Shown here in pieces: positions 1 through 41,017 of a stretch of 41,017 nucleotides of DNA. The stretch is from Terriglobales bacterium. Its GTDB lineage: Bacteria; Acidobacteriota; Terriglobia; Terriglobales; Acidobacteriaceae. The first letter of the stretch is position 1. Each line of letters opens with the position of its first letter. A program made the translations under genes and the position numbers. The DNA lies in assembly GCA_015655315.1 (NCBI GenBank), contig JAATFH010000039.1, forward strand, positions 1-41,017. Direction: 5' to 3'. The notes under the pieces are model-generated. The model had not been told where the DNA came from. It made no database searches and saw only the letters and a program-made list of their open reading frames with translations.

Positions 1-1
1 G

Positions 2-1498
2 ATCGTCATCGCGATCTACAGCTTCATCTTCACCGGAATAGCTTCGCTGCTCGCGGTAATGCTTATCCCCGACTACCCCCGCACTCACATCTACCAGGAC
101 AATCTAATTGCCGGGCTGGCGATGTACATGGTTGGGCCCGAGGTCCTGCGGATCATCTTCCGCGTCTTCGTCGTGATTGTCGGCTTCCTTATCCTCTCCG
201 GCGCCATCAATACTTCGATCATCGGCTCGACTGGCGTGCTGATGCGCATTGCCGAAGACGGCGTGTTGACCGACTGGTTCCGCAAGCCGCAGAAGAAGTT
301 CGGCACCAGTTACCGCATTATCAATCTCGTCACCGCACTGCAGCTTTTCACTATCATCGTCAGTCGAGGCAATGTCATCACGCTGGGCGAGGCATACGCA
401 TTCGGCGTGATATGGAGTTTCACCTTCAATTCCCTTGCCATGCTGGTGTTGCGCTGGAAGTACAAGGGAGAGCGCGGATGGAAAGTGCCGATCAATATCC
501 GCATCGGCAAATTTGAAGTGCCCGTCGGCCTGTTCTCGGTATTTCTCGTTCTATTCTCGACAGCGATTGTGAACCTCTTCACCAAGAGCGTGGCCACGGA
601 AAGCGGAATTATCTTTGCAGCCACTTTCTACGCCATCTTCACCGTCTCCGAAAAGCGAAATAAGAAGAAGCATGCTGCCACCGAAAAGCAGATGAAGGAA
701 CACTTCCAGCTGGAGCATCCGGAGACAATCGGACGCGAAGCGTTGGAGATCCGTCCCGGCGGCATTCTGGTTACGATGCGCGATGCAACAAATCCTTTTG
801 CGCTGAAGTGGGCGCTTTCGCGCACCAATACAGACGATCAGGACATCGTCGTACTGACGGCGCGCATGATGGGCGCCGGCGGCCCCGAATATATCGATGC
901 TGCCGAGCAGCTCTTCAGCGAACATGAGCAGATGCTCTTCACCAAAGCTGTCTCCGTAGCCGAGAGTTTCGGCAAACATATCTCGTTGCTCGTTGTTCCA
1001 GCCGGAGATATCTTCGCCGCTCTGGTACAGACAACGAATTCTCTCGAAGTTACTGCTCTAGTTTCCGGACTATCTACCAAGATGACCGCGCAGGAGCAGG
1101 CGTTCCATGTTGGCCAGGCCTGGGAAAACCTGCCGGAGCCGAAGCGGCAATTTACTTTCTATGTCGTTATGCCGAATGGCGAGGCGCAGGGCTTTCATAT
1201 CGGCCCGCATGCTCCTACCTTGCAGGCCGATGATGTGCAGTTAGTGCACAGGCTGTGGCTTAACTTCCGTCGTGATCCCGAAATGCAGGGACTTCATCAC
1301 AGCGACATTGTCACCTATGCGCTCACTCGTCTCGCGGTTGAGTATGCCCGCGATAAGCAGGAGACATTACGGGACATACGGCGCTACAGGGACGGAGGCA
1401 AAAGCGGTACTCTTCAAACTCCTTCCACGGCAAAGTTCGGAGACTATTCCATTCCCGCTCCCAAACCATCTTCCGGGCCATCCGATCAGGAAAACTAA
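2..1498 (+). CDS. APC-family amino-acid permease, C-terminal part (5' end outside window)
   Basis: The reading frame is open from base 2, so the gene begins before the window and the ATG at 59 is not its start. About six hydrophobic segments fill the first ~190 visible residues (for example FVVIVGFLILSGAINTSIIG and VGLFSVFLVLFSTAIVNLF), as in the last helices of amino acid-polyamine-organocation permeases. The remaining ~250 residues are soluble and include a stretch starting near ILVTMRDATNPFALKWAL that reads like a universal-stress-protein-type alpha/beta domain. APC transporters with a cytoplasmic USP-like tail are known, and the tail is presumed regulatory. Substrate cannot be told. The family call is fairly firm; the tail assignment is tentative. 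Confidence 0.8.
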   Translation: MVIAIYSFIFTGIASLLAVMLIPDYPRTHIYQDNLIAGLAMYMVGPEVLRIIFRVFVVIVGFLILSGAINTSIIGSTGVLMRIAEDGVLTDWFRKPQKKFGTSYRIINLVTALQLFTIIVSRGNVITLGEAYAFGVIWSFTFNSLAMLVLRWKYKGERGWKVPINIRIGKFEVPVGLFSVFLVLFSTAIVNLFTKSVATESGIIFAATFYAIFTVSEKRNKKKHAATEKQMKEHFQLEHPETIGREALEIRPGGILVTMRDATNPFALKWALSRTNTDDQDIVVLTARMMGAGGPEYIDAAEQLFSEHEQMLFTKAVSVAESFGKHISLLVVPAGDIFAALVQTTNSLEVTALVSGLSTKMTAQEQAFHVGQAWENLPEPKRQFTFYVVMPNGEAQGFHIGPHAPTLQADDVQLVHRLWLNFRRDPEMQGLHHSDIVTYALTRLAVEYARDKQETLRDIRRYRDGGKSGTLQTPSTAKFGDYSIPAPKPSSGPSDQEN

Positions 1499-1562
1499 GG
1501 ATCTGTTCAGCACCGAACAACGTTGTTGCAGTCATTTCTGCGTTATTTCTTCGATAGTAAAT

Positions 1563-1591
1563 TTGTCAATATTTTCTGGCTCCCGTAGAGT
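1563..1591 (+). promoter_or_regulatory. Possible sigma70-type promoter
   Basis: TTGTCA and TAGAGT are separated by exactly 17 bases in the gap after the permease gene. The predicted transcription start would fall near 1598, on top of the Shine-Dalgarno of the possible sORF at 1608. If the promoter is real, that start must be shifted, or the transcript mainly serves the basic-protein gene at 1778. Short hexamers arise easily by chance. Confidence 0.25.
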
Positions 1592-1607
1592 AATTAAGGA
1601 GTTAGAT

Positions 1608-1715
1608 ATGTCTCCGCACCCCTGTAGCTACTTACACATGGATTCCATAAGGGGACAGTTAGAGAAGACTGTACTAACTTGCGCGGGTAAGAAAGAAGTG
1701 CTGCGCGGCAGATGA
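1608..1715 (+). CDS. Possible 35-aa small protein
   Basis: The ATG is preceded by a textbook AAGGAG at 1596-1601 with a 6-nt spacer, and the frame stays open for 35 codons (MSPHPCSYLHMDSIRG...) to TGA. The ORF track shows it only as the tail of a longer shadow ORF (1272-1715) that overlaps the permease. No family is recognised. The product would be small, basic at its C-terminus and would contain two cysteines. The case rests on the ribosome-binding site and the lack of any other use for this gap. Confidence 0.3.
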   Translation: MSPHPCSYLHMDSIRGQLEKTVLTCAGKKEVLRGR

Positions 1716-1777
1716 TTCCCTGGAATTCGTTTGTCCGAAAACTCAACGGCAGGTAAACGTCCTACCCGAATGGAGGA

Positions 1778-2008
1778 ATGGTGGAAGTTAGCAAAATAGT
1801 GGTTGAACTGGATAAGGAAATTGCGCGGCTGAAAGAAGCTCGCGCACTGCTTGCGGGAACGCCTGCATCAAATCGTGGAACCAGCACCAAGAAAGCCGCG
1901 GGAAAACCGGCGAAGAGAACTATGACCGCCGAAGGCCGGCGCCGGATTGCTGAAGCAATGAAAAAGCGTTGGGCAGAGCGCAGGAAGCAGCAAGGGGCTA
2001 AGAAGTAA
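1778..2008 (+). CDS. Small basic protein, coiled-coil N-terminus and NUMOD3-like basic tail
   Basis: The 76-residue product begins with a short amphipathic/coiled-coil stretch (KIVVELDKEIARLKEARALL), followed by a Lys/Ala/Pro-rich linker and a highly basic tail with RRRIAEAMKKRWAERRK. The R-x-x-I-x-x-A-x-x-x-x-W pattern resembles NUMOD3-type DNA-binding modules and small basic proteins common in Acidobacteria, so nucleic-acid binding is a reasonable guess only. GGAGG at 1772-1776 lies one base from ATG 1778 but four bases from GTG 1781, so translation may start at the GTG. It is convergent with the UPF0173 gene across a strong hairpin. Confidence 0.65.
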   Translation: MVEVSKIVVELDKEIARLKEARALLAGTPASNRGTSTKKAAGKPAKRTMTAEGRRRIAEAMKKRWAERRKQQGAKK

Positions 2009-2039
2009 CTGCATTCGTGCCATTATCAAAATAGCTGTA

Positions 2040-2069
2040 AGGCGGCGGCAACATAGTCTGCCGCCGCCT
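2040..2069. terminator. Strong hairpin between convergent genes, probable bidirectional terminator
   Basis: AGGCGGCGGCA (2040-2050) pairs perfectly with TGCCGCCGCCT (2059-2069) across an 8-nt loop, giving an 11-bp GC-rich stem. It lies between the stop codons of two convergent genes (2008 and 2078). No long T run follows on the plus strand. On the minus strand a T-containing stretch appears a few bases on, so intrinsic termination is plausible but not classical. Confidence 0.55.
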
Positions 2070-2077
2070 CTGCCTTA

Positions 2078-2788
2078 TCAGCGCACGCTCTCTCCCGGTG
2101 AAATCGCTCTTACCTCAATGCCGCTTCCCTGCAACTCGGCGGCAAGCTCCTGCGGTGTTCCGGTAAGTACTGGAAACGTTCCATAGTGAATGGGGAGCAC
2201 GCCTGTAACTCCCAGATACTTTGCTGCGATTGCAGCGGCCTTCGGCCCCATCGTGTAGTGATCGCCTATCGGCAGCATGGCAAATTGTGGGTGATAGAGA
2301 TCGCGGGTCAACTGCATATCGAGATGCAGGCATGTATCGCCTGCATGATAAAGCACAGGGCCCTTCTGTATGGTGATGACGAATCCAACAGGCTCGCCGC
2401 CGTAGATCACCTCGTTTCCATCGCTGATTCCGGAGCTGTGCCTGGCTTCGACGGCGCTGATCGTCACATCTTCATACTTCCATGATCCGCCAAGATTCAT
2501 GCCGACCGTATTCTTCACGCCTTTCGACTCCGCCCAGCCCATCAGTTCCACCATGCCAACGACCTTAGATCCATGTTTCTCCGCGACAGGCACCAGATCT
2601 GCAATGTGGTCGCCGTGGCCGTGCGTGGCCAGAATCAGATCGATCTTTTCCGGAAGCTGATAGCCCTTGGGAAATTTTGGGTTCTGCTCGATAAATGGGT
2701 CGATCAGTATCGACGTCCCTTTCGCCGTGGCGATGTGGACCGTAGCATGCCCTAACCAGGTCACAACTGTGCCCTTCAAATCCGTCAT
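2078..2788 (-). CDS. UPF0173 family metal-dependent hydrolase (metallo-beta-lactamase fold)
   Basis: The 236-residue protein has the MBL-fold metal motif H-x-H-x-D-H at residues 56-61 (THGHGDHIAD). It is followed by a histidine in ARHSSG, the AGDT aspartate motif near 150 and a late histidine in LPIHYGTFP, so a dinuclear metal site looks complete. Length and motif layout match the UPF0173/YtkL family of cytoplasmic hydrolases, whose physiological substrate is not established. The ATG is preceded by AGAGGTG on the minus strand. It is transcribed divergently from the radical SAM gene. Confidence 0.9.
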   Translation of the reverse strand: MTDLKGTVVTWLGHATVHIATAKGTSILIDPFIEQNPKFPKGYQLPEKIDLILATHGHGDHIADLVPVAEKHGSKVVGMVELMGWAESKGVKNTVGMNLGGSWKYEDVTISAVEARHSSGISDGNEVIYGGEPVGFVITIQKGPVLYHAGDTCLHLDMQLTRDLYHPQFAMLPIGDHYTMGPKAAAIAAKYLGVTGVLPIHYGTFPVLTGTPQELAAELQGSGIEVRAISPGESVR

Positions 2789-2946
2789 TGATACACCTCT
2801 TTGGTTTTCGTTTCGTTGCGTGAATAGGTTGTGGTGAGTCTCTTTTCTTCAGTTTAGGATGCGCTCGCCGTATTGAAGAATTATTGATTTTCATACCGTA
2901 AATTTCTCCATTGACGGCTGCATAAACGCAGAGTAGCGTAGTCCAC

Positions 2947-4044
2947 ATGGGCGAAGAAAAGGCGAAAATAGATAGCCTGTCTCTCTTTCATGACGGGCAG
3001 CCAACCGGTCTAGTCGGCATCGCACGACTCGCCAGCCACGCTGAGGTCGCCGACACTGGCCACCTCACGGAATACCGCGCGATCCAGGTGCGCTCGATCC
3101 TCAATAAATCCGTTTCCAAACGCGGCCTTCCTTTTGGCAGAAGCATCAATCCTTATCGCGGATGCGAATTCGGCTGCCGTTATTGTTATGCGCGCTACAC
3201 GCATGAGTTTATGGAATTGCGCGATCCGGAGCTCTTTGAGCGGCTCATCTTCGTGAAGCAGAATGCCGCGTGGCTATTGCGGCAGGAACTGCGCAAATTG
3301 CGGCGGGGCGAAGACATTGCCATGGGCACCGCCACCGATCCCTATCAGCCGATTGAACGCCGCATGCAGGTCACTCGCAGCCTGCTGCAGGTGATGGCGG
3401 AATGCCGCGGGCTGCGGCTTGGGATCGTGACAAAATCCACTTTGATTCTGCGCGATCTCGACTTGCTGAAAAAATTCGCCGCCCGCAATTACCTTTCGAT
3501 TCATCTCAGCATTACCACGCCGGATACGAAGCTGGCGCGCATTCTGGAACCGAGAGCGCCGCGGACCGATTTGCGCTTTGCAACTGTTTCGGAGCTGCGC
3601 AAGGCCGGCCTGCGGACAGGCATTTTATGCTGCCCCATTATGCCCGGCATCAACGACACGCCCGCTGCATTCGATGCGATGGCAAAGCGGGCCAGTGAGG
3701 CACAGGCCAGTTTTCTGGCGGCGAATCCCCTGTTTCTTAAGCCGTGCTCCAAAGGAACATTTCTGGAATTCGTACGCCAATACTTTCCGGCGCTTGAGGC
3801 CACTTACGAAAAGCGCTATGCCGATGACGCTTTTGCGTCCAAGGCATATCAGAAACGCATCGCCGATCTGCTGGCGGCTGCGGTCAAAAAATATGGGCTG
3901 GGACGAAGGCGAGGTGAATCTCCGCCTGCAAGCGAAATGTATCCAGCCGATACGGGTCCGGTGCAGCAGTCTCTCTGGCCAGAGCTGGCAAAAATTCCTC
4001 AGCCTGCGCAGATGGACGCGGTCAAACGCAAATTCAGCGCATAA
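2947..4044 (+). CDS. Radical SAM protein, SplB/Rv2578c-like
   Basis: Residues 73-80 hold the 4Fe-4S/SAM motif C-x3-C-x2-C (GCEFGCRYCYARYTHEF), and GTATDPYQPIERR follows ~30 residues later, as in COG1533 proteins related to spore photoproduct lyase. The 365-aa length fits the Rv2578c-type group found across many non-sporulating bacteria, whose reaction is unknown. The C-terminal ~60 residues are basic and poorly conserved-looking. The ATG has only a weak upstream ribosome site. The gene is divergent from UPF0173 and convergent with the methyltransferase-like gene 17 bp away. Confidence 0.85.
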   Translation: MGEEKAKIDSLSLFHDGQPTGLVGIARLASHAEVADTGHLTEYRAIQVRSILNKSVSKRGLPFGRSINPYRGCEFGCRYCYARYTHEFMELRDPELFERLIFVKQNAAWLLRQELRKLRRGEDIAMGTATDPYQPIERRMQVTRSLLQVMAECRGLRLGIVTKSTLILRDLDLLKKFAARNYLSIHLSITTPDTKLARILEPRAPRTDLRFATVSELRKAGLRTGILCCPIMPGINDTPAAFDAMAKRASEAQASFLAANPLFLKPCSKGTFLEFVRQYFPALEATYEKRYADDAFASKAYQKRIADLLAAAVKKYGLGRRRGESPPASEMYPADTGPVQQSLWPELAKIPQPAQMDAVKRKFSA

Positions 4045-4061
4045 CACTTAGCGCGTGACGT

Positions 4062-4724
4062 TCAGCGCGTGATGATGACTTCGTAGAGATTATCTTTTGC
4101 CAGAAAGAAACGGTAGTTGCTGAAGGCCGTGAACAGCTTTTCAATATTGCGGTTGGTATAGACGCGCTGCACCGGATGCGGCGCGCTCTCCTGCATCTCG
4201 ATCATCTCGGTCTCGGTGAGATGGTAGCGGCAGAAGATTGTCTCCGGTCCGGTTGGCTTGGTGTGAAAGAGCGATAGGATGCGGCCGCCTTCACGTACTG
4301 AAAGATGAAGGCGTTCTACAAGAGGAGCAATCAGCCCTTCGGGAAGATAGTCCAGCGTCGTCCATAGAAGGACGACATCAAACTCGCGCCCGTTGAAGTT
4401 CAGGTTCTGCTCGAAAAACCCATCAAGGTCGAATCCCGGTTTCCCGCCCTCTTCGGCAGGCGGCGTCACCCATCCACCCTTCAGCGCCTCATCAACGACA
4501 TCGGCCATCCACACACTGTGGCCGAGGCTGGTTAGATAGTTGATGTTCGTCGGTGAGGTCGGACCGATATCGAGCACACGCAGGGCCGGTTCCGCCTTCA
4601 GGTATTTCTGCAGGGCAGACCAGCCGCTAGAGTGGCGCGGCACACGCGGGCCGGAGAGTAATGTGGGCTTGTGCCCCTGGTCCTCTCCCTGGCCACGGTT
4701 GAATATACTTCGCAGCACGCTCAT
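4062..4724 (-). CDS. Class I SAM methyltransferase-like protein
   Basis: The 220-aa protein has a Rossmann-type motif I (RVLDIGPTSPTN, residues ~49-60), an acidic end of strand two (WMADVVDEA) and a post-motif VVLLWTTLDYLPEG corresponding to motif IV of class I methyltransferases. The glycine-rich loop is unusual (GPTSPTN rather than GxGxG), so catalytic competence is not certain. Substrate is unknown. The product is presumably cytoplasmic, as no membrane segment is seen. AAAGG precedes the ATG at a usable distance. It is the next gene downstream of the bactofilin gene on the same strand (56-bp gap). Confidence 0.7.
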   Translation of the reverse strand: MSVLRSIFNRGQGEDQGHKPTLLSGPRVPRHSSGWSALQKYLKAEPALRVLDIGPTSPTNINYLTSLGHSVWMADVVDEALKGGWVTPPAEEGGKPGFDLDGFFEQNLNFNGREFDVVLLWTTLDYLPEGLIAPLVERLHLSVREGGRILSLFHTKPTGPETIFCRYHLTETEMIEMQESAPHPVQRVYTNRNIEKLFTAFSNYRFFLAKDNLYEVIITR

Positions 4725-4780
4725 TCCATGCCTTTGAGCAATTTAGTTACCAGCAATCGACTCCAATGCTTAGTCCGCGT

Positions 4781-5212
4781 TTACTTTGTTGCCGCTGTGC
4801 CGAAAAGCGCTCCCGGCTTCTCTGCCGGAGCCGTCGTCGGTTGCGGCGCGGACCCTGCGGCCTTCTCTGTCGATCCCGCTGCCTGTACCAAGTCTACCTT
4901 GCCGGAGAAAACCGCATTTTCTTCAATTGACAAGCGGGCGCCGCGAAGGTCGCCCGTAACCTTGCATCCGGCGCGCAACTCAACCCGTCCCGCCGCGTTG
5001 ATATTGCCGTTCAGCGTGCCTAGAATCACGACATCACGCGCGGCTACATTGGCCTGCACGCGTGCATTGGCGCCAATCGTAAGGCGGCTGTCGCTCAATG
5101 TTATCGTGCCTTCGACAAGGCCATCTACGAGAAGATCTTCGCTTCCCTTTACCTCACCGCGAATCTGTACGGACTTCCCGATCGTGGCAGTCGTGCTGTC
5201 GCCTGCAGCCAT
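4781..5212 (-). CDS. Bactofilin family cytoskeletal protein
   Basis: Residues ~12-115 form the right-handed beta-helix typical of bactofilins (IGKSVQIRGEVKGSEDLLVDGLVEGTI ... ARDVVILGTLNGNINAAGRVEL), with the regular hydrophobic/Gly spacing of DUF583/PF04519. The N- and C-terminal tails are short, the latter Ala/Pro-rich, as usual. The ORF track begins 26 residues earlier, but ATG 5212 has AGGAG eight bases upstream and gives a canonical bactofilin N-terminus (143 aa), so it is preferred. Bactofilins polymerise into membrane-associated filaments involved in cell shape or envelope organisation. Confidence 0.92.
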   Translation of the reverse strand: MAAGDSTTATIGKSVQIRGEVKGSEDLLVDGLVEGTITLSDSRLTIGANARVQANVAARDVVILGTLNGNINAAGRVELRAGCKVTGDLRGARLSIEENAVFSGKVDLVQAAGSTEKAAGSAPQPTTAPAEKPGALFGTAATK

Positions 5213-5455
5213 GTAATTTCTCCTGAAATTTTTAACTGGAACGTTGCCACGAATATACGCAACCAAGATCAAGCCTGCAACCACAGGCATGCGCAGTTGC
5301 CTGCCGCCCGACCCAAAACGGGTCGAAGTAACTGATTCGGGAAAACTTCACACTTGAATTTAGCGTCTAATGAATTCAGCACGTCGAAATATGCAAAGAA
5401 ACGTTGTCGTGATTAGAGAATGTTTGATAGAACACAGGCCATGAGGGATGAATGT

Positions 5456-6337
5456 ATGATTCTTCAGCCCTGTCGATTTGCCGCTCTTGTTTTTTTTGCC
5501 GTCGCAGCACTTGTGCATCCTCTGTATCAGGCTTTCGCTGAGGGAGAGGATGCGGCTCCCGACGTGGTGCCGCTTGTGCGCCGAGCGGCTCAGAACGAAC
5601 TCAGGTCCTCCAACGGCAACCGACCTTACCGATATCGGCTCCACAAAATTGACGACGCGAAGGTCACCACGAAAGAAATCGTCGAGACCAAAGATGGAGA
5701 TGTGGCCCGCCTGATCGCAGTCGATGACAAGCCGCTCGACGCTGACGCTCAGAAGGCCGAAATCGATCGACTGAACAACCTGGCCGCTCACCCGGAATTA
5801 CAGGAACACCGCCGTAAACGGGAAAAAGAAGACAGCGACCGGGCGAATGAGATGATTCGTCTGCTGCCCGACGCCTTTTTGTATAAGTACGAGGGCATGA
5901 CGGACGGACCCAATGGTTCCTGCTACAGGCTCAGCTTCCAGCCCAATCCCAACTTCACTCCGCCGGACCGCGAGGCGCAGGTGTATCACGGCATGGCGGG
6001 AGAGCTATGGATCGACAAGACACAGGAGCGAATGGTGAAACTCGATGCCCATCTCATTGCCGATGTTGACTTCGGCTGGGGTATCCTGGGACGCCTCTAC
6101 AAAGGCGGCAGCATCCTGGTCGAACAAGCCGACGTGGGCGATCACCACTGGGAAACTACCCACATGAAACTGAGCCTCACCGGCAAAGCGCTCCTGATTA
6201 AGACGCTCAACTTCCAGACCACGGAAGATGCGTCTCATTTCGAGCCGGTCCCGCCAGAGATGGGCTACCAGAACGCCATCAAGATGCTGTTAAGCGATAA
6301 TGACGGCTCCCAGGTAGCCGACGGGCACATGCACTAG
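5456..6337 (+). CDS. Exported protein, LolA-like/outer-membrane lipoprotein-sorting type
   Basis: Start 5456 is chosen over 5420 because GAGGG sits eight bases upstream and the product then opens with a clean signal peptide (MILQPCRFAALVFFAVAALVHPLYQAFAEG). The ~265-aa mature part contains a Lys/Glu-rich segment (EHRRKREKEDSDRANEM) and a GELWIDKTQERMVKLDAHLIADVDFGWGILGRLYKGG stretch. The latter resembles the curved beta-sheet of LolA/LolB-like proteins common in Acidobacteria. Function is not known. Its TAG stop is formed by the CTAG at the left end of repeat copy 1. It is divergent from the bactofilin gene. Confidence 0.75.
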   Translation: MILQPCRFAALVFFAVAALVHPLYQAFAEGEDAAPDVVPLVRRAAQNELRSSNGNRPYRYRLHKIDDAKVTTKEIVETKDGDVARLIAVDDKPLDADAQKAEIDRLNNLAAHPELQEHRRKREKEDSDRANEMIRLLPDAFLYKYEGMTDGPNGSCYRLSFQPNPNFTPPDREAQVYHGMAGELWIDKTQERMVKLDAHLIADVDFGWGILGRLYKGGSILVEQADVGDHHWETTHMKLSLTGKALLIKTLNFQTTEDASHFEPVPPEMGYQNAIKMLLSDNDGSQVADGHMH

Positions 6338-6513
6338 GCTGTATCTACATCTAAAACACCCCGGTTGTCATCCTGAGCGAAGTATGACGCGCTTTTTGCG
6401 TCATACGCAGTCGAAGGATCTGTTTTCCCCTCTCCGCTCACACATTCTGCTGACCGAAAAGAAAAACAGATCCTTCGCCTCGGCTCAGGATGACAACTCT
6501 TAGTTGCGCCTAG
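6334..6513. repeat. Palindromic CTAG-bounded element, copy 1
   Basis: The element starts and ends with CTAG. Outer arms GTTGTCATCCTGAGC and GCTCAGGATGACAAC pair over 15 bp, and inner arms GAAGGATCTGTTTT and AAAACAGATCCTTC pair over 14 bp. A separate 9-bp side hairpin (GTATGACGC, 7-nt loop, GCGTCATAC; 6382-6406) sits only on the left. Against copy 3, the right end lacks about 37 bp including most of the terminal inverted repeat. Its CTAG ends supply the TAG stops of both flanking convergent genes. It may be a MITE-like insertion that now acts as a bidirectional 3' structure. Confidence 0.85.
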
Positions 6514-7301
6514 ACCAGGTTGTCGTCGCCCCCGCCGAAATCGCTGCCGAAATCATCTCCGTTTCCGAAATCGCCGCCCTGCGTATCGTCAAAGGACGTC
6601 GGATCGGTGTCAGGCTGATAGCTTGCGTCGTGAAGGCCTGCGTGGCCCTCGGGGCGTTCGTCGTAGGATGCCTCGCGCTCGTGGTGCTCGGCAAAGCCGC
6701 CGCCTTGTTGCTGCGGGTCGTCGTAATAGTTATTGATGACCGTCTCTTCGACCGGAGGCGCGCCAAAACCACCGGCATAACCACCGCCGAATCCTCCCCC
6801 GCCGCCGTGACCGAAGCCGTGCATCAGCGATTCGATTCCCTCAAAGGCCAGCGCTCCCGCGGCAACCCCGGCGGCCGTCGTGGCCGCGCTGCGCATAAAG
6901 CTACCCGCGGGGCTGGGAGCTGGCGGTGCGTAGGCCGACGAAGGCGCATATTGCGGGGGAGCCTGATATTGAGGCTGGTAGGCCGGAACCGGCTGATACT
7001 GTGCCTGGGGCGGCGGAGCAGGCGCGGGGTCGCGTTGCCCCAGCAGGCTGCCGAGAAAACTGGTTGCACGCGCAGGCTGCGGCGGCGCCTGTTGCTGCTG
7101 CAATTGCTGCAGTTGCGCGCGCGCCTGGTTCAGGGCCAGATTCTGCACCAGAACCGTCTGGGCCAGTTTGTAAATGGCGTCAGGATCGCGGCCTAGTCCT
7201 TCCAGCAGCAGTTGCTCCGCATCAGGATCCTTTTCTGTTAACTGGGTTCCTTCAACCTTGCGAACCAGATCTTCGAGCATCGAACTTTCTTGCGGTGTCA
7301 T
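6510..7301 (-). CDS. DUF2076 domain-containing protein
   Basis: The N-terminal MTPQESSMLEDLVRKVEGTQLTEKDPDAEQLL... with a later YKLAQTVLVQNLAL is the recognisable DUF2076 opening. A Gln-rich coiled coil follows (residues ~57-75), then a Pro/Ala/Tyr-rich linker, a short helical segment (MRSAATTAAGVAAGALAFEGI), a Gly-rich patch (HGGGGGFGGGYAGGFG) and an acidic Asp/Gly-rich C-terminus. Family function is not established; it is often described as periplasmic, but no signal peptide is visible here. The TAG stop lies in the right CTAG end of repeat copy 1, convergent with the exported-protein gene. Confidence 0.85.
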   Translation of the reverse strand: MTPQESSMLEDLVRKVEGTQLTEKDPDAEQLLLEGLGRDPDAIYKLAQTVLVQNLALNQARAQLQQLQQQQAPPQPARATSFLGSLLGQRDPAPAPPPQAQYQPVPAYQPQYQAPPQYAPSSAYAPPAPSPAGSFMRSAATTAAGVAAGALAFEGIESLMHGFGHGGGGGFGGGYAGGFGAPPVEETVINNYYDDPQQQGGGFAEHHEREASYDERPEGHAGLHDASYQPDTDPTSFDDTQGGDFGNGDDFGSDFGGGDDNLV

Positions 7302-7446
7302 GACAGTCCCTCAAACTCCTTAGGATGCTCCTTTGAGCAGCCTTCCATTGTTAAGACGCGTGTAGACGCAACAAAGTGGCGGACAAAGCCGCCACTTCTG
7401 GAAATACGTATTGCCGTTTGCTTCTGTTCCCTGGGCAAAGCCGGAA

Positions 7447-8568
7447 TCAGGCGAAGGCGAGAGCGCGAATTTCTTCCTTGCGCACCGTCAGCTGCGTGAT
7501 CAGGTCTTCACGCACCTCAAAGCCCCGTCCAACGCTCTGCGGCACCCCGATTTCTCCCGCAGGCGAGACCGTCACCTCCGGCTCGATGATGTCTTCCTTC
7601 CAGTAGCGCTTCGACGCTGAAACATCGCCTGGCAGCCGGAAGTTCTCCAGCGACGACAGCGCAATATTGTGCGAGCGTCCAATGCCGGTTTCGAGCATTC
7701 CCCCGCACCATACAGGAACGCCGCGCTCCTGCGCCGCATTGTGAACCGCGATTGCCTCGCTGAATCCACCCACGCGACCGTTCTTGATATTGATAATGCG
7801 GCAGGACTCCATTTCAATCGCCGCCAGAGCATCGCGGCGGTTGTGGATCGACTCGTCGAGGCAAATGGCCGTATCCAGCCGTTTTTGCAGAATGGAATGA
7901 AAGTAAAAATCGTCGGACCAGAGTGGCTGCTCAATCATCAGCAGGTTGAATTCGTCGAAGTCGACGAGATGCTCGATATCGTTCATGCGATAAGCGGAGT
8001 TTGCATCGCAGCTCAGCATGATGTCGGGCCAGCGAGAGCGCACGGCCTCAAATATTTTCACGTCCCAACCGGGCTTGCACTTGAGTTTGACTCGCTGATA
8101 TCCCGCCGCCAGCTCTTTCTCGACTTCTGCAATCTGCTTTTCAAGCGTCGGCTGAATGCCGATGGAGACACCGCACGGAATCACCTCACGGATGCCGCCG
8201 AGCAGTTCCGACAGCGCAATACCGCGCATCTGCGCCTCAACGTCCCATACCGCATTTTCGAGCGCTGCCTTGGCCATGCGGTGGCCCCGCACCTGGTGAA
8301 AAATACCAGGACACTTGCCGCCGTGCTCCGGGTCGGCGCTTGCCAGGGCAGGCGCCAGTTCCTGCGCCGAGATCATCCATGCCGTATCGATGGTTTCAGC
8401 ACTGAAATAAGGATGCTCTCCGGCAACGCATTCCCCCCACCCGGTGAAGCCCTCAGCCTTCAGCTCGACCAGCATGATACGGCGCTCGGTGGTTGTTCCA
8501 AAGCTGGTCTGGAAGGGCTGGACCAGCGGCATACGAATTTCACGAAGGACAATAGCGTCAATTTTCAT
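7447..8568 (-). CDS. menC: Enolase-superfamily o-succinylbenzoate synthase / N-succinylamino-acid racemase
   Basis: The 373-aa protein carries the full catalytic set of the MLE-subgroup OSBS/NSAR family: K161-x-K163 (VKLKCKP), metal ligands D188 (SCDAN), E213 (MIEQPL) and D238 (LDES), and the opposing lysine K262 (NIKNGRVGG). OSBS makes o-succinylbenzoate for menaquinone; NSAR racemises N-succinyl amino acids, and many members do both. No other men gene lies nearby. The gene is the third of a tight minus-strand unit, 3 bp after a COG3375-like GNAT gene, which points to the NSAR role. The symbol reflects the family, not a proven pathway. Confidence 0.85.
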   Translation of the reverse strand: MKIDAIVLREIRMPLVQPFQTSFGTTTERRIMLVELKAEGFTGWGECVAGEHPYFSAETIDTAWMISAQELAPALASADPEHGGKCPGIFHQVRGHRMAKAALENAVWDVEAQMRGIALSELLGGIREVIPCGVSIGIQPTLEKQIAEVEKELAAGYQRVKLKCKPGWDVKIFEAVRSRWPDIMLSCDANSAYRMNDIEHLVDFDEFNLLMIEQPLWSDDFYFHSILQKRLDTAICLDESIHNRRDALAAIEMESCRIINIKNGRVGGFSEAIAVHNAAQERGVPVWCGGMLETGIGRSHNIALSSLENFRLPGDVSASKRYWKEDIIEPEVTVSPAGEIGVPQSVGRGFEVREDLITQLTVRKEEIRALAFA

Positions 8569-8571
8569 GCG

Positions 8572-9432
8572 TCAGTCTCTTGGTTGTGGGGACGCCGGCC
8601 CCTGCCAGCGTCCCAGCCCAAAAACTCCGTTACCTTCCGCGTCCGTCCAGAAGTCGATGACCACCAGCCCGCGTGCAAATGCTTCCTCAAATCGCAGGCG
8701 ATTTTCTGTTTGAACAACAATCGCGCGCTGCTGATATTCCACCGACGACTTCCACATGGCGATTTCATGTGGAACCGTGATCGTTTCTTCAATTGTATGT
8801 GGAGTCGCCTGCTCAATATCGGATGTCGCAGAGAGAGCGCCGGACAAGATTGCCTCAACGCGCTCCGACTGCATCCACCACTCGGCGTGCAAACGGTCTG
8901 TAGGCAATCCTCCTTGCAGACGAGATGAGGATACACCATAAAAGTTCGGAGTGTATCTCCGAACTATTGCCCCGAGCCTGTGGATATTGAGAAAAGAATT
9001 TTTTATTTCCAGCGGATCGAAGGTCCACTCCATCAGTTGGAACCCTCGGGAAATCGCATCCTCACGCTGCGCCAGCTTCAGGCGGCGGCCTATTCCCGCG
9101 TTTCTGTACTCGTGCCGGACGGCCAGCATGTGGGAGTGCAGGTAGGGCTGTGGAAAAGTTTCTCCTCGCACCGCCGGAAGGGCCATGGCGAAGCCGACAA
9201 GTCGCTCCGAAGTAGCTGATGCGCCGTCAGTTACGTCAAAAGCACCCAGCACCTGGCCACCGATCTTCCGGGTCACGATAAAGACCCGTCTGGGAATCAC
9301 GTCGCCGTCGGAATAACCCCAGACATCAATCTGCAACTGTACGCAGGCGTCCAGTTCCTCAAATCCCTGGCAGGCCCGTATGAGAACCGTGCGGGCTTGC
9401 GGCGTGATGAAGGTCGAACCGGTTGAACTCAC
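8572..9432 (-). CDS. GNAT-family N-acyltransferase, COG3375-like
   Basis: A GNAT core is visible, with the acyl-CoA pyrophosphate loop in HEYRNAGIGRRLKLAQREDA, preceded by SHMLAV and followed by MEWTFDPLEIKNSFLNIHRLGAIVRRY. The latter is characteristic of the large COG3375 acetyltransferases. The ORF track starts at 9468, but GTG 9432 makes a 4-bp GTGA overlap with the mazG stop and a more usual length (286 aa), so it is preferred. In Geobacillus a GNAT enzyme next to NSAR succinylates D-amino acids; the same pairing here suggests that role by analogy. Confidence 0.8.
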   Translation of the reverse strand: MSSTGSTFITPQARTVLIRACQGFEELDACVQLQIDVWGYSDGDVIPRRVFIVTRKIGGQVLGAFDVTDGASATSERLVGFAMALPAVRGETFPQPYLHSHMLAVRHEYRNAGIGRRLKLAQREDAISRGFQLMEWTFDPLEIKNSFLNIHRLGAIVRRYTPNFYGVSSSRLQGGLPTDRLHAEWWMQSERVEAILSGALSATSDIEQATPHTIEETITVPHEIAMWKSSVEYQQRAIVVQTENRLRFEEAFARGLVVIDFWTDAEGNGVFGLGRWQGPASPQPRD

Positions 9433-10292
9433 TGACCGCCACGCTCCTGCTGCTTCGCCGCTTTCCACAGATTTTCCAGAGATTCAGGAGCCAATTCTTC
9501 GAGTGGCATTTCGCTGGACGCCTCCATCGTGGCGAAGCGGCGGCGGAATCTGGCATTTGTTTCCCGCAGGGCAAATTCGGGATCGACGTGCAGATGCCGC
9601 GCCAGATTCACAGCTGTGAACAGCAGATCTCCGACCTCAGAGGCGACAGCTTCTGCATTCGGCTTTCCTTCAACAGGAGCCAGCTCCGCTTCGAGCTCCC
9701 CGATCTCTTCCTGCAGCTTGTCAAAGAGGCCGCGCACGTCCGGCCAGTCGAAACCCGACTTCGCGGCTTTTGAGCCCAGCTTGGTCGCTTCCAGAAGCGC
9801 GGGAAGCCCTCGCGGCACCGCATCGAGGCGACCGCGCGATTCTTCATCTTTTACTTGAGCATTTTTCTCTAGTCGCTTGATCTGTTCCCAATTACGAAGA
9901 ACCTGTCCGGCATCAATCCCGTTCGTTTCAAGCCCCTCGGCGACATTTCCGGCTGCAGCTGCGGCTTCATCCCCGAAGACATGCGGATGCCGCCGGATGA
10001 GCTTCCGGTTCAGCCCGGCAATGACGTCGGCGATGGTGAAGTCACCCGCTTCCGTCGCCATTTCGGAGTAAAAGAGTACCTGCAGGAGAAGGTCGCCCAG
10101 CTCTTCCTTCAGGTCGGTCCAGTTGCGGCGCTCGATCGCGTCAAAGACCTCATAGGTCTCTTCGAGCGTATATTTGCGGATGGAATCGAATGTCTGCTCG
10201 CGGTCCCAGGGGCATCCGCCGGGTGCGCGCAGACGGGCCATGATGGCCACCGCCTGGGCAAATTCCTCGCCTGCATCTCGCTGGGACGGCAT
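9429..10292 (-). CDS. mazG: Nucleoside triphosphate pyrophosphohydrolase MazG
   Basis: The opening GGCPWDREQTFDSIRKYTLEETYEVFDAI and the following WTDLKEELGDLLLQVLFYS give the two acidic helix motifs (E44-E45 and E63-E64...D67) that bind Mg2+ in all-alpha NTP pyrophosphohydrolases. A second, weaker MazG repeat is present in the C-terminal half (SEVGDLLFTAVNLARHL), as in the two-domain E. coli enzyme. It hydrolyses NTPs and dNTPs to monophosphates and pyrophosphate, thought to clean damaged nucleotides. It is the first gene of the unit mazG-GNAT-menC and divergent from pilD across 67 bp. Confidence 0.93.
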   Translation of the reverse strand: MPSQRDAGEEFAQAVAIMARLRAPGGCPWDREQTFDSIRKYTLEETYEVFDAIERRNWTDLKEELGDLLLQVLFYSEMATEAGDFTIADVIAGLNRKLIRRHPHVFGDEAAAAAGNVAEGLETNGIDAGQVLRNWEQIKRLEKNAQVKDEESRGRLDAVPRGLPALLEATKLGSKAAKSGFDWPDVRGLFDKLQEEIGELEAELAPVEGKPNAEAVASEVGDLLFTAVNLARHLHVDPEFALRETNARFRRRFATMEASSEMPLEELAPESLENLWKAAKQQERGGQ

Positions 10293-10359
10293 GTACTTAC
10301 TCTAAACGATTCCTTCAGGAAATCGCTGCCCCAAGCTGACACGCTCTATACTTCGTCCA

Positions 10360-11139
10360 GTGATCGTGGCTCCGGCAATTTTCTCGGTTCTCTTCGGACT
10401 TGCATTCGGCAGTTTCCTGAATGTCTGCATCTCGCGTCTTCCCCGGCATGAGTCCATCGTGCATCCGGGATCGCGCTGCCCCGCCTGCATGCGGCCCATT
10501 GTCCCGGGAGATAACCTGCCGCTCCTGAGCTGGATCCTGCTCGGTGGACGCTGCCGCAATTGCGGATGGCGAATTCCGTGGCGTTATCCGTTGGTTGAGC
10601 TGGCAATGGCCGCGCTTTTCCTGCTGTCCTGCCTCATTTTTGGCGTCACCGTCGAAGGCGTTGGCGTAGCCATCCTCTGCTTCCTGCTCCTCGGCCTCTC
10701 CGTCATGGATGCCGAAACGATGCTGCTTCCCGATTCCTTTACCCTTCCGGGAATTGCGCTCGGCATCGTCTACTCCGGTTTGCGTGGAGGCTGGCGTGCG
10801 GGGCTTCTCGCATGCGCTTATGCGCTGGCGGCAGCGGCGATCATTCTGCTGATCCGCGGAGCCTACCTTCTGGTGCGAAAGCAGGAAGGCATGGGCCTGG
10901 GCGATGCGAAACTTCTTGCCCTGATAGCCGCATGGCTTGGACCATGGCAGACACTGCTGGCGCTTTTTCTTGGGGTCATCGCGGCAGCGCTTTTTGGTGT
11001 GCTCTGGATGGCGCGGAAGGACCGCTCCGGTTTCCGCAAGCTGCGGCTTCCATTCGGCTCATTTCTTGGCGCGGCAGCGATTTATGTTGTTTTCGAGGGC
11101 GAGCCGATCCTCAAGTGGTACTTTCAGTTCTTCCGGTAA
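10360..11139 (+). CDS. pilD: Prepilin peptidase (A24 leader peptidase/N-methyltransferase)
   Basis: The N-terminal domain has the zinc-type cysteine pairs C40-x2-C43 and C65-x2-C68 (RCPACMRP ... CRNCGW) of bifunctional PilD/GspO enzymes. Catalytic aspartates of the GxGD family are visible in VMDAETMLLPD (~117-125) and GMGLGDAKLL (D182). About seven hydrophobic segments follow. It cleaves type IV pilin or type II secretion pseudopilin leaders at the inner membrane and methylates the new N-terminus. The start is GTG 10360, with GTG 10366 as an alternative. Its 3' end overlaps the convergent DinB-like gene by 29 bp. Confidence 0.93.
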   Translation: MIVAPAIFSVLFGLAFGSFLNVCISRLPRHESIVHPGSRCPACMRPIVPGDNLPLLSWILLGGRCRNCGWRIPWRYPLVELAMAALFLLSCLIFGVTVEGVGVAILCFLLLGLSVMDAETMLLPDSFTLPGIALGIVYSGLRGGWRAGLLACAYALAAAAIILLIRGAYLLVRKQEGMGLGDAKLLALIAAWLGPWQTLLALFLGVIAAALFGVLWMARKDRSGFRKLRLPFGSFLGAAAIYVVFEGEPILKWYFQFFR

Positions 11140-11677
11140 GCTCATGAGGTTCGCGCATATCGGAAACAAGATTGTGAATCTGAACGAGGTGATGCCGGGC
11201 ATGCAGCACATGGAACTCGCGCCATTGATCAGCCGACAACGGACCAAATGCGAAATGCGACGCCATGGGCTGCGTTCCGAATTTTTCAGCACAGCAGCTT
11301 AATTGCGCGTCCATTTTTTCAATTTCAGATTCGAAAAATGACGCGAGTTCCTTACCGCATTGCCCTGGAATGTCACAATTCCCCGGGCTTACTTCCTTGC
11401 GAGCCTTACTTCCCTGCGGAAATCTTCCGGCGCCTATGTACTTTCGCCATAAGACTTCGTGCTCACGCGTGATGGGGGCCTGCGTAGCCCGGCCCTTTTC
11501 CAGGCGCTCGCCGAGCACATCCCTTGTACTGCGATAGCTAAGGACCAGATGTTCGACAATCTGCTGCGCGTTCCATCGACTCGGATCGCTTGCGGGATGG
11601 ACATGCACTTGCTGGGCAGTCAGGCCGTTCAGCGTCTCCGCATAAGACGCAACGATGGAATGGAATACGGGGTGCAA
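11111..11677 (-). CDS. DinB-like four-helix metal-binding domain protein
   Basis: The pattern RWNAQQIVEHLVLSYRSTRDVL near the N-terminus and HVLHARHHLVQIHNLV near the C-terminus supplies the spaced histidines of the DinB/YfiT superfamily. These are four-helix-bundle proteins, often with a divalent metal site and thiol-transferase-like roles. The specific function is unknown. The ORF track starts at TTG 11710; TTG 11677 is preferred because GAGG lies nine bases upstream and the product then begins at the domain edge (HPVFHSIVASYAETL). The gene runs into the end of pilD on the opposite strand. Confidence 0.75.
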   Translation of the reverse strand: MHPVFHSIVASYAETLNGLTAQQVHVHPASDPSRWNAQQIVEHLVLSYRSTRDVLGERLEKGRATQAPITREHEVLWRKYIGAGRFPQGSKARKEVSPGNCDIPGQCGKELASFFESEIEKMDAQLSCCAEKFGTQPMASHFAFGPLSADQWREFHVLHARHHLVQIHNLVSDMREPHELTGRTESTT

Positions 11678-11796
11678 AGGTCGCGTCCTCAGGCGGATTA
11701 AAATCGACAACCTGCCGGGGAAAACCGGAACCGCTCAATGTATCCATCGAGGAAGTCATAAAAAATATAGAGGATGGGTCGATCGGCGCGCCAGTC

Positions 11797-12567
11797 TCAA
11801 TGTTTTGCTGAGGCGTTCAAATCGCGCAGTGCCTTGTGCGCTTCTTTCGCCTTGGGGCCATCCGGCAATGCGGTCAGATACAGCTCGTAGTTTTGCACCG
11901 CCTCGTCTTTGTGGTTCATCCGGCGCGCAGCCTCAGCTAAATAAAACACGGCATCGGGATTTTCAGGATCAGCCAGAGTCGCCTCCTTGAAACGAGCGTA
12001 GGCTCCCTTATAATCCTCACGGTTCAGGTAGAACTGCCCAATGTGCACGTCATCGGCGGCCAGCTTGGGATTGTGAACCAAGCCGCCGGCACCGTCGGAA
12101 AGGCGGCTGTCGCGGTCGCCCTCAAGGTCGAGCGAATCGAGTTTGTCGCGACTGGAGCTTTCCCCCGACGCCGCAGGAGCCGTCTTCGCTGCGTCGGCAT
12201 CGCGAGCCCTCGCTTCAGCGGCTGCTTTTTCTGAAACGTCCGAGGGAAACGGATTGTCGTCGGCGGTGGATTTCTTTGGCTGCTGCTGCGCGGAATCCTG
12301 TGTGGATGGCGGCGGCACAGCGGGAGTATCGCTTCCCTGCGTTGCCGGCGGACAGGTACTGCTCGTCTTCCACGGGCCTTTCGATCCATGGGAAGCCTGA
12401 GCGCCGCAATTCTTAGCCGGTTGCGTCGACGGTGCCTGCGGAGGAGGTGGTGGCGGAGCGTAAGGATCGGATGCAGGCTGTTGCTGTTGTGCAAAGATTG
12501 CCGGACCGCACAAGAGTAAAGCAAGAACCGGAATCGGAATCAGCCGCCGCACAAAAAATCCCCTCAC
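11797..12567 (-). CDS. Exported TPR-repeat protein
   Basis: A signal peptide (MRGFFVRRLIPIPVLALLLCGPAIFAQ) precedes a ~130-residue low-complexity Pro/Gln/Ser/Ala-rich region. It ends in a TPR pair: IGQFYLNREDYKGAYARFKEATLADPENPDAVFYLAEAARRMNHKDEAVQNYELYL. The layout is typical of acidobacterial periplasmic TPR proteins thought to be scaffolds, possibly near the outer membrane. No enzymatic domain is seen. It stands alone on the minus strand between the DinB-like and GNAT genes; the 86-bp gap on its 3' side shows no clear terminator. Confidence 0.8.
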   Translation of the reverse strand: MRGFFVRRLIPIPVLALLLCGPAIFAQQQQPASDPYAPPPPPPQAPSTQPAKNCGAQASHGSKGPWKTSSTCPPATQGSDTPAVPPPSTQDSAQQQPKKSTADDNPFPSDVSEKAAAEARARDADAAKTAPAASGESSSRDKLDSLDLEGDRDSRLSDGAGGLVHNPKLAADDVHIGQFYLNREDYKGAYARFKEATLADPENPDAVFYLAEAARRMNHKDEAVQNYELYLTALPDGPKAKEAHKALRDLNASAKH

Positions 12568-12621
12568 TTACTACTGTAGACGCGAAATGCAGTCAAAAGA
12601 ATCGGATAAAATCTGGCGCGC

Positions 12622-13101
12622 CTACAGGAGTTGCTCCATAAAAACATCCGCCCTCTTATAAGGAGACGGCTCCAGCAGCGATGGATCGATCTGCCTGAAC
12701 CCCAACGATTCGTAGACGTGGATAGCGTTCTGCAAACTGCTGTTCGTTTCCAGCGTGAGCTTCCGCGCGCCCAGAGCTCGCGCTGCTTCGACGACGTGCG
12801 CCAGCATGGCCTTGCCGATGCCCTGGTTGCGCTGGGATTCATTCACCGCCATCTTGGCGACTTCATAGGAGCCGGGACCATTCGCGATCAGCGCGCAGCA
12901 GCCGACGATGTCCTCCTCCAGTGTCGCGAAATAAATATGTCCGCCGGGATTGAGAATGTATTTCTCCGGCTCGTTCAGGGTGAGACGGTCCTTCTCTTCC
13001 AGAACAAAGTATTTCGCAATCCACTGCTCGTTCAGAATGCGAAATGCTTCTTCATCGCCGGCGCGGAACTCCCGGAAGGTAATTTGCATAGTGGCCTGCA
13101 T
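12622..13101 (-). CDS. GNAT family N-acetyltransferase
   Basis: The 159-aa product has the GNAT acetyl-CoA signature: VAKMAVNESQRNQGIGKAMLAHVVEAARALGARKLTLETNS, followed by NAIHVYESLGFRQID. The ORF track extends to 13326, which would overlap the divergent LysR gene. ATG 13101 instead has AAGGAG five to six bases upstream and gives a standard single-domain length, so it is used. The acceptor substrate is unknown. The divergent LysR gene 75 bp away is its probable regulator, by the usual LysR-target arrangement. Confidence 0.9.
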   Translation of the reverse strand: MQATMQITFREFRAGDEEAFRILNEQWIAKYFVLEEKDRLTLNEPEKYILNPGGHIYFATLEEDIVGCCALIANGPGSYEVAKMAVNESQRNQGIGKAMLAHVVEAARALGARKLTLETNSSLQNAIHVYESLGFRQIDPSLLEPSPYKRADVFMEQLL

Positions 13102-13146
13102 CTTGTCTCCTTCATTGTTATCTAGCCGCATTGTGAATAAGATGTC

Positions 13147-13156
13147 CAATATATTG
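13147..13156. promoter_or_regulatory. Palindrome CAATATATTG, possible LysR operator
   Basis: A perfect 10-bp palindrome lies in the 75-bp space between the divergent GNAT and LysR genes, 20 bp before the LysR ATG. It sits beside a wider ATTG-N13-CAAT dyad (13129-13149 region). LysR regulators usually bind such dyads between themselves and a divergent target. A palindrome this AT-rich and short could be coincidental. Confidence 0.25.
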
Positions 13157-13176
13157 TTCGTCTCTATTAAGACTTT

Positions 13177-14076
13177 ATGGATATAGCTGACATCGAACTG
13201 CGACATCTTCGATACTTTGTGGCCGTAGCCGAAGAGCTGCACTTCGGTCGAGCGGCCCAGCGGCTGCACATGGCGCAGCCGCCGCTCTCGCAGCAGATTC
13301 GCAAACTGGAAGAGGCCGTCGGGCATCCGCTGCTTCTGCGCACCTCGCGCCAGGTGCGATTGACCGCTGCGGGAGAAGAGCTATTGAAACGCGCGCAGCA
13401 GACGCTGCGTAAAGTCGCGGAAGACGTGCACAACACGCGGCGCATCGGACGCGGCGAGGTGGGTACGCTCACGATTGGCTTCATCGCGTCGGCCATGCTG
13501 ACGGTGCTGCCTCGCATGTTGAGCGAATACCGTAAGCGGTTTCCCGAAGTTGAGTTACGCCTGCGAGAGTTCTATACCAGCGCCCTGCTGGGTGCGCTGC
13601 GGGACGGGACGGTGGATATCGGATTTACACGCGACGCCGGGAAAGAAGACAGGCTGCATACCGAGACGCTGCTTCCCGAACCCTATATCGCCGTCGTAAG
13701 CGCACAGCATCCCCTGGCCGATAGAAGATCGATTCCTATTGCGGAGCTGCGAACCGAGCCGTTCGTCCTCTTTTCGCCGGAGGTTGGTCAGAATGCATGG
13801 GAGAAGGTCATGCGCCTCTGCCAGCAGGACGGCTTCCGGCCCAGGATTGTGCAGGAAGCCCCACACTGGCTGACCATTATGCGGCTCGTGGGTACGGGGC
13901 TTGGCGTCACGATCGCTCCGGCCTGCGTGGAAAGAATTGCCGATGCAGAAGTGCGCTGCATCCGGCTACGGAATGCGAAGATCCTGAGCCATCTTGAGCT
14001 GGCGTATCGCGCAGAAGTATTGACGGAACTTGAAGAGACTTTTCTTACGCTGGCCAGAAGGACTTTCCGGCAGTGA
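13177..14076 (+). CDS. LysR family transcriptional regulator
   Basis: The winged helix-turn-helix lies at residues ~7-66 (LRHLRYFVAVAEELHFGRAAQRLHMAQPPLSQQIRKLEEAVG), the classic LysR opening. The periplasmic-binding-protein-like effector domain follows from ~93 (GTLTIGFIASAMLTVLPRMLSEYRKRFP). At 299 aa it is full length. The effector domain resembles the BenM/CatM/CbnR aromatic-type group in layout, but the ligand cannot be assigned. No strong ribosome site precedes the ATG. It is divergent from the GNAT gene, its most likely target, and probably represses its own transcription. Confidence 0.93.
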   Translation: MDIADIELRHLRYFVAVAEELHFGRAAQRLHMAQPPLSQQIRKLEEAVGHPLLLRTSRQVRLTAAGEELLKRAQQTLRKVAEDVHNTRRIGRGEVGTLTIGFIASAMLTVLPRMLSEYRKRFPEVELRLREFYTSALLGALRDGTVDIGFTRDAGKEDRLHTETLLPEPYIAVVSAQHPLADRRSIPIAELRTEPFVLFSPEVGQNAWEKVMRLCQQDGFRPRIVQEAPHWLTIMRLVGTGLGVTIAPACVERIADAEVRCIRLRNAKILSHLELAYRAEVLTELEETFLTLARRTFRQ

Positions 14077-14135
14077 CGTCTTGTTTCCGCAGCCGCGCCA
14101 GCACAGATTGAGATATACTCTGCTGAATCCCTATC

Positions 14136-14600
14136 ATGAGTTTGATTATTCGTTCCTCTGTCATTCATGCAGCCGGCTGCTACACGACTGCACCGATCAA
14201 GAAGGGTACGCGCATCGCCGAATACACCGGGCCGCGTATCACCAAGGAAGAAGCCGACGAAAAATATCAGGACTCGCCCACGACGTATCTATTCGGCCTG
14301 GGGGACGGCTCGCAAGTGATCGACGGCCACGGCACGGCGATGTTCGTCAACCATTCGTGCGATCCGAATTGCGAGACCGCTGAGGTCCGAGGCCGCGTAT
14401 GGGTTACGGCTATCCGTGACATCGCCGCCGACGAAGAGCTGACCTACGACTACAACCTTTACGACGGCGAAGACGACGACGCCACCTGCAATTGCGGTTC
14501 GGCAAATTGCCGCAAGACGATGTACTCGGAAGAGGAAGTGAAAAAGCGCGTGCGCGCTGCCAGAAGAAAAAGTACGAACAAGACTGCAGGACGTAAGTAG
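14136..14600 (+). CDS. SET-domain protein lysine methyltransferase
   Basis: The 154-aa protein is essentially a bare SET domain. It has GCYTTAPIKKGTRIAEYTG at the start, the pseudoknot motif NHSCDPNC at 72-79, the catalytic EELTYDYN at 100-107, and a post-SET zinc motif C-x-C-x4-C at 118-125 (CNCGSANC). The canonical catalytic and cofactor residues are all present. SET enzymes transfer methyl from SAM to protein lysines. Bacterial homologues exist, for example in Chlamydia, but their targets are mostly unknown. The tail (RVRAARRKSTNKTAGRK) is very basic. It ends 40 bp before a strong terminator shared with the TonB receptor gene. Confidence 0.92.
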   Translation: MSLIIRSSVIHAAGCYTTAPIKKGTRIAEYTGPRITKEEADEKYQDSPTTYLFGLGDGSQVIDGHGTAMFVNHSCDPNCETAEVRGRVWVTAIRDIAADEELTYDYNLYDGEDDDATCNCGSANCRKTMYSEEEVKKRVRAARRKSTNKTAGRK

Positions 14601-14639
14601 TACAGCCGACCCGCCAAGATTTCCAGTTCGCCAGAAAAA

Positions 14640-14673
14640 ATAAAAGCGGAGAGCAATTGCTCTCCGCTTTTAT
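14640..14673. terminator. Bidirectional Rho-independent terminator
   Basis: ATAAAAGCGGAGAGC (14640-14654) is the exact reverse complement of GCTCTCCGCTTTTAT (14659-14673), with AATT between. This gives a 15-bp stem flanked by A-rich sequence on one side and T-rich on the other, so both strands show stem plus T run. It lies between the convergent SET gene and the TonB receptor gene. Confidence 0.9.
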
Positions 14674-14686
14674 TTGTAGTGAAGAA

Positions 14687-17600
14687 TTAAAAGTTGAAGC
14701 GCAGCGAGAACTCCGTTGACCGCAATCCACCCTGATCAAAGGTGCCAGAACCACGCTGCACGCGAGTCTGGTTCTTGTAGTCGTAGTTGTTCGTTCCACC
14801 GTACTCACCGTTCACATATCCGGCTGCTCCTGAACCATCGGGGCCTGCGTTCGACGTATTGATTAACGTGCCCGTTGTTCTTCCCCAGTTGGCGAAGTTG
14901 GGCGCGTTGTACATTGCTACCGTTGGTTCCAGGGTGGCGGTTTCCGAGATGAACTTCAGCTTGATCGGATACGAGAAGTTTGCATCCAGCGATTTGAACA
15001 TCGGATTAGCAAACGAACCTGTCGTTGGAGCATAGATCGGCTGCTGCACTGCATTCAATCGTAAGAGCTGGTTGGGGGAAAACAATCCAGCGTTGACAAG
15101 CGCCTTGCCCGCCGGTGTCAGGGTGTTCGCGTAGCTGGAATTGTACTTGTCGACTGTCTTCTGAAGTCCTCCAGGACTAACTTCGTGCATAAAGCTGCCT
15201 GGGCCCGTGCCTGGCAACAAATCTGCATCTGTCGTCTGTATCCCATCACCATCAACGTCGGTCTGGAAGATATTGTCTTCGACAGTGTTATCCAAAGTCA
15301 GGTTGCTTGGAGCCGCTGACCGGAAGTGAGCGATCAGGCCAATCCGAGGACCGTACTTCAAGAGGAACGAACCGCCAAAAGACAAGGCGTTCTTGTGGTC
15401 GAGCTCTCCGCGACCCATGAAGAGAGTTGGCTGATCCATATCCCAGGGATAGTTCGTAAAGAATGCATCCGAACCGCCTCTCGATGTGGTCACCATCTTT
15501 GAGAAGGTGTACGAGACTTCAAAGTTCGAGTCCGCAACTCCCGGAAATGGATGGCGCTTTTGCATACGAAGGTTGAGTTCCAATGCGTCATAGCCGGCGC
15601 GGCCATTCGGGAAGTTAAACAAGCCCTGCCCAAGGTTTGGATTGGCACCCGCAAAAGCTGCCCCGGTGTTTGGTGTAGCTCCGACGTAAACAGCTGGATA
15701 ACCGCTGTTAAATTGGTTTCCTGAATCGAGGCCGTGAGCCATGAAGTCCTCGATTTGTGCACCATTGGCGATGGCATCATCGATGCTCGCCCAGCCGTTC
15801 TCTGCAAGCGTCGCATCAATCGCATTCTGTGCCGCAGCCGTATTCAGGTAGCGCGCGGCACCGACGTGGTTGACGTCAATCGTCTGCTGGATCTTGATCG
15901 TTGCACTGTGGACGTAATCCGCCGACAGAACAACACCTGATGTAAGTTCCTGCTGCAGACCGAAATTCCACTGGAGTGAATAAGGAGAAACATAGTTCGG
16001 GGAATAGAAGGCACTGTTTACCGTTAGGGTTTCTCCAACATAGTTCGGATTGATGTTGCCCGAAGCACCTGCAGCCGTCGTTGCCTGCTGATACTGTTGC
16101 TGGATTTGCGCAAACAGCGGAGCGGATTGCACCAGCGGTGCAGCGCAAATCTGCGCAAGACTCTGACCGTTCACGCTGGTGATCTGACCACCAGGAATGT
16201 TTACAGGCGCAGGATTTGCGCAGTTTAATGATTGTTCCGCGTTGAACAATCCAGACTTGAGGCGATTCTCACGATCGAACAGGATGTTGTTCCACACGTT
16301 GCTGTCGTAGTAAACACCGAAGCCAGCTCGTACGACGGTTTTTCCACCGTTATCCACGCCCCAGACAAAACCCAGCTGAGGACCGAAGTTCGCATTGGGC
16401 TGGCTCACCTGCTTGCCGAGTCCGGGCGAGAACTGATCCAGCAATGGAGAGCTGCCTGTGCAAGGAGCATCGGGGAAAATATCTGTATCGATATCCGAGC
16501 AGGGGATTACACCCAGATCCTGGTTCGCGCGTTGCGTGTCACGGCTGTAACGAACACCAGCCGTAAGAGTGAAGTTGGGCCGCAGTTTCCATGCGTCCGC
16601 AATATACCAGTTGAACCGCCAATCTTCCTGTCCACCGGCAGGCAAGCCAAATCCAGATTTTTCTGAGAAGTAGCCTTGTCCGTTTCCGAAGACGATGCTG
16701 TTTACGTGATAGCAATTGACAGGATCTCCGGTTGTGCAACCAGCTCCGCCCAGATAGGACGAGGCATTAATCGAGGCGCGAGGCGCAAGACCGAAGAAGT
16801 TTGCATATCCGCCACCGAGCAGCCGGTTATAACCCGAACCGAAGCGCACGTTATGCGCACCATGGGTCCAGCCACCGTCATAACGGAACTGTTTGTCAGA
16901 TTGATAAGTTTCCTGAGGAGCCAGATAATTTGGGCCGGCGTAAAGTCCCTGAGCAGAGAAGTAGAAAGACAACTCTGGAAGCGGGTTATACAAAGATGTA
17001 TTCCCAGAGGTGACGTCCGAAATCAGATTGTGGAATTTCTCGTAGCTGATGCGGAAGCTGTGCGTGAATTTTCCAGTGACAAAATCAGCTCCGCCTGCGA
17101 TACCCGGAGTGTTATCGCGGTTTGCGTAGTACCAGTAGCCATATCCAAAGTTCGAAGCAACTGAGTTTACGTCGTAGTTGATACGCGCAAAGTAGTGCCC
17201 ACCGAACGGGCCCTGATAATCGAGACGCCCCGTGGAGTATGTTTCACGATATGGGGAGCCGAGGGTCGAAAACTGCGACTGAATCCCAGAGAAGGTGGAA
17301 CCCAGAGAAGCGGCTACAGAAGAGTCCTGTTTAATGCGCTCGCTGCTGGCAAAAAAGAACAGCTTGTCCTTGATGATTGGACCGCCGATTCTTCCGCCAA
17401 ACTGATTCCGCTGAAAGGGAACGTCGATTCCTTCAGTAGTAGCAAAGCCCGCGCTGTGATCCTGGAAGTCATAGAACGCCTGTCCATGGAAAGCATTGGT
17501 GCCTGAGCGGGTTGCAACCAGAACCTGGCCGGTCGAAGTCAATTCGCCTGCGACGTCCTGCGTCGAATGGTTGATCTGAAATTCATCGATCGCACCTTCC

Positions 17601-18313
17601 GACACGTTCATGATGGTCGTACCGACGTTCTCGTCCGTGATGTCCTGACCGTCAAGAAGAATGCGGGTGGTACGGCCGGATACGCCATTGACTGCGATCG
17701 CGGAGAAACCAGCCTTCGTCGGATCGAAGCTCTGTCCATCCTGCAGTTGGACGCCGGGTTCCAGCTGCGCCAGATCGAGGAAATTGCGTCCGTTGATTGG
17801 CAGCGTATCGATCTGCTCCGCAGTGATGACACCTGAGACACCGGGTTGATCCGTGTTCACCTGAACAGCTCCGGCGGACACCGTGACTTCTGTTGTCGCC
17901 TGGCCAACGCTAAGCCTGTAGCTGCCTGAAGTTGCGGTACCGGTACGCACAACCGTATCCACAATCAGCTTTGAGAACCCCGAGGCATCGACAGCAATTT
18001 GATATGTACCGGGATTTAAAGGACCGATACTGTAAAAGCCCGCTGCATCAGTCTGTAGGATCTTTGAGTATCCGGTTTCACGGTTCGAGATTGTGACTGT
18101 GGCGTTGCTCACCGCAGAATTCGAGGAGTCCGTGATCGTCCCTTGGATCGATCCACCGTTTACCGATACTGCTTGACCCATTGCCAGACTGGGTAAGAAG
18201 AGGCCGTTCATTCCAGCCGCAAACGTAATCGCGATTCCCAGCGATCCGCGTCTCACTCCATGAAAGAATTTCGTCCGAAGACCGATGATCTTCGATTCTC
18301 TAAACATTTGCAC
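14687..18313 (-). CDS. TonB-dependent receptor, Oar-like with carboxypeptidase-regulatory domain
   Basis: A long signal region (GSLGIAITFAAGMNGLFLPSLAMGQ) precedes a CarboxypepD_reg beta-sandwich (residues ~53-135, GSIQGTITDSSNSAVSNATVTISN ... GFYSIGPLNPGTYQIAVDASGF). Next come a plug domain (TAEQIDTLPINGRNFLDLAQLEPGV ... RILLDGQDITDENVG) and a large beta-barrel ending in the aromatic EFSLRFNF. At 1208 aa this is the Oar-type size expanded in Acidobacteria. Such outer-membrane receptors probably import oligosaccharides or other large ligands using TonB. The ligand is unknown and no substrate-degrading gene is adjacent. It is divergent from htpX across ~210 AT-rich bp. Confidence 0.93.
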   Translation of the reverse strand: MQMFRESKIIGLRTKFFHGVRRGSLGIAITFAAGMNGLFLPSLAMGQAVSVNGGSIQGTITDSSNSAVSNATVTISNRETGYSKILQTDAAGFYSIGPLNPGTYQIAVDASGFSKLIVDTVVRTGTATSGSYRLSVGQATTEVTVSAGAVQVNTDQPGVSGVITAEQIDTLPINGRNFLDLAQLEPGVQLQDGQSFDPTKAGFSAIAVNGVSGRTTRILLDGQDITDENVGTTIMNVSEGAIDEFQINHSTQDVAGELTSTGQVLVATRSGTNAFHGQAFYDFQDHSAGFATTEGIDVPFQRNQFGGRIGGPIIKDKLFFFASSERIKQDSSVAASLGSTFSGIQSQFSTLGSPYRETYSTGRLDYQGPFGGHYFARINYDVNSVASNFGYGYWYYANRDNTPGIAGGADFVTGKFTHSFRISYEKFHNLISDVTSGNTSLYNPLPELSFYFSAQGLYAGPNYLAPQETYQSDKQFRYDGGWTHGAHNVRFGSGYNRLLGGGYANFFGLAPRASINASSYLGGAGCTTGDPVNCYHVNSIVFGNGQGYFSEKSGFGLPAGGQEDWRFNWYIADAWKLRPNFTLTAGVRYSRDTQRANQDLGVIPCSDIDTDIFPDAPCTGSSPLLDQFSPGLGKQVSQPNANFGPQLGFVWGVDNGGKTVVRAGFGVYYDSNVWNNILFDRENRLKSGLFNAEQSLNCANPAPVNIPGGQITSVNGQSLAQICAAPLVQSAPLFAQIQQQYQQATTAAGASGNINPNYVGETLTVNSAFYSPNYVSPYSLQWNFGLQQELTSGVVLSADYVHSATIKIQQTIDVNHVGAARYLNTAAAQNAIDATLAENGWASIDDAIANGAQIEDFMAHGLDSGNQFNSGYPAVYVGATPNTGAAFAGANPNLGQGLFNFPNGRAGYDALELNLRMQKRHPFPGVADSNFEVSYTFSKMVTTSRGGSDAFFTNYPWDMDQPTLFMGRGELDHKNALSFGGSFLLKYGPRIGLIAHFRSAAPSNLTLDNTVEDNIFQTDVDGDGIQTTDADLLPGTGPGSFMHEVSPGGLQKTVDKYNSSYANTLTPAGKALVNAGLFSPNQLLRLNAVQQPIYAPTTGSFANPMFKSLDANFSYPIKLKFISETATLEPTVAMYNAPNFANWGRTTGTLINTSNAGPDGSGAAGYVNGEYGGTNNYDYKNQTRVQRGSGTFDQGGLRSTEFSLRFNF

Positions 18314-18367
18314 ACTACACTCCAGGAAAATGAATCTTGCTAAGATTTATGCAGTCTGAATGCCAAA

Positions 18368-18382
18368 TTAAAACTGTTTTAA
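18368..18382. promoter_or_regulatory. Inverted repeat TTAAAAC-T-GTTTTAA upstream of the TonB receptor gene
   Basis: A perfect 7-bp inverted repeat with a single central base sits about 55 bp before the TonB receptor start, in the AT-rich divergent region. Position and symmetry fit an operator for a dimeric regulator, though an AT-rich palindrome may simply be a promoter-region coincidence. No regulator gene adjoins it. Confidence 0.3.
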
Positions 18383-18467
18383 AATGAATAATTTACGGGC
18401 TCTGATATTAATTTCCTAGTAAACAGCGCTCTACAGAATTTCATATTCACATTTCGGCTTTCATATC

Positions 18468-18495
18468 TTGCCGACCTTCCATGAAACAATAGAAT
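18468..18495 (+). promoter_or_regulatory. Candidate sigma70 promoter of htpX
   Basis: TTGCCG (18468-18473) and TAGAAT (18490-18495) are 16 bp apart. The predicted start near 18502 falls just ahead of the GGAGGG ribosome site at 18514-18519. The order promoter, Shine-Dalgarno, ATG 18528 is consistent, and it argues against the TTG start at 18468 used in the ORF track. Confidence 0.4.
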
Positions 18496-18527
18496 CAGCG
18501 GTCAATTCGTCATGGAGGGCCGCGCTT

Positions 18528-19403
18528 ATGAACACGTTTAAGACTGCACTGCTTCTCACTGCCTTGACACTCTGCCTGGTGCTTCTCGGTGAACACTATG
18601 GCGGGCGCAACGGCATGATTCTGGCGTTCGTCTTCGCCGCAGGGATGAATTTTTTCAGCTATTTCTTTTCCGACAAGCTGGCGCTTGCCATGTACCGGGC
18701 GCAGCCTGCCTCTCGCGAAGAGCTTCCCCGCGTATATCAGGTCGTCGAGCGCATGACGCAGCGGATCGGGCTACCGATGCCGAAGATTTATGTCATTCCT
18801 TCGGATTCGCCGAATGCATTTGCCACGGGGCGCAACCCTAAACATGCCTCCGTTGCGGTCACGCAGGGCATCTTGAATCTTTTGACTGACGATGAACTAG
18901 AAGGCGTCCTCGCCCATGAGCTGGGACACGTGCGCAATCGCGACATTCTTACCAGCTCCATTGCTGCAACTCTGGCCGGTGCGATTACGCTGCTGGCACG
19001 CATGGGCTTCTGGGCTTCCATGTTTACCGGGGGCGGCGACAGCCGCGACCGCGAGCGTGGCGGCGGCGGTCTGGGCGCGCTCTTTATGTTGATTCTGGCT
19101 CCGATCGCGGCGACGTTGATTCAGCTGGCGATCTCTCGTTCACGAGAGTACGAAGCCGATGCGACAGGCGCGCAAATCACTGGCAATCCATACGCTCTGG
19201 CAACCGCTCTGGAAAAGCTCGATGCCTATTCCAAGCGACTCCCCATGCAGGCTTCTCCCTCGAACGCTCACCTTTTTATCGTTCAACCTTTGCTGAGCGG
19301 ACGAGATTTTGCCAGCCTCTTCGCCACGCATCCGCCGATTCCGAAGCGGATCGAGCGCCTGATTGGGCGGTCGAGCGTTTACGGAGCACCAAGTCAGAAA
19401 TGA
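18528..19403 (+). CDS. htpX: M48 family membrane zinc metalloprotease HtpX
   Basis: Start ATG 18528 has GGAGGG eight bases upstream and yields 291 aa, the usual HtpX length. Two N-terminal membrane helices (residues ~5-20 and 31-48) are followed by the zinc motif H130-E-x2-H134 (AHELGHVRN), two further hydrophobic segments and the third zinc ligand in [11 protein letters not shown] (~209). HtpX is an inner-membrane endoprotease for misfolded membrane proteins. It overlaps the next gene by 4 bp (ATGA), so translational coupling is likely. Confidence 0.95.
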
Positions 19404-19873
19404 AGACTTTGCTGCGTGCCCTGATCCTGTTGTTGATCGTGCTCTGGCTTGGCGGAGTGATGTTCTTTCCTGTCGTCGCAGGTACAGCTTTTTCTTCCCT
19501 GCCGGATACGCATGCTGCCGGAACGATCGTAGGAAAATGCCTGCGTATTCTGCATTATGAGGGATTGTTTGCGGGCACGTTGCTCATCATCCTGCTGCTG
19601 GTGGCAGGCCGTGTCCGCGCCTACACCCGGAAGGTGGCATTGCCAGCATTTTTTGCACTGGCAATGCTTGTGCTCACAGCTTTTTCGCAGTTCTGGATTA
19701 TTCCAAAGATGGAAAACTACCGTCTTGCCGCAGGCGGCGCGATTGACGCCGTCGAGGTGAACGATCCGAACCGTGTCGCCTTCAACCAGCTGCATGTTGT
19801 CTCGGAGCGCGTCGAAGAGGGCGTGCTGCTTGCTGGACTCGTGCTGGTTGTTCTTGTAGCGCGAGAGAGCTGA
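19400..19873 (+). CDS. DUF4149 (TMEM205-like) membrane protein
   Basis: The 157-aa protein has four hydrophobic helices: [62 protein letters not shown] and [29 protein letters not shown] motif and an [12 protein letters not shown] loop are typical of DUF4149/TMEM205 proteins. Function is unknown. Its ATG overlaps the htpX stop by 4 bp, which suggests coupled synthesis and possibly a membrane quality-control link, as an inference. Confidence 0.85.
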
Positions 19874-19926
19874 TTTTCCGAACAAGGCTTTTCGCGAGTT
19901 GATGAGCCTTATTCCCTCATCCACGT

Positions 19927-20103
19927 TCAGTCGTTCTTGCGCTCCTCGTCACGATCATCACCAGAAGATGGACTCTGCTGCTGTCCCGGCCGGAAAGCCC
20001 GGTTTCCCTGGTTCATGTGCGAGGGCCTGTTTTGCACGATTTGCGGCTTTTCCTCTTTGATATTTTGGTCACTGCGATCCTCTTGCGGTTCTTGGTCTGT
20101 CAT
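19927..20103 (-). CDS. Small hydrophilic, probably disordered protein
   Basis: The ORF track gives 98 aa, but ATG 20103 follows AAGGAAGGAG with a 5-nt spacer, giving 58 aa (MTDQEPQEDRSDQNIKEEKPQIVQNRPSHMNQ...). The sequence is rich in Gln, Asp, Glu, Asn, Arg and Pro, with no hydrophobic core, so it is expected to be unstructured. No family is recognised. The very good ribosome site is the main argument that it is real. It is convergent with the htpX-DUF4149 unit and divergent from ychF. Confidence 0.6.
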   Translation of the reverse strand: MTDQEPQEDRSDQNIKEEKPQIVQNRPSHMNQGNRAFRPGQQQSPSSGDDRDEERKND

Positions 20104-20296
20104 GACGGCTCCTTCCTTTCTGAATCCGAACCGATACATTTGCATTAGATAGAGGAAATGGCCGATGGAGTGGTCCGCATTTTCACGGGCAGTTCTATGT
20201 TTCGATTCATCAGGGCTTTGCAAGGACGCCTATAGTATCGCGACAACAGGTATGATGAAGAATTGACATCACCCCTGAATTGACTCTAGGACAAGC

Positions 20297-21376
20297 ATGA
20301 AAACTGGCATTATCGGCCTACCGCAGGTGGGTAAGACATCTCTGTTCAGAATTTTGACGAAGGCAAAGGTCGAGGATCGCGGCTATTCGCGCGAGGCGCA
20401 CCTGGGCGTTGCGAAAGTACCGGATGACCGTCTGGAGAAGCTGGCGGCTCTATACAACCCGAAGAAAACCATCTACGCAACAGTCGAGTACGCCGATGTG
20501 GCGGCTATCGGGCAGGAAGCGCTGAAAGAGACGTCGTTCCTTACGAACCTTCGCAATGTGGACGCGCTCATTCACGTGCTCCGCGCCTTCGAAGACGATT
20601 CGATTCCGCACGTCGGAGAGATCGATCCCCTGCGCGATATCAAGAATGTCGAGTTCGACCTGATGGTCTCCGACCTGACGCAAATCGAGAAGCGGCTGGA
20701 GCGTCTGCAGAAAGATCTGAAGAAAATGCGCACGCCCGATCTCGAGAAAGAAAATGAGCTTCTGCTGCGGGCCAAGGAAGCGCTGGAGCAGGAGAAGCCG
20801 CTGCGCGAACTGGAGATGTCGGCCGAGGAGAAGAAGCTGATTCGCGGCTTCATGTTTCTCTCGCAGAAGCCGATCCTGTATGCGCTCAATCTTTCAGAGA
20901 GCACAACGCTCGGCGCAGACCTTGAGGTGGCGGCAGCGAAATTCAAGATCGAAGAAGCGGCGACTCGTCCGAATGCCGGGTCCACCGCGTTCTGCGGCAA
21001 GGTCGAGGCTGAGCTTGCCGAGATGGATGACGAAGAGGCTGCTGAATTCCTCGGCTCCTACGGATTGACCGAAAGCGGTCTGCGCCGCCTGATTCGCAAG
21101 AGCTATGAGCTGTTGGGGCTGATCAGTTTCTTCACCGTCGGCGAAGACGAGTGTCGCGCCTGGACGGTTCCGGTGAACTCGCGGGCGCAGGAAGCGGCAG
21201 GAGCCATTCACTCCGATATCGAAAAGCACTTCATCCGCGCTGAAACGATTCACTGGGACACGTTGCTCGCCGCCGGATCGGAAGCGGCAGCCCGCTCGCA
21301 GGGCACGCTGCGGCTTGAGGGCAAGGACTACCTGGTACAGGACGGCGATGTCATGCACATTCGTCACAGCGGCTGA
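20297..21376 (+). CDS. ychF: Redox-regulated ATPase YchF (Obg-family, OLA1-like)
   Basis: The P-loop at residues 7-15 reads GLPQVGKTS (canonical GLPNVGKST). It is followed by EYADVA as the G3 region, a charged coiled-coil insertion (TQIEKRLERLQKDLKKM) and the ATP-preferring G4 variant NxxE (YALNLSES). The C-terminal TGS domain includes LISFFTVGEDECRAWTV and ends DYLVQDGDVMHIRHS. At 359 aa it is full length. YchF/OLA1 binds ribosomes and hydrolyses ATP, and is linked to oxidative stress. The Asn-to-Gln change in the P-loop is a departure from the usual sequence. It probably forms a unit with the ZIP gene 5 bp downstream. Confidence 0.93.
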   Translation: MKTGIIGLPQVGKTSLFRILTKAKVEDRGYSREAHLGVAKVPDDRLEKLAALYNPKKTIYATVEYADVAAIGQEALKETSFLTNLRNVDALIHVLRAFEDDSIPHVGEIDPLRDIKNVEFDLMVSDLTQIEKRLERLQKDLKKMRTPDLEKENELLLRAKEALEQEKPLRELEMSAEEKKLIRGFMFLSQKPILYALNLSESTTLGADLEVAAAKFKIEEAATRPNAGSTAFCGKVEAELAEMDDEEAAEFLGSYGLTESGLRRLIRKSYELLGLISFFTVGEDECRAWTVPVNSRAQEAAGAIHSDIEKHFIRAETIHWDTLLAAGSEAAARSQGTLRLEGKDYLVQDGDVMHIRHSG

Positions 21377-21381
21377 TACAA

Positions 21382-22104
21382 ATGCTTCTTTCTCTCGCGC
21401 TCGGTGCAGTGGCTGCGGTTGCCGATATCTTCGGCGGCCTCGTACTGGTGCGCGCCAACTGGGAGAAACGCTACCTGCGGTATTCCGTCGCGCTGGGCGC
21501 AGGCTTCATGCTGGCAGTCATTTTTCTCGAAATGCTTCCGGAGAGCCTGCACTTCTCGCCGAAATGGGCGCCTGTGCTGGTGTTGGCGGGATACTGCTCG
21601 GTCCATCTGCTGGAACACACGATCGTGCCGCACTTTCACTTCGGCGAGGAGACGCATCACGACGAGTTCGTCTCGGCGAGGACCAGCTATTCGGTCCTTA
21701 CGGGACTTGCCGTGCATGCGTTTTTTGACGGCGTGGCCATCGCTTCCGGCTTCGTGCTCTCCAACGCGCTGGGCTGGGCGATTTTTATCGCCATCTTTCT
21801 CCACAAGGTGCCCGAAGGCTTTACTGTGGCGTCGGTGATGATGGCCTCGGGACGCAGCCGCAAAGTTGCCGTCTTTGCCGCCTCGGTGCTGGCGACCGCG
21901 ACGCTGCTGGGCGTGCTGATTATCAGCGTTTTGCCTGCATGGGTGGAGGCCGCCCTGCCGCTCTCGGCTGGAGTAGCGATCTACGTGGCGGCCACCGATC
22001 TGGTTCCGGAAGTCAACCGCGAACCGGGCATCCGCATGGCTCTGGTTTTTTTCGCCGGAGTCGTACTGTTCCTGCTGCTGCGATTGCTCCTGCCGACGGG
22101 TTAG
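21382..22104 (+). CDS. ZIP family divalent metal transporter
   Basis: The 240-aa protein has about eight membrane helices. Its signature metal-site motifs are in helices IV and V: HAFFDGVAIASGF (~113-125) and HKVPEGFTVASVM (~141-153). A His-rich loop (HTIVPHFHFGEETHHDE) precedes helix IV, as in zinc/iron importers. It likely moves Zn2+ or Fe2+ into the cytoplasm; direction and metal are not proven. The start is 5 bp after the ychF stop. Its TAG stop overlaps the TAA stop of the convergent gene in the tetranucleotide TTAG. Confidence 0.92.
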   Translation: MLLSLALGAVAAVADIFGGLVLVRANWEKRYLRYSVALGAGFMLAVIFLEMLPESLHFSPKWAPVLVLAGYCSVHLLEHTIVPHFHFGEETHHDEFVSARTSYSVLTGLAVHAFFDGVAIASGFVLSNALGWAIFIAIFLHKVPEGFTVASVMMASGRSRKVAVFAASVLATATLLGVLIISVLPAWVEAALPLSAGVAIYVAATDLVPEVNREPGIRMALVFFAGVVLFLLLRLLLPTG

Positions 22105-23018
22105 CGGCCCATCATGGCATGGCGCAGTTTCCTGCCGGATGCCTGCCAGCGCTTGAGAATCTCATAGACGATGACCGTGGCATACGTAACCGTCAACCAT
22201 ACAAATACTTCTTCCACCGGCAGGCGCGACCAGGCGGTAATGCGAATTCCCACCATCTGCTCGTCACGGAAATTCCACCATCCATAGGGAACAGCCAGCG
22301 TTACTTCCCAGAGCAGGCTGATGAGCACAGTCATGAACATGGTCAGGCTGACCGCTCGCCAGTTGATGACTGGCCGCGCTGTGGGCAAGAACATGGAAGA
22401 CGGCAACAAGGCGCCGAGCACGAGAAAGGTGAAATACCCGGGAAAGCCGGGGCCGCCATGGTTTCTCTTGTAGAGAATCGCAACCAGTATCAGGAAGATG
22501 GCAAGGATCAACGACTGCGGATGCAACTGGAGCAAGCGGGAAAAGTGAATCCGGTCTTCATCGTCGTTCGGAACGCTATAAGCGGCAAGCCAGTACTCAT
22601 CCAGCCAGATATAAAGCAGGAGCACCAGGACGAAGCCCGTGAAGTAGAAAACATACTCTTCGAGCGGCACGCCTCCGCCCAGCGCCGGAGCCTTGATGCC
22701 GAGCGTCGCCTGTACATTCGGAAAGTAGAAGAAGTACCGGGCAAAGAAAAAGTCCAGCCCCGCGCCTAAAGGAAAGAGCACGCCAATGGTCCACCAGAAA
22801 GCCTTTTTCGAGACCTGAATGCCTTCACGCGGAATAAACCAGAAGGCGATCACCACGCTCGGAAGAATGAAAAGCAGCAGGCTTACCGTGTAACCGTAAG
22901 GCGTGGGATTTTGCTGGGACGCGTGCACCGTATGCAGCGTGATCGCTGCCGGAAGGGCGACCATCCCAAACATAGCCAGCACAATCCAGAAACTGGTGCG
23001 GGGCGAAGGCGTGCGCAT
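22101..23018 (-). CDS. Lycopene-cyclase-domain membrane protein (carotenoid cyclase-like)
   Basis: ATG 23018 is chosen because GGAGAAG precedes it and the ORF-track extension adds only a charged leader. The 305-aa protein has about eight helices and two copies of the P-x-E-E motif, each preceding a helix: VPLEEYVFYF (118-121) and LPVEEVFVW (267-270). This twin PxEE layout is the hallmark of CrtYc/CrtYd-type heterodimeric lycopene cyclases and their fused archaeal and fungal relatives. It may cyclise a carotenoid end group. No other crt gene is in the window, so the substrate is open. Its stop overlaps the ZIP stop. Confidence 0.75.
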   Translation of the reverse strand: MRTPSPRTSFWIVLAMFGMVALPAAITLHTVHASQQNPTPYGYTVSLLLFILPSVVIAFWFIPREGIQVSKKAFWWTIGVLFPLGAGLDFFFARYFFYFPNVQATLGIKAPALGGGVPLEEYVFYFTGFVLVLLLYIWLDEYWLAAYSVPNDDEDRIHFSRLLQLHPQSLILAIFLILVAILYKRNHGGPGFPGYFTFLVLGALLPSSMFLPTARPVINWRAVSLTMFMTVLISLLWEVTLAVPYGWWNFRDEQMVGIRITAWSRLPVEEVFVWLTVTYATVIVYEILKRWQASGRKLRHAMMGR

Positions 23019-23151
23019 GTGACTTCTCCGATCGAGCGGTACTCGATTACACCCAAACTCTTGTGTGGTAACCATTACGAGTGATTTTAGTCACCGGAAT
23101 TCATAAACCGTTAGCTACCTTGCGCGGTCATCTCCGCTTACCTTAGCAATC

Positions 23152-24426
23152 TTGCCCTCCTTCCGCGGACTGGGTAAGATGCGGCATATCCAGAACAAAC
23201 AGAGGGACGGGTATATTCCGCCTATAGCTCGAATGATGAAGAGAATTGTGTCGGCAGGAGCCTGCTGCGCATCCCTGTGGGCCGGAAGTGCAGGGATGTT
23301 CCTGTTGTTTTGCCACTTTCGGGGCATTCCGCTTATCCGGGACACGGATCTGGCCGGTGCGGATCAGCCCTTTTCTCTGTACCTCCTCTCCATTGGCAGT
23401 GGGTTGCGCATGCAGATGCATAACACATGGCTGTTTCTGGCAGCATTCGGCACGCTGGGAGTGGCGAGCATTTTATGGGTCGCAGCGGAGAAATGGCAGC
23501 AGGGATCGAAGTGGAACCGGCGCGATGCTCTCTGGATGCTGGGATTTATCTCCCTCCTCGGCGGCAGTGCGATTCTTTATGGATTAGGAACTAACGGCGC
23601 ATTGGCGAGAAAATTTGCACGCTCGGGAACCTTCGCAGATGTGCTCGGAATCGGCCTCATCATTGCCGTTCCGATCATTCTCTGGTTGCGATGGCGAAGA
23701 CGAGACCTTAAATCCAGCCAGGATGATGATGAAGGCTTGATTTCCAGCCCTGATTTTCCCCGAAGCGTTCTTGGCTTGCAGGATACTTCCGCCGAAGCAA
23801 ATCACCATGTCGCAAAAACGAAAAGATTCCACATAGCGGATACGTTTGCCGTGGTGAAGCCGCCGGTAAGCCAGCCGGCGGAGTGGCTCGAGGGAACTTT
23901 CCGTGAACAAAGCGCGCTAACGAAAAAGCTGACCAGGAACGAGGCAGTCATCATGGAAGATAGAGATTTTTTGAATATCGGCGCACAATCACTGATTTCT
24001 CAGGAGCGTGCAGGCCAGCCGTTGACGGCTCAACCTTTTGCGGATCAGTTGCCGGTCGAACGAACGTTTACCTCGCAGATGGCTGCCCTCCCAACCAGGA
24101 CACAAGACAAAGAAATGCTTCCTCCGGCAACTTTCCGCGAGCAATTGTTTGCATTGAATGCCAGCTGGCAGCGTATTGAAGAAACGGGTAAAGAAGTGGA
24201 AGACTGGTTTCAACACCAGCAAAAACGCGTGCTGGCTCACCTGGAACGGCATCCCGGAAAGGATCGGGAGCGCCAGATCGAACTCTCGCGCGATTTTCTC
24301 GATCGCAGGATGGAGAAGGTCGATGCCGAGTGGGCGGCGATTCATCGGACGATACGCGAAATAAACCGGTGGCTCGAAAACAGCAACTCCGGCAAAGAAG
24401 CCGTCGAAGAAACACAAGTCGGATGA
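23152..24426 (+). CDS. Uncharacterised four-helix membrane protein with cytoplasmic coiled-coil tail
   Basis: No known family is recognised. Four hydrophobic segments occupy the first ~190 residues (the last is FADVLGIGLIIAVPIILWLRW). A basic stop-transfer cluster (RWRRRDLK) and ~230 soluble residues follow, with a Glu/Lys/Arg-rich helical C-terminus (WQRIEETGKEVEDWFQHQQKRVLAHLERHPGKDRERQ). The start is unsure: TTG 23152, ATG 23179 and ATG 23233/23236 are all in frame and none has a strong ribosome site. ATG 23233 would place the first helix at the N-terminus. It overlaps the next gene by 4 bp (ATGA). Confidence 0.65.
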   Translation: MPSFRGLGKMRHIQNKQRDGYIPPIARMMKRIVSAGACCASLWAGSAGMFLLFCHFRGIPLIRDTDLAGADQPFSLYLLSIGSGLRMQMHNTWLFLAAFGTLGVASILWVAAEKWQQGSKWNRRDALWMLGFISLLGGSAILYGLGTNGALARKFARSGTFADVLGIGLIIAVPIILWLRWRRRDLKSSQDDDEGLISSPDFPRSVLGLQDTSAEANHHVAKTKRFHIADTFAVVKPPVSQPAEWLEGTFREQSALTKKLTRNEAVIMEDRDFLNIGAQSLISQERAGQPLTAQPFADQLPVERTFTSQMAALPTRTQDKEMLPPATFREQLFALNASWQRIEETGKEVEDWFQHQQKRVLAHLERHPGKDRERQIELSRDFLDRRMEKVDAEWAAIHRTIREINRWLENSNSGKEAVEETQVG

Positions 24427-24956
24427 CCCGGCAGGCGGCGCAGACCGAAAGTGAGAACAGAGGCCCGCAGCTTCCCCGAAGACGGTCTTACTATGCTCTG
24501 CTCAGTGGTTCGATGCTCGGTGTCATGTTCGCCGTAACCTTCGCATCCGGCGCATGGAACGAGGCCAGCCTGCCCGTAGGTGAGGTCGTAGCTCGGGATG
24601 CGTTCGTCGATGCGTTTATCAGCGGGGTCGTGCGGATGCATGGCTCGGACTTCACGCTCTACAGCGGCACCCGCATTCAGTCGCTGGACAGAGGGCTGGA
24701 CGTAAACCTGGAACGCGGGGGAACGGTATCGCTCTGTCCTCGGTCGGTTGCCCACGGATCGCAGCCTTTTTCATCCCGGTCCGTTGTGGCGTCTACGCCT
24801 TCCATGGAGAACGTGCAGCGCCCAGGCACAACGGTTGCCGCAGACAATACCGGCGAATCGCCGCAATTGGCAGCGAGTACGGGAAAGCGTCGCCAGCGGT
24901 CGCAGGATGTCGCGGGCTATGTCGCGTCCGCCGTTCACTTTCTCTTCGGGCGCTGA
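24423..24956 (+). CDS. Uncharacterised single-pass membrane protein, possibly FecR-like
   Basis: ATG 24423 overlaps the preceding stop as ATGA and is preferred to the longer ORF from 24330. The 177-aa product has a basic N-terminus, one helix (YYALLSGSMLGVMFAVTFASGAW) and an extracytoplasmic part with VRMHGSDFTLYSGTRIQSLDRGLDVNLERGGTVSLCP. The RGG-x-V-x-L-CP stretch recalls FecR-like beta-rich segments seen in acidobacterial membrane proteins. After it the sequence becomes low-complexity, so the domain may be cut short. It is probably co-translated with, and a partner of, the upstream membrane protein. Confidence 0.6.
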   Translation: MTRQAAQTESENRGPQLPRRRSYYALLSGSMLGVMFAVTFASGAWNEASLPVGEVVARDAFVDAFISGVVRMHGSDFTLYSGTRIQSLDRGLDVNLERGGTVSLCPRSVAHGSQPFSSRSVVASTPSMENVQRPGTTVAADNTGESPQLAASTGKRRQRSQDVAGYVASAVHFLFGR

Positions 24957-24974
24957 TGGTCTTCGCCTGATGAT

Positions 24975-25535
24975 TCAGGAACTCTGGATAGCGGCCTTCT
25001 CTCGATCTTCTTTCCACACTTTATAGAGTCCCCAGGCGGCCAGCGTGCAACTGTCGCGTATCGTGCCATCGAGCAGCATCTGCTCGAACTCGGCAACGGT
25101 AAAGGAATGGAGAGTCAGGTCATGCTCTTCCGCGTCGAAGTCCGTGCCGACGTGTGTGAGACCGGAAGCCAGAAAGACATACTGTTTCTGGTTGGCGAAA
25201 CCATAGGCAATGTACATCATGCCGAGATACGTCATCGACGAAGCGTCGAAGCCCGTCTCTTCGCGCAGTTCACCGCGAGCCAGTTCTTCGGGATCGACAT
25301 CCGCAGTCTCCCATCCCCCTTGCGGCAGTTCCAGAGTGCGCTGCTGAATGGTGTAGCGGAATTGCTCGACGAGGAAGATACGGTCGCCCTCGATCGGAAT
25401 GACGACGGCGCAATCATCTTTATCGATGACGCCATAGATGCCGCGAACGCCATTGCTGCGCTCGATCTCATCCTCACGAAGGCGAAGCCAGGGATTGCGG
25501 TAGACTTCACGGCTGCTCAGCGTCTTGATGCTCAT
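24975..25535 (-). CDS. Nudix hydrolase, ADP-ribose-pyrophosphatase-like
   Basis: The 186-aa protein has ELPQGGWETADVDPEELARGELREETGF, a Nudix box in which the metal-binding REETG core is intact. The arginine of the consensus REUxEE is replaced by glycine, with Arg one position earlier, and the spacing is two residues longer. Flanking sequence (VEQFRYTIQQRTLELPQGG) matches ADP-ribose or nucleotide-sugar diphosphatases. GGGAG lies five bases before the ATG. The protein is cytoplasmic; the substrate is not determinable here. It is divergent from the GH5 gene by 100 bp. Confidence 0.88.
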   Translation of the reverse strand: MSIKTLSSREVYRNPWLRLREDEIERSNGVRGIYGVIDKDDCAVVIPIEGDRIFLVEQFRYTIQQRTLELPQGGWETADVDPEELARGELREETGFDASSMTYLGMMYIAYGFANQKQYVFLASGLTHVGTDFDAEEHDLTLHSFTVAEFEQMLLDGTIRDSCTLAAWGLYKVWKEDREKAAIQSS

Positions 25536-25635
25536 AGAAACTCCCTGTATTCTGCCATGCGGAACATGAAACGCGAATCAAAACCGTTCGCGGCGCCTCG
25601 ATTCGGAATGCATAACAGGTGAGGACTCAGGTCAA

Positions 25636-26770
25636 ATGAGCAAACCGCTCTTTCTATTGTTGATATCGTTATCTGCCATCCTGTGTTGCACGTCGTCTGT
25701 ATCGGCGCTGTCTGACGATTCCCTCGCCTTCAAAAGAATGGAGCATCTGCAGCATGGCATTAACACGAGCCTCTGGTTCGCACAGTCTCCCGGCAATTAT
25801 TCCGTGGAGCGGCTGCGCAGTTTTACAACCAGTGATGATATCGCGCTTATCCATCAACTGGGGTTCGATCACATCCGCCTGAGCATCGACGCAGACCCGT
25901 TGCTGCCTTGGTTGCGGAATCCGGAGGGGACAACCCCGTTCGTGACCGAGTTGGATCGCGTCGTAAAAACCATGCTCGACCAGCATCTTGCGGTCATCAT
26001 CGACATCCACCCGGAGAGTAGCTACAAAGCGCAGTTGCTGCGTGGAACCGATGGGGTCGAACATTTTGCCGGGCTGTGGCGAGCGCTTGCGAAGCATTTC
26101 TCTTCGATCGATCCGGAGCTGGTCTTCTTCCAGATCATGAACGAGCCCGAGCAGGACGACCCCTACCGCTGGCAGGGAATCGAAAGCTTTGTCGCGGAGC
26201 AGATTCGCCAGTCTGCGCCGAACCACACCATCATCGTGGCGGGAGCGCACTGGTCGGGGCTGGAAGATCTGATGATGCTGGAGCCGATTGCCCTGCCCAA
26301 CATCATCTACACCTTCCACGATTACGAGCCTTTTCCCTTTACGCATCAGGGAGCCACGTGGACGAGTTCGCAGGTTCTACCCCTGCGTGCAGTTCCCTAC
26401 CCTTCCACGCCCGAAGCGATTCAACCCAATATCAACCAGGAGCCAACGCTGGCGGGCCAGTTCTGGTTGGAGCAATACGGCCTGAACCGCTGGGATGCAC
26501 AGCGTGTGGAGGCCACCCTGGCATTTGCCGAAGTGGTCGGATTCGCATCACGCACCCGTCTATTGCGGAGAGTTCGGCGTACTGCGCGATTACGTGGACC
26601 CAGCGATGCGTGCGCAATGGCTGCACGATATGCGAACCGGCTTCGAAAAACACAAAATCGGCTGGGCCATGTGGGATTATCAGGAGAACTTCGGCGTTGT
26701 GATCAAGAAAGACGGCAAAACCGTTCCCGATCCCGAGATCGTAAAAGCTCTCGGATTAAAGGCGCAATAA
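25636..26770 (+). pseudogene. GH5-type endoglycanase gene interrupted by a frameshift
   Basis: Frame 1 encodes a signal peptide (MSKPLFLLLISLSAILCCTSSVSA) and the GH5 TIM barrel up to ~298 aa, including the acid/base glutamate in FFQIMNEPEQDD (E170). Around 26530-26540 homology moves to the +1 frame: frame 1 reads LAFAEVVGFASR, while frame 2 reads WSDSHHAPVYCGEFGVLRDYVDP...WAMWDYQENFGVV and stops at 26770. The nucleophile Glu (CGEFG, codon 26570-26572) is thus separated from the acid/base residue. Skipping G26533 restores AEWSDSHHAPVYCGEFG. The cause could be a pseudogene, a sequencing error or recoding. The 409-aa ORF-track product would have a nonsense tail. Confidence 0.85.
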
Positions 26771-26972
26771 CCGGGGATCGATGTCCGGGAGTGGACGCCA
26801 CCATCCGAATCCGGACACAACGAAAATCCTTCAGCCACTCATGTCTTTTTTCCTCAATGAGTTAAAGCTTCCAAAATTTGGCCACCAAGCTGCTCCCATC
26901 GTGGTGGAGTATCAGGTTGTATGAACAAGAAATAGGAACCGCAATTCAAGTCCTTCCTGATGAGGTGTGTGG

Positions 26973-29465
26973 ATGTCTACATTTTTAAGTGATCTGCGCT
27001 ACGGCTTTCGCCAATTAAGAAAAGCCCCTGGGTTCGCAGTGGTGTGTGTGCTGACGCTGGCTTTGGGTATAGGCGCGAACACGGCTGTCTTCAGCGTGAT
27101 GAATGCCGTCCTGCTGAAGTCTTTGCCCGTCGCCGATCCGGAGCGCGTGGTGTATCTGAACACTTCCGGCGCGCCGCATCGTGGAAATAATACGGGTGAC
27201 TGGACCACCTCGTTTTCCTACCCGGTGTACGACACGCTGCGGCAGCAGCATAGCGCGCTGGCGGACGTCATTGCTTATGTACCGGTCAGCTCCGGCGGCA
27301 GCAAAGTTGCTGTCCGATTTGGCTCGGTACCGGAAGAAGCGGAAGGCGACATGGTCAGCGGCAACTTCTTCTCCGGGCTGGGCGTGCGCCTGGCGCGTGG
27401 ACGTGGTTTTACCGCGCAGGATGAGGCACAGCACACTCCCGTGGCCGTGATCAGCTACAACTACTGGACGCAGCGCTTCTCACGCAATCCCGACGTGCTG
27501 GGGAAGACGCTCTATGTGAAAGGCGTTCCCCTGACCATTGTCGGTATTGCGGCTGAGGGATTTGAAGGCGTCGAAGCGGGAAACTCCACTGATTTCTGGA
27601 TTCCTTTACAGAGCCGCCCCGAACTGAATGCCTGGAGCGATCCGGCGCAAGAGGGCAAGACCTATCTGCAACGGCCTAACTGGTGGTTCCTGCGCATGTT
27701 GGGGCGACTGGCTCCGGGCGTTACCAAGGAACAGGCGATTGCTCGGTTACAGCCTGTCTTTCAAAGGGCAGCGTATATCGGCATCGGCAATCCGGAAGCG
27801 GGCGAGAAACCTCCGGTCCTGAGCTTTCAGGATGCTAAAAACTTTATCGGCTATGACGGGGATTACGGCAAACCGCTCAAGATGCTGATGGCAATGGTGG
27901 GTCTGGTGCTGTTGATCGCGCTGAGCAACATTGTGATGCTGCTGATGGCACGCAATACAACGCGGCAGCGGGAGTTCTCACTACGTCTTGCCCTGGGAGC
28001 GGGCCGCAAGGAGCTGTTCCGGCAACTACTGACAGAAAGCCTGCTGCTGGTCGCGCTGGGAGGCGGGCTGGCGTGGCTCTTCGCCGCCGCAGCGACGCGC
28101 TCGCTCGCCGTCTGGTCGCAGATCGAGGCAAGTCTGGCGCCGGATCACACAGTGATGCTGTTTACGCTGGGCATTTTGCTCAGCGCGGCGCTTGTCTTTG
28201 GATTGGCGCCCTTGCGCGTAGCACTCTCAGGCGGTCCGGGACTTGTACTCAAAACTTCAGCCGCGACCGGCAGTATGGATGCCGGGAAGACCCGCACAGG
28301 CAAGCTCATCGTGACGCTGCAGATGGCGCTGTGCCTGGTCCTGCTGGTTGGTGGAGGACTTCTCGTCCGCACGCTGCGCAATCTGGAAAACATTCCGCTG
28401 GGCATGCAAACCGACGGACTGATTGTCTTCGGCGTGAATCCGCAGAACGTTCATTCCTTTGACGAGGGCGTGGCTTTTTATCAGAACCTGACGACGAAAC
28501 TGCGTGTCTTGCCGGGCGTTACATCGGTCGCAGTGATGGGAGAACGGATCGGCTCCGGGTGGTCGAACAACAACTCTGTAAGCAAAATCGATGGGAAGAA
28601 AGCGCCCAATTCCGACGGCGAAAACAGCATGGTGCGGAGTAACACGATTGGTCCCGACTTCTTCCACACCCTCGATGTGCCGGTGATGGCAGGCCGCGAA
28701 TTTACCGACGCGGATACAGCCGCTGCTCCCAGGGCTGTCGTCATCAATGAACTGTTTGCGCAGCGCTTTCTCCCGAACCAGGCTCCTCTCGGACATCACT
28801 TGACCGGGGACGATCCCAAAGACAGCGCAGTGATTGTTGGCGTGGTGAAGAACCACAAATACCGGAGTATCGAAGAAGAGCCGATTCCGATGCTGTGGAC
28901 CGTATACACACAGGGAAGATCCATCGGCGAAATGCACTTTGAGATGCGCGTTCACGGCGACCCGCTGGCGATCCTTCCCGCTGTCCGCAAGGTAGTGCAG
29001 CAGATCGATCCCAACCTGCCGCTCATGCAGCCGATGACCCAGCGCGCGCAGTATGAGCAAAGCATCTCGCGGCAACTGCTCTTTGCCCGTCTGGCTGGAT
29101 TCTTCGGATTGCTCGCCGTGATCCTGGTGGCTACGGGACTTTATGGAACACTGGCCTATCGCGTGGGCAATCGCACCATGGAAATCGGCGTGCGCATGGC
29201 TGTCGGCGCGAAACGCGGACAGGTGGTGTGGATGGTTCTGCGCGACAGCCTCCGTATGACTTTGATCGGCATTGCCATCGGGGTTCCATTGGCGACGATG
29301 GTAAGCAAGGAATTGACCTCTGCTCTCTACGGAGTAAAACCCTATGATGCCCTGAGTTACGCACTGGCTGTCGTTGGAGTCGCATTCGTTGCCGTGATAG
29401 CGAGCCTGATCCCGGCACAGAAGGCAGCCAGCGTCGATCCATTGAAGGCTCTGCGAAGCGAATAG
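26973..29465 (+). CDS. ABC transporter permease, ADOP type (MacB/FtsX-like)
   Basis: ATG 26973 has GAGG seven bases upstream and is preferred to GTG 26967. The protein (830 aa) opens with FLSDLRYGFRQLRKAPGFAVVCVLTLALGIGANTAVFSVMNAVLL, the acidobacterial duplicated orphan permease signature. A MacB periplasmic core domain, a first FtsX domain (MLMAMVGLVLLIALSNIVMLLMARNTTRQREFSLRLALGAGR), an intervening helix, a second periplasmic core and a final FtsX domain (MEIGVRMAVGAKRGQVVWMVLRDSL) follow. The family is hugely amplified in Acidobacteria, usually without an adjacent ATPase, as here. Transport or mechanotransmission role unknown. Confidence 0.93.
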   Translation: MSTFLSDLRYGFRQLRKAPGFAVVCVLTLALGIGANTAVFSVMNAVLLKSLPVADPERVVYLNTSGAPHRGNNTGDWTTSFSYPVYDTLRQQHSALADVIAYVPVSSGGSKVAVRFGSVPEEAEGDMVSGNFFSGLGVRLARGRGFTAQDEAQHTPVAVISYNYWTQRFSRNPDVLGKTLYVKGVPLTIVGIAAEGFEGVEAGNSTDFWIPLQSRPELNAWSDPAQEGKTYLQRPNWWFLRMLGRLAPGVTKEQAIARLQPVFQRAAYIGIGNPEAGEKPPVLSFQDAKNFIGYDGDYGKPLKMLMAMVGLVLLIALSNIVMLLMARNTTRQREFSLRLALGAGRKELFRQLLTESLLLVALGGGLAWLFAAAATRSLAVWSQIEASLAPDHTVMLFTLGILLSAALVFGLAPLRVALSGGPGLVLKTSAATGSMDAGKTRTGKLIVTLQMALCLVLLVGGGLLVRTLRNLENIPLGMQTDGLIVFGVNPQNVHSFDEGVAFYQNLTTKLRVLPGVTSVAVMGERIGSGWSNNNSVSKIDGKKAPNSDGENSMVRSNTIGPDFFHTLDVPVMAGREFTDADTAAAPRAVVINELFAQRFLPNQAPLGHHLTGDDPKDSAVIVGVVKNHKYRSIEEEPIPMLWTVYTQGRSIGEMHFEMRVHGDPLAILPAVRKVVQQIDPNLPLMQPMTQRAQYEQSISRQLLFARLAGFFGLLAVILVATGLYGTLAYRVGNRTMEIGVRMAVGAKRGQVVWMVLRDSLRMTLIGIAIGVPLATMVSKELTSALYGVKPYDALSYALAVVGVAFVAVIASLIPAQKAASVDPLKALRSE

Positions 29466-29492
29466 CTTTCATCGTGACATGGAAAACGCGTC

Positions 29493-29690
29493 TCAGGCGG
29501 TATCGACCCCTGGTTGTCATCCTGAGCGAGTAGGGCGCGTTTTTAGCGCCGTACGTAGTCGAAGGATCTGTTTTTTTGTTCGCCCACATTTTCGCTGATC
29601 GAAAAAACAGATCCTTCCCTTCGTTCCTCAGGGTCAGGATGACAACTCTTTGCTGAAAATAAGTGTCTTCTGTATGTCGATACGTCCCAG
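29493..29690. repeat. Palindromic CTAG-type element, copy 2
   Basis: It has the same orientation and arm order as copies 1 and 3: GGTTGTCATCCTGAGCG, side hairpin, GAAGGATCTGTTTTT, loop, AAAACAGATCCTTC and TCAGGATGACAAC. The termini are TCAGGCGGTATCGAC on the left and TATGTCGATACGTCCCAG on the right, so both CTAG boundaries have drifted. The side hairpin is GTAGGGCGC/GCGCCGTAC, with a compensatory A-T to G-C change relative to the other copies and one G-G mismatch. The right arm carries an insertion-like variant (CCTTCGTTCCTCAGGG). It sits 28 bp after the ADOP stop and before xylB. Confidence 0.85.
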
Positions 29691-29763
29691 GAAGCTGAAA
29701 GCTCTGGGTTCCAGATGATAGAGTGAATGTCGTTGACTAATTCGCTTTAGTTAGGGCATTTCA

Positions 29764-31248
29764 TTGAATTTTCTCGGAATGGACGTGGGTACCGGCGGCA
29801 CGCGCGCAGTGCTGATCGACGAGCATGGGAAGGTCATAGCATCGGCGGCCAGCGAGCACGCTCCCTTTCGCAGTCCGCATCCCGGCTGGGCGGAGCAGGA
29901 CCCCGAAGACTGGTGGCGCGCCGCGCAGGAAGCGATTCGCGAAGTGCTTGCCACGAGCGGCGTGGCGGCTTCGAAAATTGGAGCCATCGGACTTACCGGG
30001 CAGATGCATGGCGCGGTCATGCTCGACGCCGAAGGCGCTGTGCTGCGTCCTTCGTTGATCTGGTGCGATCAACGTACCGATGCGCAATGCGACTGGCTGC
30101 ATGAACGGATCGGGCGCGCGCGGCTCATCGAGTTGACCTGCAATCCGGCGCTCCCGAATTTCACTCTCACGAAATTGCTCTGGGTGCGCGACCACGAGCC
30201 GGAGATCTTCGCCCGTATCGCCCACGTTCTCTGCCCGAAGGATTACGTCCGCTTTCGCCTGACAGGAACGTATTCCATGGATGTGCAGGAAGCTTCGGGT
30301 ACGCTCCTGCTCGACGTGACGCATCGGCGCTGGTCTTCGGAAGTAGCTCGGATTGCGGGAATCGACGAGTCCTGGCTGCCGCAGCTTTTCGAATCGCCTG
30401 AAGTCTGCGCTCACATCTCGACGGAAGCGGCTGCGCCTACCGGACTCGTTGCCGGAACGCCTGTCGTCGCCGGAGCAGGCGATCAGGGAGCAGGCGCGGT
30501 GGGCATGGGAATTCTGCAGCCCGGCTCCGTGTCGGCGACAATCGGCACCTCGGGCGTGGTCTTCGCGGCAACTGCGGCGCCGACAAAAGACCCGTTGGGG
30601 CGGTTGCATACCTTCTGCCACGCTGTTCCGGGACGATGGCATGTGATGGGCGTAACCCAGGCTGCGGGCCTGTCGCTGCGCTGGTTGCGCGATATCATCG
30701 CGCCGGGTGCGAATTACGACACGTTGACGGCAGAGGCCGCGCAGGTTTCGCCCGGCAGCGACGGTCTCATCTGGCTCCCGTATCTGCTGGGCGAGCGCAC
30801 GCCGCATCTCGATTCGCAGGCGACTGCCGCCTTCTACGGCATCACAGCCTCGCATACGCGTGGACACCTGGTACGCGCCGTGCTGGAGGGCGTGGCGTAT
30901 TCCCTGAAGGATACTTTTACGCTCTTTGCGGAGCTTGGGATTCCGGTGCACGGCGTGCGCCTCGGCGGAGGCGGCGCGCGCGGCCCCTTGTGGCGAACGA
31001 TTCAAGCCGGCATTTATGGCTATTCCGCCGATATTCTCGAAGCCGAAGAGGGCGCGGCTTTCGGCGCAGCCCTGCTGGCTGGAGTGGGTGCCGGTGCGTG
31101 GCCTGATACGGACGCTGCGTGTGCTTCAGCAATTCGCGTAGCCGAACAGATTGAACCCGATCCGGCAGCGGAGCAGAATTATGCCACTGGATACAAGGTG
31201 TATCGGCGATTGTATCCGGCGCTCCGATCAGTGCGGGAAACAGCGTAG
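29764..31248 (+). CDS. xylB: Xylulokinase (FGGY carbohydrate kinase)
   Basis: The opening MNFLGMDVGTGGTRAVLIDEHG is the FGGY phosphate-1 motif. The xylulokinase-specific TGQMHG hinge lies at ~79-84, followed by WCDQRTDAQC and the C-terminal GGGARGPLWRTIQAGIYG adenosine-site loop. At 494 aa it is full length. It phosphorylates D-xylulose to xylulose 5-phosphate, feeding the pentose phosphate pathway. The start is TTG 29764, with an AGGG seven bases upstream; the next ATG (29779) would cut into the first strand. No xylose isomerase or transporter is next to it. The diguanylate cyclase gene follows after 265 bp. Confidence 0.92.
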   Translation: MNFLGMDVGTGGTRAVLIDEHGKVIASAASEHAPFRSPHPGWAEQDPEDWWRAAQEAIREVLATSGVAASKIGAIGLTGQMHGAVMLDAEGAVLRPSLIWCDQRTDAQCDWLHERIGRARLIELTCNPALPNFTLTKLLWVRDHEPEIFARIAHVLCPKDYVRFRLTGTYSMDVQEASGTLLLDVTHRRWSSEVARIAGIDESWLPQLFESPEVCAHISTEAAAPTGLVAGTPVVAGAGDQGAGAVGMGILQPGSVSATIGTSGVVFAATAAPTKDPLGRLHTFCHAVPGRWHVMGVTQAAGLSLRWLRDIIAPGANYDTLTAEAAQVSPGSDGLIWLPYLLGERTPHLDSQATAAFYGITASHTRGHLVRAVLEGVAYSLKDTFTLFAELGIPVHGVRLGGGGARGPLWRTIQAGIYGYSADILEAEEGAAFGAALLAGVGAGAWPDTDAACASAIRVAEQIEPDPAAEQNYATGYKVYRRLYPALRSVRETA

Positions 31249-31359
31249 TTTCTCAAACTTCCATATCTCGAAAGGAGACGCCGGAGGATGCGGTAAACGC
31301 CAAAATCGCGGCGATGCCGGCAGAGTTTTTGCACACTTCAGGCTATTTCGTGATATTCA

Positions 31360-31374
31360 TTGCCTGACAGGCAA
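31360..31374. promoter_or_regulatory. Inverted repeat TTGCCTG-A-CAGGCAA
   Basis: A perfect 7-bp inverted repeat around one central A lies midway in the 265-bp gap between xylB and the diguanylate cyclase gene. It has no T run, so it is not an intrinsic terminator. The symmetry suits a dimeric DNA-binding protein. Nothing else is recognised in this gap. Confidence 0.3.
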
Positions 31375-31513
31375 ATGCTGAGGACGTGATTCCGGTCGGA
31401 ATCCCTCGACGATCGGGAAATTGCTGTCACCCACGCAGCCGTTCTTCTCAGTTCCAGTTTTCAGACAACACGGCCCAGAAGATTGTTCCTTAGATCATTG
31501 ATGAGAACACTGC

Positions 31514-32698
31514 ATGGACTTGCACACGTTGCACATAGAACACACGGTTGCATTGGGCCTTTACACAGTTTTGACCTTTGTTAATTCGTGGCTGCACCGC
31601 GGAACCAGGGGTGTGTACCGCTTCCCGATTTACAATCTCTGCGCTTTTACCGGAGCGCTCCTGATCGCATTGCGCGGCCAGATACCGGACCCCGTTTCGA
31701 TCGTTCTCGGTGATTTATTTTTTCCTGTCGCCTATCTTTTTCTCAATCTTTCTCTCACTGAGTTCTTCGGAGAAGAACGCGGACGGGGCCTGGCGAGCTG
31801 GCAACTGCAGGCTGCCCTGGTCGGTGTTGCTTCCATCGGCCTGGTGAAATTCGGAATATCGCATCCGGACACCAAAAACAGGCTGATCGTCTACAGCCTC
31901 GTGCTCAGCATGCAACTGGCATTGATCGCATATTTTGTTTTCCGCCATGCGTCCGGGGCTTTACGCGTTTCCGGAGGATTGATGGGCGTTGTCATCGCCC
32001 TGATCAGCCTGAGCCATGCTGTAAGGCTGGTGGGAGTCATACTCCACGGCGCGCCGGCAGACTATCTGCGCTCTGGGCCGTTTCTGGCCTGGACCGTGCT
32101 GAACAATTCCGTATTGCAGGGCGGCGTAACCGTCGCATTTGTGTGGATGACGGCGGCGGTGTTGCGGCAGGATCTGCAGTTGCAGGCCTCGACCGACTCG
32201 CTGACAGGGCTGATGAACCGGCGTGGGGTACAGATCGCGGCGGAACAACAGATCGCAATGTGCCGTCGACGGGATCGGCCGCTCTGTGCGATTTTGATCG
32301 ATCTCGATGAGTTCAAACAGATCAATGACTCGTTTGGACACCACTCAGGCGATGCCACGCTGATTGCCGTCTCTCGCTGCCTGCAGCGGCACGTGCGAGG
32401 ACATGATCTGCTGGCACGGCTTGGCGGCGACGAATTTGTAGTTCTGCTTCCGGAGACGAACATTGAGTCTGCTGCGGAGATCGCCGAGCGGCTCCGTGCA
32501 GCCGTCGCAGAGCTTCGCGTGGTGTATGAGGATGCGCAAATCGATGTGCGCGCCAGCTTCGGTATAGCGCATCTGTACCACTCTCCGTTCAACTGGGAAC
32601 AACTCCTGAGGCATTGCGATAAGGCGTTGTACGCGGCAAAAGACAAGGGCGGCAACGGCATCTGGCATGCGAGTGACGATCTGGCGGTAGTCCAATAA
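31514..32698 (+). CDS. Membrane-bound diguanylate cyclase (GGDEF)
   Basis: Five to six hydrophobic helices fill residues ~1-215 with no recognised sensor fold. A GGDEF domain follows from ~225 (TDSLTGLMNRRG, LIDLDEFKQINDSFGHHSGD) with an intact active-site GGDEF at 304-308. RGHD at 295-298, five residues before it, is a canonical RxxD inhibitory I-site, so product feedback by c-di-GMP is expected. It makes c-di-GMP from two GTP at the inner membrane. The ribosome site before ATG 31514 is weak. The LacI-family regulator follows on the same strand. Confidence 0.92.
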   Translation: MDLHTLHIEHTVALGLYTVLTFVNSWLHRGTRGVYRFPIYNLCAFTGALLIALRGQIPDPVSIVLGDLFFPVAYLFLNLSLTEFFGEERGRGLASWQLQAALVGVASIGLVKFGISHPDTKNRLIVYSLVLSMQLALIAYFVFRHASGALRVSGGLMGVVIALISLSHAVRLVGVILHGAPADYLRSGPFLAWTVLNNSVLQGGVTVAFVWMTAAVLRQDLQLQASTDSLTGLMNRRGVQIAAEQQIAMCRRRDRPLCAILIDLDEFKQINDSFGHHSGDATLIAVSRCLQRHVRGHDLLARLGGDEFVVLLPETNIESAAEIAERLRAAVAELRVVYEDAQIDVRASFGIAHLYHSPFNWEQLLRHCDKALYAAKDKGGNGIWHASDDLAVVQ

Positions 32699-32790
32699 CA
32701 TCGAATGCTGCGCTTCCCAGAAGGTCAGCCTCCCCGCTCCCTGCCTGATTTCTATTGAACATTTCGTTCGCAGCATCTACAAAGACTTGT

Positions 32791-33873
32791 ATGCCTAAAC
32801 GCAAGTCTTCGGCCAGGGAGCCGAAGAAGAGTGAATTTCTTCCAGGGCGACCCATCAGTCTGAAAGTGCTGGGAGACTATCTCGATCTTTCTCCAGCCAC
32901 CATCTCACTAGTCCTGAATAACGCGCCGGGCGTGCGGTCCATCCCGCAGGAGACACGCGACCGCGTGCTGGCGGCCGCAAAAAAATTCGACTACAGGCCC
33001 AGCTTTTACGCGCGGTCGCTGCGAAGAAAGCAGTCTTTTTCCATCGGCGTGCTGGTGCCCGAATTGAGCGACGGCTATTCGGTGCTGGTGATGGACGGCA
33101 TTGAAGAAGTTCTGCTCGAAGAGGGCTACTTTTATCTGACGGCCAGTCACCGGCGCAAAGCCGATCTGATTGAAGAATATCCGCGGCTGCTGATGGATCG
33201 CTCCGTCGAAGGCTTCATTGCTATCGACACGGCTCTCCAGCACAGCCTTCCTCTGCCCGTAGTCGCGGTTGCCGGGCACAAGGAAATTGAGGGAGTGACC
33301 AGCATCACACTCGATCATAAGCGGGCTGCAGAGCTTGCCTTGAATCACCTGTACCAGCTTGGGCATCGGCAGATTGCCTTCATGCGCGGGCAGACCTTCA
33401 GTTCGGATTCTGAAGACCGCTGGAAAAGCTTTATGGCCGTGGCAAAGAAGCTTGGCCTGGAGGTGAATCCGGAGTTGACGGTGCGACTGGAAGTGAATGT
33501 TTCGTCGCCGGAACTTGGCTACCCGGTGGTGCAGCAACTGCTTTCGCAGAACAAGCCATTTACCGCGCTGGTCTCATTCAACGATGTCGCGGCGATTGGA
33601 GCCATCCGCGCCTTTCGGGATCACGGACTGCGTGTACCGGAAGATGTGTCGATTGTCGGCTTCGACGATATTCAGGGAGCGGCGTATCACAACCCCAGCC
33701 TGACCACGATTCGGCAGCCGCTGCACAGCATGGGAATCCACGCGGCGCGCATCCTGCTTCATCGTATTCAAGGCAGATCCGACTATCCCGAGCACATCGC
33801 CATTGTTCCGGAACTGATCATCCGCGAATCGACATGCCCGCCAAATCCAAAACGGATCGCGCGAAGACGCTGA
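32791..33873 (+). CDS. LacI family transcriptional regulator
   Basis: A helix-turn-helix with hinge (ISLKVLGDYLDLSPATISLVLNNAPGVRSIPQETRDRVLAAAKKFDYRPSFYARSLRRKQ) is followed by a periplasmic-binding-protein fold effector domain starting SFSIGVLVPELSDGYSVLVMDGIEE and ending SIVGFDDIQGAAYHNPSLTTIRQP. This is the complete LacI/GalR architecture (360 aa). ATG 32791 is preferred to the TTG at 32755, which adds a non-conserved leader; neither has a strong ribosome site. Its ligand is probably a sugar. No sugar operon adjoins it directly; xylB is the nearest carbohydrate gene. Confidence 0.92.
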   Translation: MPKRKSSAREPKKSEFLPGRPISLKVLGDYLDLSPATISLVLNNAPGVRSIPQETRDRVLAAAKKFDYRPSFYARSLRRKQSFSIGVLVPELSDGYSVLVMDGIEEVLLEEGYFYLTASHRRKADLIEEYPRLLMDRSVEGFIAIDTALQHSLPLPVVAVAGHKEIEGVTSITLDHKRAAELALNHLYQLGHRQIAFMRGQTFSSDSEDRWKSFMAVAKKLGLEVNPELTVRLEVNVSSPELGYPVVQQLLSQNKPFTALVSFNDVAAIGAIRAFRDHGLRVPEDVSIVGFDDIQGAAYHNPSLTTIRQPLHSMGIHAARILLHRIQGRSDYPEHIAIVPELIIRESTCPPNPKRIARRR

Positions 33874-33925
33874 GGAAGCAAAGACGACGGCACATATGGC
33901 AGGGGTTATACTCTGTCTGACCTTT

Positions 33926-34465
33926 ATGTCTCAGAATGTAAAAATGAAAGCTCGGCACCACAGTATGGCGCTCGCAACTCTCTGGACCGCCTTGATCCTT
34001 TTCACTTCCGTCATCGGCTTCGCACAATCGACGCCACCGACTGTTCTGCATGCTTCGGAAGCAGCCAAGCTGTTGCCCGACGCAGTCTTCTTTCGCGGGC
34101 AATCGGCAACGGTGCAGACGCGCAATTCGGGTGGCATCCATTTTGCGGATGACATGTTCGTGCTCGTCGCTCTGGTCGACAACTCCGGATATTCGAGCGG
34201 CATTCAACAGAAGTATCAGGCCTATTTCATCACCGAGGTTCCACTCGATTTCAACGGGAATGCCTTGAAGCCCGGAGCTTACGGTGTCGGAATCGTAAAA
34301 GACCATTTCATTGCGATGGATATCGGAGCCCACGATTTGTTCACCGTTCCCATCGTTCACGATGCCGACCTGAAGCGTCCCAGCCCTCTGCAGTTGAATG
34401 CCGACGGCGACCATTACCGTCTGTACTTCGGACGCGACTACGTAACGTTCGCACAATCCAAATAA
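33926..34465 (+). CDS. Exported protein of unknown function
   Basis: The ~150-residue mature protein follows a signal peptide (MALATLWTALILFTSVIGFAQS). It contains ASEAAKLLPDAVFFRGQSATVQTRNSGGIHFADDMFVLVALVDNSGYSSG and ends GDHYRLYFGRDYVTFAQSK, suggesting a compact beta-rich periplasmic domain. No family is recognised. In-frame starts at 33896, 33926, 33944 and 33965 all keep a usable signal peptide and none has a clear ribosome site. TATACT at ~33907, resembling a -10 box, argues against the first. It is 28 bp upstream of cutC and probably co-transcribed. Confidence 0.65.
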   Translation: MSQNVKMKARHHSMALATLWTALILFTSVIGFAQSTPPTVLHASEAAKLLPDAVFFRGQSATVQTRNSGGIHFADDMFVLVALVDNSGYSSGIQQKYQAYFITEVPLDFNGNALKPGAYGVGIVKDHFIAMDIGAHDLFTVPIVHDADLKRPSPLQLNADGDHYRLYFGRDYVTFAQSK

Positions 34466-34493
34466 GAACACCGGAAACGAGCTGTCACTCTCC

Positions 34494-35240
34494 ATGCCAA
34501 AAAACATTACCCTCGAAATTTGTCTCGAATCTGTTGACTCGGTGATCGCTGCCGATCGTGGAGGCGCACAGCGCGTCGAGCTCTGCGCCAATCTGCTGGA
34601 AGGCGGTACGACTCCCAGCGCCGGAACAATCCGTGCAGCGCGGGAAAATGCAAAAATCGCTATCAACGTGATGATTCGACCGCGAGGCGGAGACTTCCTC
34701 TATACCGACACGGAATTTGAGTCGATGCAGCATGACATTCGCATCGCAAAAGAGCTTGGCGCGGATGGCATCGTGCTCGGCCTGCTGCGGGCCGATGGCA
34801 CCGTCGATGTCGAACGCACACGCCAGCTTGTCGAACAGGCGCGCCCTCTGCCAGTCACGTTCCATCGGGCCATCGACGTATCGCGCGATCTGCTGGAGGC
34901 ACTCGAAGACGTGATTTCAGCAGGCGTCACACGTGTGCTTACGTCCGGAGGAGAGCCTTCGGTCGTTGATGGCGCAGCTGTAGTAGCAAAGATGATTGGA
35001 GCCGCGAAGGGCCGCATCGCTGTCATGCCCGGCAGCGGGATTAACCCGGAGAATGTACTGTCAATTCTCGAGTCTACGGACGCAAGCGAGGTGCATATCG
35101 CGCTCGAAGAAGAGGTACCGAGCGGCATGCAGTTCCGCAAGGCGGAAATCCCTATGGGCGGAGTGGATGGACGCGAGTACATTCGCTTTGTGACGCCGGA
35201 GACAGCTGTGCGGAACGTCGTCGAGATTCTGAATCGATAG
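34494..35240 (+). CDS. cutC: CutC family protein
   Basis: The 248-aa TIM-barrel protein shows the family's ordered motifs: LEICLESVDSVIAADRGGAQRVELCANLLEGGTTPS, NVMIRPRGGDFLYTD, GADGIVLGLLRADGTVD, VTFHRAIDVSRD, VLTSGGEP and VMPGSGINPENV. CutC was named for copper homeostasis in E. coli, but its role in copper handling is disputed and the true activity is unknown. A multicopper oxidase gene lies 4.5 kb away, not adjacent. The gene is convergent with fahA with only 3 bp between stops, leaving no room for a terminator. Confidence 0.93.
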   Translation: MPKNITLEICLESVDSVIAADRGGAQRVELCANLLEGGTTPSAGTIRAARENAKIAINVMIRPRGGDFLYTDTEFESMQHDIRIAKELGADGIVLGLLRADGTVDVERTRQLVEQARPLPVTFHRAIDVSRDLLEALEDVISAGVTRVLTSGGEPSVVDGAAVVAKMIGAAKGRIAVMPGSGINPENVLSILESTDASEVHIALEEEVPSGMQFRKAEIPMGGVDGREYIRFVTPETAVRNVVEILNR

Positions 35241-35243
35241 CCT

Positions 35244-36530
35244 TCAGGAAGCGGAAAGGACGATGCCCCGGCATTCACCAAAGCCGATGCGCGGATGACC
35301 TTCCCGCTCGCAATAGCCGCGAAAAAACACCTCGTCTCCATCTTCGAGAAACTTCCGTAGTTCACCCGATGGAAGCTGAACCGGCTCGGCTCCGCGCTGC
35401 GTCATTTCCAGCAGGCAGCCGGCCGATTCCTTCAGAGGCCCTGAGACCGTACCGGAGGCCAGCAGGTCGCCCGGCTGCAGGTTGCAGCCATTGCTTGCGT
35501 GATGCGTGAGCATTTGTGCCAGTGTCCAGTACAAATCCTGTGCGTTCCCCTTGCTGAGGCGTGCAGGCGGCTGTTTCATTTCACGCATGCGCTGCGAAGA
35601 AAGCCAGACCTCCAAAGTAAGATCGATGCCGCCTCGCTGGCGATTGGGCTCGGAATTGAGATAAGGCAGCGGCTGCGGGTCGCCTGCCTGCCGCTCGAAA
35701 GCAGTTGCGCGAAATGGCTCCAAAGCATCCATCGTCACCACCCACGGTGAAATCGTGGTGGCAAAATTCTTCGCGAGAAATGGTCCAAGCGGCTGATACT
35801 CCCACGCCTGGATATCACGCGCGGACCAATCGTTCAGCAGGCAGAGGCCGAAGATATGATCTTCGGCTTTGCTGATGGGTATGGCTTCACCGAGGACATT
35901 CCCTTCTCCGACTAGGAAGCCTATTTCCAGCTCGTAATCGAGCAGCCGGCTGGGACCAAAGACGGGAGAAACAGCGTCCGCTGCTTTCGCCTGACCACTG
36001 GGCCGTTTGATTCCCGTTCCGCTGATGACTATGGATGAAACACGGCCGTGATAGCCGATGGGCACATACTTGTAATTCGGAAGCAGCGGATTATCCGGAC
36101 GGAACAGTTTGCCGACGTTCGTCGCGTGATAGATCGATGCGTAGAAGTCGGTATAGCCGCCAATCGCGGCAGGCAGTTGCATCGTAACTTCAGACATGCG
36201 ATGCAGCAGACGTTCAGTCTTGATGCGTAGTTCTGGCGCGGCATCAACACGGAGGATTTCCATGAGCCGCGTGCGCACCGATGACAAAGCTCGCCGGCCC
36301 TGCGACATGAAACGATTGAGCGTTAATCCGGCGCATGCGTGCTGGACCGCAGGATCTAGAGTGCGCAGCAAACCGTGCTCCGCACAAGCGCGAACATCGA
36401 GCACACTGTCTCCAATAGCGACGCCGATGCGCTGGTTAAGGCTGGAGGTGGAGAAAACTCCGAAGGGCAGGTTCAGCAGGGGGAAATCTGTCTTGCTGTC
36501 GTTCGCAGATTCCACCCAGCTGGTTTCCAT
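35244..36530 (-). CDS. fahA: Fumarylacetoacetase
   Basis: The protein has the FAH N-terminal SH3-like domain (FPLLNLPFGVFSTSS, RIGVAIGDSVLDVR) and the catalytic domain with YKYVPIGYHGRVSSIVISGTGIKRPSGQ, metal ligands in LLDYELEIGFLVG, and NDWSARDIQAWEYQPLGPFLAKNFATTISPWVV. ATG 36530 lies 2 bp after the upstream stop with GGGGTGG eight bases before it, so it is preferred to GTG 36542; the product is 428 aa. It hydrolyses fumarylacetoacetate to fumarate and acetoacetate, the last step of tyrosine/homogentisate breakdown. It is the third gene of the hmgA operon. Confidence 0.95.
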   Translation of the reverse strand: METSWVESANDSKTDFPLLNLPFGVFSTSSLNQRIGVAIGDSVLDVRACAEHGLLRTLDPAVQHACAGLTLNRFMSQGRRALSSVRTRLMEILRVDAAPELRIKTERLLHRMSEVTMQLPAAIGGYTDFYASIYHATNVGKLFRPDNPLLPNYKYVPIGYHGRVSSIVISGTGIKRPSGQAKAADAVSPVFGPSRLLDYELEIGFLVGEGNVLGEAIPISKAEDHIFGLCLLNDWSARDIQAWEYQPLGPFLAKNFATTISPWVVTMDALEPFRATAFERQAGDPQPLPYLNSEPNRQRGGIDLTLEVWLSSQRMREMKQPPARLSKGNAQDLYWTLAQMLTHHASNGCNLQPGDLLASGTVSGPLKESAGCLLEMTQRGAEPVQLPSGELRKFLEDGDEVFFRGYCEREGHPRIGFGECRGIVLSAS

Positions 36531-36532
36531 TC

Positions 36533-37405
36533 TCAAAACCACCCCAATGCTCTCAGTTCGTCGACCGGCTCAGTAAAGGAACAGGAACCGAATCCAATTG
36601 CGAAATTCTCGCGGGCAGTTTCGATCTGTTTCGTCGATAGACGATGATTTTTCCATTGCAGAGTATCTTTCTCCCACTGAAAGGCAGTGGGAGATTGCTC
36701 ATTCAGCAGGTCGATGACTTCCTCTTCCGTCGCTCCCTGATATGCAATCGATGCTGCTACAAATACATTGATGAAGCCATGCATAAGAGCAGTTGCGCTG
36801 CTCTCTTCATACGTAAGCTTCTGCGTGGAACGCCTTGGATGATGCAGACCCGCCGTCGCCTTAAATGGTACTTTCGCATCCGCACAGGCAATGAGAAAGC
36901 CAGCAAGATCCTGCACGCTGGGAATCGCGGCGGCGGTGATACCTCCGGTGCGGATCTTCGCTCTCGCATCGTATTTTTTCAGGACAGGCAGAAACTGACT
37001 GCTCTGCTGTGGTGGAAATTCCACGTAAGCTGCCATGCCGGACGGTACGAGCTTCAAATGCCTCTCGACCTGGGCAAGGTCCGTGGCTTTGAATTCGATA
37101 GCATCGAGATACGCCGCACCTTCGCTGAACGATGTCACCAGATTTTCATCCTCGTCAGCGTCGTCCGTGCTCAATACACTTAAAAGCCACGGAGAACCCA
37201 GTTCGCTGCAGCAGGCTTCAATAAAAGCTGCAAAGAATTCGGGCAATCTCTGCGCGGGAACGACAAAACGGCCGAGCATCCATGCGTCATCGCTCGCCTG
37301 ATAGGTGGAGTAATTTCGAACCGCCGTCTGCATATCGAGAGACGCTGGCGGGAAGAGGCCGGCGTAATCGATCAATCCGCCGAACAGAGCGCGCGCTGCT
37401 GTCAT
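36533..37405 (-). CDS. Uncharacterised protein in the homogentisate operon
   Basis: The 290-aa product starts MTAARALFGGLIDYAGLFPPASLDMQTAVRNY and contains AKIRTGGITAAAIPSVQDLAGFLIAC, PFKATAGLHHPRR and ALMHGFINVFVAA. The alternating strands and helices with basic and histidine residues at strand ends look like a TIM-barrel-type enzyme, but no named family is recognised. GAGG precedes the ATG. It lies 11 bp after hmgA and 2 bp before fahA, so it is almost certainly co-transcribed. The isomerase expected between those two steps is not otherwise visible, which makes this protein a candidate for that step or for an accessory role. Confidence 0.85.
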   Translation of the reverse strand: MTAARALFGGLIDYAGLFPPASLDMQTAVRNYSTYQASDDAWMLGRFVVPAQRLPEFFAAFIEACCSELGSPWLLSVLSTDDADEDENLVTSFSEGAAYLDAIEFKATDLAQVERHLKLVPSGMAAYVEFPPQQSSQFLPVLKKYDARAKIRTGGITAAAIPSVQDLAGFLIACADAKVPFKATAGLHHPRRSTQKLTYEESSATALMHGFINVFVAASIAYQGATEEEVIDLLNEQSPTAFQWEKDTLQWKNHRLSTKQIETARENFAIGFGSCSFTEPVDELRALGWF

Positions 37406-37416
37406 TCTTTCATTCC

Positions 37417-38727
37417 TCAGCTTGTTTTATCGCCGGACTGAAAGTGTTTCTTCAATCCCTGCCAGCACTCGTAGTACTCATGTTGCAGGATTTTTGTTTC
37501 CAGCGCGAATTTAGTGGGGCGCACGGCGAGCTGCGTTTCGAACATAAATGCCAGCGTATTGCCGAGATATTGCGGCTTGAGTTCCGCTGCGGAAGCGCGC
37601 TCGAAGGTTTCGGCATCCGGGCCGTGTCCTGCCATGCAGTTATGCAGGCTCGCGCCGCCGGGGACAAAGCCCTCCGCCTTTGCGTCGTATTGACCGAAGA
37701 TAAGACCCATGAACTCGTTCATCATGTTGCGATGAAACCACGGTGGACGGAAGGTATGCTCGGCCACCATCCAGCGTGGCGGGAAGATGGCGAAGTCTAC
37801 ATTCGCGGTTCCGGGAATCGTGGAAGGCGCGGTAAGTACTGTATAAATGGACGGATCCGGGTGATCGAAGGAAACGGTATTGATGCAGTTGAAGTTTTTC
37901 AGATCATATTTGTAAGGCGCATAGTTGCCGTGCCACGCCACAACATCGAGCGGCGAGTGATCGATCTCGGCAACCCAGAGATTGCCGAGAAACTTGCTCA
38001 CGATCTGGAAGCTGCCTTCGCGGTCTTCATAGGCAGCGACGGGATAGAGGAAATCGCGCGCGTTGGCTAATCCGTTGGCTCCGATGGGGCCAAGTTCGGG
38101 CAGCCGGAACGGCTGGCTGTAGTTTTCGCAGATGTAGCCGCGCGCCGAGGCTTCTTCGAGGACGACGCGGAATTTCAATCCGCGCGGTAGAACGCAGATT
38201 TCTCCGGGAGCGACGCCGAGAATCCCCAATTCAGTATGGATGCGCAGTGAGCCCTGCTGAGGAACGAGCAGTAATTCGCCATCGGCGTTGTAGAAGAAGC
38301 GATCCTCCATCGATTTGGTGACGGCATAGATGTGAATACCTAATCCCGCTTGCATCGCAGGATCGCCATTGCCTCCGAGCGTGATAATGCCGTCGACAAA
38401 ATCCGTTGGTTCAGGCGGGATAGGCAATGGGTCCCAGCGAAGCTGATTGGGAGGCGTCGGAACCTCGGTAAATGGGCCGCTGCGAATGAGGCGCGCAGGA
38501 TACTCTTCGTATGGCTTGTGCGTTACCGACGGCTTGATGCGGTACGTCCAGGTGCGGCGGTTGGTGTGACGTGGCGAGGTGAACGATGTTCCGCTGAACT
38601 GCTCTGTGTAAAGGCCGAGCGCGTGTTTTTGCGGCGCGTTCTGCCCTTCCGGGAGTCCGCCCGCAACCGCTTCGGTGGCGAACTCGTTGGCGAATCCTGA
38701 CTGATAGTCGAGCCTGGAGGCTGTCAT
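37417..38727 (-). CDS. hmgA: Homogentisate 1,2-dioxygenase
   Basis: ATG 38727 is preferred to 38739 because GGGAG precedes it at the right distance (436 aa). The cupin-type sequence includes [13 protein letters not shown] near the start, [25 protein letters not shown], and the non-haem iron ligands His and Glu in [12 protein letters not shown] plus a His in [11 protein letters not shown]. It opens the ring of homogentisate with O2 to give maleylacetoacetate. It is the first gene of the operon hmgA-orf290-fahA. Repeat copy 3 lies between it and the upstream sirtuin gene. Confidence 0.96.
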
Positions 38728-38802
38728 CGTGTCTCCCATAACTATAGCGTCAAAACTCTATAAGCTACCCGCAGGCGTATGGCTTTGGCAAACGCTCAAG
38801 CG

Positions 38803-39019
38803 CTAGGCTGTATCGACATATAGAACACCTTGGTTGTCATCCTGAGCGGAGTATGACGCGTTTTTTGCGTCATACGCAGTCGAAGGATCTGCTTTTTCCT
38901 GGCTCCCCCCACATTTTCGCTCACCGAAAAGAAAAACAGATCCTTCGCCTCGGCTCAGGATGACAACTCTTTGTTGAAATAAATACTTTCGCTTGCGCTT
39001 ATATGTCGATACCGCCTAG
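38803..39019. repeat. Palindromic CTAG-bounded element, copy 3 (most complete)
   Basis: The 18-bp ends CTAGGCTGTATCGACATA (38803-38820) and TATGTCGATACCGCCTAG (39002-39019) are inverted repeats with one mismatch. Inside are the 15-bp arms GTTGTCATCCTGAGC/GCTCAGGATGACAAC, a one-sided hairpin GTATGACGC-GTTTTTT-GCGTCATAC, and arms GAAGGATCTG/CAGATCCTTC around the apical loop. The right CTAG provides the TAG stop of the sirtuin gene. At 217 bp with no ORF it fits a MITE-like non-autonomous element. It could also act as a terminator or attenuator between the sirtuin gene and hmgA. Confidence 0.88.
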
Positions 39020-39759
39020 GGCTCGACGGAAAATAGATTCGGCAGCACTTCGCCTGCTTTGCCAAGTATGACTTCCGTAAATGCCCCTGCATTCAGCGGA
39101 GGTTCCGGTCCCACATAATAAGTTCGGACCCTGGGCGTGGCGGGTAGATTGCGTTGTCTGGCCCAGTGCACGAAGCTTGCCGCCGGGTGAACATTTCCCG
39201 ACGTACCGACAACGATCATCACACTGCAGCGGTCGATTTCCCGCATGATGCGGTCCATCTCCAGCGGGCATTCACCAAACCAGACAATATGCGGGCGAAC
39301 CTGCGCGCCACAAATGCACGCCGGAATTTGCGCTGCGGATTCATAGAGATTTCTATCCGAGAATACCGGCTCGCCGCAGTTCGCTTCGCAGCGCGAGGAG
39401 AATAGCTCTCCATGCATGTGAACCAGATTATGCGATCCCGCGCGTTCGTGAAGATCGTCAACATTTTGCGTGCAGAGAAAGAACCTCTCTCCGATCTGCG
39501 ATTCGAGAGCAGCCAAAGCGTGATGGGCCGGGTTTGGCTCACACCGCTCCGCGTCGCGCCGGCGCATGGAATAAAACTGCCACACCAGTTCAGGATTTGC
39601 TTCCCATGCCTCCGGAGTCGCCACATCCTCCACGCGATGGCCGCTCCATAGACCATCGCTGTCACGAAACGTAGGAAGACCGCTCTCGGCGCTGATTCCT
39701 GCACCGGTGAGAACGAAGACGCGTTCCTGATTTCCGATTTGAATGATGTTTGTGCTCAC
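39016..39759 (-). CDS. cobB: SIR2 family NAD-dependent protein deacylase, class III
   Basis: The Rossmann motif GAGISAESGLPTFR (19-32), QNVDDLHERAG (~98-108) and catalytic H116 (HMHGEL) are intact. Zinc cysteines are C124/C128 and C148/C150. Y63-x-x-R66 (FYSMRRR) is the class III pair that binds succinyl or malonyl lysine in SIRT5 and CobB, so desuccinylase/demalonylase activity is likely alongside deacetylation. It is cytoplasmic and consumes NAD+ to yield O-acyl-ADP-ribose. The stop TAG lies within repeat copy 3. It is adjacent to the multicopper oxidase gene on the same strand (3 bp). Confidence 0.93.
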   Translation of the reverse strand: MSTNIIQIGNQERVFVLTGAGISAESGLPTFRDSDGLWSGHRVEDVATPEAWEANPELVWQFYSMRRRDAERCEPNPAHHALAALESQIGERFFLCTQNVDDLHERAGSHNLVHMHGELFSSRCEANCGEPVFSDRNLYESAAQIPACICGAQVRPHIVWFGECPLEMDRIMREIDRCSVMIVVGTSGNVHPAASFVHWARQRNLPATPRVRTYYVGPEPPLNAGAFTEVILGKAGEVLPNLFSVEP

Positions 39760-39762
39760 GCT

Positions 39763-41017
39763 CTAAGCGTAGCGGAAAAGCATCATGAAGCCGAAATCCA
39801 TGTGACTTTGCTGATGACAGTGGAAAAGGGTCATGCCAGGATTCGCGGCGACGAAGTCTACCTCGGCTGTGCTCTTCGCCTTGACGACCAACACATCTTT
39901 CATGAGACCACTGAGAACGGCACCATCGAGGTTTGTGACTTCGAATGTATGACGATGCAGATGTATCGGATGATCGTCCGTGCTTTCGTTGCGCATCACC
40001 ATTCGATAGCGCTTGCCCTGTTGGAGTGCAATGGTGTCGGTTTTGGGAAAAGACTTTCCGTTAATCATCCAGTGATCGAAGTCTCCGTGCCCGGTAAATT
40101 TCGAACGGAAGACAAGCGGAATGCGCACATCCGGCTCGGCTGCTTTTTGCAGATGCGCAAACTGCGCGTAATCCCACTGCGTTTCCGGCGGAGAGAGCCA
40201 TCGCGGCTCGCCTTGTCGATTCGCATATTCAATGACAATGCCCATGCCCGCTTTGCGAAGATCGTCGCGGGTCTCACCCAATACCCAGACGCCGGGCTGT
40301 TTCATTTCGATCATCACATCGATGCGCTCCGCTGGAGCAAGTCGCACCGCCTGAACTTTTTTCTGAACAGGTATAGGATTCCCGTCCATCGCGATCACTT
40401 GCAGTTCATGAGCAGAACAGCCCAGCCAGTGCGTCAACGTTGCGCTCGCGTTCAGTATGTGAACGAGGATGCGCTGGCCTTCCTTCACGCGAATGGGCTC
40501 GCCAGCACCGAGCATTTTGCCATTGATCGTAGCGGACTCGTAGCTCACGTCCATTGAAGCGTCGCCACCACCACCCATATAAGCATTCCAGTCATGCAGT
40601 GTCAGGAAAATTTCCTGATCGTAGTTGCCCGCATTGTTTTTCGGATCGATGTAGAAACAGCCGAATTGCCCGGTGTATGCGGCTCGCTTCAGGTTGTGTC
40701 CTGCATACGTGTGCGTGTGGTACCAGCGAAAGCCGGATGGGCGCGGCGTAAAAGTGTATCGCTGCCGATCCTGCGGCGGAATCATCGGCGAGCCTTCTTC
40801 CATGGAGCCGTCCATATCAGACGGAATCCAGAGACCGTGCCAGTGCACGATCTCCGATACATCGGTCTTGTTCAGCACATCGATGGTGATAGGTTTGCCT
40901 TCCGGCCAGCGAATCAGCGGACCGGGAACCGACCCGTTATAGGCGACGGTGCGAATCGTTTTGCCGGGAGCGATCTCCAGATCCAAAGGAGCGATCGTCA
41001 GTGTTACATCTGCCGCA
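39763..41017 (-). CDS. Multicopper oxidase, N-terminus outside window
   Basis: The frame is open to the right edge, so the TTG at 40986 is not the true start and the signal peptide is missing. All four copper motifs are present: HWHG and HTH (WYHTHTYAGH) in the first domain, HPIHLHRHTF and HCHQQSH near the C-terminus. These make one T1 and one trinuclear T2/T3 site. The residue ten after the T1 cysteine is Phe (HCHQQSHMDFGF), where CueO has Met. It probably oxidises Cu(I), metals or phenols in the periplasm. Its stop is 3 bp from the sirtuin start, so the two may be co-transcribed. Confidence 0.9.
   Translation of the reverse strand, partial: AADVTLTIAPLDLEIAPGKTIRTVAYNGSVPGPLIRWPEGKPITIDVLNKTDVSEIVHWHGLWIPSDMDGSMEEGSPMIPPQDRQRYTFTPRPSGFRWYHTHTYAGHNLKRAAYTGQFGCFYIDPKNNAGNYDQEIFLTLHDWNAYMGGGGDASMDVSYESATINGKMLGAGEPIRVKEGQRILVHILNASATLTHWLGCSAHELQVIAMDGNPIPVQKKVQAVRLAPAERIDVMIEMKQPGVWVLGETRDDLRKAGMGIVIEYANRQGEPRWLSPPETQWDYAQFAHLQKAAEPDVRIPLVFRSKFTGHGDFDHWMINGKSFPKTDTIALQQGKRYRMVMRNESTDDHPIHLHRHTFEVTNLDGAVLSGLMKDVLVVKAKSTAEVDFVAANPGMTLFHCHQQSHMDFGFMMLFRYA

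Follow-up and report, generated by a model that had tools for sequence, protein, structure and literature searches.

The window, that is, the whole stretch of 41,017 nucleotides that was analysed, carries three closely spaced genes on the minus strand, read in the order hmgA, ORF290 and fahA (Table 1). The gap between hmgA and ORF290 is 11 bp and that between ORF290 and fahA is 2 bp, the fahA start being taken as the ATG at 36530, 2 bp past the ORF290 stop. ORF290 also starts with ATG, preceded by an AGGA-type ribosome site. Compared with its nearest congener, ORF290 shows 58, 33 and 147 differences at codon positions 1, 2 and 3, and the frame is therefore under protein-level selection. The initial annotation of this DNA had given the same position and spacing for ORF290, and both agree with the coordinates of the ORF and its neighbours. 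It had also noted that the operon lacks maiA, the gene for the glutathione-dependent maleylacetoacetate isomerase; there is none in the operon, and none scored over cut-off elsewhere in the draft genome (77.5% completeness). On its upstream side, hmgA is preceded on the same strand by a Sir2-family deacylase gene (39016-39759); downstream, the operon is followed by a CutC-family gene (34494-35240) on the opposite strand.

Table 1. Genes of the operon and conserved residues of the ORF290 protein, with their positions in the window
Feature	Position	Strand	Basis
hmgA, homogentisate 1,2-dioxygenase (product maleylacetoacetate)	37417-38739	minus	TIGR01015, 696 bits vs cut-off 511, E 1e-209
ORF290, proposed glutathione-independent maleylacetoacetate isomerase, 290 aa	36533-37405	minus	predicted (beta/alpha)8 barrel
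fahA, fumarylacetoacetase (substrate fumarylacetoacetate)	35244-36530	minus	TIGR01266, 568 bits vs cut-off 375, E 1e-170
Glu129, end of strand 5	37019-37021	minus	106/106
Lys150 and Arg152 (KxRxGG), on strand 6 (148-152)	36950-36958	minus	106/106
Lys182-His189 (KATAGLHH), on and after strand 7	36839-36862	minus	K 105/106, H188 106/106, H189 104/106
Asn213 (MHGFxN), long segment between strands 7 and 8	36767-36769	minus	106/106
Cys275, candidate catalytic thiol just past barrel strand 8 (269-274)	36581-36583	minus	C in 105/105

Predicted fold and conserved residues of ORF290

ORF290 had no matches in Pfam, NCBIfam, PHROGs, PADLOC or the PDB sequences, and its relatives were likewise without a match in the family databases searched. 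Searches of the PDB sequences with the protein and with the family profile returned noise only. Neither TIGR01262 nor a glutathione-transferase domain (Pfam, NCBIfam) matched ORF290, and the FAA_hydrolase domain PF01557, which is present in the FahA neighbour, was not found in it. The gene was absent from the phage records searched.

An AlphaFold2 model of ORF290 built from an 18-member alignment has a pLDDT of 93.4 and a pTM of 0.91. The predicted strands (residues 12-14, 44-50, 73-78, 98-106, 125-129, 148-152, 181-184 and 269-274) alternate with helices, and the fold is confidently predicted to be a (beta/alpha)8 TIM barrel. An alpha/beta barrel had been guessed from the sequence alone, and the fold assignment proposed with that guess has returned a confident barrel whose strand ends bear conserved polar residues. 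The protein does contain KIRTGG, FKATAGLHHP and MHGFIN, the motifs that had also been singled out, and across the family the cores of these motifs vary little or not at all. Twelve or more positions stand out in an alignment of 106 homologues: E129, K150, R152, G154, G155, P162, T184, G186, H188, G210, N213 and G273 are invariant in all 106, E104 and C275 are unchanged in all 105 homologues that have a residue there, and K182 and H189 are kept in 105 and 104 of the 106, respectively. Barrel enzymes have their active sites at the C-terminal ends of the strands, and in the model most of the invariant polar residues of ORF290 lie on or just past these ends, with N213 between strands 7 and 8. The geometry of the putative pocket is deduced from the strand positions in the predicted model.

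A Foldseek comparison of the model with the PDB gave weak matches only and no solved relative. The best natural match was deoxyribose-phosphate aldolase, DeoC (E 1e-3, TM ~0.46, 13% identity). Homology to DeoC was not supported, as the profile comparison was not significant (hhalign probability 0.3%) and ORF290 has no Pfam match.

Spread of the family and its linkage to fumarylacetoacetase

ORF290 is present in 20 of 61 related genomes, and the hmgA-ORF290-fah arrangement of the window was found in all 13 of the first relative loci (L001-L013). A scan of GTDB genomes returned at least 570 relatives, and the best 80 of these loci include Acidobacteriota, Gemmatimonadota, Chloroflexota, Planctomycetota, Cyanobacteriota, Chlorobiota, Ignavibacteriota and Fibrobacterota. 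The family is also found in plasmid records of Actinomycetota (Streptomyces, Rhodococcus, Pseudonocardia, Nonomuraea and Tsukamurella) and Bacillota (Priestia); where the homologues on these plasmids are annotated at all, RefSeq labels them as hypothetical protein. ORF290 is a member of an unnamed, real, enzyme-like protein family in at least 10 bacterial phyla. One genome, G318 (locus L044), is titled Deltaproteobacteria, whereas its taxonomy is seemingly that of the window's phylum. A survey centred on G318 was rejected as representing an independent phylum, the genomes returned being already-seen Acidobacteriota.

Linkage was assessed in the best 80 genome loci, 76 of which have at least 1 kb of downstream sequence. 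A fah gene lies on the same strand no more than 300 bp downstream of ORF290 in 58 of these 76 loci, whereas homogentisate dioxygenase (HGD) lies no more than 300 bp upstream in only 19 of the 80, which makes fah the constant partner of ORF290. Where fah is not adjacent it was found elsewhere in the same genome. A full-length fumarylacetoacetase over cut-off was detected in all 50 ORF290 genomes searched, which are mostly from other phyla, and an HGD match was detected in 48 of the 50 (10 of the classic type and 38 of a divergent type). The divergent dioxygenase is ~390 aa long, is 24-28% identical to HmgA and scores far below the TIGR01015 cut-off; examples are found at L036:4808-5980, L054, L087 and L115:5760-6962. 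It is the usual ORF290 partner outside the window's relatives.

Fumarylacetoacetase over cut-off was found in 58 of 247 acidobacterial genomes, and these were compared with 22 fah-negative genomes. ORF290 occurs in 48/58 of the former and 0/22 of the latter (Fisher p 2e-12, a guide only as the genomes are related), so that fah is present in 48/48 acidobacterial carriers. An HGD match was obtained in 57/58 fah-positive vs 1/22 fah-negative genomes. This acidobacterial set of 80 genomes overlaps slightly with the 50-genome set, at least two genomes being in common.

Operons of the form HGD-ORF290-fahA recur in Streptomyces, Rhodococcus, Pseudonocardia, Tsukamurella and Nonomuraea, and Priestia has hppD-ORF290-fahA plus HGD. 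For Streptomyces there are 11 plasmid records with fah and 11 with ORF290, and for Priestia six of each, with ORF290 beside fah. The Rhodococcus plasmid operons also have FAD monooxygenase genes, through which other substrates could feed in, and the substrate of ORF290 might then be a by-product or the product of some other ring cleavage in these operons. This is very improbable, however, as any such feed still passes HGD and FahA, and the ORF290-fah pair recurs while no other neighbour is constant. The association of ORF290 with fumarylacetoacetase is very strong, and conservation of the gene with hmgA and fahA, which had been put forward as a check, holds across phyla. Given its conserved linkage with HGD and fahA, ORF290 belongs to a tyrosine (homogentisate) catabolic operon. 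The association is firmer evidence for the pathway than for the particular reaction.

MaiA, glutathione and genomes with neither gene

MaiA was not found over the curated cut-off in any of the 80 acidobacterial genomes or of the 50 ORF290 genomes from many phyla; the same search does detect maiA in Caulobacter. Glutathione synthetase over cut-off was found in one of the 58 acidobacterial fah-positive genomes (57/58 were without it) but in 6/6 cyanobacteria tested, and it was not found in the window's own draft genome (77.5% complete). There are thus cyanobacteria that carry ORF290 and make glutathione as well. ORF290 therefore goes with a lack of MaiA and, in most but not all cases, with a lack of glutathione. 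The anti-occurrence with maiA that had been proposed as a check is seen in the ORF290 genomes tested, where maiA is absent at this cut-off. On plasmids of Pseudomonadota maiA adjoins fahA, in the slot held by ORF290 in Streptomyces and Priestia. The sole genome with maiA over cut-off in the later sample of 247 genomes is without ORF290. In that genome (G547, locus L148) maiA adjoins a short 326-aa FAA hydrolase, a gene pair known from gammaproteobacteria, and transfer or bin contamination is possible.

Ten acidobacterial fah-positive genomes are without ORF290, and nine of them have HmgA, a full-length FahA and no MaiA over cut-off. The acidobacterial loci with HmgA and FahA and neither isomerase gene are L102, L103, L104, L105/L135, L106/L138, L107/L137, L108, L113/L136 and L140/L139. 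On the Fah tree the ORF290-negative genomes need ~5 changes, and the absences thus look like repeated, independent losses. No recognisable or shared substitute isomerase was found in their hmgA/fah neighbourhoods. The genes shared near these loci include HPPD, a TonB-type receptor and an RND pump, all three named from a reading of the sequences, as well as an FAA-hydrolase-related protein of 255 aa and others. On a Nocardia farcinica replicon (L146) HGD is followed directly by fah, and ORF290 is missing from the 9 kb examined.

Cells that have HGD and fah and neither gene must rely on spontaneous isomerisation, on another isomerase or on a FahA able to act on the cis isomer. Direct use of maleylacetoacetate by FahA, which the initial annotation offered as an alternative, may apply to this minority of genomes. 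Genomes of this kind limit how far ORF290 can be called indispensable. They also lend something to the idea that ORF290 is not itself an enzyme but assists HmgA or FahA or their maturation, with isomerisation being spontaneous or carried out by FahA. Such a role is unlikely, as a barrel with more than 12 positions unchanged in at least 10 phyla, and with Lys, Arg, Glu, His, Asn and Cys near the strand ends, has the look of an active site. In addition, ORF290 partners two very different dioxygenase types and so is not tied to one HmgA.

Proposed function and comparison with known systems

From the computed operon position, co-occurrence, absence of MaiA, predicted barrel and invariant residues we infer the reaction and the chemistry of ORF290. 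It is probably a glutathione-independent maleylacetoacetate cis-trans isomerase with a TIM barrel, filling the step between HmgA and FahA where MaiA is absent. HmgA would open homogentisate to give maleylacetoacetate, ORF290 would turn the double bond from cis to trans without glutathione to give fumarylacetoacetate, and FahA would split the latter into fumarate and acetoacetate. In the MaiA mechanism the thiol of glutathione adds to the double bond. In ORF290, C275 near strand 8 may add reversibly to the double bond in place of this thiol, with K150, R152, H188 and N213 holding the carboxylate and the dione. Alternatively, a Schiff base on K182 or K150 could loosen the bond.

ORF290 might also be another enzyme of the same step, for example a keto-enol tautomerase or a hydrolase that cleaves maleylacetoacetate directly to maleate and acetoacetate. 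Operon logic alone does not distinguish these reactions, and a passage in PMC4457819 cites a maleylacetoacetate hydrolase reported for some Bacillus. A direct hydrolase would make fumarylacetoacetase needless, yet the full-length enzyme is retained in every ORF290 genome tested, as the nearest gene, which makes the hydrolase less likely; the maleate formed would also require a route of its own. Altogether, another enzyme of this step is an unlikely reading. Of the options in the initial annotation (a glutathione-independent isomerase, another hydrolase of the pathway, or direct use by FahA), the isomerase agrees best with a full-length fumarylacetoacetase being the constant partner of ORF290. 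The case is stronger than the initial annotation put it: this barrel family, as yet without a name, goes with fumarylacetoacetase in at least 10 phyla and complements MaiA, and it is the leading candidate for the glutathione-independent isomerase. It also seems reasonably plausible, though with less assurance than the reaction itself, that ORF290 is the founding member of a previously undescribed TIM-barrel family, made up of cis-trans isomerases that need no cofactor, use a protein-borne thiol, serve most homogentisate-degrading bacteria lacking MaiA and are an independent invention unrelated to the known isomerases of this kind.

Textbooks present the fourth step in the aerobic degradation of tyrosine and phenylalanine as glutathione chemistry, yet many phyla run the pathway without MaiA and mostly without glutathione. 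Glutathione-independent maleylacetoacetate isomerase activity was reported in Gram-positive bacteria in the 1980s. We know of no gene that has been assigned to this activity, and a literature search, with most subscription journals outside its scope, returned no gene assignment for a glutathione-independent maleylacetoacetate isomerase. If the proposal is correct, ORF290 explains this orphan activity, and one family of 'hypothetical proteins' outside Pfam and NCBIfam closes the gap in at least 10 phyla. It would also be a clear case of one reaction being solved by an unrelated fold without a small thiol. A 2015 study of a Bacillus, a Gram-positive bacterium, could identify no maleylacetoacetate isomerase gene and stated that the fate of the intermediate needs more work (PMC4457819).

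ORF290 shares with MaiA (GST-zeta, TIGR01262) the proposed reaction and the operon slot beside fahA. However, it has no sequence match to MaiA, and its predicted barrel differs from the thioredoxin-like plus helical GST fold of MaiA. The hosts of ORF290 are mostly without glutathione, and no genome of the sets tested had both ORF290 and a MaiA over cut-off. The resemblance to DeoC lies in the fold and in the lysines of strands 6 and 7 (KIRTGG and KATAGL), which recall the DeoC lysine motifs, although the structural match is weak. Mycothiol-dependent maleylpyruvate isomerase is a DinB-like, thiol-based cis-trans isomerase of glutathione-free bacteria; its fold and family differ from those of ORF290, which has no Pfam match. 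Maleate cis-trans isomerase has the Asp/Glu racemase fold and isomerises a cis dicarboxylate without a cofactor by means of protein cysteines. It is not a TIM barrel and has no sequence match with ORF290, but its cysteine chemistry is that proposed for ORF290.
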